Part shown: one piece after another, positions 1 to 35,258 of the stretch
Position numbering within the stretch: position 1 is the first letter of the stretch
Layout of the letters: the number at the start of each line of letters is the position of its first letter
DNA from: a virus
IMG/VR virus record: IMGVR_UViG_3300037504_001593
Coordinates: 1 to 35,258 of that record
DNA: 35,258 nucleotides
Direction: 5' to 3' (one strand)
Position numbers and translations under genes: made by a program
The notes under the pieces: model-generated
The model's database searches: none
The model's input: the letters and a program-made list of their open reading frames with translations, nothing else
What the model was told of the DNA's origin: nothing

Positions 1-147
1 ATGTCGAAAAGGGGGACGCGCCTCCCAGAATGCGCGGGTGGGAACCGAATGTCATATGATGACCGATCACGGCGTATATGTCGAAAAGGGAGACGCGCCT
101 CCCAGAATGCGCGGGACGGTGCGGGGCTTAGCCCCAGAATGCGCGGG
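1..147 (+). repeat. three hairpin-plus-tail direct repeats
   Basis: A 38-bp unit at 1-38 recurs at 78-115 with one difference (G14 versus A91). The tail CCCAGAATGCGCGGG occurs a third time at 133-147. Each tail is preceded by a short stem: 11-15/22-26, 88-92/99-103, and GGGGC TTA GCCCC at 123-135. The single difference between copies 1 and 2 falls in the stem and swaps a G-U for an A-U pair, so pairing is kept. Function is unknown. The first copy begins exactly at the window edge, so more copies may lie upstream. Confidence 0.75.
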
Positions 148-162
148 AACAGGTTTTCGGTC

Positions 163-594
163 ATGTTGATCAAAAAAGAAGCCGATCTGCGGAAGCTAGT
201 CCGGGGCTGGTTTCCGCGAAAAATCTTGTATTCAGTGGAATTCGCAACTGGCGGGGATCAAGGAATCCCCGATTTTTTTGTCTTTCATAGATGTGAAGTG
301 CATTTTATCGAGCTTAAGTGCCTCGATAGAGAGCCTAGGTCTGCCGGTGATTTAAATCTGAGAACAAAGCAAATTCGGTTCCTTGAGGCTTGTTTGGAGA
401 GTGGCATTAATGCTGGGGTCATCGTAGGTATCAAAAACACTGATTGGATTTACTTCTACGATGGAAAGTTGGTCGTAGATACTCTCAATGGCAAAGAAGA
501 GCGTTCTTTCAAGGGTAGACGAATTAGGGACAAGCTAGATTTGATATCTGAAATCGAATATGCCAGAAAGTTTAGAAACAAAACGTGGGTTTGA
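163..594 (+). CDS. VRR-NUC-type nuclease
   Basis: This 143-aa protein resembles the VRR-NUC branch (PF08774) of PD-(D/E)xK nucleases, which phages often carry near replication or packaging genes. The catalytic signature is visible: GIPDFFVF followed by HFIELKC, giving the D and E-x-K residues at about 36-52. A Q-x-x-F-L-E-A segment and the strand GVIVGI follow, as in the family. The length is typical. The frame is open back to position 1, but that part encodes the hairpin repeats. I therefore choose ATG 163 (MLIKKEADLRKLV), which has AGG about 10 bases upstream. The likely role is DNA nicking or junction cleavage. No partner gene is visible upstream because the window begins here. Confidence 0.7.
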   Translation: MLIKKEADLRKLVRGWFPRKILYSVEFATGGDQGIPDFFVFHRCEVHFIELKCLDREPRSAGDLNLRTKQIRFLEACLESGINAGVIVGIKNTDWIYFYDGKLVVDTLNGKEERSFKGRRIRDKLDLISEIEYARKFRNKTWV

Positions 595-596
595 TA

Positions 597-625
597 GGTC
601 AATAGTCTCGCTTCGGACCTATTGA
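597..625 (+). other. inverted repeat after the VRR-NUC gene
   Basis: TCAATAG (599-605) and CTATTGA (619-625) form a perfect 7-bp stem that competes with GGTC/GACC (597-600/616-619). No T-run follows, so it is probably not an intrinsic terminator. Confidence 0.45.
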
Positions 626-747
626 ATCGTGATCTTATTGGTTCCGATAGGTTCCACTTGCTATGCGTTTATATCTAAAAAGACGAAGTTTTCGATTAAT
701 CGTAGTAAAATCTCATTTCCTACAGTGAGAATTGAGGAAAATCAATT

Positions 748-970
748 GGTTCCAGGTTCGGTTCCGGTTAGCGATTTCCATATAAGGGGTAAAGTTAGGT
801 TTTTGGTTGACTATACTAAGGGTTCCACCTTTTTCTACTATTCCTTTACTCTGTAATTTAAAGTTAAGATTTATTAAAAGTAGTAAAAAAGAGATTAGAA
901 TGATTATAATGAACCAAGACCTAATTTTACCCCTTATATGGAATCGACCCGATGGAACCGAACCGGAACC
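748..970. repeat. ~220-bp imperfect palindrome; candidate cos/pac or origin
   Basis: Three blocks of inverted sequence share one centre near 860. GGTTCCaGGTTCGGTTCC (748-765) mirrors GGAACCGAACCGGAACC (954-970). TTCCATATAAGGGGTAAA (776-793) mirrors 926-943 perfectly over 18 bp. CTTTTTCTACTA (829-840) mirrors TAGTAAAAAAG (881-891). The centre (841-910) is very AT-rich. Further GGTTCC copies lie at 640-645, 650-655 and 822-827, and GGAACC at 987-992. The block sits in a ~600-bp gene-free interval directly upstream of the small terminase gene, which is where terminase recognition sites are commonly found. A replication origin is the alternative. No protein-coding gene in 595-1199 is convincing. 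Confidence 0.75.
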
Positions 971-992
971 CCATCTGAGATTTAGCGGAACC

Positions 993-1025
993 TATAGGAT
1001 TTCGCTATTAGGATTTAATCCTATA
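993..1025. repeat. short palindromes TATAGGAT / ATCCTATA
   Basis: TATAGGAT (993-1000) pairs with ATCCTATA (1018-1025). Inside it, TAGGATT (1009-1015) pairs with AATCCTA (1017-1023). These are perfect 8- and 7-bp inverted repeats on the right flank of the large palindrome and could be protein-binding sites. Confidence 0.5.
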
Positions 1026-1080
1026 AAAATTGGGTTTTTCGCTAGTCGGTTGCTGGTTTGGGTGTTTGGTCGGGCTGAGA

Positions 1081-1119
1081 AAGTTAGATGGCCCTAAAAA
1101 AGTTAGACTCGTCTAACTT
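1081..1119. promoter_or_regulatory. AAGTTAGA repeat and palindrome
   Basis: AAGTTAGAC TC GTCTAACTT (1100-1119) is a perfect 9-bp palindrome. A direct copy of its half site, AAGTTAGA, lies at 1081-1088. The arrangement suggests a dimeric operator or a transcript hairpin upstream of the terminase operon. No protein can be assigned to it. Confidence 0.45.
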
Positions 1120-1147
1120 CCTGTAGCAATTTCTAGACAATTGCATG

Positions 1148-1175
1148 TAGCCTAATTATGGGCTATTTTCTTTTT
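1148..1175 (+). terminator. weak intrinsic terminator before terS
   Basis: TAGCC (1148-1152) pairs with GGCTA (1161-1165) and is followed by TTTTCTTTTT. The stem is only 5-6 bp, so termination would be partial. It separates the palindrome region from the terminase genes. Confidence 0.45.
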
Positions 1176-1199
1176 ATCGCTTGACTAACGGAGAAAATT

Positions 1200-1595
1200 A
1201 TGACCGCGACCAAGGAAGATGTCCTAAAGGAATTAACCGCCATTGCATTCAGCAATGTTGCCGATTTCTTATCGTGGGATAAATTGGAATACACGACTGA
1301 TGAAAAGGGCAATCTGATCATTCAGGGTGGGCTTAAGCTTGTTCCTTCACGAGAATTGCTTCGGACACAGACCGCGGCAATTTCAAAGATCAAACAGACT
1401 GAAAAAGGGTGCATCGAATTCACCCTATGGAACAAGATGGATGCCCTAAAGGAACTGGCGAAACACCTCGGTATCGAGGGCATTGGCGATGATCCCATGG
1501 AAATCGCCATGAAAATTCAGCGTGCGATGTCCGGCATGGACCAAAGCGTCGAAGGCTTTAAGAACGCCAAGGAAGGGTCGGCTGAGGAAGAGTAA
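1200..1595 (+). CDS. terS: terminase small subunit, lacking N-terminal HTH
   Basis: This 131-aa protein matches the C-terminal half of the Terminase_2 small-subunit family (PF03592). The segment DVLKELTAIAFSNVADFL at residues 7-24 corresponds to the helix after the DNA-binding domain in full-length members. The stretch AAISKIKQ...LWNKMDALKELAKHLG at about 59-90 is the oligomerisation core. Full-length members carry some 50-60 more N-terminal residues with the HTH that recognises cos/pac DNA. Here an in-frame TGA at 1182-1184, just ahead of the ATG, excludes that domain. GGAG lies 7 bases before the start. It directly precedes terL. Recognition DNA could be the palindrome at 748-970, with a partner protein supplying the binding domain. 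Confidence 0.75.
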   Translation: MTATKEDVLKELTAIAFSNVADFLSWDKLEYTTDEKGNLIIQGGLKLVPSRELLRTQTAAISKIKQTEKGCIEFTLWNKMDALKELAKHLGIEGIGDDPMEIAMKIQRAMSGMDQSVEGFKNAKEGSAEEE

Positions 1596-1616
1596 TCTAC
1601 CCAAACCCTTTCATGC

Positions 1617-1642
1617 GGCCATAGCGTGGCCATACGCGAGCA
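1617..1642. other. GGCCATA repeat / hairpin between terS and terL
   Basis: GGCCA TAGCG TGGCC (1617-1631) forms a perfect 5-bp stem. The stretch GGCCATACGCGAGCA (1628-1642) matches 14 of 15 bases with 16928-16942, in another intergenic region of this window. Confidence 0.4.
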
Positions 1643-1658
1643 CAGAGCCTTTTAAGGT

Positions 1659-3002
1659 ATGCCAAGCCATAGAGACCCTGTAATGGCCACGAGTGAACCC
1701 GCAAACGAGACACCCTTTCCGCAGCTTCGGCCGCATCCTATCCAAATCCAGTATTGGAAATGCGACAAGCGGTTCGTGGCTGTACCAAGCGGGCGCCGAT
1801 CTGGCAAAACCGAGCTTGCCAAGCGTCGGTTGATTAAAAGGGCTTGGGCCGGAACCAATTACTATCCGGCCCGCTTCTTTGTCGCTGCACCGACCTTTAA
1901 TCAGGCTGTAAATATTTATTGGAATGATTTAAAGCGGTATTGCTTCAATGTAGCTAAATTCTACAACCTTCCAATGCCATCAATTTCTGAGGGTTACAAG
2001 ACTATCAAGTTGCCACTGTCCGAAATAATGCTCGTATCCATGGATAAGCCAGAACGTATCGAGGGTCAGCCATGGGATGGGGGAGTGTTAGACGAATATG
2101 GCAATATGAAGGAAAAGGCTTGGATGGAACACGTTCGTCCGGCCCTTTCAGACCGTCGCGGATGGTGCGATTTTATTGGCGTCCCTGAAGGCTGGAATCA
2201 TTATAAAGAACTATGCGATTATGCACAGAGAGAAGATACACCTGATTGGGCGCATTTTCACTGGATAAGCGCCGATATCCTTCCGGCTGAGGAAATCGAG
2301 GCGGCGAAAGCCGAGCTTGATGAACTGGTTTATAGACAAGAATATGAAGGCTCTTTCGAGAACTTCAGTGGCCGAGCATATTACAATTTTCAAAGGTCAG
2401 ATCACTGCGCCAATTTGGAATACAACCCAAAAGCACCGTTGATTTTTTGCTTCGATTTCAACGTTGAACCGGGCGTTGCTGCGGTAGCTCAAGAAAAGGA
2501 ACGAGGAACCGCTGTAATTGGCGAAGTGCATATCCCTCGCAATTCTTCAACTGAGGCTGTTTGTAAACGGCTTATTCATGATTGGCATCACCACAAAGGC
2601 TTAGTGAAGTGTTATGGCGATGCAACCGGCGGCGCTCGTGGTTCGGCCAAGGTTGCCGGTTCCGATTGGGATTTGATTAGACAGCATCTTCGGCCTGTCT
2701 TTAGAGACAATTTGATTTTGCGCGTGCCAAACAGCAACCCGGCGGAAAGAGCTAGGATAAATGCGCTCAATTCCAGGCTAAGGTCTGCCAATGGCAACAT
2801 TAGGATGATGGTTGATCCAATTAAGGCTAAGCATGTTGTTAAGGATTTGGAAGGTGTGACTCTTTTGGAGGGCGGTTCGGGTGAGATTGACAAGAAGAAA
2901 ACACCGGACCTAAGTCATATCAGCGATGCGCTCGGTTATTACATAGCTCGTGAATTCCCGATCAAGGGCGGAAAATCTCAAATCGACATCCTTGAGGGTT
3001 GA
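1659..3002 (+). CDS. terL: terminase large subunit
   Basis: This 447-aa packaging motor pumps DNA into proheads and cuts the concatemer. The ATPase domain has Walker A PSGRRSGKT at residues 43-51 and Walker B GVLDE at 142-146, ending in the catalytic glutamate. The RNase H-like nuclease domain shows its acidic residues in FCFDFN (D266 or D268), YGDATGG (D321) and SDALGYY (D423). Length and order are normal for TerL. Two starts are possible: ATG 1659 (MPSHRDP), with AAGG very close to it, or ATG 1683 (MATSEPA). Neither has an ideal ribosome site, so the first eight residues are uncertain. It follows terS by 63 bases, and a structured non-coding stretch follows. Confidence 0.95.
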   Translation: MPSHRDPVMATSEPANETPFPQLRPHPIQIQYWKCDKRFVAVPSGRRSGKTELAKRRLIKRAWAGTNYYPARFFVAAPTFNQAVNIYWNDLKRYCFNVAKFYNLPMPSISEGYKTIKLPLSEIMLVSMDKPERIEGQPWDGGVLDEYGNMKEKAWMEHVRPALSDRRGWCDFIGVPEGWNHYKELCDYAQREDTPDWAHFHWISADILPAEEIEAAKAELDELVYRQEYEGSFENFSGRAYYNFQRSDHCANLEYNPKAPLIFCFDFNVEPGVAAVAQEKERGTAVIGEVHIPRNSSTEAVCKRLIHDWHHHKGLVKCYGDATGGARGSAKVAGSDWDLIRQHLRPVFRDNLILRVPNSNPAERARINALNSRLRSANGNIRMMVDPIKAKHVVKDLEGVTLLEGGSGEIDKKKTPDLSHISDALGYYIAREFPIKGGKSQIDILEG

Positions 3003-3045
3003 CTTCTCAAAAAAGCTTTCTTATATAGAATATAGCGAAACGGAA

Positions 3046-3169
3046 TGGGAATGGTTCCCAAGGAAGGTGGGCTTTCCTGTAAGAACCTCTTAAAACGATT
3101 TGTTGAGATTTTGGGAAGTTTGTGAAAGAGGACGGCTGGATACAGCGGTAGGTCCGAAAAGTCTACCGC
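3046..3169 (+). ncRNA. hairpin-rich leader between terL and portal
   Basis: Three consecutive hairpins lie in this gene-free stretch: TGGGAA tgg TTCCCA (3046-3060), AGGAA...TTCCT (3061-3078), and GCGGTAG...CTACCGC (3145-3169, 7 bp, 11-base loop). No open frame of credible composition crosses them on either strand. This may be a structured 5' leader or a small RNA. It matches no riboswitch that I recognise. Confidence 0.35.
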
Positions 3170-3173
3170 AACA

Positions 3174-3240
3174 ACCCCAAGGAAAGACACCAGAGAAGAT
3201 GCCCCTCCCATTTTCACTGGTTGTCTTCCTTGGGTTTCTT
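3174..3240 (+). terminator. long imperfect hairpin with T-rich tail
   Basis: The left arm 3174-3193 (AACCCCAAGGAAAGACACCA) pairs with the right arm 3217-3236 with small bulges, leaving a 23-base loop. TTTCTT follows. It could end terminase transcripts. The downstream candidate promoter at 3254-3262 fits that reading. Confidence 0.45.
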
Positions 3241-3253
3241 TGCGTCTATACTA

Positions 3254-3262
3254 TGCTATAAT
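3254..3262 (+). promoter_or_regulatory. extended -10 promoter for the head genes
   Basis: TGCTATAAT is a consensus extended -10 (TG-N-TATAAT). No good -35 lies 16-18 bases upstream, which extended -10 promoters tolerate. A start near 3269 would give a leader of about 27 bases before the portal ATG at 3296. Confidence 0.45.
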
Positions 3263-3295
3263 GCACCATATGTGCAAAAACAGGTCGCAAAAGCC

Positions 3296-4774
3296 ATGTC
3301 TGTAGATATCGAACATCCCGAATACGCCAATAGTAAGCTTCTTTGGCAAATGATCCGGGATTGTATTGCTGGCGATCACGCTGTTAAGGACAACGGTCAG
3401 TCATATTTGGCTAAGCCAACTGGAATGTCATTTACCGAATATAATGTATATTTGGATAGAGCATTATTCTACAATGCTACTGCTAGGACAGTCCAGTTCT
3501 TAATCGGTTCACTATTTCGCCGCGAGCTTCAGGTCACTGACTTCCCTGAGCGACATATTCCGCTGCTTAATGATGTGACGCTCATGGACCAATCGCTCCA
3601 AATGCTGGCGAAGCAGATTGGCGAAGAATTGATCGCTGTCGGTCGCGTCGGTGTGGCAGTCGATTTCAATGAAGAGGAAAACAAGCCATATTTGGCGATG
3701 TATACTGCCGAAAATATCAAGCATTGGGACATGGATTATATCGGCGGAACACCAGTCTTGAATCAGGTTATTCTTGCCGAATGGCGTTATGAGAAAGACC
3801 CTAAAAAGGAATTCGAATACATCGATGTTGAGCGGCGCCGCGTCCTATACCTGAATGACTCTGGTCAATTCGCTGTTGAGGTGTGGGAGAAATCTGCCGA
3901 GAAGCATCGTCAGTCAGACTTTGTCCATATTACCGATGAAGATGCTATTCCCTCCATTCGCGGCAGACCGCTGGATTTTATTCCATTCCAATTCATCAAT
4001 ATAAACAACCTACTTCCCGATGTAGATAAACCGCCGCTTCTTGACCTGTGTCAAGTGAATATCAGCCATTTCAAAAACTCCGCCGATCTTGAGCATGGAA
4101 TCCATATGACAGCGCTCCCGACGCCATGGATTGCTGGCGATTTGGTTGGCGGGCAAGAAGAGCGCAAAGAGCTTCGCATTGGCTCAGGGACCGCATGGCA
4201 CCTTGAGCAAGGCGCACAGGTTGGCATGCTCGAATTCACGGGTGCCGGCTTAGAAGCCATTGCTAATCGAATGAAGCAAAAAGAAGACTACATGGCTTTT
4301 CTAGGCTCCCGGCTGCTGGCCAATCAAAAGGCGGGCGTAGAGGCGGCCTATACAGTCCAGATGCGCCATACTGGCGACAATTCGGTACTGGCTTCCATTG
4401 CTGATACAATGGGGCAAGGTCTAGCCAAATGCCTCGATTGGTATTTGATGTGGCTTGGTCAAATGGACGCGGATGTTGGCGTCGAAATCAACAAGGATTT
4501 CATAGCTCAACCGATGTCCAGTGAAGAGCTTAAGTCCTTGGTTGCTGCTTGGCAGGCTGGCGCATTTGGCGACGAAACACTTTTCTTTAATTTACAGAAA
4601 GGTGAAATTATCCCAGAAGGCAAATCTTATGATGATTTTTCGCGAGAGATGGAAGAGGCGGAAGCCAAGAAGCTAGCGATGTTCCAGGAAGGGATGGATG
4701 CCACACAAAATAATGTACCCAAAACTCAAGGCAATCAAGAGCAAAACGACAGGCAGGGAAATAAGGAAAATTGA
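3296..4774 (+). CDS. portal protein (DUF4055 family)
   Basis: This 492-aa protein belongs to the DUF4055 family (PF13264), which encodes portal proteins of phages with P22-like coats. It forms the dodecameric ring at the capsid vertex through which DNA enters. The family opening is clear: IEHPEYANSKLLWQMIRDCIAGDHAVK, then SYLAKPTGMSFTEYNVYLDRALFYNATARTV. The C-terminal tail is acidic and Gln/Asn-rich. The frame is open back to 3221, but ATG 3296 (MSVDIEHPEY) matches the family start and has AGGT about 12 bases upstream. The 3' end overlaps the next gene by 77 bases. Position between terL and the MuF-like gene supports the call. Confidence 0.88.
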   Translation: MSVDIEHPEYANSKLLWQMIRDCIAGDHAVKDNGQSYLAKPTGMSFTEYNVYLDRALFYNATARTVQFLIGSLFRRELQVTDFPERHIPLLNDVTLMDQSLQMLAKQIGEELIAVGRVGVAVDFNEEENKPYLAMYTAENIKHWDMDYIGGTPVLNQVILAEWRYEKDPKKEFEYIDVERRRVLYLNDSGQFAVEVWEKSAEKHRQSDFVHITDEDAIPSIRGRPLDFIPFQFININNLLPDVDKPPLLDLCQVNISHFKNSADLEHGIHMTALPTPWIAGDLVGGQEERKELRIGSGTAWHLEQGAQVGMLEFTGAGLEAIANRMKQKEDYMAFLGSRLLANQKAGVEAAYTVQMRHTGDNSVLASIADTMGQGLAKCLDWYLMWLGQMDADVGVEINKDFIAQPMSSEELKSLVAAWQAGAFGDETLFFNLQKGEIIPEGKSYDDFSREMEEAEAKKLAMFQEGMDATQNNVPKTQGNQEQNDRQGNKEN

Positions 4775-5012
4775 TTGCATTGAAGGTGAATTATCAGAAG
4801 TACAACAGGCTATTGAGATCGTCAAGCGGGAGATTTTTGGTGATAATGTAACTTCGGTTGCATTAGTTGCAACATTTAAAGATGGTAGGTTCGTTACATC
4901 TTTTAGTTACACTGACGAATATCACTACAACGACGTAGGTCTTTTGGGCGCAATCGAAATCCTTAAGTCAAGGGTGTTAAAAGACATCGACGAAATGAGG
5001 GAAGTGCCATGA
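4698..5012 (+). CDS. small hypothetical phage protein overlapping portal
   Basis: A 104-aa protein I cannot name. Its first 25 codons lie inside the portal gene in another frame. ATG 4698 has a strong AGGAAGGG five bases upstream, which supports the overlapping start. A start after the portal stop would need a rare ATT. The fold is probably alpha/beta: a helix at about 32-47 (ELSEVQQAIEIVKREI), a strand pair at 53-70 (SVALVATFKDGRFVTSF), and a helix at 79-97 (VGLLGAIEILKSRVLKDI). No transmembrane segment or catalytic motif is seen. Small proteins of this kind recur between portal and head-morphogenesis genes. Confidence 0.65.
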   Translation: MPHKIMYPKLKAIKSKTTGREIRKIDCIEGELSEVQQAIEIVKREIFGDNVTSVALVATFKDGRFVTSFSYTDEYHYNDVGLLGAIEILKSRVLKDIDEMREVP

Positions 5013-5035
5013 GAATTAGGGAAGTGATGTAAGAA

Positions 5036-6250
5036 ATGCCATCCACCAATGAAGCACTCATGGACGCGGCAAATAGACATCAAGTCTATGTGCAGCGCTA
5101 TGGTTCTAGGGTGGCAAATGAAACTGTCGCTTTACTGAACAGAGCGGAGGCTGATCTTGTTGGACAGATATTTACGCGCTTGGATCGCATCACAGCACGC
5201 GGACGTGATCGCGGACCGGCAACTACCAGAAGACTGCAAGAGTTGCTTAGACAACTCAGAGAAATTAACGACGACATCTATGACGAAATGCATGGATTCG
5301 TCAGGGACGAATTGCGCTCGTTTGCGGAGAATGAAGCGCAACTTGCGGTAACGCGATTAACCGAAGCTACCTCAGCCGGCTTTGGTTACGTTGCGCCTAG
5401 TCAGACGACTTTGCACAATATTGTCGTTTCCAGGCCATTCGAAGGTCGGCATTTGCGCGGCTGGTTCAACCAATTAAATCGAGAGCAACAGAGTGGTATT
5501 GAACAGGCCATTAGGCAAGGTCTGCTTCAATCCATGACCAACGATCAAATTATCAACAGGATTCGCGGCACGAGAGCGGCGAATTATACAGATGGGATAC
5601 TTCATAGAAGTAGAAGACATGTCCAATCGGTAGTAAGGACTGCCACTAATTTTGTATCAAATGAGTCTCGGGAAGAGACCTATAATAACAATTCAGATAT
5701 AATTTTGGCGGTTCGTTGGACATCGACCTTGGATGGTCGAACTAGCCCAATCTGTCGTGCCAGAGATGGCAAGATGGCGCCGATTGGCGATACTACAGCC
5801 GGAGAGGTTAGCGCCATCGGGCAATTGCTCGATCCGCCTGGAGCTAGACCGCCGGCCCATATCAATTGCCGGTCAACAACAACGCCAATAACCCGGTCTT
5901 GGGCCGAAGTCCAAAGGATCAAAGGGACAGATGAATTCGAGGAAGGCTTCCACGAAAGGCTAAGAGAAAGGGGATTTTCGGAAGCTGAAATAAGACGTAT
6001 AAGATCAGATACACGAGCCTCCATGGATGGTCAAGTTCCGAAAGATGTGACCTATCAGGAATGGCTTAGAAGACAACCGCCGGAGTTTCAAGACGATGTG
6101 CTTGGTCCTACTCGCGCTCAGCTTTTTCGTGATGGTGATGTTAGTCTTGACCGTTTTGTAGATGAAAGTGGCGAGCAACTAACACTTGACGAATTAAAGT
6201 TAAGAGAGGCTGCAATTTGGAACAGAATATTTCCAGATCGTAATGGCTAG
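5036..6250 (+). CDS. MuF-like minor head protein
   Basis: This 404-aa protein belongs to the phage Mu F / SPP1 gp7 head-morphogenesis family (PF04233). These minor capsid proteins bind the portal and travel inside the head. The family signature lies at about residues 225-285: WTSTLDGRTSPICRARDGK, then RPPAHINCRSTTTPI, with paired Cys and His-x-x-Cys-Arg positions that resemble a metal site. The N-terminal half is helical and Arg/Gln-rich. No toxin domain is visible at the C-terminus, which ends soon after an Arg-rich helical stretch. The upstream sequence contains a repeated AGGGAAGTG (about 4997 and 5018). The gene lies in the usual place after the portal. Confidence 0.88.
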   Translation: MPSTNEALMDAANRHQVYVQRYGSRVANETVALLNRAEADLVGQIFTRLDRITARGRDRGPATTRRLQELLRQLREINDDIYDEMHGFVRDELRSFAENEAQLAVTRLTEATSAGFGYVAPSQTTLHNIVVSRPFEGRHLRGWFNQLNREQQSGIEQAIRQGLLQSMTNDQIINRIRGTRAANYTDGILHRSRRHVQSVVRTATNFVSNESREETYNNNSDIILAVRWTSTLDGRTSPICRARDGKMAPIGDTTAGEVSAIGQLLDPPGARPPAHINCRSTTTPITRSWAEVQRIKGTDEFEEGFHERLRERGFSEAEIRRIRSDTRASMDGQVPKDVTYQEWLRRQPPEFQDDVLGPTRAQLFRDGDVSLDRFVDESGEQLTLDELKLREAAIWNRIFPDRNG

Positions 6251-6332
6251 ACCTTGACATGAAAGGCGGGATTGATCCTTACAAGTTGATCCTTTTCTTT
6301 TTGGCAATCGAGATGATGTGGAAGAGGTTGAA

Positions 6333-6494
6333 ATGCCGGTACAACCTTGCAGATCAGATGGTAAGCCTGGCTATAAGTGGGGCGATCAAGGCAAATGCTA
6401 CACGTACACAGCGGGCAATGAAGAAAGTCGGGAGCGAGCGAAGGCAAAAGCCCGAGAACAAGGACAGGCCATAAAAGCGAATGATGGTGAATAA
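6333..6494 (+). CDS. conserved 53-aa phage protein with CRSDGKPGYKWG
   Basis: This short gene starts at ATG 6333 with AGAGG five bases upstream and ends at TAA 6494. Its product begins MPVQPCRSDGKPGYKWGDQG, continues KCYTYTAGNEESRERAKAKA, and ends in a basic, probably helical tail. I recognise this as a small protein seen after MuF genes in many phages. Its function is not known. Two Cys residues (6 and 22) in a Gly/Lys/Trp/Tyr-rich N-terminus suggest a compact fold or metal knuckle. A longer frame at 6259-6474 overlaps it but has no ribosome site, so it looks like the shadow. Confidence 0.75.
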   Translation: MPVQPCRSDGKPGYKWGDQGKCYTYTAGNEESRERAKAKAREQGQAIKANDGE

Positions 6495-6583
6495 TACATA
6501 AAAAAGTCCTTTTTTACAGCCAGATAGCACTTATCTTACTTATTGGATGATCCATTCATCCATCGGGTCGTTCCCTCCCAAAC

Positions 6584-6612
6584 TGGCCACCCTTATTGGG
6601 TGGCCATTTTTT
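6584..6612 (+). terminator. strong intrinsic terminator
   Basis: TGGCCACCC TTATT GGGTGGCCA (6584-6606) is a perfect 9-bp stem followed by six T. It closes the portal/MuF unit before the DUF115 gene. Confidence 0.92.
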
Positions 6613-6622
6613 ATGAAAAGTC

Positions 6623-6651
6623 TTTAAGTGGCCATCGATTGAATTTATAAA
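6623..6651 (+). promoter_or_regulatory. possible promoter for the DUF115 gene
   Basis: TATAAA (6646-6651) lies 17 bases after TTTAAG (6623-6628), a weak -35 match. Its place right after a strong terminator makes a promoter necessary, but the match itself is poor. Confidence 0.3.
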
Positions 6652-6657
6652 AGAAAA

Positions 6658-6733
6658 GTAATCTTTCCGAGGGATTACGAGACCGCTCTGTCGAGAAGCC
6701 CAAAGGCTAGCGGTATGCGGCTTTTGGGCTTCT
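6658..6733 (+). promoter_or_regulatory. two-hairpin leader of the DUF115 gene
   Basis: GTAATC/GATTAC (6658-6663/6673-6678) is followed by an 11-bp stem AGAAGCCCAAA/TTTGGGCTTCT (6694-6704/6723-6733). The second hairpin ends 8 bases before AAAGGA, the ribosome site of the gene at 6753. It may stabilise the message or gate translation. Confidence 0.5.
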
Positions 6734-6752
6734 TCACAAGAAAGGATTGCAT

Positions 6753-7577
6753 ATGAGCGAACAAAAAGTTAAATTTAAGAATGCTAATACAGTCAATCTT
6801 TTGAAATATGCTTGCGCCGCTTCTGAACTTGGCCTTCCGATGGCCAAACGAGATCAACACAAAGGTGAAAAAGGTGTTGTTATTGTTGGCATGGGATCAA
6901 GTATCGAAGACCCTGCTAGCAAGGACCATATTGTTAAAAGGTATGAGGAAGGCTATAAGATTTGCGCCCTGAAGTTTACAATTCGCTGGCTTAAAGAGCA
7001 ATTAGGCGTTCAACCGCATTTTACAGCACAAATGGACCCTGGACGACACCAGATTGATAAAACGCCAATTGATACCAATGTGATTTATTATCTAGCTTCC
7101 ACTTGCCATCCGCTCTTTTATCGCTGGCTCTTGGCTAATAAATGCGATGTACGCATTTTTCACTCCGCTTGTGGGCTGGCCAATGAACAGCATATCTACC
7201 ATTCACTTTTCGAGGAAAGCGCAACAACCATTGGTGGATTTACCGTGGGGAACCGGGCTGTTGGGCTTTGCGATTTTATGGGCTTCCCACATCCTATCGA
7301 GATGGTGGGTTTCGAATTCGGTTGGCGTAATGGGCAGGATTATTACGCAAAAGATGTGACTGATTATTTGCCGATTGATAATTGCTTCATGACTGACCAT
7401 GGAGCATTGGATGGGAATGAATGGCATACAAGGCCAGACCTTCTTGCATCGGCAATTACAGTCACGTATCAGCAAAAAGCTGGACTCGTAAAGGTCATCG
7501 GAGATAGTATCGTGAACAGCCTGATGGACAAGCCAGATGAGTATCTGGATCAAATATGCACCATCGGCAAAGAGTGA
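6753..7577 (+). CDS. DUF115 / Maf-like protein
   Basis: This 274-aa protein resembles DUF115 (PF01973). That domain is found in Maf-type flagellin nonulosonate transferases and related proteins, and in a number of phages. Visible family features are VVIVGMGSSIED at about 43-54, a strand-helix followed by LGVQPHFTAQMDPG at about 84-97, and FTVGNRAVGLCDFMGF then IEMVGFEFGW in the C-terminal half. The nucleotide-sugar-binding-like core is present but the larger helical parts of Maf are absent. ATG 6753 follows AAAGGA. The gene stands alone between a terminator and the scaffold gene, like a moron. It may act with the sugar cassette at 10-17 kb; catalysis is inferred only. Confidence 0.7.
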   Translation: MSEQKVKFKNANTVNLLKYACAASELGLPMAKRDQHKGEKGVVIVGMGSSIEDPASKDHIVKRYEEGYKICALKFTIRWLKEQLGVQPHFTAQMDPGRHQIDKTPIDTNVIYYLASTCHPLFYRWLLANKCDVRIFHSACGLANEQHIYHSLFEESATTIGGFTVGNRAVGLCDFMGFPHPIEMVGFEFGWRNGQDYYAKDVTDYLPIDNCFMTDHGALDGNEWHTRPDLLASAITVTYQQKAGLVKVIGDSIVNSLMDKPDEYLDQICTIGKE

Positions 7578-7597
7578 CAGTGTCACAGAGGTAGAAA

Positions 7598-8389
7598 ATG
7601 GCAAAGCTAAAGACCAAAGTTTCCGACATCAACGAAGTTCCCGAACATCTCAGAGAGCTGTACGAGGAAAACGAAGATGGTGAATTCGTTTTGGCTGTTG
7701 ATGGCGTGAAAGATCACCCAGATGTTACAGCCCTAAAGAATGCTCTCGATAGAGAGCGAACGGAACGAAAGAACTTCAAGAAGCAGATTGATGAACTAAA
7801 CGCAAAGTTTGGCGAAATTGATCTTCAAAAGTACAACGAGCTTCTTGAAAAGGCTGAACAGGCTGAAGAAGAAGAGTCCAAAAAGAAGGGCGACACTGAA
7901 GCGCTTATCCAGAAGCGCTTGGAGAAGCAACAGCGCGAATACGACCGGAAATTGGCGCAGTTGGATGAACAGCTTAAGTCTGTTACTTCCGAACGCGATA
8001 ATTTTAAGAACAACTTCATGAGAGAGAAGATCGGCTCTCAGGTCCGACAAGTTGCAACCGAGCGCGGCGTTCGTCCACGATTGATGAAATATGTAGAGCG
8101 TGATGCGCTTGAAGCATTTACTTTTGATGAAGATGGGAATATAATCGGTGTCGATGCTGATGGTGAGACACCAAGAAGCGATTTGACGGTGGATAAATGG
8201 CTTGATGAATTTCTTGTTGACAATGAAGATTTCATCCAGCCAAATGCCGGCGGGGTTTCCGACCGCAAAGGCGGCGGAACAACTCAAAAGAAGACCAAGG
8301 GCAAATCGATCTCGTTGGACGATCCCTTGGCCTTCGGGGAAAACCTCGAAGGAATCCTGTCCGGTGAAGTCACTGTTAACACAGAATGA
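7598..8389 (+). CDS. capsid scaffolding protein
   Basis: This 263-aa acidic, highly charged protein is probably the internal scaffold that directs coat assembly and leaves the prohead. Residues about 45-145 form a long coiled coil rich in Glu, Lys, Gln and Arg. Then come an Arg-rich helix (QVRQVATERGVRPRLMKYV) and a Gly/Lys-rich C-terminal tail, which in scaffolds often contacts the coat. There is no catalytic motif, so it is not a protease fusion. AGAGG lies about 8 bases before ATG 7598. The position immediately before the major capsid gene is the standard one. Confidence 0.85.
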   Translation: MAKLKTKVSDINEVPEHLRELYEENEDGEFVLAVDGVKDHPDVTALKNALDRERTERKNFKKQIDELNAKFGEIDLQKYNELLEKAEQAEEEESKKKGDTEALIQKRLEKQQREYDRKLAQLDEQLKSVTSERDNFKNNFMREKIGSQVRQVATERGVRPRLMKYVERDALEAFTFDEDGNIIGVDADGETPRSDLTVDKWLDEFLVDNEDFIQPNAGGVSDRKGGGTTQKKTKGKSISLDDPLAFGENLEGILSGEVTVNTE

Positions 8390-8400
8390 GGAAAAGACGC

Positions 8401-8440
8401 GCCAAAGGCTCAGTGAGCTTGGCGGTTCGTAACAGCCAAG
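8401..8440 (+). promoter_or_regulatory. mutually exclusive hairpins before the major capsid gene
   Basis: Stem A pairs GCCAA (8401-8405) with TTGGC (8419-8423), with an inner GCTC/GAGC stem. Stem B pairs CTTGGC (8418-8423) with GCCAAG (8435-8440). They share 8419-8423 and cannot coexist. Stem B ends at the GTGAGG ribosome site (8440-8445). Confidence 0.5.
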
Positions 8441-8454
8441 TGAGGTAAACCGCA

Positions 8455-9591
8455 ATGGCAAGCAATTCGCTTACCAACATCCTGCCGAAAATCCTGGCTT
8501 CTGGGCTAATGGCGCTTCGCGAGCGTGCTGTCATGCCGCGGCTCGTTACTGGCGATTACCAGGGTGAAGCTGCCCAGAAAGGCAGCACGATTGACATCCC
8601 GCTGTCGAAGTCTCAGACCGTCAGCGATGTCACTTCGGCACCGACTTACAGTTCTGCTCAGGCCAACACACCGGGTCTTGTGCAGATTCCTCTTGATCAG
8701 TGGAAGCATACCGACTTCTACCTGACCGACAAGGAAATGGTGCAAATCGACCGCAATCGTCACTTTGTGCCGATGCAGCAGGCCGAAGCAGTCAAAGCTT
8801 TGGCCAATACCATGGACAAATACCTACACAATCGCGCCAAAGAAGTCTATGGCTTCGTTGGTACCGCCGGCGCTACACCTTTTAGTACAGTTGCGACCAC
8901 GACTGATGCTCGTAAGGTGCTGAACAACCAGCTTGCTCCTATGATGGATCGTAACATGGTTATCGATCCTGACGCGGAAGCCCAAGCGCTGCAGCTGTCG
9001 GCGTTTTCTGATGTCTCCCAGACTCAGGATCGCGCTGTGAAGATTGAAGGTGAGCTTGGCCGTAAATTCGGCTTTGACATCTTCATGTCGCAGAACGTTC
9101 AGACGCATACCGCGGGCGCTGATGCCGGCGGCATCACTATCGGTTCGGCCATTGCAGCCGATTCGAGTTCCATTCAGCTTACCGCTTCGGGTGCTGGCAC
9201 CGTCCTTGCTGGTGATGTGTTCACTATTGCCGGTGACAGTCAGACCTATGTTGCGTTGACTTCGGCCAATGCGACTTCTACCGCCTCCAAGCTGCGGATC
9301 GATCCGCCGTTGAAAATGATCGCTTCTTCGGGTGATGCTGTCACTCGCAAAGCGTCGCATACGGTCAATCTGGCCTTCCATCCGATGGCCTTCGCCTTTG
9401 CTACTCGCCCGCTTTCGAGCGCGGCCGGTGGTCTTGGCGGTGCGCAGTTCATGTCGGCGACTGACCCGATTACTGGCCTGTCTCTCAGACTTGAGGTTCT
9501 GCGCCAGTATAAGCAGGTTGCCTTCGACTTCGACGTTCTGTACGGCGGCAAGTGCATTCGCCCGGAATACGCGGTCCGTATTGCTGGGTAA
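8455..9591 (+). CDS. major capsid protein (P22 coat-like)
   Basis: This 378-aa protein fits the P22 gp5 coat family (PF11651), a HK97-fold shell protein. The family opening is seen in NSLTNILPKILASGLMALRERAVMPRLV, then GSTIDIPLSKSQTV and WKHTDFYLTDKEM. A Gly/Ala/Ser/Thr-rich beta insert occupies about 220-300. The end, ITGLSLRLEVLRQYKQ...DVLYGGKCIRPEYAVRI, is typical. GAGG lies about 10 bases before ATG 8455. Base composition is distinctly more GC-rich than in neighbouring genes, with little codon variety, as expected for the most abundant product. An intrinsic terminator follows directly. Confidence 0.93.
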   Translation: MASNSLTNILPKILASGLMALRERAVMPRLVTGDYQGEAAQKGSTIDIPLSKSQTVSDVTSAPTYSSAQANTPGLVQIPLDQWKHTDFYLTDKEMVQIDRNRHFVPMQQAEAVKALANTMDKYLHNRAKEVYGFVGTAGATPFSTVATTTDARKVLNNQLAPMMDRNMVIDPDAEAQALQLSAFSDVSQTQDRAVKIEGELGRKFGFDIFMSQNVQTHTAGADAGGITIGSAIAADSSSIQLTASGAGTVLAGDVFTIAGDSQTYVALTSANATSTASKLRIDPPLKMIASSGDAVTRKASHTVNLAFHPMAFAFATRPLSSAAGGLGGAQFMSATDPITGLSLRLEVLRQYKQVAFDFDVLYGGKCIRPEYAVRIAG

Positions 9592-9594
9592 TGT

Positions 9595-9613
9595 GCCTGT
9601 CTACCATACAGGC
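9595..9613 (+). other. hairpin directly after the capsid gene
   Basis: GCCTGT (9595-9600) and ACAGGC (9608-9613) form a perfect 6-bp stem with a 7-base loop. It may protect the 3' end of the capsid message; the true terminator follows it. Confidence 0.5.
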
Positions 9614-9623
9614 TCAAAAAGGG

Positions 9624-9650
9624 AAGGGGCTTCACAGCCCCTTTTCTTTT
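9624..9650 (+). terminator. intrinsic terminator after the capsid gene
   Basis: AAGGGGCT TCAC AGCCCCTT (9624-9643) is a perfect 8-bp stem with a T-rich tail (TTCTTTT). It marks the left border of the cargo cassette. Confidence 0.9.
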
Positions 9651-9680
9651 AACACCATCTAAAGAAAAGAGGTCTTTCCA

Positions 9681-10058
9681 ATGCGTCTCCCTACCGTTAC
9701 TCTCACTCGTAAGTCAGATGGAAAGAAGATCAAGGTGAATGCATGGGAATATTCCACAAACATGCAGAAGTATCTCAGGAAGGGTTTTAAAATCCGTCAT
9801 GAGCAACTTAATGTGGACACTCCGGCTGTTGTGGTTGAGAATGCGGCTAAAGAAGATCGCATTGAACAGAAGCGTCGCCGTAGTCCGAACAGCCCTGCTT
9901 TCGACGATCCAAGAAGAGAATACGAATTCAAAAATCAATCCCCGCCGGAAGTGAGTACAGAATCGAAGCCCGAAGTTGATCGGGACGAAACCGCCAAGAG
10001 AACGGTCAATCGAGCCAGAAAGACCACTGGCAGAAAGGTAAGCGATGACAACGAGTAA
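9681..10058 (+). CDS. hypothetical charged protein after the capsid gene
   Basis: A 125-aa protein without a family I can name. The N-terminal 40 residues (MRLPTVTLTRKSDGKKIKVN, then AWEYSTNMQKYLRKGFKI) look folded, with two strands and a helix. The remaining two thirds are disordered-looking, Lys/Arg/Glu-rich and poor in hydrophobic residues. AAGAGG lies about 10 bases before ATG 9681. The stop overlaps the next gene by 14 bases. Its place just after the coat suggests a minor head protein, but a link to the sugar cassette downstream is equally possible. Confidence 0.7.
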   Translation: MRLPTVTLTRKSDGKKIKVNAWEYSTNMQKYLRKGFKIRHEQLNVDTPAVVVENAAKEDRIEQKRRRSPNSPAFDDPRREYEFKNQSPPEVSTESKPEVDRDETAKRTVNRARKTTGRKVSDDNE

Positions 10059-10839
10059 AGCAGCCTTTACTTCTTTCTCCCATGATGGTTATTTGGAATA
10101 TGGGAAAAGGAACATCGAAACATTCTTGGAAAACTGGCCGGAGTCAGTTAATCTAACAGTGTATTTTGATGCGGAAATAACCGAAATAGATATTGTTAGA
10201 GAATTTGATAGCGAAAGGATCAAAACTGTTGATACATTTTCGCTTACCACTATGAAAGAATTTTTATATTCGGTTTCATTCTTCCCGCTTTTCCGCGGGA
10301 TGTATGATTCCGGGCATGGCCTGACTTATGATTACAGGATGAATGCCAGATTTGGCAGGAAGCCATTCATCTATCAGGATGCAATCCTTAAGCATAATGG
10401 AATAATGGATAAGATTTTCTGGATTGATGGCGATGTGATTACCCATACGCCTATGCCGGAAGAGTTCCTAGATGAAGTCCTTCGGGATGATGCCATGATC
10501 AGCTATTTGGGCCGGCAGGGCATGCATAGCGAATGTGGCTTTATCGGTTTCAATCTCAACAATCCTTATGCTGCGGCATTTGTAGAGATGATGGTTGGGA
10601 TTTACAAGTCTGGCACATTTGTCACCCTAGGCGAGTGGCACGACAGTTTCGTTTTCGATGTTGTTCGTCAGGCTTTCGAACAGCAGGTTGCTGGCGGAAC
10701 GTTCCAGAACCTAAGCCCTGATTTTGTCAAGGGCAAAAACGGTGATTCTCATGTATTTGTCAAGGGAGTTCTTGGCAAATATATGGATCATCTGAAGGGC
10801 AACCGGAAGCATTTGGACAGATCACCAGAAGCTGAATAA
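10045..10839 (+). CDS. GT-A-type glycosyltransferase
   Basis: This 264-aa protein has the outline of a GT-A glycosyltransferase. FWIDGDVITH at about 125-134 carries the D-x-D motif (D128, D130) that binds metal and nucleotide sugar. SECGFIGFNL at about 162-171 is the acceptor-side segment often seen after it. LGEWHDSFVFDVV at about 195-207 supplies a further acidic pair. The N-terminal part (FTSFSHDGYLEYGKRNIETF) resembles small phage and bacterial transferases of this type. No membrane segment is visible, so it should be soluble. AAGG lies about 7 bases before ATG 10045. It opens the cargo block and is joined to the isomerase gene with no gap. Confidence 0.78.
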   Translation: MTTSKAAFTSFSHDGYLEYGKRNIETFLENWPESVNLTVYFDAEITEIDIVREFDSERIKTVDTFSLTTMKEFLYSVSFFPLFRGMYDSGHGLTYDYRMNARFGRKPFIYQDAILKHNGIMDKIFWIDGDVITHTPMPEEFLDEVLRDDAMISYLGRQGMHSECGFIGFNLNNPYAAAFVEMMVGIYKSGTFVTLGEWHDSFVFDVVRQAFEQQVAGGTFQNLSPDFVKGKNGDSHVFVKGVLGKYMDHLKGNRKHLDRSPEAE

Positions 10840-11445
10840 ATGAACACAGTTGGTCGTGTAATTAGGGCGGAGAGAGACGCACTCTCCGCCTTTTTTTCAG
10901 ATGATTCGCAGATAGCGAATATTTCTGAAATATCGAGCGCAATCGCAGCTTCGGCCGGTGTTGTGACTACTGGCGTTGGAAAATGTAGTTATATTGCCGG
11001 AAAAGCAGCGTCAACATTTTCGAGCCTGCATATCCCGGCAAGGTATATTCATCCGACTGAAGCTAGTCATGGCGATTTAGGAAGCATCAATTTTGTTGAC
11101 ACTCTTTTAGTGTATTCTTATTCAGGTGGGAGCCGAGAGCTTTCCGATATCATGATCTTTTGCAGAAATTTCAACATAGAAGTTATAGGTATTACAGCAG
11201 GCGGTAAAGGCTCGCTTGTATTCGATCTTTCTGATTATGTTATAAAGTTGCCTATATTGAATGGTGATGGTTGGGAATACATAGCACCAACTATTTCAAC
11301 AACATTAATGCTCGCTATTTCTGATGCCCTGGCTGTAGCCGCTGCAGAAGAAAAAGGGATCGAATTGGATGATTTCTTGGATGTCCATCCGGGTGGATTG
11401 CTTGGGAAGATGCCAAGGGGCTGTGGTCAGAAGAAACGTCTTTAA
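10840..11445 (+). CDS. KdsD-like SIS-domain sugar-phosphate isomerase
   Basis: This 201-aa single SIS domain (PF01380) looks like D-arabinose 5-phosphate isomerase (KdsD/KpsF), which converts ribulose 5-phosphate to arabinose 5-phosphate, the first step to Kdo. Family marks are GVGKCS (K48), EASHGDLG (H77), YSYSGGSREL (E100), APTISTT (149-155) and DVHPGGLLGK (H183). Bacterial KdsD is about 330 aa and has two CBS domains; these are absent, as in minimal forms. The usual SGES is SGGS here, so activity needs testing. The ATG follows the previous stop directly without its own ribosome site, suggesting translational coupling. No other Kdo gene (kdsA, kdsB, kdsC) is present, so it would feed the host pathway. 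Confidence 0.82.
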   Translation: MNTVGRVIRAERDALSAFFSDDSQIANISEISSAIAASAGVVTTGVGKCSYIAGKAASTFSSLHIPARYIHPTEASHGDLGSINFVDTLLVYSYSGGSRELSDIMIFCRNFNIEVIGITAGGKGSLVFDLSDYVIKLPILNGDGWEYIAPTISTTLMLAISDALAVAAAEEKGIELDDFLDVHPGGLLGKMPRGCGQKKRL

Positions 11446-11448
11446 GAA

Positions 11449-11464
11449 AGCTCTTAAAAGAGCT
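11449..11464 (+). other. short inverted repeat AGCTCTT AA AAGAGCT
   Basis: A perfect 7-bp inverted repeat lies between the isomerase gene and the small gene at 11498. There is no T-run. It may be an operator or an RNA-processing hairpin. Confidence 0.4.
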
Positions 11465-11497
11465 ATATAAAGAAAAGAGGATTATAAAGGGGTTGGG

Positions 11498-11659
11498 ATG
11501 TCAATAACTGCTCAAGCAAAAGCTGCGCGCCGCAAAGCTCGACATGACTGGCGTTATGCTAATAGCAAGAACAAAGACCCGATTGCTATTGCCAGACGGC
11601 AAGCTGCACTTGTCTATAAACAAAATGCAATGAGAAACAGGAAGTCGCAAAAGAAATGA
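11498..11659 (+). CDS. 53-aa basic protein of unknown function
   Basis: A short gene begins at ATG 11498 with AAGGGG five bases upstream and ends at TGA 11659. It overlaps the next ATG by 3 bases (ATGA). The product begins MSITAQAKAARRKARHDWRY and ends in KQNAMRNRKSQKK. About a third of its residues are Lys or Arg and it has no Cys, so it is very basic and probably helical. It might bind nucleic acid or polyanionic glycan. It could be a modification substrate of the cassette, but nothing in it resembles a known precursor-peptide leader. The strong ribosome site and coupling make it a likely real gene. Confidence 0.65.
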   Translation: MSITAQAKAARRKARHDWRYANSKNKDPIAIARRQAALVYKQNAMRNRKSQKK

Positions 11660-12336
11660 ACGCTCTTCGAAATATCAAATCTTATGTTGATGGCGTCGGC
11701 GGAAAAGCCGAGAAAATCACACTAAAAGATGGCGGAACCGGGGAAAGGTGCCAAGCAAAAAGGCTTGACGAAGTTCCGCCAGATGCCAAGTCTCGATATT
11801 GTATGGTTATTGATTTTTGTAAAGATTTTCAAAAGCCTCTGAGAATTCTCGATGCTGGTTGCGGTGTTGGATTTGGTTCTTACATGCTCGCTCAATCTGG
11901 TTATTTAGTAACTGGTGTTGATTTCTGTCCTCATGCATTAAATCATGCAAGGAAACATTTTTTCATTAGTAATCAATATCTTCTCTATCAAGTTGCAGAC
12001 TTGATGGAAATGAACCCTAATTTTGTTGCTCAAGATGTAATAGTTGCATTCGAAGTATTAGAACACCTTGCTTTTCCTGAGAAATTTCTACAGTGGGTGA
12101 AGAACCATACACAATATTTCTTTGTTAGCGTTCCTAATCAAGCTGAAAACCCATATGATCCTGTGAATTTCCCATTCCATTTTCAACATTATACGCCATA
12201 TGAGCTTTACGAAATCCTTGATCGTAATGGTTTCGAAGTTCAAAAGTATTTTTGTCAAAGAGACAAATGGAAGTATGACATTCATAACGGAACGAATGGT
12301 AGAACATTAATTGCTGTCTGCAAGGTGAAGTCATGA
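11656..12336 (+). CDS. class I SAM-dependent methyltransferase
   Basis: This 226-aa protein has a complete class I methyltransferase core. Motif I is LDAGCGVGFGS at residues 65-75. The ribose-binding acid is D89 in GVDF. The motif IV region AFEVLEHL follows at about 130-137. The sequence resembles UbiG-type methyltransferases that act on sugars, quinones or small molecules. Residues 1-55 carry an extra N-terminal segment. The gene is clearly more AT-rich than the head genes, suggesting separate origin. It overlaps both neighbours by 3-4 bases and is probably cotranslated with them. The substrate is unknown; a sugar hydroxyl is plausible from context. Confidence 0.82.
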   Translation: MNALRNIKSYVDGVGGKAEKITLKDGGTGERCQAKRLDEVPPDAKSRYCMVIDFCKDFQKPLRILDAGCGVGFGSYMLAQSGYLVTGVDFCPHALNHARKHFFISNQYLLYQVADLMEMNPNFVAQDVIVAFEVLEHLAFPEKFLQWVKNHTQYFFVSVPNQAENPYDPVNFPFHFQHYTPYELYEILDRNGFEVQKYFCQRDKWKYDIHNGTNGRTLIAVCKVKS

Positions 12337-12887
12337 CTCCACATCACCATTATGAATTACAGCTTTTATTAGACTTGGCATCTAAGTATGATGTTAGGTC
12401 TTACTTGGAGATTGGATGTCGTAATGGAATGAGTTTTTCTTTCATGTCAAGGGCTTTCAGGCCGGCAGCTAGGATGGTGGCTGTAGAGTATCCATACGGA
12501 CCATGGAATGGCCAACCAAAGTCAAATAAGACATTGAAAAATTTGGTTGGTGTTTGTAGAGTATTATCAGAAGATTATGATGTTCAATTGATACTTGGGA
12601 ATAGTCGAGATCAATATGTAATAAATCAAGCTGCTGAATTAGGACCATATGGTCTAATCTATATTGATGGTGATCATACTTATGAGGGTGTAAAAGCCGA
12701 TTGGGAGAATTATAGATCAATGGGCAAAATGATTGCGTTTGATGATATCCGAAATACAATTCCTAGCTCTACTGGCGATATTCCTGGTGTCTATAGACTT
12801 TGGGATGAAATTAAGGAACAAGGATATTTTTGGACTGAGTTATGTGCTGATGGAACCGACCAAGGAATAGGAGTTATACAATTATGA
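12333..12887 (+). CDS. Methyltransf_24-type methyltransferase
   Basis: This 184-aa protein matches the Methyltransf_24 type (PF13578), common in sugar- and peptide-modifying clusters. Motif I is LEIGCRNGMS at residues 25-34. The second signature IDGDHTYEGVKADW (111-124) holds the acidic/His residues that bind metal in related catechol-type O-methyltransferases. FDDIR at 136-140 adds a third acidic site. The family includes enzymes that methylate hydroxyl groups on sugars. It overlaps the previous gene by ATGA and the next gene by 4 bases. Like its neighbour it is AT-rich compared with the head genes. Confidence 0.82.
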   Translation: MTPHHHYELQLLLDLASKYDVRSYLEIGCRNGMSFSFMSRAFRPAARMVAVEYPYGPWNGQPKSNKTLKNLVGVCRVLSEDYDVQLILGNSRDQYVINQAAELGPYGLIYIDGDHTYEGVKADWENYRSMGKMIAFDDIRNTIPSSTGDIPGVYRLWDEIKEQGYFWTELCADGTDQGIGVIQL

Positions 12888-13774
12888 CAACTTTTGGTAT
12901 CCTTCTTCCCTCAGATAAAAACCCTGAACATTCATATGTATTATGTAGTTTTGCTCAGGGTATTCAGGAACATGGTGATCAATTCAAGATTTCGGCTGAC
13001 CCAAACAAGTTAGTAGACTGCGATGTTGCAGTAATATTTGGTATGTATAAGAAGCTGGTTCCGGCATCGCATGCTCGTGGCTGGTTGTTTGAAAGATTTC
13101 GCGCGCGCAATAAGAGCGTCGTTGTAATCGACAGTGGCTATATTCAACGTCATAAGTATTACATGGTTGGCTTAAATGGCCTGAATGGAAGGGCGGAGTT
13201 CCCGAAGCCTACCAGTGGCATTCGTGCGGTTCAAAATGGTTCTTACGATCTTCTCCGGCCTTGGAGGGAAGAAGGTGATCATGTATTGCTAATCGGTCAG
13301 GTTCCTTGGGATGCTTCGGTCGAAGGAACTAGTCACATTAAATGGATCGAGGACACTATCAATTGCTTCAGGAAGATTGGGAATCGGCGAGAGCTTAGGT
13401 TCCGCCCACATCCAAAAGTTGGCATAGAAGCTTACGTTAGATACCTTCCGATGCAAGGCATCGTTAATATTTCTACATCATCATCACTGGAAGATGATCT
13501 GAAAAATTGCTGGGCTGTAATCACATTCAACTCGAATGTTGGGGTTGATGCAGTCCTTGCCGGCATCCCTGTTTTTACTGCCGATCCCGGTTCTATGGTT
13601 AGGGATGTTTCGAATAGAACTTTCCCGATGAATATCGAACCGGCCCATTCTTGCCCAACAGGACCGAAGATTTTCGAGCGAGATAAATGGTTAAAATGGA
13701 TTTCTTACGCTCAATGGACTACAGAAGAAATGAGGTCAGGTGAATGTCTGAACAACCTATCAACCATCCTTTAA
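12884..13774 (+). CDS. capsule/Kdo-transferase-like protein (KpsS-type)
   Basis: This 296-aa protein resembles the second half of GT-B-like capsule export and Kdo-transferase proteins (Capsule_synth, KpsS/KpsC-type). The telling stretch is RFRPHPK at residues 182-188, then TSSSLEDDL (198-206) and TFNSNVGVDAVLAGIPVF (224-241). In that family these form the CMP-Kdo-binding region. KpsS-type proteins add Kdo to the capsule lipid anchor. The KdsD-like gene in the same block fits a Kdo-like sugar. The protein is shorter than host KpsS (about 390-400 aa), so the N-terminal domain is reduced. It overlaps the following small gene by 31 bases. Confidence 0.65.
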   Translation: MTTFGILLPSDKNPEHSYVLCSFAQGIQEHGDQFKISADPNKLVDCDVAVIFGMYKKLVPASHARGWLFERFRARNKSVVVIDSGYIQRHKYYMVGLNGLNGRAEFPKPTSGIRAVQNGSYDLLRPWREEGDHVLLIGQVPWDASVEGTSHIKWIEDTINCFRKIGNRRELRFRPHPKVGIEAYVRYLPMQGIVNISTSSSLEDDLKNCWAVITFNSNVGVDAVLAGIPVFTADPGSMVRDVSNRTFPMNIEPAHSCPTGPKIFERDKWLKWISYAQWTTEEMRSGECLNNLSTIL

Positions 13775-13953
13775 ATGGAAAGCGCTCTTCGGCTAGTATC
13801 ACTCAGTCATATGATGGCCGATGGTACGTCTCTATAGTCATCGGTCCGCTGGATCGAAAAGACTTGGCTGATGCTGTAGTCGAATCGTTCGCTATAGTAA
13901 TGAGGGAATCAGGGGCAAGCTGCCGCATCGATGGCGAGAGCCGGGAGAATTGA
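13744..13953 (+). CDS. 69-aa hypothetical protein
   Basis: A small protein in the cassette that I do not recognise. Residues 18-60 suggest a beta-beta-alpha fold: SASITQSYDGRWYVSIVIGP, then a helix DLADAVVESFAIVMRESG. The N- and C-termini are polar. It has one Cys. GAGG and AGG lie 10 and 5 bases before ATG 13744, and the start overlaps the previous gene by 31 bases. It may be an accessory subunit of a neighbouring enzyme. No catalytic motif is visible. Confidence 0.6.
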   Translation: MSEQPINHPLNGKRSSASITQSYDGRWYVSIVIGPLDRKDLADAVVESFAIVMRESGASCRIDGESREN

Positions 13954-13956
13954 AAA

Positions 13957-14457
13957 TTGAACTTTGAAACACTGTTCAAAATGGGGATGGATCGCGACCT
14001 TCCGCAATTGCTTGAACCCAAACAGGGGCTTTCTGTAGGGCTTGGTGAGAGTGGAACCAAACGTTATGGGCGGGATATTAGCTTAGGTCTGCCCGATTGG
14101 AAGTGGCCACGCGACCGCATCCCTGTTGATGGTGGAACTGTGGCAATTATCCATGCCTATCATTTCTTGGAGCATTTGACAGGAGAAGATGCAATCGAAC
14201 TATTGTTCGAATGCCAGCGTGCGCTTATGCCGGGCGGCATCTTTCAATTCTGTATCCCTTGGGCAAAAACATCAATGGCATTGCACGATCTGACTCACAA
14301 GAGTTGGTGGAACGAGGACAGTTTCAAAAATCTTCTAAACAATCATTATTATGATCCATCTGTTGGGAGAGCGCTCAAATTTCGCCAACATTACCTCGTC
14401 TTGGCTGGTATTGTTGAACGCAATATAGCCATCCTTGGTCAACTTGTGAGAGAATGA
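13957..14457 (+). CDS. reduced methyltransferase-like protein, TTG start
   Basis: This 166-aa protein resembles the C-terminal half of small class I methyltransferases. AIIHAYHFLEHL at about 63-74 is the motif IV/post-IV region, and ALMPGGIFQFCIPW at about 89-102 is the strand 5 region. The first part has LSVGLGESGTKRYGRD in place of a normal glycine-rich motif I, so SAM binding is doubtful. The frame begins at TTG 13957, with GGGAG about 8 bases upstream and only three bases after the previous stop. ATG 13981 is an alternative but lacks a ribosome site. It may be a degenerate enzyme or an accessory partner of the methyltransferase genes upstream. Confidence 0.65.
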   Translation: MNFETLFKMGMDRDLPQLLEPKQGLSVGLGESGTKRYGRDISLGLPDWKWPRDRIPVDGGTVAIIHAYHFLEHLTGEDAIELLFECQRALMPGGIFQFCIPWAKTSMALHDLTHKSWWNEDSFKNLLNNHYYDPSVGRALKFRQHYLVLAGIVERNIAILGQLVRE

Positions 14458-14461
14458 GAAC

Positions 14462-15418
14462 ATGACCTGCATAACAGAACGTATCGACGCAATCACGAGA
14501 ATTCCGAAGGAATACAGAACTGCAACTCCACCTTGTCCGAAATCCGTGAAAATCGAGCTTACCGCTCGTTGCAATTTCAATTGTGCATTCTGTGCTAGGT
14601 CGCAGCGTTTGCGCGACCAAAAGGACATGGATTTTGATTTCTTCCGGCGCATTCTTTTCGAGATGCGGAAAGAAGGTGTTGAAGAAATTGGCTTGTTCTA
14701 TCTTGGCGAAAGTTTCCTTTACCCTCGTCTTGAGGAAGCTGTAAGGTTTGCTAAGCATAATGCTGGCTTTCCTTACGTCTTCCTGACAACCAATGGCTCG
14801 ATTAGCACTCCCAAAAAGGTTGCCCAGCTTATCGAAGCTGGGCTTGATAGCCTGAAGTTCTCGGTAAATTATGCTGACAAGGAGCAATTCGAGCAAGTTG
14901 CTAGGGTTAAGGGCAAGATGTTCGATGCGATGCTTACGAACATCAAGGGTTGCCGGGAAGCCCGTGATGAGATTTACCACAGAACTGGTAAGTGGTGTGG
15001 TCTCTATGCCAGTTACATCAAGTTCAACGATGAACAAGATGTAGCAATGAGAGACCTTATTGACAATCATGTAAGTCATTGGGTTGATGAGGTCTATGCC
15101 CTGCCGCTGTACAATCAGGCCGCCTTTATCGAGGAAGGCGAAGGCGACTGGCAATTCTCGGCCGGCAATAGGGGTAGGATCGGCGCTCTCCGCGATCCAT
15201 TGCCTTGCTGGGCGCTCTTCACCGAAGGCCATATCACCTACGACGGCAAGCTCTCGGCTTGTTGCTTTGACCATGATGGTCGCTTCCATATGGGCGACTT
15301 AAACAGAGAAGGGTTCATGCAGTCTTGGAATTCCGAGCGGTTCCAATGGCTGAGGCAAGCCAATCTCGCCAAAGACGTTCGCGGAACCCCGTGTGAAAAC
15401 TGCGTGGCGTATTTCTGA
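14462..15418 (+). CDS. radical SAM/SPASM enzyme
   Basis: This 318-aa protein is a radical SAM enzyme. C37-x3-C41-x2-C44 (within TARCNFNCAFCA) binds the SAM-cleaving 4Fe-4S cluster. FLTTNGS at about 107-113 matches the barrel strand after it, and LDSLKFSVN at 128-136 is a further barrel element. The C-terminus has a SPASM-like cysteine set: C249, C267, C268, C311 and C314. Relatives modify peptides, sugars or nucleosides, or are of unknown role. No typical precursor peptide lies beside it. A sugar or protein target made by the same block is plausible. ATG 14462 follows GAGAATGAG, and the stop overlaps the next ATG as TGATG. Confidence 0.87.
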   Translation: MTCITERIDAITRIPKEYRTATPPCPKSVKIELTARCNFNCAFCARSQRLRDQKDMDFDFFRRILFEMRKEGVEEIGLFYLGESFLYPRLEEAVRFAKHNAGFPYVFLTTNGSISTPKKVAQLIEAGLDSLKFSVNYADKEQFEQVARVKGKMFDAMLTNIKGCREARDEIYHRTGKWCGLYASYIKFNDEQDVAMRDLIDNHVSHWVDEVYALPLYNQAAFIEEGEGDWQFSAGNRGRIGALRDPLPCWALFTEGHITYDGKLSACCFDHDGRFHMGDLNREGFMQSWNSERFQWLRQANLAKDVRGTPCENCVAYF

Positions 15419-16146
15419 TGATCTTCTGCAATGGCGCTCCCAAGACTGGAACTAACATCCTGCAAAAACTTTGCGGGATGTTAGGTTTTCAAGATTCAGA
15501 ACTGTTCTTTCTGGCATTCCACGACAGGTTACTTGCCAGAAAGATCGGTGATGACTTGGAGAAAATAGAGATTGATCCTACAAGTATTGACATGGATCAA
15601 TACCGCAATCATTTCTGCCATTCGCATATATGCGATCTATTAACACAGAATTTACGCTCGTTCAAAGTGTTGCATTCCATTCGTGATCCAAGGGATTCTC
15701 TTATTTCCTATTTGAGATGGAAGGAGAAGAAGGAAATCATTCCTGAAATCAATGAAGAGATCATTATTGATACATTAGCAAGAGGTCTTTGGGAAAAGCG
15801 CACATCTGATTGGTGCGAGACTTGGGTTCAATTCCAATTCTCTTACTTAGGATGGGTGTTTTCACCATTTGATGTTTTCATTGTAAAGTTTGAGCATATG
15901 GGGGATGCGGCAGTTATTGACGCTATTGCAAATTTCGTTGGCATTGAAGACTGTGATGCTGAGGAAATTGCCGACAACCTTATTGGGAATGGCAAGTTCT
16001 ATGGCATTAAGGAAATGTATAAATCCAAGTCTTCTTATGTTGATGGTAAATCAAGATGGGAGGATTACTGGACAGATGGAATAGAACAAGTCTGGAAATT
16101 TGCCCATGGCGATAGGCTTCTGGCGATGATGGGGTATGACGTATGA
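15418..16146 (+). CDS. sulfotransferase-like protein
   Basis: This 242-aa protein has the PAPS-binding marks of a sulfotransferase. The 5'-phosphosulfate loop is GAPKTGTNIL at residues 6-15 with K9. The 3'-phosphate loop is SIRDPRDSLISYLRW at about 87-101 with the conserved Arg and Ser. A late SRWEDYWT segment resembles the RKG region. The reaction expected is transfer of sulfate from PAPS to a hydroxyl or amine, here perhaps a sugar. PAPS must come from the host. There is no signal peptide or membrane segment, so it should be cytoplasmic. It overlaps both neighbours by 1-4 bases. Confidence 0.78.
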   Translation: MIFCNGAPKTGTNILQKLCGMLGFQDSELFFLAFHDRLLARKIGDDLEKIEIDPTSIDMDQYRNHFCHSHICDLLTQNLRSFKVLHSIRDPRDSLISYLRWKEKKEIIPEINEEIIIDTLARGLWEKRTSDWCETWVQFQFSYLGWVFSPFDVFIVKFEHMGDAAVIDAIANFVGIEDCDAEEIADNLIGNGKFYGIKEMYKSKSSYVDGKSRWEDYWTDGIEQVWKFAHGDRLLAMMGYDV

Positions 16147-16913
16147 TGGAAAATTGCGAAATCTTCATCGGTTGGGATACCTTTGAGCAACAGGCTTATA
16201 AGGTGGCAGAAGGCTCGATTAGAAGAAGAGCTTTCAGATGCCCGGAAATTCACAAATTGGATTTCAGAGAGCTTGTTGATAAAGGTCTGTTCTATCGGAA
16301 GATGGGTTTTACCGATAAAGGTATCTTGTGGGATGAAATCTCTCAGGCGCCTTGCTCTACAGAATTCGCCATCAGCCGGTTCTTGACTCCAATCATATCG
16401 ACCAAGCCTTGGTCGCTATTCGTCGATTGCGACATTGTTTGCTTGGAAGATATTTGGGATTTATTCCAGTATGCCGACAATCGGTATGCAGTGCAGGTAG
16501 TCAAGCACAAAATGCCAATGAAAGCGAATCAACGCTTCAAAATGCAAGGTATTGAACAGACTGAATATAGTCGGAAAAACTGGTCTTCAGTTATGTTGTT
16601 CAATAATCATCATCCATCAAATCGGCGTCGTCTTACAGTCGATTTAGTCAATTCAATTCCGGGGAAACATCTTCATAATTTCTGTTGGTTGGCAGATAAT
16701 GAAATTGGGTGTTTACCTCATGAATGGAATTATCTTGTTGACGTAAGCCCGCCAACGAAAAGCAATCCTAAGATCATGCATTATACCCTTGGCGGACCTT
16801 GGCTCGGGAAATGGGAACCAAGGCCAAGCGACAAGGTTTGGAATGAGGAATTCGCGATCATTCAAGGGATGATTAACGGGGAAGACGATCTGCAAGGCGA
16901 ATTCCCATTCTAA
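16143..16913 (+). CDS. GT-A-type glycosyltransferase with DxD
   Basis: This 256-aa protein is likely a GT-A glycosyltransferase. FVDCDIVCLED at about 93-103 holds the D-x-D motif (D95, D97). WSSVMLFNN (147-155) and IMHYTLGGPW (211-220) supply the later strand and the His that completes the metal site in GT8-like families. The N-terminus (FIGWDTFEQQAYKVAEGSI) is typical of small transferases of this kind. It is the last enzyme of the cassette and is followed by a strong terminator. The first gene of the cassette is also a DxD transferase, but the two are not close copies. Confidence 0.78.
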   Translation: MMENCEIFIGWDTFEQQAYKVAEGSIRRRAFRCPEIHKLDFRELVDKGLFYRKMGFTDKGILWDEISQAPCSTEFAISRFLTPIISTKPWSLFVDCDIVCLEDIWDLFQYADNRYAVQVVKHKMPMKANQRFKMQGIEQTEYSRKNWSSVMLFNNHHPSNRRRLTVDLVNSIPGKHLHNFCWLADNEIGCLPHEWNYLVDVSPPTKSNPKIMHYTLGGPWLGKWEPRPSDKVWNEEFAIIQGMINGEDDLQGEFPF

Positions 16914-16927
16914 CAACCTCATAGGAA

Positions 16928-17015
16928 GGCCATACGCGCGCAACAATGGGCTTCTAGGTCTTAGGATACCTAGAAGCCCTTTTGCTTGCCTACGGGCTTC
17001 CTAGCGCCGTATGGC
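16928..17015. repeat. nested inverted repeats around the cassette terminator
   Basis: GCCATACG (16929-16936) pairs with CGTATGGC (17008-17015), enclosing the terminator hairpin. GGGCTTCCTAG (16994-17004) could compete for CTAGAAGCCC of that hairpin. GGCCATACGCGCGCA (16928-16942) matches 1628-1642 at 14 of 15 bases. Confidence 0.55.
16948..16983 (+). terminator. intrinsic terminator ending the cassette
   Basis: GGGCTTCTAGGT (16948-16959) and ACCTAGAAGCCC (16968-16979) form a perfect 12-bp stem with an 8-base loop, followed by TTTT. It ends the cargo transcript and separates it from the tail genes. Confidence 0.85.
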
Positions 17016-17037
17016 TAACCTCGCAATTTTATTTCAA

Positions 17038-17075
17038 TATAATAAGCATCCTTTTAATTTTTTCAGCATTATAAT
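17038..17075 (+). promoter_or_regulatory. candidate promoter(s) for the tail genes
   Basis: Two exact TATAAT boxes lie at 17038-17043 and 17070-17075 in an AT-rich stretch after the terminator and before the gene at 17115. Neither has a clear -35 at 16-18 bases. The position fits a start of tail-operon transcription. Confidence 0.4.
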
Positions 17076-17114
17076 AGAATTTCAAGGGTACCTCTGTGTG
17101 GAGAGATCACCCTT

Positions 17115-17414
17115 ATGGCACTTCTCGAAAGATTATCCGGGCAGAGTGGCGATAAAATCGCCATCCACGCCTTTACAGGATTGCTAGAGGAATGGCGATA
17201 TGGCCGCGCCACGCGCACTAATGTCGTCAATCAATTCAATCTTTCAACTGAAGACCAGAATGATTTGGATTGGCTAAAAGGGAAATATGATGTTTCAACA
17301 GATAAGGACCAATGGATAAGAGCTTTTAAGAATTATCTATACATGTCAGAAGTGGAGGTTATGGGTCTTCATATTCGCACTAACTTTGTAACAGCTATTA
17401 ATGGACTGCCATAA
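17115..17414 (+). CDS. small conserved phage protein before the repeat protein
   Basis: A 99-aa helical protein of unknown function. The start MALLERLSGQSGDKIAIHAF, and the pattern of short helices through residue 85, recall small proteins found just before large repeat-bearing virion proteins in other phages. No catalytic or membrane motif is seen. A GGAGAG lies about 13 bases before ATG 17115, rather far. The stop overlaps the next ATG (TAATG), so the two products are probably made together, perhaps as a chaperone or partner of the repeat protein. Confidence 0.65.
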   Translation: MALLERLSGQSGDKIAIHAFTGLLEEWRYGRATRTNVVNQFNLSTEDQNDLDWLKGKYDVSTDKDQWIRAFKNYLYMSEVEVMGLHIRTNFVTAINGLP

Positions 17415-20400
17415 TGGCTGCCACAGATATTGCAGTATACACTTTTACTTACAGCGGTAGCGCCGGTACTGTTTCGTTTACTGATGCCAGTGTTGGTTTT
17501 ACGCCAGAGGCGATGATAATTATTGGTGGTCCTACAACCACTAGTGCTGATACAGAGACTTATTTTGCACACTCTATTGGTATTGTTAATGGAAGTACAG
17601 TAAATTGCTATTCTTGCGCGTCTGGCGATGATTTTTCTACTACAAGTTCAAGAAGATATAGGTCACACGGGACAAATACAAACTTAAATTGCATTTGTAT
17701 TTTAGATGATCAGAATGATTCTGAAATATTTCAAGCTGAATTTAATCAATTTGTAAGTAATGGTGTTGAATTACAGATTACTGATGCTGCTACAGATGTA
17801 ACATTTACATGCATATTCTTCAGGAATTTAACGACTCATGTTGAATCATATCAAGCGCTAGCCAGTACTAGATCAATAAATGTTGCTGATCCCTCGTTTT
17901 CTATTATTCAAAATGCTGGCGTAGGCAGCAATGATACTGTTGAAGCCCATAACATCTATTCCATAGCTTTTGAAAAAGATGGTTATAACCTTTGCTTTGG
18001 CTGGGGAGATACTGACGCTGATTCTACATCTGATATTGGCACAATACTTTTTACGCCAAATTCAGCGACTCCTGGTCAAACTAATGTAGCTCTTAGTCAG
18101 CAGCTTGGCGCTACACTTTATTATACTCTTGGCGTTTCTACTGCAGCGAGTACACTTAATACTTTTGGCGATAGCGATAGCGATAATTTTGGAATTGGGA
18201 TATTCGAGCTTAATGATAGACAAACTCAGGTTGCTATCGTAAGCACTCCAACAGATACTGGCGCCGATTGGAATTATACAGGGTTAAATTTTGAGCCAGC
18301 TGGCGGCATTATTATCGCAAATGTTAATAATGAAAATGATAATGCTGCTAGAAATCTAGTTTACAGCATTTGTGTATTCGATAAGAATCACGAAGCTTGC
18401 TATATGGGTTATGTCGCTAATGGTGCTGCCACATCAATAACCAAAACCCAATATACCAATCAGTTCATTAAAGCATATGCGTATACTAGCACAGGTGCTA
18501 ATTCATTTGATATTAGAAATCCAACATTCCAGGATGGCGGTTGGACTATTTCATCAACCGACATTCACGCTCTCGATAACCCTTATGGGAATAGCAGAAG
18601 TTTTATCGGCCTGTTTTGGGGATCGGCTGGCGATGTAACAATAGGGGATGAAGTCTCTCCGAATGATGCAAGTTCAAATACCTCTTTTGATACAACATCA
18701 TTCGTGCAGAGTCATGTATTTTCTACAAACGAGATTTCTTCTCCAACTTCAATAGATACAACTTCTTTTTCGGCTCAACAGACGTTATCTATCGATGAGT
18801 TATTAATCCTTACGAATATTGGCAACTCTAGCTTTAATCAAACTCATGTTATTTCCACGAGCGAGTTGTCAACTACAACCGCAATAGATGGCTCCGGGTT
18901 TACTCAAGAACATGTTCTCGCAACTGATGAATTAACAGGGTCTACATCGATTGATGCAGCTTCTTATTCGGTAGAGGCTGCTAATCTTTCTGTTGCAGAA
19001 TTAACTGTTACATCTGAAATAGAAACGCCAGACCTTTATGGGATAATTGCATTTACAACTGGCGGTCAAGGTTCTGGTCAGTATAGCGATGGTTATTACG
19101 AATCTCACAAATATAATACGAGTAACGCTAGCGTTCATAATACAAGTGATGCTATTGATGGAACTACAGATGATGCACTTTACCAATCAACAGCATATGA
19201 TGATCCATTAACCTATCAAATTCCCACCGGCTATCCCGGTCTTTATAAGGTTACAATCAAGATGATTGAGCCTTATTTCAATGCTGTAGGGGATCGTGTA
19301 TTTGACATCATCATTGAAGGTTCGACTGTAGAAAGCGATATCGATATTTATGCAGAAGTTGGTCATGATTTTGCGTTAGATAAAGAATATTACGTTTCAA
19401 CCACATCTGATGGTGTAATCAATATAACGACAAGCGTTATAGCTGATAATGCCAATTTCTCAGCCATAAAGATCGAAAGAGTTCAATCGCAAGAAACTAC
19501 ATTAACTTCTGACAATCAATCAATCGTTACAGTGATTGATGCCACTTCTTTCGTTCAAGACCACATTCTTGCGGCTAATGAGCTTGCCTCTTTAAGCTCT
19601 CTCGATAATACTACATTAACTCAGGATCATATCTTTGGTCCTGCAGATGTAAATACAACATCTTCGATTGATACTACATCTTTCGCTCAAGGTGCCACGT
19701 TCAATCCTGTTGATCTTGCTGTAATCACAGGAATTGATGCTGGCTCATTTGCCCAAGAACACCTTCTTTCCACTGATGAAGTTACATCTACAACTATAGT
19801 TGATTCCACCAATTTTGCTGAAGGGGTAACTATATCTATTGATGATGTGGCAATTTCCACATCCATCGATTCGAATTCCTTTGTTCAAAATCATGTAATT
19901 ACTACTGCTGAACTTGACATTACTTCTTCGATTGATGCAACGACATTTACTGCAGGACAGGCTCTTAGCGCCGCTGATCTGGCTATTACTGTTGACGTTG
20001 CTACCTCTTCATTCGCTCAAGAGCATATCCTTCCAGCGGATGAATTAGATGCAACATCTAGCATAGATACAAGTTCTTTCACTCAAGAGCACAGTTTTAG
20101 CGTAGAAGAAATTGGTGTAACAACAAGCATCGACGTTGCTTCCTTCACGGAAGGTGTTACTCTTGTTGTTGCAGAAATGGCTGTGACTCCTACTCTTGAC
20201 CAGCCAACCATGATTGTATATGTTACTCTCTCCCCTAATGGGGGAGCGGTTTCAGTCTCGATTGATCCTTCTTCCTTCTCGCAAGAGCATGTCATTTCTT
20301 TCGACGACATGGCAATTTCGATTATAGTTGAGGTTGGAGGGTTTATCGACGAAACTATAGCCGATACTATCAAGAGAAGGGGCACGCTTTCCGCGGAAAG

Positions 20401-20518
20401 GCCGGTCCTTTCCATTGACGCAAAAAGAGGTGCGACAACCCTCAATGTAAGAAGAAGGGGGGGGATAATCTTCAATAATAGAAGAGAGGTAATAACCCTC
20501 AACGGAAGAAGAGCCTAA
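17414..20518 (+). CDS. 1034-aa Ser/Thr-rich repeat protein with malectin domain
   Basis: A large, very Ser/Thr/Asp-rich, beta-rich, probably virion-surface protein. Residues 1-415 form two similar-looking beta modules (GFTPEAMIIIGG and FEPAGGIIIANV mark them). About 18 tandem 22-residue repeats follow, with consensus TSIDxxSFxQEHVLSxDELx. Units carrying Q-E/D/N-H alternate with units carrying an E/A-G segment. A malectin-type carbohydrate-binding domain (PF11721) interrupts the array at about 540-692, with DGYYESHKYNTS, DALYQS, YFNAVGDRVFDI and DIYAEVG as family marks. The C-terminus (about 990-1034) is a run of ~10-residue Arg-rich strands (LNVRRRG, IIFNNRRE, ITLNGRRA). No signal peptide. 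It lies just after the glycan cassette, so it is a candidate acceptor. Function is otherwise unknown. Confidence 0.7.
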   Translation: MAATDIAVYTFTYSGSAGTVSFTDASVGFTPEAMIIIGGPTTTSADTETYFAHSIGIVNGSTVNCYSCASGDDFSTTSSRRYRSHGTNTNLNCICILDDQNDSEIFQAEFNQFVSNGVELQITDAATDVTFTCIFFRNLTTHVESYQALASTRSINVADPSFSIIQNAGVGSNDTVEAHNIYSIAFEKDGYNLCFGWGDTDADSTSDIGTILFTPNSATPGQTNVALSQQLGATLYYTLGVSTAASTLNTFGDSDSDNFGIGIFELNDRQTQVAIVSTPTDTGADWNYTGLNFEPAGGIIIANVNNENDNAARNLVYSICVFDKNHEACYMGYVANGAATSITKTQYTNQFIKAYAYTSTGANSFDIRNPTFQDGGWTISSTDIHALDNPYGNSRSFIGLFWGSAGDVTIGDEVSPNDASSNTSFDTTSFVQSHVFSTNEISSPTSIDTTSFSAQQTLSIDELLILTNIGNSSFNQTHVISTSELSTTTAIDGSGFTQEHVLATDELTGSTSIDAASYSVEAANLSVAELTVTSEIETPDLYGIIAFTTGGQGSGQYSDGYYESHKYNTSNASVHNTSDAIDGTTDDALYQSTAYDDPLTYQIPTGYPGLYKVTIKMIEPYFNAVGDRVFDIIIEGSTVESDIDIYAEVGHDFALDKEYYVSTTSDGVINITTSVIADNANFSAIKIERVQSQETTLTSDNQSIVTVIDATSFVQDHILAANELASLSSLDNTTLTQDHIFGPADVNTTSSIDTTSFAQGATFNPVDLAVITGIDAGSFAQEHLLSTDEVTSTTIVDSTNFAEGVTISIDDVAISTSIDSNSFVQNHVITTAELDITSSIDATTFTAGQALSAADLAITVDVATSSFAQEHILPADELDATSSIDTSSFTQEHSFSVEEIGVTTSIDVASFTEGVTLVVAEMAVTPTLDQPTMIVYVTLSPNGGAVSVSIDPSSFSQEHVISFDDMAISIIVEVGGFIDETIADTIKRRGTLSAERPVLSIDAKRGATTLNVRRRGGIIFNNRREVITLNGRRA

Positions 20519-20536
20519 TGTCAGGAGAAGAGAGAA

Positions 20537-20932
20537 ATGGCAAAATGGTTGAGCGACACAGTCCTGAACGCGGCCTGTTCCTCGATTAACGAAAACGTCA
20601 ACAAACTTATCGTCTGCCGCGGGCAGCCCGATACTGTGGCTTCCGCGATTGCAGACTACGGCAGCGGTGGGCATAAGCTGGCTGAAACCGCTTTGGTCAA
20701 GGCTTCTATGCCGATTGCCGGGGGTGATACTTCCGGGCGGAAGGTAACGATTCAGCAGCAGACCGGCATTACTGTCTCGGTCACTGGCACTGCCGATCAC
20801 TGCGCAATCGTCGAAGTCTCTGCCGGCGCAACCGCTCTGTATGCTGTTACCACTGCCACGTCGCAGACGCTTACGAGCGGCAATACTCTTACCGTCAATG
20901 GTTGGGATATCGAATTCCAGGATCCTAGCTAA
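20537..20932 (+). CDS. small structural phage protein, probably abundant
   Basis: This 131-aa protein belongs to a type I recognise from many phages, usually near head or neck genes, without assigned function. Its features are an N-terminal helix MAKWLSDTVLNAAC, a central beta part with GDTSGRKVTIQQQTGI, and a closing strand pair LTVNGWDIEFQDP. The beta-rich build fits a decoration protein or spike. AGGAGAAGAGAG is a strong ribosome site just before ATG 20537. Base composition is GC-rich with restricted codons, like the major capsid gene and unlike the genes on either side, so high expression is likely. Confidence 0.7.
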   Translation: MAKWLSDTVLNAACSSINENVNKLIVCRGQPDTVASAIADYGSGGHKLAETALVKASMPIAGGDTSGRKVTIQQQTGITVSVTGTADHCAIVEVSAGATALYAVTTATSQTLTSGNTLTVNGWDIEFQDPS

Positions 20933-21063
20933 TGGCTGATGATCACGTAATCACTCCAAAGCCTCTCAATATGAAGGTTGGGACTAATAATGGCAGTGGC
21001 AAACCAAAGCCTGTCAAGACTAACGACAAAGACGGCAAGAGGAAGCGCGGATTACACTCTTAG
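20932..21063 (+). CDS. possible 43-aa polar protein
   Basis: A short frame starts at ATG 20932 in a TAATG overlap with the previous stop, and CAGGA lies about 12 bases upstream. The product MADDHVITPKPLNMKVGTNN, then a Lys/Gly/Asn-rich tail, has no hydrophobic core. Its last 74 bases overlap the next gene in another frame. The coupling supports it; the composition and overlap argue against it. Confidence 0.35.
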   Translation: MADDHVITPKPLNMKVGTNNGSGKPKPVKTNDKDGKRKRGLHS

Positions 21064-21283
21064 CCTAAGTCTTGATGCGGGCGATACCATATCCTCTGCT
21101 TCTGCCTCTGGCGTTGATTCGTCTATCGATATCATCGTCACAAAGGTTAGCTCTTCCGTTATCACTATTAATGCCAGCGGCGGAACCTCTGGCATTATCT
21201 ATTATTTTGGCGTTCCATTCGGAACCGCGGCAGGCCGACATTTCAAACGGTATGTTGCATTACCAGTCGATCAAGTGGGGTAA
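20990..21283 (+). CDS. small beta-rich hypothetical phage protein
   Basis: This 97-aa protein has an all-beta look: LTTKTARGSADYTLSLSLDA, SSIDIIVTKVSSSVITINAS, then GIIYYFGVPFG. I choose ATG 20990 (MAVANQSLS) because AAGG and TTGGG lie 9-16 bases upstream; a TTG at 20978 is also in frame. Similar proteins with an LDAGDTISS phrase appear next to the 131-aa protein in other phages, and the Ig-like fold suggests a minor virion component. It ends 3 bases before the adaptor gene. Confidence 0.6.
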   Translation: MAVANQSLSRLTTKTARGSADYTLSLSLDAGDTISSASASGVDSSIDIIVTKVSSSVITINASGGTSGIIYYFGVPFGTAAGRHFKRYVALPVDQVG

Positions 21284-21286
21284 ATC

Positions 21287-21808
21287 ATGGCTATGTCACC
21301 ATTATCCCTCGTGGTTGAAAATGGAACAGGAAAGACTAACTCGAATTCATATTGCACAGTGGAAGAAGCGGATGAATACCATCTCAGCCGCTTTAATTCT
21401 GCATCCTGGCAGAATACAACGTCGCACACAAGAGAAACGGCATTAGTCTGGGCAACAAGATTACTAGACGAAAGTGTTGATTGGGCCGGTGAAGCAGCCA
21501 ATACTGACCAAGCTCTTGGCTGGCCAAGGATTGGTGTTCAGGAAAAGAACCATTATCAATATTTCGACCACAATGAAATTCCAACTTGGCTGAAGAATGC
21601 CACAGCCGAATTGGCTCGATACCTAATCAATGAAGATCGTACTGCAGAACCGGATGATTCCGGCTATTCGTCTATTAAGGTTGGTCCTATCAGCCTTGAA
21701 ATAGATAAATCAGACCGAAAGTCTATCCTTCCCAGATCGGTGAAGAATATGGTTTCTCACTATGCTCACATCTATGGCGAAGGAACTATTCGGCTGGCGA
21801 GGTCATAA
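21287..21808 (+). CDS. head-tail adaptor (DnaT-like family)
   Basis: This 173-aa protein matches the phage family annotated as putative DnaT-like, now generally read as the head-tail adaptor that docks below the portal. Marks are VENGTGKTNSNSYCTVEEADEYH at the start, RETALVWATRLLDE, DQALGWPRIGV at about 75-85, and PTWLKNATAELARYLI. The C-terminus with SSIKVGPISLEIDKS is also typical. Helical bundle structure is expected. It opens the run of connector genes, and its stop overlaps the next ATG (TAATG). The name DnaT is historical; no replication role is implied. Confidence 0.78.
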   Translation: MAMSPLSLVVENGTGKTNSNSYCTVEEADEYHLSRFNSASWQNTTSHTRETALVWATRLLDESVDWAGEAANTDQALGWPRIGVQEKNHYQYFDHNEIPTWLKNATAELARYLINEDRTAEPDDSGYSSIKVGPISLEIDKSDRKSILPRSVKNMVSHYAHIYGEGTIRLARS

Positions 21809-22191
21809 TGAGCCTTAAAGATGCAGTAAAGAATGCCGCGAAAACCGCTGTAGATGCGGTTGGAGACCTTGCTGTTACTACAACTTATCACTGCTTTGTC
21901 ACTTCTTCTTATAATGCAGTTGGAGGGACTGTAACTACAACATTCACTAGTGTTTCGGATGTCATGGTAATATTTGAAGGATTCAACATGATGGAGAAAT
22001 TTACTGTAAGACAATCAGACTCTGTTGATAGAAATGAAAAGAAAATTCATGTTCCTTCGCTTAATATTCCAGATGTTTCACCTTCTTTAAAAGATAAAAT
22101 TGTTACTGATTCTGGCGATACTTGGGAAATTGCAGAGGTTGATTCTGATCCTGCCCAAGCTCTTTGGACCTTTAGAGCTAGAAAGGTATGA
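21808..22191 (+). CDS. head-closure (stopper) protein, probable
   Basis: This 127-aa protein is beta-rich and has the outline of a head-closure or stopper protein: a helical N-terminus (SLKDAVKNAAKTAVDAVGDL), a strand series around VTSSYNAVGGTVTTTFTSVS and VIFEGFN, and ILVTDSGDTWEI-like strands toward the end (KIVTDSGDTWEIAEV). The call rests mostly on gene order: adaptor, this gene, gp10-like, tail terminator. It overlaps the following gene by 4 bases. Such proteins seal the portal channel after packaging and bind the tail. Confidence 0.6.
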   Translation: MSLKDAVKNAAKTAVDAVGDLAVTTTYHCFVTSSYNAVGGTVTTTFTSVSDVMVIFEGFNMMEKFTVRQSDSVDRNEKKIHVPSLNIPDVSPSLKDKIVTDSGDTWEIAEVDSDPAQALWTFRARKV

Positions 22192-22598
22192 TCAGAAACC
22201 TAGCAGCCTTTGACGCTTTCATGCGCGATCTTGTTCCTCAGATAGAGGAAAAGATAGGCGAATTGCGTCGCTGGGTTGCCATTGAAATTTGGTCTAATGT
22301 TACATCGATGAGTCCGGTTGATACAGGCCGATTTCGTGCATCCTGGAATATCCAAGATGGTTCGCCTGACATGAGTGTTGTACCGGAAGGTCAACACGGA
22401 CCACCATCCCAACCTAGTGGCATCAGTACAAGACCTTATCAACAGACGTGGGTTTCTAATGGCCTTCCATACGGAGAGCGGTTAGAATTCGGTTGGTCAA
22501 GGCAGGCGCCTGATGGCATGGTTCGGATTACCATGGCTGAAATAGAGACTGTGTTAAGTATGATGGGCGATATTTCAAGAAGGGATTTCCGAGTATGA
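22188..22598 (+). CDS. HK97 gp10-like tail completion protein
   Basis: This 136-aa protein fits the HK97 gp10-like neck/tail completion family (PF04883 group). The marks are MSPVDTGRFRASWN at about 43-56, then WVSNGLPYGERLEFGWSRQAPDGMVRIT at about 85-112; V-D-T-G-R-F and N-x-x-P-Y are the conserved core. The N-terminus is a long helix. These proteins sit at the head-tail interface. ATGA overlaps join it to both neighbours. Confidence 0.82.
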   Translation: MIRNLAAFDAFMRDLVPQIEEKIGELRRWVAIEIWSNVTSMSPVDTGRFRASWNIQDGSPDMSVVPEGQHGPPSQPSGISTRPYQQTWVSNGLPYGERLEFGWSRQAPDGMVRITMAEIETVLSMMGDISRRDFRV

Positions 22599-23014
22599 GC
22601 GGTTTTGATGATGCTCGCTCAGCTATCGAAACGCAGCTTTACAACAACATTACTGTTGTATCTACCAATAATATCGAGTTCATGAATTCAAGATTTGAGA
22701 TGCCGACCAATGAAACATGGATTAGAATTTCGATAATAGAGGGTGATGCAAGACAGGCTTCACTTGGAAATTATACAATCCTCAAGAGGTATACAGGCTC
22801 CATAATGGTGGATATTTTCATTCCACAATATAATGGAACAAAAGAAGGTAGAGAAATCGCAGATGAAATCGCTACCATATTCGATAGAAAACAGTTATCC
22901 TATGGATCATCAGGGACTATAAGCACTAGAATAACTTCAGCTAGGGATGTTGGCAATAACGAAGGATGGTATCAAATTAGTTGTACAACCAATTACCAAA
23001 GGGATGTCAACTAA
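22595..23014 (+). CDS. tail terminator (DUF4128-like)
   Basis: This 139-aa protein resembles DUF4128 (PF13554), the phage tail-terminator group that caps the tail tube (lambda gpU role). The order helix (DDARSAIETQL), strand (ETWIRISIIEGDARQASLG), strand (RYTGSIMVDIFIP), helix (KEGREIADEIATIFDRK) and final strand is that of the family. The place directly before the tail-tube gene is standard. It overlaps the gp10-like gene by 4 bases. Confidence 0.78.
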   Translation: MSGFDDARSAIETQLYNNITVVSTNNIEFMNSRFEMPTNETWIRISIIEGDARQASLGNYTILKRYTGSIMVDIFIPQYNGTKEGREIADEIATIFDRKQLSYGSSGTISTRITSARDVGNNEGWYQISCTTNYQRDVN

Positions 23015-23035
23015 CAGCTGAAGAGGATGTGAAAA

Positions 23036-24190
23036 ATGGCTGAAGCTGAAACGAACCGCGCAAAATTCAGGTATTCCAAGGAAAGTTCTTGGGGTGAGAC
23101 ACCTTCCGGTCCTGCAATGACCGAAGGTCGTATTACATCTGAATCTCTACATCATAATAAGAGAACCGAGCGCAGTCGAGAAATCCGTGCAGATCGAATG
23201 ACTGCCGATCACCTGGAATTGTCTAAGAGTGCTTCCGGTGATGTAAATACTGAATTGACCTATGGTGATCATGAAGCATTCTACGAGAGTGTTTTCAATG
23301 ATTCTATGGCGTCAACTCTTGTTACTGCGGCATCTACAAATATTGCTGCCAGCGCGCTTATCTCGAATGGTTCGGATTTTACAAATTTCCTTCCCGGTCA
23401 AAACGTCAGAATTCATGGTTCTGGCATTTCTACAGTGAACAACGGCGCTATCGTCGAAGTTGTTACTGCCAGTACCCATGGTATGACAGTAAAAGGGACT
23501 ACGCTTGCCGTAGAGACTGGCGTTTCCTGCCGAGTAAATGGGCGTAGACTGAGAAATAGTACAACTGAAGTTTCTCTGTTGGAAGAAGTTGAATTCACAG
23601 ATGTTTCTGCCACCAAATACTTTACGGGCATGGTGGCTGAAAGATACAGGATGGATGCTCGTTCCCAAAGCATCATCAGCCAAGTATTCAGCTTCATGGG
23701 CAAACGCGGTTTTGTTGGTTCTACAACAGTTGCCTCTACTACAGCGACTGCAACAAGCAATACCCCTATGACTGCGGCTGTTAATGTTGCGAGAATTGCC
23801 GAGAATGATACAACGCTAGACGTTGATGTTAATTCTCTCTCGTTGAGCATTAGTAACAACCTTCGCGGTCAGTCAGCAGTAGGCAGTCAGTCGAACATCG
23901 GCGTTGGTGCTGGTAGCATTGTCATCACTGGCGACCTTCAGCTGTATTTCGAAAATACTGCTTTATATGAGAAGTATGTTGATCATACTTCCACGAGCCT
24001 TTCCTTTACTCTGAAGGATACAGATGGAAATGCTATTGTTGTAAATCTCCCGAAGGTTTACATCGATGGCGGAAATCCTGATGCGACAGGTCTTGACGCA
24101 GACGTATTCCTTCCGGCAACCTATACTGCGGTCAAAGACCCTACTACTGACATCATGGTAAACATGGACTTCCTACCTGCAACACCGTAA
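23036..24190 (+). CDS. major tail (tube) protein
   Basis: This 384-aa protein is the likely tail-tube subunit. The opening RAKFRYSKESSWGETPSGPA and then SESLHHNKRTERSREIRADRM is typical of the phage tail tube family. SGDVNTELTYGDHEAFYESVF follows. A Thr/Ser/Ala-rich beta insert is present at about 105-175. The C-terminal half holds LSLSISNNLRGQSAVG and VVNLPKVYIDGGNPDATG, ending near a DFLPATP tail. AGAGGA lies about 9 bases before ATG 23036. It lies between the tail terminator and the chaperone genes, as in siphoviruses. Confidence 0.85.
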   Translation: MAEAETNRAKFRYSKESSWGETPSGPAMTEGRITSESLHHNKRTERSREIRADRMTADHLELSKSASGDVNTELTYGDHEAFYESVFNDSMASTLVTAASTNIAASALISNGSDFTNFLPGQNVRIHGSGISTVNNGAIVEVVTASTHGMTVKGTTLAVETGVSCRVNGRRLRNSTTEVSLLEEVEFTDVSATKYFTGMVAERYRMDARSQSIISQVFSFMGKRGFVGSTTVASTTATATSNTPMTAAVNVARIAENDTTLDVDVNSLSLSISNNLRGQSAVGSQSNIGVGAGSIVITGDLQLYFENTALYEKYVDHTSTSLSFTLKDTDGNAIVVNLPKVYIDGGNPDATGLDADVFLPATYTAVKDPTTDIMVNMDFLPATP

Positions 24191-24219
24191 GTCCTGAGAT
24201 AGGACGGAAAGGTTCTGAG

Positions 24220-24612
24220 ATGGAACTGAGCGAACGTATCGTTGACGCCAATCTCGAAGAGAATGGCGTTTGGATGGATTACTATGATGGAAGCAAGATC
24301 AAACTTGCTTCCATCCGTTCCAGGCGCTTCCGTGAAGCCAAGGAACGTATCGAGAAGCCCTATGAACGGCTGATCAAGCGGGATATCCTTCCCAAGGAAC
24401 GGAAGGAAGAGCTTGAAGCCCGGATGATTTCGGAAGGTCTCTTGCTCGATTGGTCCGGCTTCGAAAACCATGGTCAAGAACTTCCCTTTTCTCGGGAAGT
24501 TGCATACAAGCTGGTTAAAGAACAAAGCTGGTTCCGCATCGATGTCCTTACAATGGCGGCTGATGAAGCAGCCTATCGCAAAGAGGATGTGGAGGAAGTA
24601 GCAAAAAACTAG
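24220..24612 (+). CDS. tail assembly chaperone, G-like
   Basis: This 130-aa protein is the upstream part of the tail assembly chaperone, lambda gpG role: it binds the tape measure while the tube forms. Features are ENGVWMDYYDGSKIKLASI at about 14-32, an acidic/basic helical middle, GLLLDWSGFENHGQELPFSREVAYKLV at about 73-99, and a last helix. AAAGG lies about 10 bases before ATG 24220. The last codons are GCA AAA AAC TAG, giving the slippery heptamer A AAA AAC. A -1 slip there enters the next frame and makes a 250-aa G-T fusion. Confidence 0.85.
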   Translation: MELSERIVDANLEENGVWMDYYDGSKIKLASIRSRRFREAKERIEKPYERLIKRDILPKERKEELEARMISEGLLLDWSGFENHGQELPFSREVAYKLVKEQSWFRIDVLTMAADEAAYRKEDVEEVAKN

Positions 24613-24634
24613 CTAGCTGGCTCGAATGGCGGCT
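24603..24634 (+). promoter_or_regulatory. programmed -1 frameshift signal
   Basis: The slippery heptamer A AAA AAC (24603-24609) is in the correct phase with the G frame. After a 5-base spacer, AGCTG (24615-24619) pairs with CGGCT (24630-24634). The -1 frame is open from 24603 to the stop at 24971. This is the usual site for G-GT frameshifting. Confidence 0.8.
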
Positions 24635-24971
24635 CAAGGTAGGTGATCGATTGGACATCTTAATTGAGCGCAGTCGAGCCAAGCAACGTCTTACAGCTAC
24701 ATTAGAAATGGAACCTCTAATAGATGAGGAATTTTCATGGATAATTGATGCATTCTTACTCTTGTCTAATTACAGATCAAGAGGCGAAAGTTGGGTTGGA
24801 TTTATCAGCATAAGCGAGATTAAGGCTTATGCTGATTATCATGATTTAACACCAAAAGAAAAAGATTATTTTTTACAATCCATCGCACAGATGGATACGG
24901 TTTATATTGAAAGAATGATGAAGACCGCGGCGAAGAAGAGCGGGGAAAGTGTAGATGGCCCTAAGATTTGA
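24609..24971 (+). CDS. tail assembly chaperone T extension (by -1 frameshift)
   Basis: This frame holds the T part of the G-T chaperone. After the slip at 24603-24609 it continues LASWLEWRLKVGDRLDILIE without a stop and ends at 24971, adding about 120 residues. The conserved end (SIAQMDTVYIERMMK) resembles other T domains that bind the tape measure. Independent start is possible at TTG 24651, with AAGGTAGG about 8 bases upstream, but fusion is more likely by analogy with known siphophages. The last 17 bases overlap the tape measure gene. Confidence 0.75.
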   Translation, partial: LASWLEWRLKVGDRLDILIERSRAKQRLTATLEMEPLIDEEFSWIIDAFLLLSNYRSRGESWVGFISISEIKAYADYHDLTPKEKDYFLQSIAQMDTVYIERMMKTAAKKSGESVDGPKI

Positions 24972-27132
24972 TATCCAGATCGGCGCCGATACTTCTGGCG
25001 CAGAACGCGGTCTTCGTCAACTTGATCAACATGCTGATAGGGCTAGGCATTCTGTTGATCGCGTTAATGATGAATTAGAAGATACAAGTCACAGATCACA
25101 AAGAGCACATGGCGCACTTGGCAGAGTGAGTAATGCTTGGAAAGCATTAGGTGTAGCCGCTCTAGCCTATTTGGCTATTAATGTTGGTCGTCAGATAAAC
25201 CAAGAAATCGATGCTTATACAAGGATGACTAATCAGTTACGCACAGTAACTGAAAGTCAAGAAGCATTGACAAGAGTCCGCCAAAGACTTTTCGATGTAT
25301 CCCAGCAAACTATGACTGCATTTGACAGCAATGTTCAAATGTATGCTCGTCTGCAGCGCGCAACAAGAAATCTTGGGACTACAGAAGATGAATTAATCAC
25401 TGCTATGACCAATGTTAATAATCTGATTAGAATTTCTGGCACTACAGCACAAGAAGCTTCTTCTGGTCTTATTCAGCTATCTCAGGGCTTAAGTTCCGGC
25501 GCTCTTCGTGGCGACGAATTCCGGTCTATTGCGGAAAATATGCCTGTTCTTCTGGATGAATGGGCGGAGTCTCTTGGTGTTACTCGTGCGCAATTGCGTG
25601 AAATGGGTACAGAGGGCGAACTTACTGCTGAAATGTTCATGAACGTCTTTGGGCGCACTATGGAAGATGTTGATGAAACAGTTTCAGAAATGAGTAGAAC
25701 TTCTGACCAAGCTATGACACAATTGAGCAATGCCTTTACCAGATTTATTGGGGAAGCAACAGAAGGTACTGAAGTTACAGAAACTCTCAATTCGCTGATA
25801 GATCAGTTTGTTAGCTTCCTTGAAGACCCGCAGACTATTGAAACATTCGGCGAAGTCATTAGTACAATGGCTCGCAGTATGGAAATATTGGTTCAAGGGA
25901 TCGAAGCTGTCCTTCCCTTGTTAAGAAGTCTGTTGCAATTAATCAACAATACTCTTGATACACTAGCAAGGCTAGGGGACATTGATTATTTAATCCCATC
26001 AAGAGAACCCGGTTCTGATCCCCTTGGAGGTGAAGAACGTGGCGATTACACGCCAGAAGGCAACATTGGTCTTCCGGGAATGCACGATGGCGGTGTGGTT
26101 GGACGTGATTTTTCCTTTATTCGTCAGGTAAACCCTGATCTTTTTGCTGGCGCTCAACGATACCAGCGCGGTGGTATAGCCGGCCTTGGTCCTGATGAAG
26201 TTCCTGCCATTCTTCATCGCGGCGAGATTGTTCTGCCGAATAGACATCCGAGGGATCGCGGCGGTTCTGCCATGAGCACTCTCATGGAAACAAATATCTT
26301 GGCAGAATTGGTTTCCCTTTTTGATCGTGGGACGATCACTGTTAGAGAATTTCGCAGAGAAAGGGAAATCCTAGAAGAAGCCCAGCGCCAAAATATCCAG
26401 CGTGGATCGGAAGAATACGAACAGCTTCGTGAGAATATCGAGGTTAATGAACAATTAGAAACTCGCATTGGAAACTTAATCGAAGAACAAAGAGAATGGG
26501 AGCGCGTCTCTAATTCTCTTGGTAGAGCTTTTGGTAGGTTTGCTTCCTCAGCTATTCGTGATTTTGATAACATTGGAGATGCTGCCAAGCGGTTAGGCTT
26601 CCAAATCGCTGACATGATTACACAGATCGCTGTAATCGAACCCTTAGAAAGGGGTATAGCCGACGCTTTCAGCGGCAGCGGTCTTTTCTCAGGGATCGGC
26701 GATTGGATCGGTGGAGCCATTGGAGGGTTGTTCGGTGGAGGTGGTGGCGGTAACGCTACCTTGGCGCCCACCGGCTTATTCTCAGAAGGCGGTATTGTTG
26801 GCGATCCTGATAATAAAACAACAAAGGTTCCTGTAGCAGCCTTTGCCGGCGCTCCCCATTTTGCTGATGGTGGTATCCCGGCAATCGTTCATCGGAATGA
26901 GGGAATTTTCACTCCGAAGCAAATGGAGAATGCTGATAGGCTATTCAGCGCAATGCAATCTCCAGTAGAAGTTCACATTCATGGTGTTACAAAGCAGCCA
27001 GAGGTTCGTCAACAAGATGGTCGCTTGGACATTATGCTTGACGAAAGTGTGGCGAATGCTATTGATCGTGGACCGAGAACGCAACGAGTTCTCCGGCAGC
27101 AATATGGTGTCGGAAAAATCCCTAGGAGATAA
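24955..27132 (+). CDS. tape measure protein
   Basis: This 725-aa protein sets tail length. The N-terminal part (IGADTSGAERGLRQLDQHADRA, then helices to about 260) fits the tape-measure N-terminal domain, including LSQGLSSGALRGDEFRSIAENMP at about 174-196. Hydrophobic helices lie at about 63-78 and 300-325. The C-terminal half holds two Gly-rich modules with P-A-I-L/V-H-R-x-E (PAILHRGEIVLP and PAIVHRNEGIFTP). At about 1.5 angstroms per residue the tail would be about 110 nm. GGGGAAAG lies about 6 bases before ATG 24955. No peptidase or transglycosylase motif is visible. Confidence 0.92.
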   Translation: MALRFDIQIGADTSGAERGLRQLDQHADRARHSVDRVNDELEDTSHRSQRAHGALGRVSNAWKALGVAALAYLAINVGRQINQEIDAYTRMTNQLRTVTESQEALTRVRQRLFDVSQQTMTAFDSNVQMYARLQRATRNLGTTEDELITAMTNVNNLIRISGTTAQEASSGLIQLSQGLSSGALRGDEFRSIAENMPVLLDEWAESLGVTRAQLREMGTEGELTAEMFMNVFGRTMEDVDETVSEMSRTSDQAMTQLSNAFTRFIGEATEGTEVTETLNSLIDQFVSFLEDPQTIETFGEVISTMARSMEILVQGIEAVLPLLRSLLQLINNTLDTLARLGDIDYLIPSREPGSDPLGGEERGDYTPEGNIGLPGMHDGGVVGRDFSFIRQVNPDLFAGAQRYQRGGIAGLGPDEVPAILHRGEIVLPNRHPRDRGGSAMSTLMETNILAELVSLFDRGTITVREFRREREILEEAQRQNIQRGSEEYEQLRENIEVNEQLETRIGNLIEEQREWERVSNSLGRAFGRFASSAIRDFDNIGDAAKRLGFQIADMITQIAVIEPLERGIADAFSGSGLFSGIGDWIGGAIGGLFGGGGGGNATLAPTGLFSEGGIVGDPDNKTTKVPVAAFAGAPHFADGGIPAIVHRNEGIFTPKQMENADRLFSAMQSPVEVHIHGVTKQPEVRQQDGRLDIMLDESVANAIDRGPRTQRVLRQQYGVGKIPRR

Positions 27133-27135
27133 TTC

Positions 27136-27486
27136 ATGCCGAGTTGGCCAGCGTCACTTCCTGAAAAGCCTCAGATAGAAGGCTATAGGGAAACTGCGCC
27201 AGAACTGAAGCTTAGAACCAAGATGGATGCCGGCCCGCCTGAAATGCGCCGAAGATTTACAGGCGGAATCAGGTTGTTCGAATTTGAAATGATCCTTACT
27301 TCTGCGCAAGTTTCTACACTTGATGCCTTCCACGAGACTGATACCAAAGGCGGTTCTCTAAGCTTTAGCTGGACTTTCCCGAGAACTGGCGCATCATGTA
27401 CCGCTAGATTTGTAGATGAACCTGAATACAGAGCTATCGGTGGGGAATATTACAGAGTCGGCCTTAATTTCGAGATACTGCCATGA
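27136..27486 (+). CDS. minor tail protein after the tape measure
   Basis: This 116-aa beta protein belongs to a small tail-tip family often seen before DUF1833. The marks are WPASLPEKPQIEGYRE at the start, KMDAGPPEMRRRFT at about 30-43, and a strand run through GGSLSFSWTFPRTG and FVDEPEYRAIGG. It likely makes part of the tip ring between tube and baseplate (lambda gpM-like position). AGGAGA lies about 7 bases before ATG 27136, and the stop overlaps the next gene by 4 bases. Confidence 0.7.
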   Translation: MPSWPASLPEKPQIEGYRETAPELKLRTKMDAGPPEMRRRFTGGIRLFEFEMILTSAQVSTLDAFHETDTKGGSLSFSWTFPRTGASCTARFVDEPEYRAIGGEYYRVGLNFEILP

Positions 27487-27962
27487 GTAGGACGGTAAGT
27501 AATACACTATGGGCTGCAGCCGGGAAGAATGAAACTGAAGAATGCCCGATCATTTTGCTTACCTTCGAACATGATGACCTTGATTCCCCTGTTAGATTAA
27601 CTAGCGATAGCACTGATACAACTTCCAATGGGGTGACTTTTACATCCAAGCCATTTGAAATCCAATTGCCTGATGATACAGAAGAAAGCCCGCCGACAAC
27701 CAAGATTTCTTTGGCAGCAGTAGATCGGGATTTGACAGAGAAGCTAGTCTCTGTTTCAACTCCGCCGACTGTTACTATTCAACTTGTCCTAGCTTCCGAT
27801 CCTGATACAGTAGAAGCTGAATGGACAGATTTTGAATTACGATCTGTGAATTACAACGCCTTGGTGATAAGCGGGGAAATTACAATTGCTAATTTTTCGG
27901 AACAGCTTTATCCAGGGATAAAGTTTACACCGAATGCCTTTCCGGGAGTGTTTAGAACATGA
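27483..27962 (+). CDS. DUF1833 minor tail protein
   Basis: This 159-aa protein matches DUF1833 (PF08875), a tail-tip protein in the place of lambda gpL. Recognisable segments are ECPIILLTFEHDDLDSPVRL at about 19-38, TSNGVTFTSKPFEIQLPDD, and the end VISGEITIANFSEQLYPGIKFTP. It has no Cys cluster, unlike lambda gpL. ATGA overlaps link it to both neighbours. It probably forms the ring that holds the tip peptidase and J-like protein. Confidence 0.8.
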   Translation: MSRTVSNTLWAAAGKNETEECPIILLTFEHDDLDSPVRLTSDSTDTTSNGVTFTSKPFEIQLPDDTEESPPTTKISLAAVDRDLTEKLVSVSTPPTVTIQLVLASDPDTVEAEWTDFELRSVNYNALVISGEITIANFSEQLYPGIKFTPNAFPGVFRT

Positions 27963-28375
27963 ATTGGACTTCAGATTACATCGGCATTCCCTATGCTGAT
28001 GGTGGCAGATCGCATCTAGGATGTGACTGTTGGGGGCTTGTTTGGTTAATCTATAAAGAACAATTTGGCATTGAATTGCCAAGTTACAGCAATGATTACA
28101 TCACCGCTGAAGATAAGGTGGATATTTCCAAGTTAATCAATGGAGAGCTTGGAATATGGACATCAATCGATTTAGCAAATTCTTCCATTGGCGATCTCAT
28201 TCTAATGAAATATGCTGATGGATACCCCGGCCATATCGGACTTTTGCTTGACAAAACTCGGATGATCCATGTCCATAAAGGGATTGATACAGTAATCGTC
28301 AATCTCTATAACCGCCATCATGGGGTTAGATGGATTGATCGCCTCGAAATGATAGGTCGATATACACCGAGATGA
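27959..28375 (+). CDS. NlpC/P60-type tail-tip peptidase
   Basis: This 138-aa protein is an NlpC/P60 cysteine peptidase. The catalytic Cys is C24 in GCDCWGLVWLIY, His is H92 in YPGHIGLLL, and a third polar residue is His104 or His106 in MIHVHKG. Such enzymes cut peptidoglycan stem peptides during DNA entry or help tail assembly (lambda gpK role). The N-terminal Mov34/JAB domain of lambda gpK is absent. Its place between DUF1833 and the J-like gene is standard. Confidence 0.88.
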   Translation: MNWTSDYIGIPYADGGRSHLGCDCWGLVWLIYKEQFGIELPSYSNDYITAEDKVDISKLINGELGIWTSIDLANSSIGDLILMKYADGYPGHIGLLLDKTRMIHVHKGIDTVIVNLYNRHHGVRWIDRLEMIGRYTPR

Positions 28376-31300
28376 ACCTTCCTGTTCCATATAGTAAGCA
28401 GGAAATTCTTGCTCCTGGCGAAGGTCTTGTTCGTGTAATTGCGCGTCCACATCCGTTTCGTGAAGAAAGGATTGAGCGATATTTTCCTGTTGGTTTATCT
28501 CTGCAGGAAATGCTTGAGGAAATCCAGCCAAGGCCTGAATTAAGACGACATGTAAATATAGCTTTAGAAAAGAACAATAAAGTCTGGATCATACCAGAAG
28601 ACAAATTTAACTCTATAAGACCAAAAGCAGAAACCCGCATCATCATGCGGGCTTACCCTAAAGGTCCGGCAGTTGCAGTAATCGGGGCTATAGCTGCCTC
28701 AGCTGCCGGTGCCGCGGTCGCCTCTATCCCTGCCATTGCCGCTTTAGGTCCGATTGTCTCGGGGATTATTGGCGCTGTTGTAACCACTGCTGTTGGTTAT
28801 TTATTCAATGCTATTGTTCCAGTAAATAAACCGAAGATGTCCATATCACCGGGCGCAAGGAGCATTTCTGCCAAGACTGCAGAGGCTGGGGAAAGAAGCC
28901 CAACGCTATCTGGCGCAAGAAATCAACTTCGTCCGTTTGAGCCAGTACCTGTTGTCCTTGGTAAACATAGAGTAATCCCGGCTTATGGGGCAAAACCATA
29001 TACAGAAATCATCGGCGATGACCAATATTTACGTGTTTTGGTGGTTTGGGGTGTTGGTGAATATGATATTCAAGATATTAAGATTGGCGACACTTTAGCA
29101 GAATCATTCTCGGATGTACTTGTAGAAAGTAGGGATGGGTCTGGAAGTAATGATCTTACCTTATTTCCAAATACGGTTGTTCAAGAAGATTTGTCAATTA
29201 AGCTTGATGAAGAGCTTACATGGCACACTAGACGTACATCCAACGATACTGACGAATTCACTTTAGATATTACATGGCCAGAAGGCATCAGGCAATTCGA
29301 TGATGATGGCGGAACTTCTAATTATTTTGTTCATGTTGATGCTGAATATCGTAGAGTTGGTGCAGCTACTTGGACATCATTTGATCCTATCAAAATTTCA
29401 ACAGATACTGGCGATACAATTAGGCGTTCCCTATTTGCTCGCAATCTGACACGCGGCCAATATGAGGTTCGCGTTCGGCTTCATGATGGATATACCGATA
29501 GCGCTAGGGTCGCATGGACACCTTATTGGACAGCTCTTAGATCATTCAAGAATGAAGACCCTATACAAGAATCAAACATTGCTGCTAGTGTTATTCGAAT
29601 TAAAGCCAGCGACCAGCTTAATGGTATTGTTGATACTATCAATGGCTTAATTCAGTTGAAATGTCTTGATTGGACAGGTTTGATTTGGACAAAGCAGGCA
29701 ACCCGAAATCCAGCTAGTCTTTTCAGGTATGTTCTTCAAGGGCCGGCAAACCCATTTCCGCTGGATGACGACAGACTTGATTTGATAAGTATTCAAGAAT
29801 GGGCTGAATACTGTGATGAAAAAGGGTTTGAATTCAATGGCGTAATTGATTTTGCCACATCCATTTTTGATGTCCTAAAAGATTTAGGTCAAGCTGGCCG
29901 AGCTATGCCCATCAATAAGGATGGCAAATGGGGTGTGGCGATTGATAAAGAGAAAACTGATGTTGCTCAGCTATTCAGCGAGCGTAATTCTTGGGGATTT
30001 AAAGGGAAACACACTTATATCGAGCCAGTTCATGGCTTCAGAGTAAACTTCAACAATGAAAATGCAGATTATCAAGAAGATGAAGTTACAATTTACGCTG
30101 ATGGTTACAATGCTAGTAATGCTACAGAGCTTCGCGATCTTGAATTCTTCGGGGTAACAAATCCAAATCAAATTCACAAGCTTACAAGGCACAGGCTTGC
30201 CGAGCTTTCTCTAAGACTTGGCGAATATACTCTCAATACAACATTTAGAAATGTGATTGTTACTCGCGGAGATTTGGTGCGGCTCAATCACTCTGTTGCC
30301 CTGTTTGGCTTAGGAAGTGGCAGAGTTAAGGAACTTGTAACATCTAGCACTACCACAACAGGCGTGGTTCTAGATGAACTTCTAACAATGGAAGCTGCCA
30401 AGACTTATGCTCTACGTTTCCAACTTGATGATGGCTCTACATTAGTAAGAACGCTAACAACGTCGGCCGGGGAAAGTGATACATTCACTTTCGATTCGGC
30501 AATTGATACATCAAGCGGACCCTCAGTCGGAAATCTTGCTGCTTATGGTGAATCATCCAATGAGACTGTAGAACTTCTGGTTAAATCAGTTGATCCTGGA
30601 CCTGATCTTTCCGCTAGATTAACTCTTGTTGACTATGCACCGGCTGTTTTTGCTGCTGATAATAAGCCAATCCCTGCATATCAAAGTAAAATTACAAGTC
30701 CGTCAGGCGATATTCCCCCGCCAATTCCTCTAATTAATTACATCAAATCTGATGAGGAAGCTCTCATCAGAAGAAAATCTGGCGAGCTTATTCCAACAAT
30801 TAAGGTTTCATTCTCCATTCCTTCTGGGTTCGAAACTATTGTTTCTGAAGTCCAAGGGCAAATCCGTAGAAACGGTGATGATTTCTGGTTGCCTATCGTT
30901 TCTGTAAATGATGCTGTTGGAGTGCTAACTTTTAGAGAGGTTGATGAAGGCAGTTTATATGACATAAGAATTCGCACGCGCTCTAGAGAAGGACTTGTTT
31001 CTAATTGGAGCGTTGTTTATGAGCACGAAGTTGTTGGATTTGCAACACTTCCTGATGATGTGAGTTCATTTTACATCCAAGGAAATTCTCTTAATTGGGA
31101 ATATCCCAATCCACCGCGCGACCTTGCTGGCTTCCGTTTGAAATATCATAACGGGAGCTATTCTGTTTGGTCTAACGCTGAAGAATTACACTCCAATTTA
31201 ATTACAGGTCCGCCGTTCTCGCTGGATACCGTTCCAAAGGGTATCCAAACGATAATGATCAAAGCGGTCGATATTGTTGGTAATGAATCAGAAAATCCAG

Positions 31301-32151
31301 CCACAATTGTTCGTAATCTTGGTAATGTTCTGGTTGAGAATGTAGTTGAAGAGACCGATTATCATCCGGGATTTGCCGGGGACAAACTAAATTGTACAGT
31401 TACTTCTAGTACACTAGTTGCTGATAGCAGCGGTTCATGGTGGCTGGCTGAAAGTGATCATGTCATCTGGAAAGGTCAGGCTGGATCAGATACTTGGACT
31501 ACCCATTATGAAAAAATGAGGTATATTGTAGATTACACGCCTTCTCGTGAAGGAAACATTATCGTTGATTTGGATATTACAGCCCCTAATGGTTACACAA
31601 TTGGTGTATCTGAAGAATTCCCAACGACAATTTGGTTTGGTAATGACAATATTGATCATTGGGAAGGTAATGATGACACCACGTATTGGGGCGGTGCTGA
31701 AGGTGATGCTATTTGGACTGATGATGATTCTTATGAAATATGGACTGATGATGACGATGATGTTTGGTGGACAGCCAGCAATCCAACCGTTTGGCAGCGT
31801 ATTCCGGGAAAATTCGAAGCCACTGGCCAACCATATAGGATAAGACTGTTTGTACCGGCTGGTTCTGACCTGACTACCCTTAGAGAATTCAGCGTTCAGC
31901 TGGATGTTGAAGATTCAGAAGAAGCTCTTGAAGATGTTTCTATTGCTGCCGGCGGAACCAGACTTCCCGTTACTAAATCGTTTGCCAATATAAAAGTGGT
32001 TAATATAACCTTGCAGGATGATGGTGGTTCTGCAGCTACTGTGCGCGTCTTCGATAAGGAAACCACAGGACCATTGGTAAAAGCTTTCGATATTTCAGGG
32101 TCAACAGTGTCGGCAACGGTAGATGCTAGAATACAGGGATATCTAGAATGA
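28372..32151 (+). CDS. tail tip attachment protein, J-like
   Basis: This 1259-aa protein is the central tail tip and probable host-specificity protein (lambda J role). Residues about 98-149 form a long Ala/Gly/Ile hydrophobic stretch, typical of tip proteins that insert near or carry the tape measure. QYLRVLVVWGVGEYDIQDIKIGD at about 217-239 and the helical/beta region to about 760 match the J core. FN3-like beta domains follow at about 800-980. At about 1083-1142 an unusual Trp/Asp-rich repeat is present, then a final beta domain. The C-terminus would contact the receptor or the fibre. ATGA overlaps join it to both neighbours. Confidence 0.87.
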   Translation: MNLPVPYSKQEILAPGEGLVRVIARPHPFREERIERYFPVGLSLQEMLEEIQPRPELRRHVNIALEKNNKVWIIPEDKFNSIRPKAETRIIMRAYPKGPAVAVIGAIAASAAGAAVASIPAIAALGPIVSGIIGAVVTTAVGYLFNAIVPVNKPKMSISPGARSISAKTAEAGERSPTLSGARNQLRPFEPVPVVLGKHRVIPAYGAKPYTEIIGDDQYLRVLVVWGVGEYDIQDIKIGDTLAESFSDVLVESRDGSGSNDLTLFPNTVVQEDLSIKLDEELTWHTRRTSNDTDEFTLDITWPEGIRQFDDDGGTSNYFVHVDAEYRRVGAATWTSFDPIKISTDTGDTIRRSLFARNLTRGQYEVRVRLHDGYTDSARVAWTPYWTALRSFKNEDPIQESNIAASVIRIKASDQLNGIVDTINGLIQLKCLDWTGLIWTKQATRNPASLFRYVLQGPANPFPLDDDRLDLISIQEWAEYCDEKGFEFNGVIDFATSIFDVLKDLGQAGRAMPINKDGKWGVAIDKEKTDVAQLFSERNSWGFKGKHTYIEPVHGFRVNFNNENADYQEDEVTIYADGYNASNATELRDLEFFGVTNPNQIHKLTRHRLAELSLRLGEYTLNTTFRNVIVTRGDLVRLNHSVALFGLGSGRVKELVTSSTTTTGVVLDELLTMEAAKTYALRFQLDDGSTLVRTLTTSAGESDTFTFDSAIDTSSGPSVGNLAAYGESSNETVELLVKSVDPGPDLSARLTLVDYAPAVFAADNKPIPAYQSKITSPSGDIPPPIPLINYIKSDEEALIRRKSGELIPTIKVSFSIPSGFETIVSEVQGQIRRNGDDFWLPIVSVNDAVGVLTFREVDEGSLYDIRIRTRSREGLVSNWSVVYEHEVVGFATLPDDVSSFYIQGNSLNWEYPNPPRDLAGFRLKYHNGSYSVWSNAEELHSNLITGPPFSLDTVPKGIQTIMIKAVDIVGNESENPATIVRNLGNVLVENVVEETDYHPGFAGDKLNCTVTSSTLVADSSGSWWLAESDHVIWKGQAGSDTWTTHYEKMRYIVDYTPSREGNIIVDLDITAPNGYTIGVSEEFPTTIWFGNDNIDHWEGNDDTTYWGGAEGDAIWTDDDSYEIWTDDDDDVWWTASNPTVWQRIPGKFEATGQPYRIRLFVPAGSDLTTLREFSVQLDVEDSEEALEDVSIAAGGTRLPVTKSFANIKVVNITLQDDGGSAATVRVFDKETTGPLVKAFDISGSTVSATVDARIQGYLE

Positions 32152-33416
32152 CAACCCTTCCAGCGATCACATACCTTGATTCGGCTAGAAATCAAGGTGA
32201 AATGAAGAACTCTTTCTTCGGCCCTATCATTGATGTGGTTGAGGAATTGCTAGGTGGTTCTGCTGAATCTGAACTTACAATTTCTTCAGGATCGATTACA
32301 CCAACTGCCGCAGCCCATTCTGTTGATACTGAAGGCGATGCAGCTAGCGACAATCTTACTGCCATTGATACTACAAACCATCCAGAAGGTCGATTGTTAC
32401 TAATTCGGGCGGAGAATGGTTCTAGAACAGTTGTAGTTAAGCATCAGTCGGGTGGCGCTGGCCAGATAACAACATTTGATGGAAATGACTTTGATCTTGA
32501 TACAACCAAGAAATTCCTGTTATTGATGAGAGATGGTACTGATTGGATCGAAGTTTTTCGTAATGAGTCCATAACTGAATCAGCTAGTAATACATTTACT
32601 GGCCAAAATATATTCCAAGCCAGCACGCAATTTTCCGGTTCTATTACATTTTCGAGCACTATTGTAAGCTCAATTCTACCAGAAGTAACAGATGAATTAA
32701 GCTTCGGGTCTAGCTCCAAAAGATGGGCTAAGATTTATTCTGAAGAAGTTCACACGGACAAAGTTGTAGGCACTGCCGCGGTTCCGGCCGGTACTGTTAT
32801 TTGGTGGGCTGGTAGCACTTCTGCACCAAGCGGTTATTTGAAATGCAACGGCGCCGCAGTTTCTCGGACAACCTATGCAGACCTTTTCTCTGCAATCGGA
32901 ACCACTTGGGGATCGGGCGACGGATCAACAACATTTAATGTTCCTGATCTTCGCGGTGAATTCGTAAGAGGTTACGACGATGGTCGCGGGGTTGATTCCG
33001 GGCGGGCTTTCGCTTCAAGTCAAGGGCAATCATTAGCGACACACAATCACTCTGCATCATCTGGCAATGATTCCCATGATCACGGCGGCGCAACTGGAAC
33101 CCAAAGCGCTAATCACACACACAGCGGTACTACAAGCAGCAATGGCGCTCATACCCATGGAACAAACCTTAATCAACCAGATGCATATGACAATGGTGAT
33201 GGTTATACAAATTCAGGGAGCAATACTTTAGGCGAAATGACTACAGATTCAGCCGGCGCTCATACTCATACATTTACCACAGGCAATAATAGTGTAAATC
33301 ATACGCATTCCATAAGTGGCGACACCCACAACCATACAATCACAGTAAGTAATGCCGGTGACGGAACAGAGAATAGGCCGCGAAACGTCGCAGTCTTAGC
33401 TTGTATCAAATACTAG
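32148..33416 (+). CDS. tail fibre with collar domain and His-rich tip
   Basis: This 422-aa protein is a fibre. Residues 1-130 are an attachment domain shared with the fibre at 33938. The middle carries SELTISSGSITP and KRWAKIYSEEVHTDKV, an intramolecular beta repeat common in fibres. A Phage collar domain (PF07484) spans about 211-290 (GTVIWWAGSTSAPSGYLKCN, DLRGEFVRGYDDG). The tail (299-410) holds seven H-x-H motifs among Ser/Gly/Thr/Asn, as in fibre tips that bind iron or zinc. The C-terminal ENRPRNVAVLACIKY matches collar fibres. It starts in an ATGA overlap with the J-like gene. Confidence 0.88.
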   Translation: MTTLPAITYLDSARNQGEMKNSFFGPIIDVVEELLGGSAESELTISSGSITPTAAAHSVDTEGDAASDNLTAIDTTNHPEGRLLLIRAENGSRTVVVKHQSGGAGQITTFDGNDFDLDTTKKFLLLMRDGTDWIEVFRNESITESASNTFTGQNIFQASTQFSGSITFSSTIVSSILPEVTDELSFGSSSKRWAKIYSEEVHTDKVVGTAAVPAGTVIWWAGSTSAPSGYLKCNGAAVSRTTYADLFSAIGTTWGSGDGSTTFNVPDLRGEFVRGYDDGRGVDSGRAFASSQGQSLATHNHSASSGNDSHDHGGATGTQSANHTHSGTTSSNGAHTHGTNLNQPDAYDNGDGYTNSGSNTLGEMTTDSAGAHTHTFTTGNNSVNHTHSISGDTHNHTITVSNAGDGTENRPRNVAVLACIKY

Positions 33417-33424
33417 GTGGAAAG

Positions 33425-33922
33425 ATGATCGTTTACCAAACCGACCCTGATGGCTACTATGTCCGCCCGGTCGAAGCTGATGAGTCACCGCTTGAACCTG
33501 GAAAATTCCTAATCCCTGCCGGTGCAGTTGAGGAAGAACCGCCAGAAGCAGGGCCGGGGGAAATTCAATATTGGAATGGTTATCGCTGGGAGCTTGTCAT
33601 TAAGCCAAGTGATAATAATGGTACATCTGTAGGAAATGAAGAAATCATCACATTTCGCCAGTTTATCCTAGAAGCATACAGCAGGGGCTGGTTTACCGAG
33701 CAAGAGGCTGAAGATTTAGCCGCTAGGAATTCCATTCCAGCCATTTTGAGAAATGCTGTAGGGTCTGTACTTTCTGGTAAGCAATTGGTAAAAGCTCGCG
33801 TCACAATACTTACTATGACAGAATTACACAGGCACGATTCATTGCTGGAAACGCTTCTCGAAAAACTCGATATTGATGATGAACAAGCCGATAGGTTCTT
33901 CAAAGAAGCAGCCAAGTTGTAA
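33425..33922 (+). CDS. fibre-assembly-like protein
   Basis: This 165-aa protein follows the collar fibre and opens like phage fibre-assembly proteins: YQTDPDGYYVRPVEADESPLEPGKFLIPAGAVEEEP and then EIQYWNGYRWEL. The C-terminal half is helical and charged. GGTGGAAAG lies directly before ATG 33425; an in-frame ATG at 33401 lies inside the previous gene. Such proteins assist folding or attachment of the fibre C-terminus. Its presence between two related fibres suggests it serves either. No enzymatic motif is visible. Confidence 0.65.
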   Translation: MIVYQTDPDGYYVRPVEADESPLEPGKFLIPAGAVEEEPPEAGPGEIQYWNGYRWELVIKPSDNNGTSVGNEEIITFRQFILEAYSRGWFTEQEAEDLAARNSIPAILRNAVGSVLSGKQLVKARVTILTMTELHRHDSLLETLLEKLDIDDEQADRFFKEAAKL

Positions 33923-33937
33923 TCAAGGAGTGATGAC

Positions 33938-34807
33938 ATGACCACCCTTCCCGCGATCACATATCTTGATTCCGCCCGAAATGAAGGCGAAATGAAGACT
34001 TCCTTCTTCGGTCCTATCATTGATGTGATTGAAGAGCTTCTTGGCGGTGCTGCCGAATCTGAATTAACAATTTCTTCTGGCTCGGTTACTCCGACCGGCG
34101 CCTCGCATACAATTGACACCGAGAGTGATGCTTCTTCGGATGATTTAACCAATATTGCAACAACTAATCATCCTGATGGGCGCCTTCTTCTTATTCAGGC
34201 AGAGGATGCCGCTAGAACTGTAGTTGTAAAGCACCAATCCGGCGGCGCAGGCCAGATTAGCTTGATGAACAGCGAAGATGTTTCCTTGGATGATACGAGG
34301 AAATTCTTGTTACTGAAACGGAACGGTTCTGATTGGGAGGAAGTCTTTCGTTCGTACAACATGATTAAAGAATATGTTGATGATTCTAATATCTTTGATG
34401 TATGGAGACTTACATCGTTCACTAGTGGTAGCCAAACAATTTCAGCAAATGTTAGTCATGTGACTGAAAGCACTAGCTCAAGCATGACTTTTAGTTCTGG
34501 CGTATTCACTTTCCCAACTACAGGAAAGTGGCGCGTTGACCATATGACAAGATTTAAAGCAGCGGGATTAGCTGCTTTGAGCGCACAACTTTCTCAAGAT
34601 GGCGGTAGCACTTGGAATGATATTTCTATCTGTACTGCAACTGGTACTGATGATCAAAGCGCTAGTGCTTTCGGCGTGGTTGATGTTAGAGCTACAGCAT
34701 CAGCAAGGGTAAAATTCGTTCAGACGGCATCAACTACAGGATATTCCCAAGGGATTTCCACTAGAAATGATGTGGCGTTTATGTTCCAAAGGCTTGGAAA
34801 AACCTAG
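33938..34807 (+). CDS. second tail fibre with duplicated N-terminus
   Basis: This 289-aa protein begins with about 130 residues nearly identical in pattern to the fibre at 32148 (MTTLPAITYLDSARN, then FFGPIIDVIEELLGG, VVVKHQSGGAGQI). The rest differs: it lacks collar and His-rich parts and ends in a C1q/TNF-like beta domain with STSSSMTFSSGVFTFPTTGKW and SQDGGSTWNDISI. AAGGAG lies about 9 bases before ATG 33938. It probably competes for, or shares, the same attachment point on the tail tip and may recognise a different receptor. Confidence 0.82.
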   Translation: MTTLPAITYLDSARNEGEMKTSFFGPIIDVIEELLGGAAESELTISSGSVTPTGASHTIDTESDASSDDLTNIATTNHPDGRLLLIQAEDAARTVVVKHQSGGAGQISLMNSEDVSLDDTRKFLLLKRNGSDWEEVFRSYNMIKEYVDDSNIFDVWRLTSFTSGSQTISANVSHVTESTSSSMTFSSGVFTFPTTGKWRVDHMTRFKAAGLAALSAQLSQDGGSTWNDISICTATGTDDQSASAFGVVDVRATASARVKFVQTASTTGYSQGISTRNDVAFMFQRLGKT

Positions 34808-34809
34808 TC

Positions 34810-35082
34810 ATGTCATCTGAGTTCAACAACGATGACTTCAACATAATCTCAATGCTGGGCGATCTTAATGGTCGCCTAACAGCACTGGAAAATCGCGTCT
34901 CTGAAAATACCAAAGATGATAAGGCTTTCCAGAAGGATGTTCTTAATAGATTAAGTGTTATTCATGATGATATGGAGAGAAGGAAAGCTGTACAGAATTG
35001 GACGCTCAAGGTTATAGCAGTTGCTGGACCTATAATCGTTGGGATTGTATCAATTTTGGAGTTTTATTTTCAGGTTTTATAA
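34810..35082 (+). CDS. XhlA-like small membrane protein
   Basis: This 90-aa protein has a coiled-coil N-terminal part (residues 18-58, LNGRLTALENRVSENTKDD and so on) and one C-terminal transmembrane segment (about 66-88, LKVIAVAGPIIVGIVSILEF). This layout matches the XhlA group (PF10779), which works with holins in lysis. The place after the fibres, where lysis genes often start, supports this. It has no signal peptide. It follows the second fibre by only 2 bases. Without a neighbouring endolysin in view, the lysis role is inferred. Confidence 0.6.
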   Translation: MSSEFNNDDFNIISMLGDLNGRLTALENRVSENTKDDKAFQKDVLNRLSVIHDDMERRKAVQNWTLKVIAVAGPIIVGIVSILEFYFQVL

Positions 35083-35117
35083 AGTAAACTTTTCTTAACC
35101 TAAATAGTGGGTGTATC

Positions 35118-35258
35118 ATGCAGAGAAAGACCAAGCGTCAGATCGCTGGCGTCGTCATCGCGGCAGTTGCTGTTGGTGGTGGCGCTGTATTCGGGTTCGC
35201 ACCGGAAGCAGCCATGGAATTCGCCATGAAGCTTCTCGAAACTGTGGGGATGCAATGA
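35118..35258 (+). CDS. 46-aa small membrane protein, lysis-like
   Basis: A short gene starts at ATG 35118 and ends at TGA 35258, the last base of the window. The product has a basic N-terminus (MQRKTKRQ), one transmembrane segment at about 8-28 (IAGVVIAAVAVGGGAVFGFA), and a short amphipathic tail ending in TVGMQ. It could be a pinholin, a spanin part or a membrane anchor. The codons are more GC-rich than those of the gene before. The upstream GGGTG is a weak ribosome site. Confidence 0.55.
   Translation: MQRKTKRQIAGVVIAAVAVGGGAVFGFAPEAAMEFAMKLLETVGMQ

Follow-up and report, generated by a model that had tools for sequence, protein, structure and literature searches.

A sugar-enzyme cassette in the head gene block of a bacterial virus that looks able to decorate its own particle

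Background

Mycobacteriophages provide the precedent for phage-encoded virion glycosylation, which was shown in them by mass spectrometry (Freeman et al. 2023, as cited in PMC12619734 and PMC11600133); glycosylated virions have so far been documented for a few mycobacteriophages. In bacteria, Maf enzymes such as CbMaf can place Kdo on serine or threonine residues of flagellin (PMC11339370), and retaining beta-Kdo transferases have QxxxD as their invariant nucleophile motif (PMC10148158).

The bacterial virus described here encodes some ten enzymes that seem capable of building and modifying a sugar chain and attaching it to the virus's own particle. Interchangeable versions of the cassette are found at the same place in many uncultured phages, which suggests that sugar-decorated virions are much more widespread than the small number of known examples. 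With a predictable position, enzymes that recur and a sugar module that can be exchanged, such a cassette family would make virion glycosylation readable from sequence, and it supplies acceptors and sugars that can be tested.

Gene content and organization of the locus

The window, which is the whole 35,258-nucleotide stretch of DNA that was analysed, contains nine enzyme genes at 10045-16913 that abut or overlap save for small gaps. They encode two GT-A transferases, a KdsD-type isomerase, two clear methyltransferases and a third that is possibly degenerate, a KpsC/KpsS-fold transferase, a radical-SAM/SPASM enzyme and a sulfotransferase (Table 1), with orfs, order and strand as an earlier note had described them. 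A tenth related gene (6747, Maf/MptE-like) lies within the head block, outside the region that the note had delimited. From the gene at 9681 onward, the intergenic spacings are -14, 0, 52, -4, -4, -4, -31, 3, 4, -1 and -4 nt, two of these intervals adjoining small orfs of 53 and 69 aa. Because the spacings include gaps, the description of the genes as all overlapping in one operon is nearly but not strictly true. The 9681 gene, which overlaps 10045 by 14 nt, is probably the first of the transcription unit; its product resembles that of the orf following the major capsid protein (MCP) gene of a sister phage (L037), and orfs judged similar by eye follow the MCP gene in three others (L195, L197, L184). 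Both terminators said to flank the unit were recovered: the right one is strong, and the left hairpin, listed on the minus strand, is terminator-like on the plus strand too. Another hairpin, inside the isomerase orf, is a possible attenuator. No RNA family or tRNA was found in the window, and a megablast search of cultured phages with this region gave no match.

Table 1. Coordinates of the cassette and of neighbouring features
Feature	Coordinates	Strand	Evidence
Maf/MptE-like protein, 276 aa, flanked by head morphogenesis and scaffold genes	6747..7577	+	PF01973 E=6e-10, above cut-off
MCP, P22-coat type, left slot edge	8455..9591	+	phrog_283 E=7e-80
Terminator-like hairpin 3' of MCP gene	9624..9643	.	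hairpin prediction
Small charged head-accessory ORF	9681..10058	+	35% identity over 86 aa to L037 ORF, E=1e-9
GT-A fold transferase, DxD (WIDGD)	10045..10839	+	12-sequence alignment, model, Foldseek
KdsD-type arabinose-5-phosphate isomerase, single SIS domain	10840..11445	+	Pfam, PHROG, PDB profile matches
Terminator-like hairpin and run of seven T, inside isomerase ORF	10864..10892	+	folding z=-3.7
Small basic ORF, 53 aa, no function assigned	11498..11659	+	ORF call
Methyltransferase MT1	11656..12336	+	PF13489 E=3e-16
Methyltransferase MT2	12333..12887	+	PF13578 E=1e-10
KpsC/KpsS-fold transferase, QxxxD and H176-P177	12884..13774	+	AlphaFold model, fold matches, motif
Small ORF, 69 aa, no function assigned	13744..13953	+	ORF call
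Methyltransferase-like MT3	13957..14457	+	phrog_6636 E=8e-31
Radical-SAM/SPASM enzyme	14462..15418	+	PF04055 E=6e-18, PF13186 E=1e-12, both above cut-offs
Sulfotransferase	15418..16146	+	PF00685 E=1e-8, above cut-off
GT8-like transferase, DxD (FVDCD)	16143..16913	+	phrog_28018 E=6e-49; PF01501 E=1e-3
Strong terminator, end of unit	16948..16979	+	terminator prediction
Fibre-like protein, 1034 aa, malectin domain, 22-aa repeats	17414..20518	+	PF11721 E=4e-21
Head-tail adaptor Ad1, right slot edge	21287..21808	+	phrog_477 E=4e-34

Assignment of the enzymes

The enzyme types read from the letters in the earlier note were largely borne out by profile and fold comparisons. Each of the two DxD transferases has its motif. 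A PDB sequence search with the profile of the 10045 family found nothing convincing; a Foldseek search resolved what the sequence profile could not, the model (pLDDT 88.7) matching GT6 and glycogenin (E about 1e-8). The PF01501 match of the 16143 protein is just under the Pfam cut-off, and this protein has relatives in cultured phages.

The KpsS-like protein does not reach the curated cut-off of PF05159 (E=0.009, 15.9 bits versus 20), though its fold and motif support the name: the best 26 PDB matches of its AlphaFold model (pLDDT 84) are all KpsC/WbbB/KrkA Kdo transferases (E 7e-9 to 2e-6, 11-14% identity), and its QxxxD (Q139/D143) and HP motifs, invariant in the six nearest members, align with those of KpsC/WbbB. 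On this modelled fold it is a candidate beta-Kdo transferase whose transfer activity is inferred. The KdsD-like isomerase exceeds the cut-off of PF01380, matches phrog_5670 ("arabinose 5-phosphate isomerase", E=1e-30) and solved phosphosugar isomerases (E=3e-21), and carries the motifs GVGK, SHGDLG and HPGG in its SIS domain; being SIS only (201 aa), it scores 93-94 bits and does not reach the NCBIfam KdsD/GutQ equivalog cut-offs of 481-505.

Three methyltransferase-like proteins had been proposed, of which MT1 and MT2 are clear; MT3 is weak in Pfam and lacks an obvious N-terminal SAM motif, but it has the PHROG match given in Table 1. Relatives of MT1 occur in 39 of the 78 loci of a scan with the KpsS-like protein. 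The sulfotransferase has the PAPS-binding motifs PKTGTN and RDPRDSLISY. The radical-SAM/SPASM enzyme has a CxxxCxxC motif and C-terminal SPASM cysteines (Cys 37, 41, 44, 249, 267, 268, 311 and 314 are invariant) but reaches none of the NCBIfam subfamily cut-offs. Its gene is found next to glycosyltransferase genes in phages of four unrelated head types; that it edits a glycan or a peptide is inferred only. Among the matches listed, three close cellular copies are in unrelated neighbourhoods without glycan context, the closest near cytochrome d1-like and NarXL genes, and because these neighbourhoods are unrelated the bacterial context gives no function. A literature search for phages that combine a radical-SAM enzyme with a glycosyltransferase and a sulfotransferase found nothing.

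The Maf-like family profile matches 5mu5 in the PDB (E=1e-7). At 276 aa versus 666 aa, the 6747 protein has the MptE-like core but not the full multi-domain length of Maf, and because it is so much shorter it is called only Maf-like. It is a candidate protein O-glycosyltransferase by inference, and so compact a core may act with Kdo. The cassette family would offer soluble glycosylation enzymes, among them a radical-SAM family that has not been characterised.

Recurrence in other phages

Recurrence was assessed in 80 loci chosen by capsid protein only, through a scan with an MCP alignment that reached cassette-bearing relatives; a scan with the window peptides alone had yielded only distant cassette-free ones. 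Eighteen of these loci have an occupied slot between MCP and neck genes, with 3.5-8.4 kb of glycan genes, and all 18 belong to phages with an MCP at least 52% identical to that of the window, whereas in the 48 phages with a more distant MCP the slot is empty (67-1546 bp). The occupied slots hold KpsS-like (17), MT1 (16), GT8 (12) and GTA (12) families in varying order and content. The Maf-like gene, which lies across the MCP gene from the slot, is present in 16/16 cassette-bearing loci and 1/35 cassette-free ones. The loci are related by descent, and P values are without correction for phylogeny. The radical-SAM gene occurs in only one of the 18 slots and was rejected as a required part of the cassette.

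The cassette enzyme families also occur in the head/neck blocks of phages with four unrelated MCP families, and in other head lineages a protein with TPR and GT domains (cluster-3) takes the place of the Maf-like gene. In the slot, KdsD and GDP-mannose dehydratase alternate and never occur together; KdsA or KdsB adjoins relatives in other phages. Single-protein scans with GT8 and with SIS found nothing. The earlier note had proposed a search for the gene set in other phages, and part of its refuting condition was that the set be a chance occurrence confined to this genome; the set recurs widely and is not a matter of chance.

Possible roles of the cassette

The cassette and the Maf-like gene are probably a cytoplasmic virion O-glycosylation system resembling that of flagellin, a reading for which there are no glycan, expression or virion data. 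Late expression of the genes is inferred. The isomerase would make arabinose-5-phosphate and so raise the supply of host CMP-Kdo, Kdo being the likely, inferred sugar. The Maf-like protein might then start the glycan by linking an acidic sugar, activated with CMP, to Ser/Thr residues in a head protein, by analogy with Maf on flagellin; the MCP is a candidate acceptor, and the fibre-like protein, with 24% Ser+Thr, a candidate acceptor or binder of the glycan. The KpsC/KpsS-fold and two GT-A transferases would lengthen the glycan, and the methyltransferases, sulfotransferase and radical-SAM/SPASM enzyme would cap or edit it. In this presumed order of steps, the particle would end up bearing a charged glycan specific to the phage, which would change its adsorption, protect it or determine its surface type, and a virion glycan might help to explain differing adsorption or clearance.

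The earlier note had named the virion and the host surface as possible targets. If the Kdo transferase, GTs and sulfotransferase acted on host LPS or capsule precursors during infection or lysogeny, the altered cell surface could block superinfection, and Kdo transferases and KdsD do belong to LPS and capsule synthesis in bacteria; GT8- and KpsS-like genes of phages Mosig and CcrSC also lie outside the head block. However, serotype-conversion genes are usually located away from the head block, whereas this cassette lies in it and is tied to the Maf-like gene, and known serotype-conversion systems require a membrane protein, whereas no flippase, polymerase, exporter, initiating membrane transferase or evident membrane helix was found in the cassette. 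A host-surface role is unlikely but not excluded, and the virion is the better supported target because of the precise slot between MCP and head-tail adaptor genes, the tracking by the Maf-like gene, the recurrence in head/neck blocks of phages with unrelated capsids and the absence of an evident membrane protein.

The region after the MCP gene is an insertion place for accessory genes, and the variable gene order and content, together with the cytochrome d1-like and NarXL neighbours of the closest listed cellular radical-SAM copy, would suit an island of unlinked accessory genes with no joint product. Such an island is quite improbable, given that the families recur together with intact motifs across unrelated heads and that a gene beyond the MCP tracks them. 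Nor does decoration of modified phage DNA bases against restriction fit well. Arabinosylated DNA is known in T4-type phages, in which KdsD-like genes are found, and hypermodification of phage DNA by glycosyltransferases has been described (cited in PMC12619734), but no base-modifying enzyme was seen in the window (the genome is incomplete), the genes sit among head genes, and no role in DNA modification is known for the folds of the sulfotransferase, the Maf-like protein or the Kdo transferase; this explanation is very unlikely.

Several observations count against the virion O-glycosylation system: the Maf-like gene encodes only the core, KdsD and KpsS are not significantly associated when all loci are taken together (P=0.12), the Ser/Thr content of MCPs in cassette-bearing phages shows no clear excess, the Mosig run is away from structural genes, and the bacterial relatives of the radical-SAM gene lack glycan context. 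A broader proposal is more tentative and may well be wrong: that a phage clade has turned flagellin-type cytoplasmic O-glycosylation on its own capsid, making a glycan that is based on Kdo, methylated, sulfated and, here, edited by the radical-SAM enzyme, and that relatives swap donor genes (Kdo versus GDP-6-deoxyhexose) at a single fixed position, which would create "serotypes" of virions.

Comparison with known systems

Cultured Pelagibacter phage Mosig and Caulobacter phage CcrSC both have runs with GT8 and KpsS-like families; that of Mosig also shares GTA, methyltransferases and a sulfotransferase with the cassette, and that of CcrSC has a methyltransferase and GT9. Unlike the cassette, the Mosig run is not beside structural genes, the CcrSC run follows a tail gene, and neither has a Maf-like, KdsD or radical-SAM match.

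The 12884 protein has the fold, QxxxD and HP of the retaining beta-Kdo transferases KpsC, KpsS and WbbB, but it is short, divergent, below the Pfam cut-off, without export genes and without an assigned acceptor. The Maf flagellin glycosyltransferases, of which 5mu5 is the nearest solved relative, have an MptE-like core homologous to the 6747 protein and use CMP-activated ulosonic acids, including Kdo, on Ser/Thr in the cytoplasm (PMC11339370); the phage protein is the core only, and its acceptor would be a virion protein. FlmG, a cytoplasmic O-glycosyltransferase, resembles the cluster-3 protein of other head lineages in its layout, which joins TPR to GT-B, but there is no such protein in the lineage of the window, and the known acceptor of FlmG is flagellin (PMC7591256).

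Like the cassette, the mycobacteriophages combine phage-encoded glycosyltransferases with modifying enzymes, in their case an O-methyltransferase, and the proposed target is a capsid or tail-tube protein. In contrast, the glycosylation inferred here adds Kdo-type, sulfate, Maf-like and radical-SAM functions, and its cassette is located in the head block, across unrelated capsid families.

Cassette and flanking genes

The 35-kb window, a viral record of IMG/VR, is part of a siphovirus genome and encodes terminase, portal, scaffold and P22-type coat proteins as well as head morphogenesis, neck, tail and fibre functions. The genome is incomplete. Its major capsid protein (MCP) reaches no more than 43% identity to those of cultured phages, the closest being Vibrio Mardecavirus and one environmental siphovirus. 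The interval from the MCP gene to the head-tail adaptor Ad1 holds the cassette and a fibre-like protein. All nine glycan-type enzymes of the earlier note were borne out by searches against Pfam, PHROGs and NCBIfam, by comparison with solved structures and by two predicted structures. Most of their genes abut or overlap, but not all, contrary to that note: there are gaps of 52, 3 and 4 nt. The transcription unit probably starts not at 10045 but at a head-accessory ORF, because the first cassette gene overlaps that ORF. A strong terminator-like hairpin could act as an attenuator of the remaining operon.

Coordinates of features in the window and in comparison loci (L-numbers)
Feature	Coordinates	Position and properties
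MptE-like gene	6747-7577	Flanked by head morphogenesis and scaffold genes; PF01973 hit above cut-off (E=6e-10)
MCP gene	8455-9591	Left of cassette and fibre-like protein
Head-accessory ORF	9681-10058	Overlapped by first cassette gene
Hairpin, then seven T	10864-10892	Within start of isomerase ORF; folding z=-3.7
Fibre-like protein	17414-20518	1034 aa; malectin domain (559-677); at least nine 22-aa repeats; 24% Ser+Thr
Ad1	21287-21808	Right of cassette and fibre-like protein
Fibre	L015:6070-8439	789 aa; Ser-rich SVLSQQ/SNALS repeats; directly 5' of MptE-methyltransferase fusion and radical-SAM gene
Fusion protein	L096:11551-13035	Single phage protein: sulfotransferase and MptE-like domain
Radical-SAM copy	L097:8272-17615	Burkholderiaceae genome; 59% identical; between cytochrome d1-like and NarX/NarL/NarK-type genes
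Mosig glycan run	L169:4940-10774	Methyltransferases, GTA, GT8, two KpsS-like, sulfotransferase, glycosyltransferase

Slot occupancy and the Maf-like gene

In cassette-free relatives (SSP002, ctokW459), neck genes lie nearly directly 3' of the MCP gene. A scan with an MCP alignment (A8) only, with rows from cassette-bearing phages and no cassette gene included, returned 80 loci, 66 of them with a slot (MCP gene to Ad1) bounded at both ends. A glycan cassette fills 18 slots, which measure 3454-8402 bp and belong to phages with 52-60% MCP identity to the window; the other 48 slots are empty, at 67-1546 bp (median 332) and 40-50% MCP identity.

The earlier note had overlooked the MptE-like gene, also called Maf-like here. 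By profile search, the top solved relative of its phage family is PDB 5mu5 (E=1e-7), the Maf flagellin glycosyltransferase of Magnetospirillum, followed by MptE and, weakly, by CMP-sialic-acid-using sialyltransferases (E=0.3). Other phages have the domain in a fusion protein, with a sulfotransferase in L096 and a methyltransferase in L015. Among loci with at least 2.6 kb readable upstream, the Maf-like gene is present in 16/16 cassette-bearing and 1/35 cassette-free loci (Fisher 2e-12); the single cassette-free locus that has the gene, L265, shows no Ad1 and no cassette in the 10 kb that follow its MCP gene. As MCP-chosen loci share descent, this co-occurrence is one clade holding both parts, not many independent events. 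That gene and cassette stay together although scaffold and capsid genes lie between them is the best indication of a single function.

Kdo as the likely sugar

A model of the KpsS-like protein, built with 12 relatives (pLDDT 84), has as its 26 top PDB matches KpsC, WbbB and KrkA, every one a retaining Kdo transferase. GQVPWD is invariant in the six nearest members, H176-P177 aligns with the HP of KpsC/WbbB-type Kdo transferases, and D143 aligns with Asp160, the catalytic residue in E. coli KpsC; this aspartate belongs to the invariant QXXXD motif and forms the adduct with Kdo (PMC10148158). The same operon encodes an isomerase for arabinose-5-phosphate (KdsD-type). Formation of arabinose-5-phosphate is the first committed step to Kdo.

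With the Kds proteins of E. coli K-12 as queries, KdsD turned up in 8 of another 78 KpsS-like loci. One phage (L177) has KdsA close to a KpsS-like gene, a second (L230) has KdsB and KdsD together, and two radical-SAM loci (L094, L216) contain KdsB. Over all loci the KdsD/KpsS association does not by itself reach significance (P=0.12); within the capsid lineage of the window it is regular.

Apparent exchange and mobility of modules

Occupied slots of the lineage encode KdsD or GDP-mannose 4,6-dehydratase, never both (8 versus 10 KpsS-chosen loci, P=2e-5; 6 versus 9 MCP-chosen loci, with neither in 3, P=0.009), although near-duplicate contigs inflate both tests. Sister KdsD-type cassettes run GT9, KpsS-like, GT8 (in some), Sulfotransfer_2 protein, unknown, FkbM methyltransferase, methyltransferase MT1, KdsD, Ad1; the window has like functions with another sulfotransferase family and an added radical-SAM gene. 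Sugar modules appear to be exchanged within one slot.

Viral contigs yielded 132 relatives of the radical-SAM/SPASM protein, of which 80 were retained, 75 with a called ORF. Same-strand neighbours within 6 kb include GT8 (43/75), a TPR protein with a GT-like C-terminus (28/75), KpsS-like (18/75), GDP-mannose dehydratase (14/75) and DegT aminotransferase (13/75). In 46 loci a recognised virion gene is found within 5 kb, a weak clue when taken alone, since much of any phage genome consists of structural genes. The position says more: MCP-to-adaptor or just 5' of terminase, in phages of four MCP families (phrog_283, 334, 1328, 1357). Head types are intermixed in the maximum-likelihood tree of the radical-SAM proteins (30 changes, where 5 would be the minimum; well-supported branches by themselves require 5, 9, 6 and 4 for the four types), and therefore the gene moves between head lineages. 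Its role in glycan building is putative: just 1 of the 18 MCP-chosen cassette slots holds the gene, and in bacteria close copies sit beside a cytochrome d1-like gene and NarXL or stand by themselves.

Proposed acceptor and comparison with known systems

The earlier observation of a glycan cassette is confirmed and extended. Of the two targets it proposed, virion decoration is supported and a change of the host surface is not excluded. Most sister phages lack the 1034-aa fibre, having in its place nothing or an unrelated 665-675-aa protein (L040, L185); the Ser-rich fibre of L015 is another possible acceptor. With no glycan shown, the cassette is read from sequence as a new form of virion glycosylation whose enzyme set is unusual and can in part be exchanged. 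Mycobacteriophage glycans are described in work cited in PMC12619734 and PMC11600133. The cultured Pelagibacter phage Mosig has a similar gene run away from structural genes, adjoining nucleotide-metabolism genes, and is a culturable test case.

The Maf-like gene and the TPR protein are mutually exclusive in 169 loci (both in 0, one or the other in 16 and 49; P=0.007), an exclusion confounded with head lineage. The phage proteins resemble two cytoplasmic flagellin O-glycosyltransferases, respectively Maf, which is able to transfer Kdo (PMC11339370), and FlmG, which consists of TPR plus GT-B (PMC7591256). Because of this parallel, a protein is proposed as the acceptor of the putative glycan.
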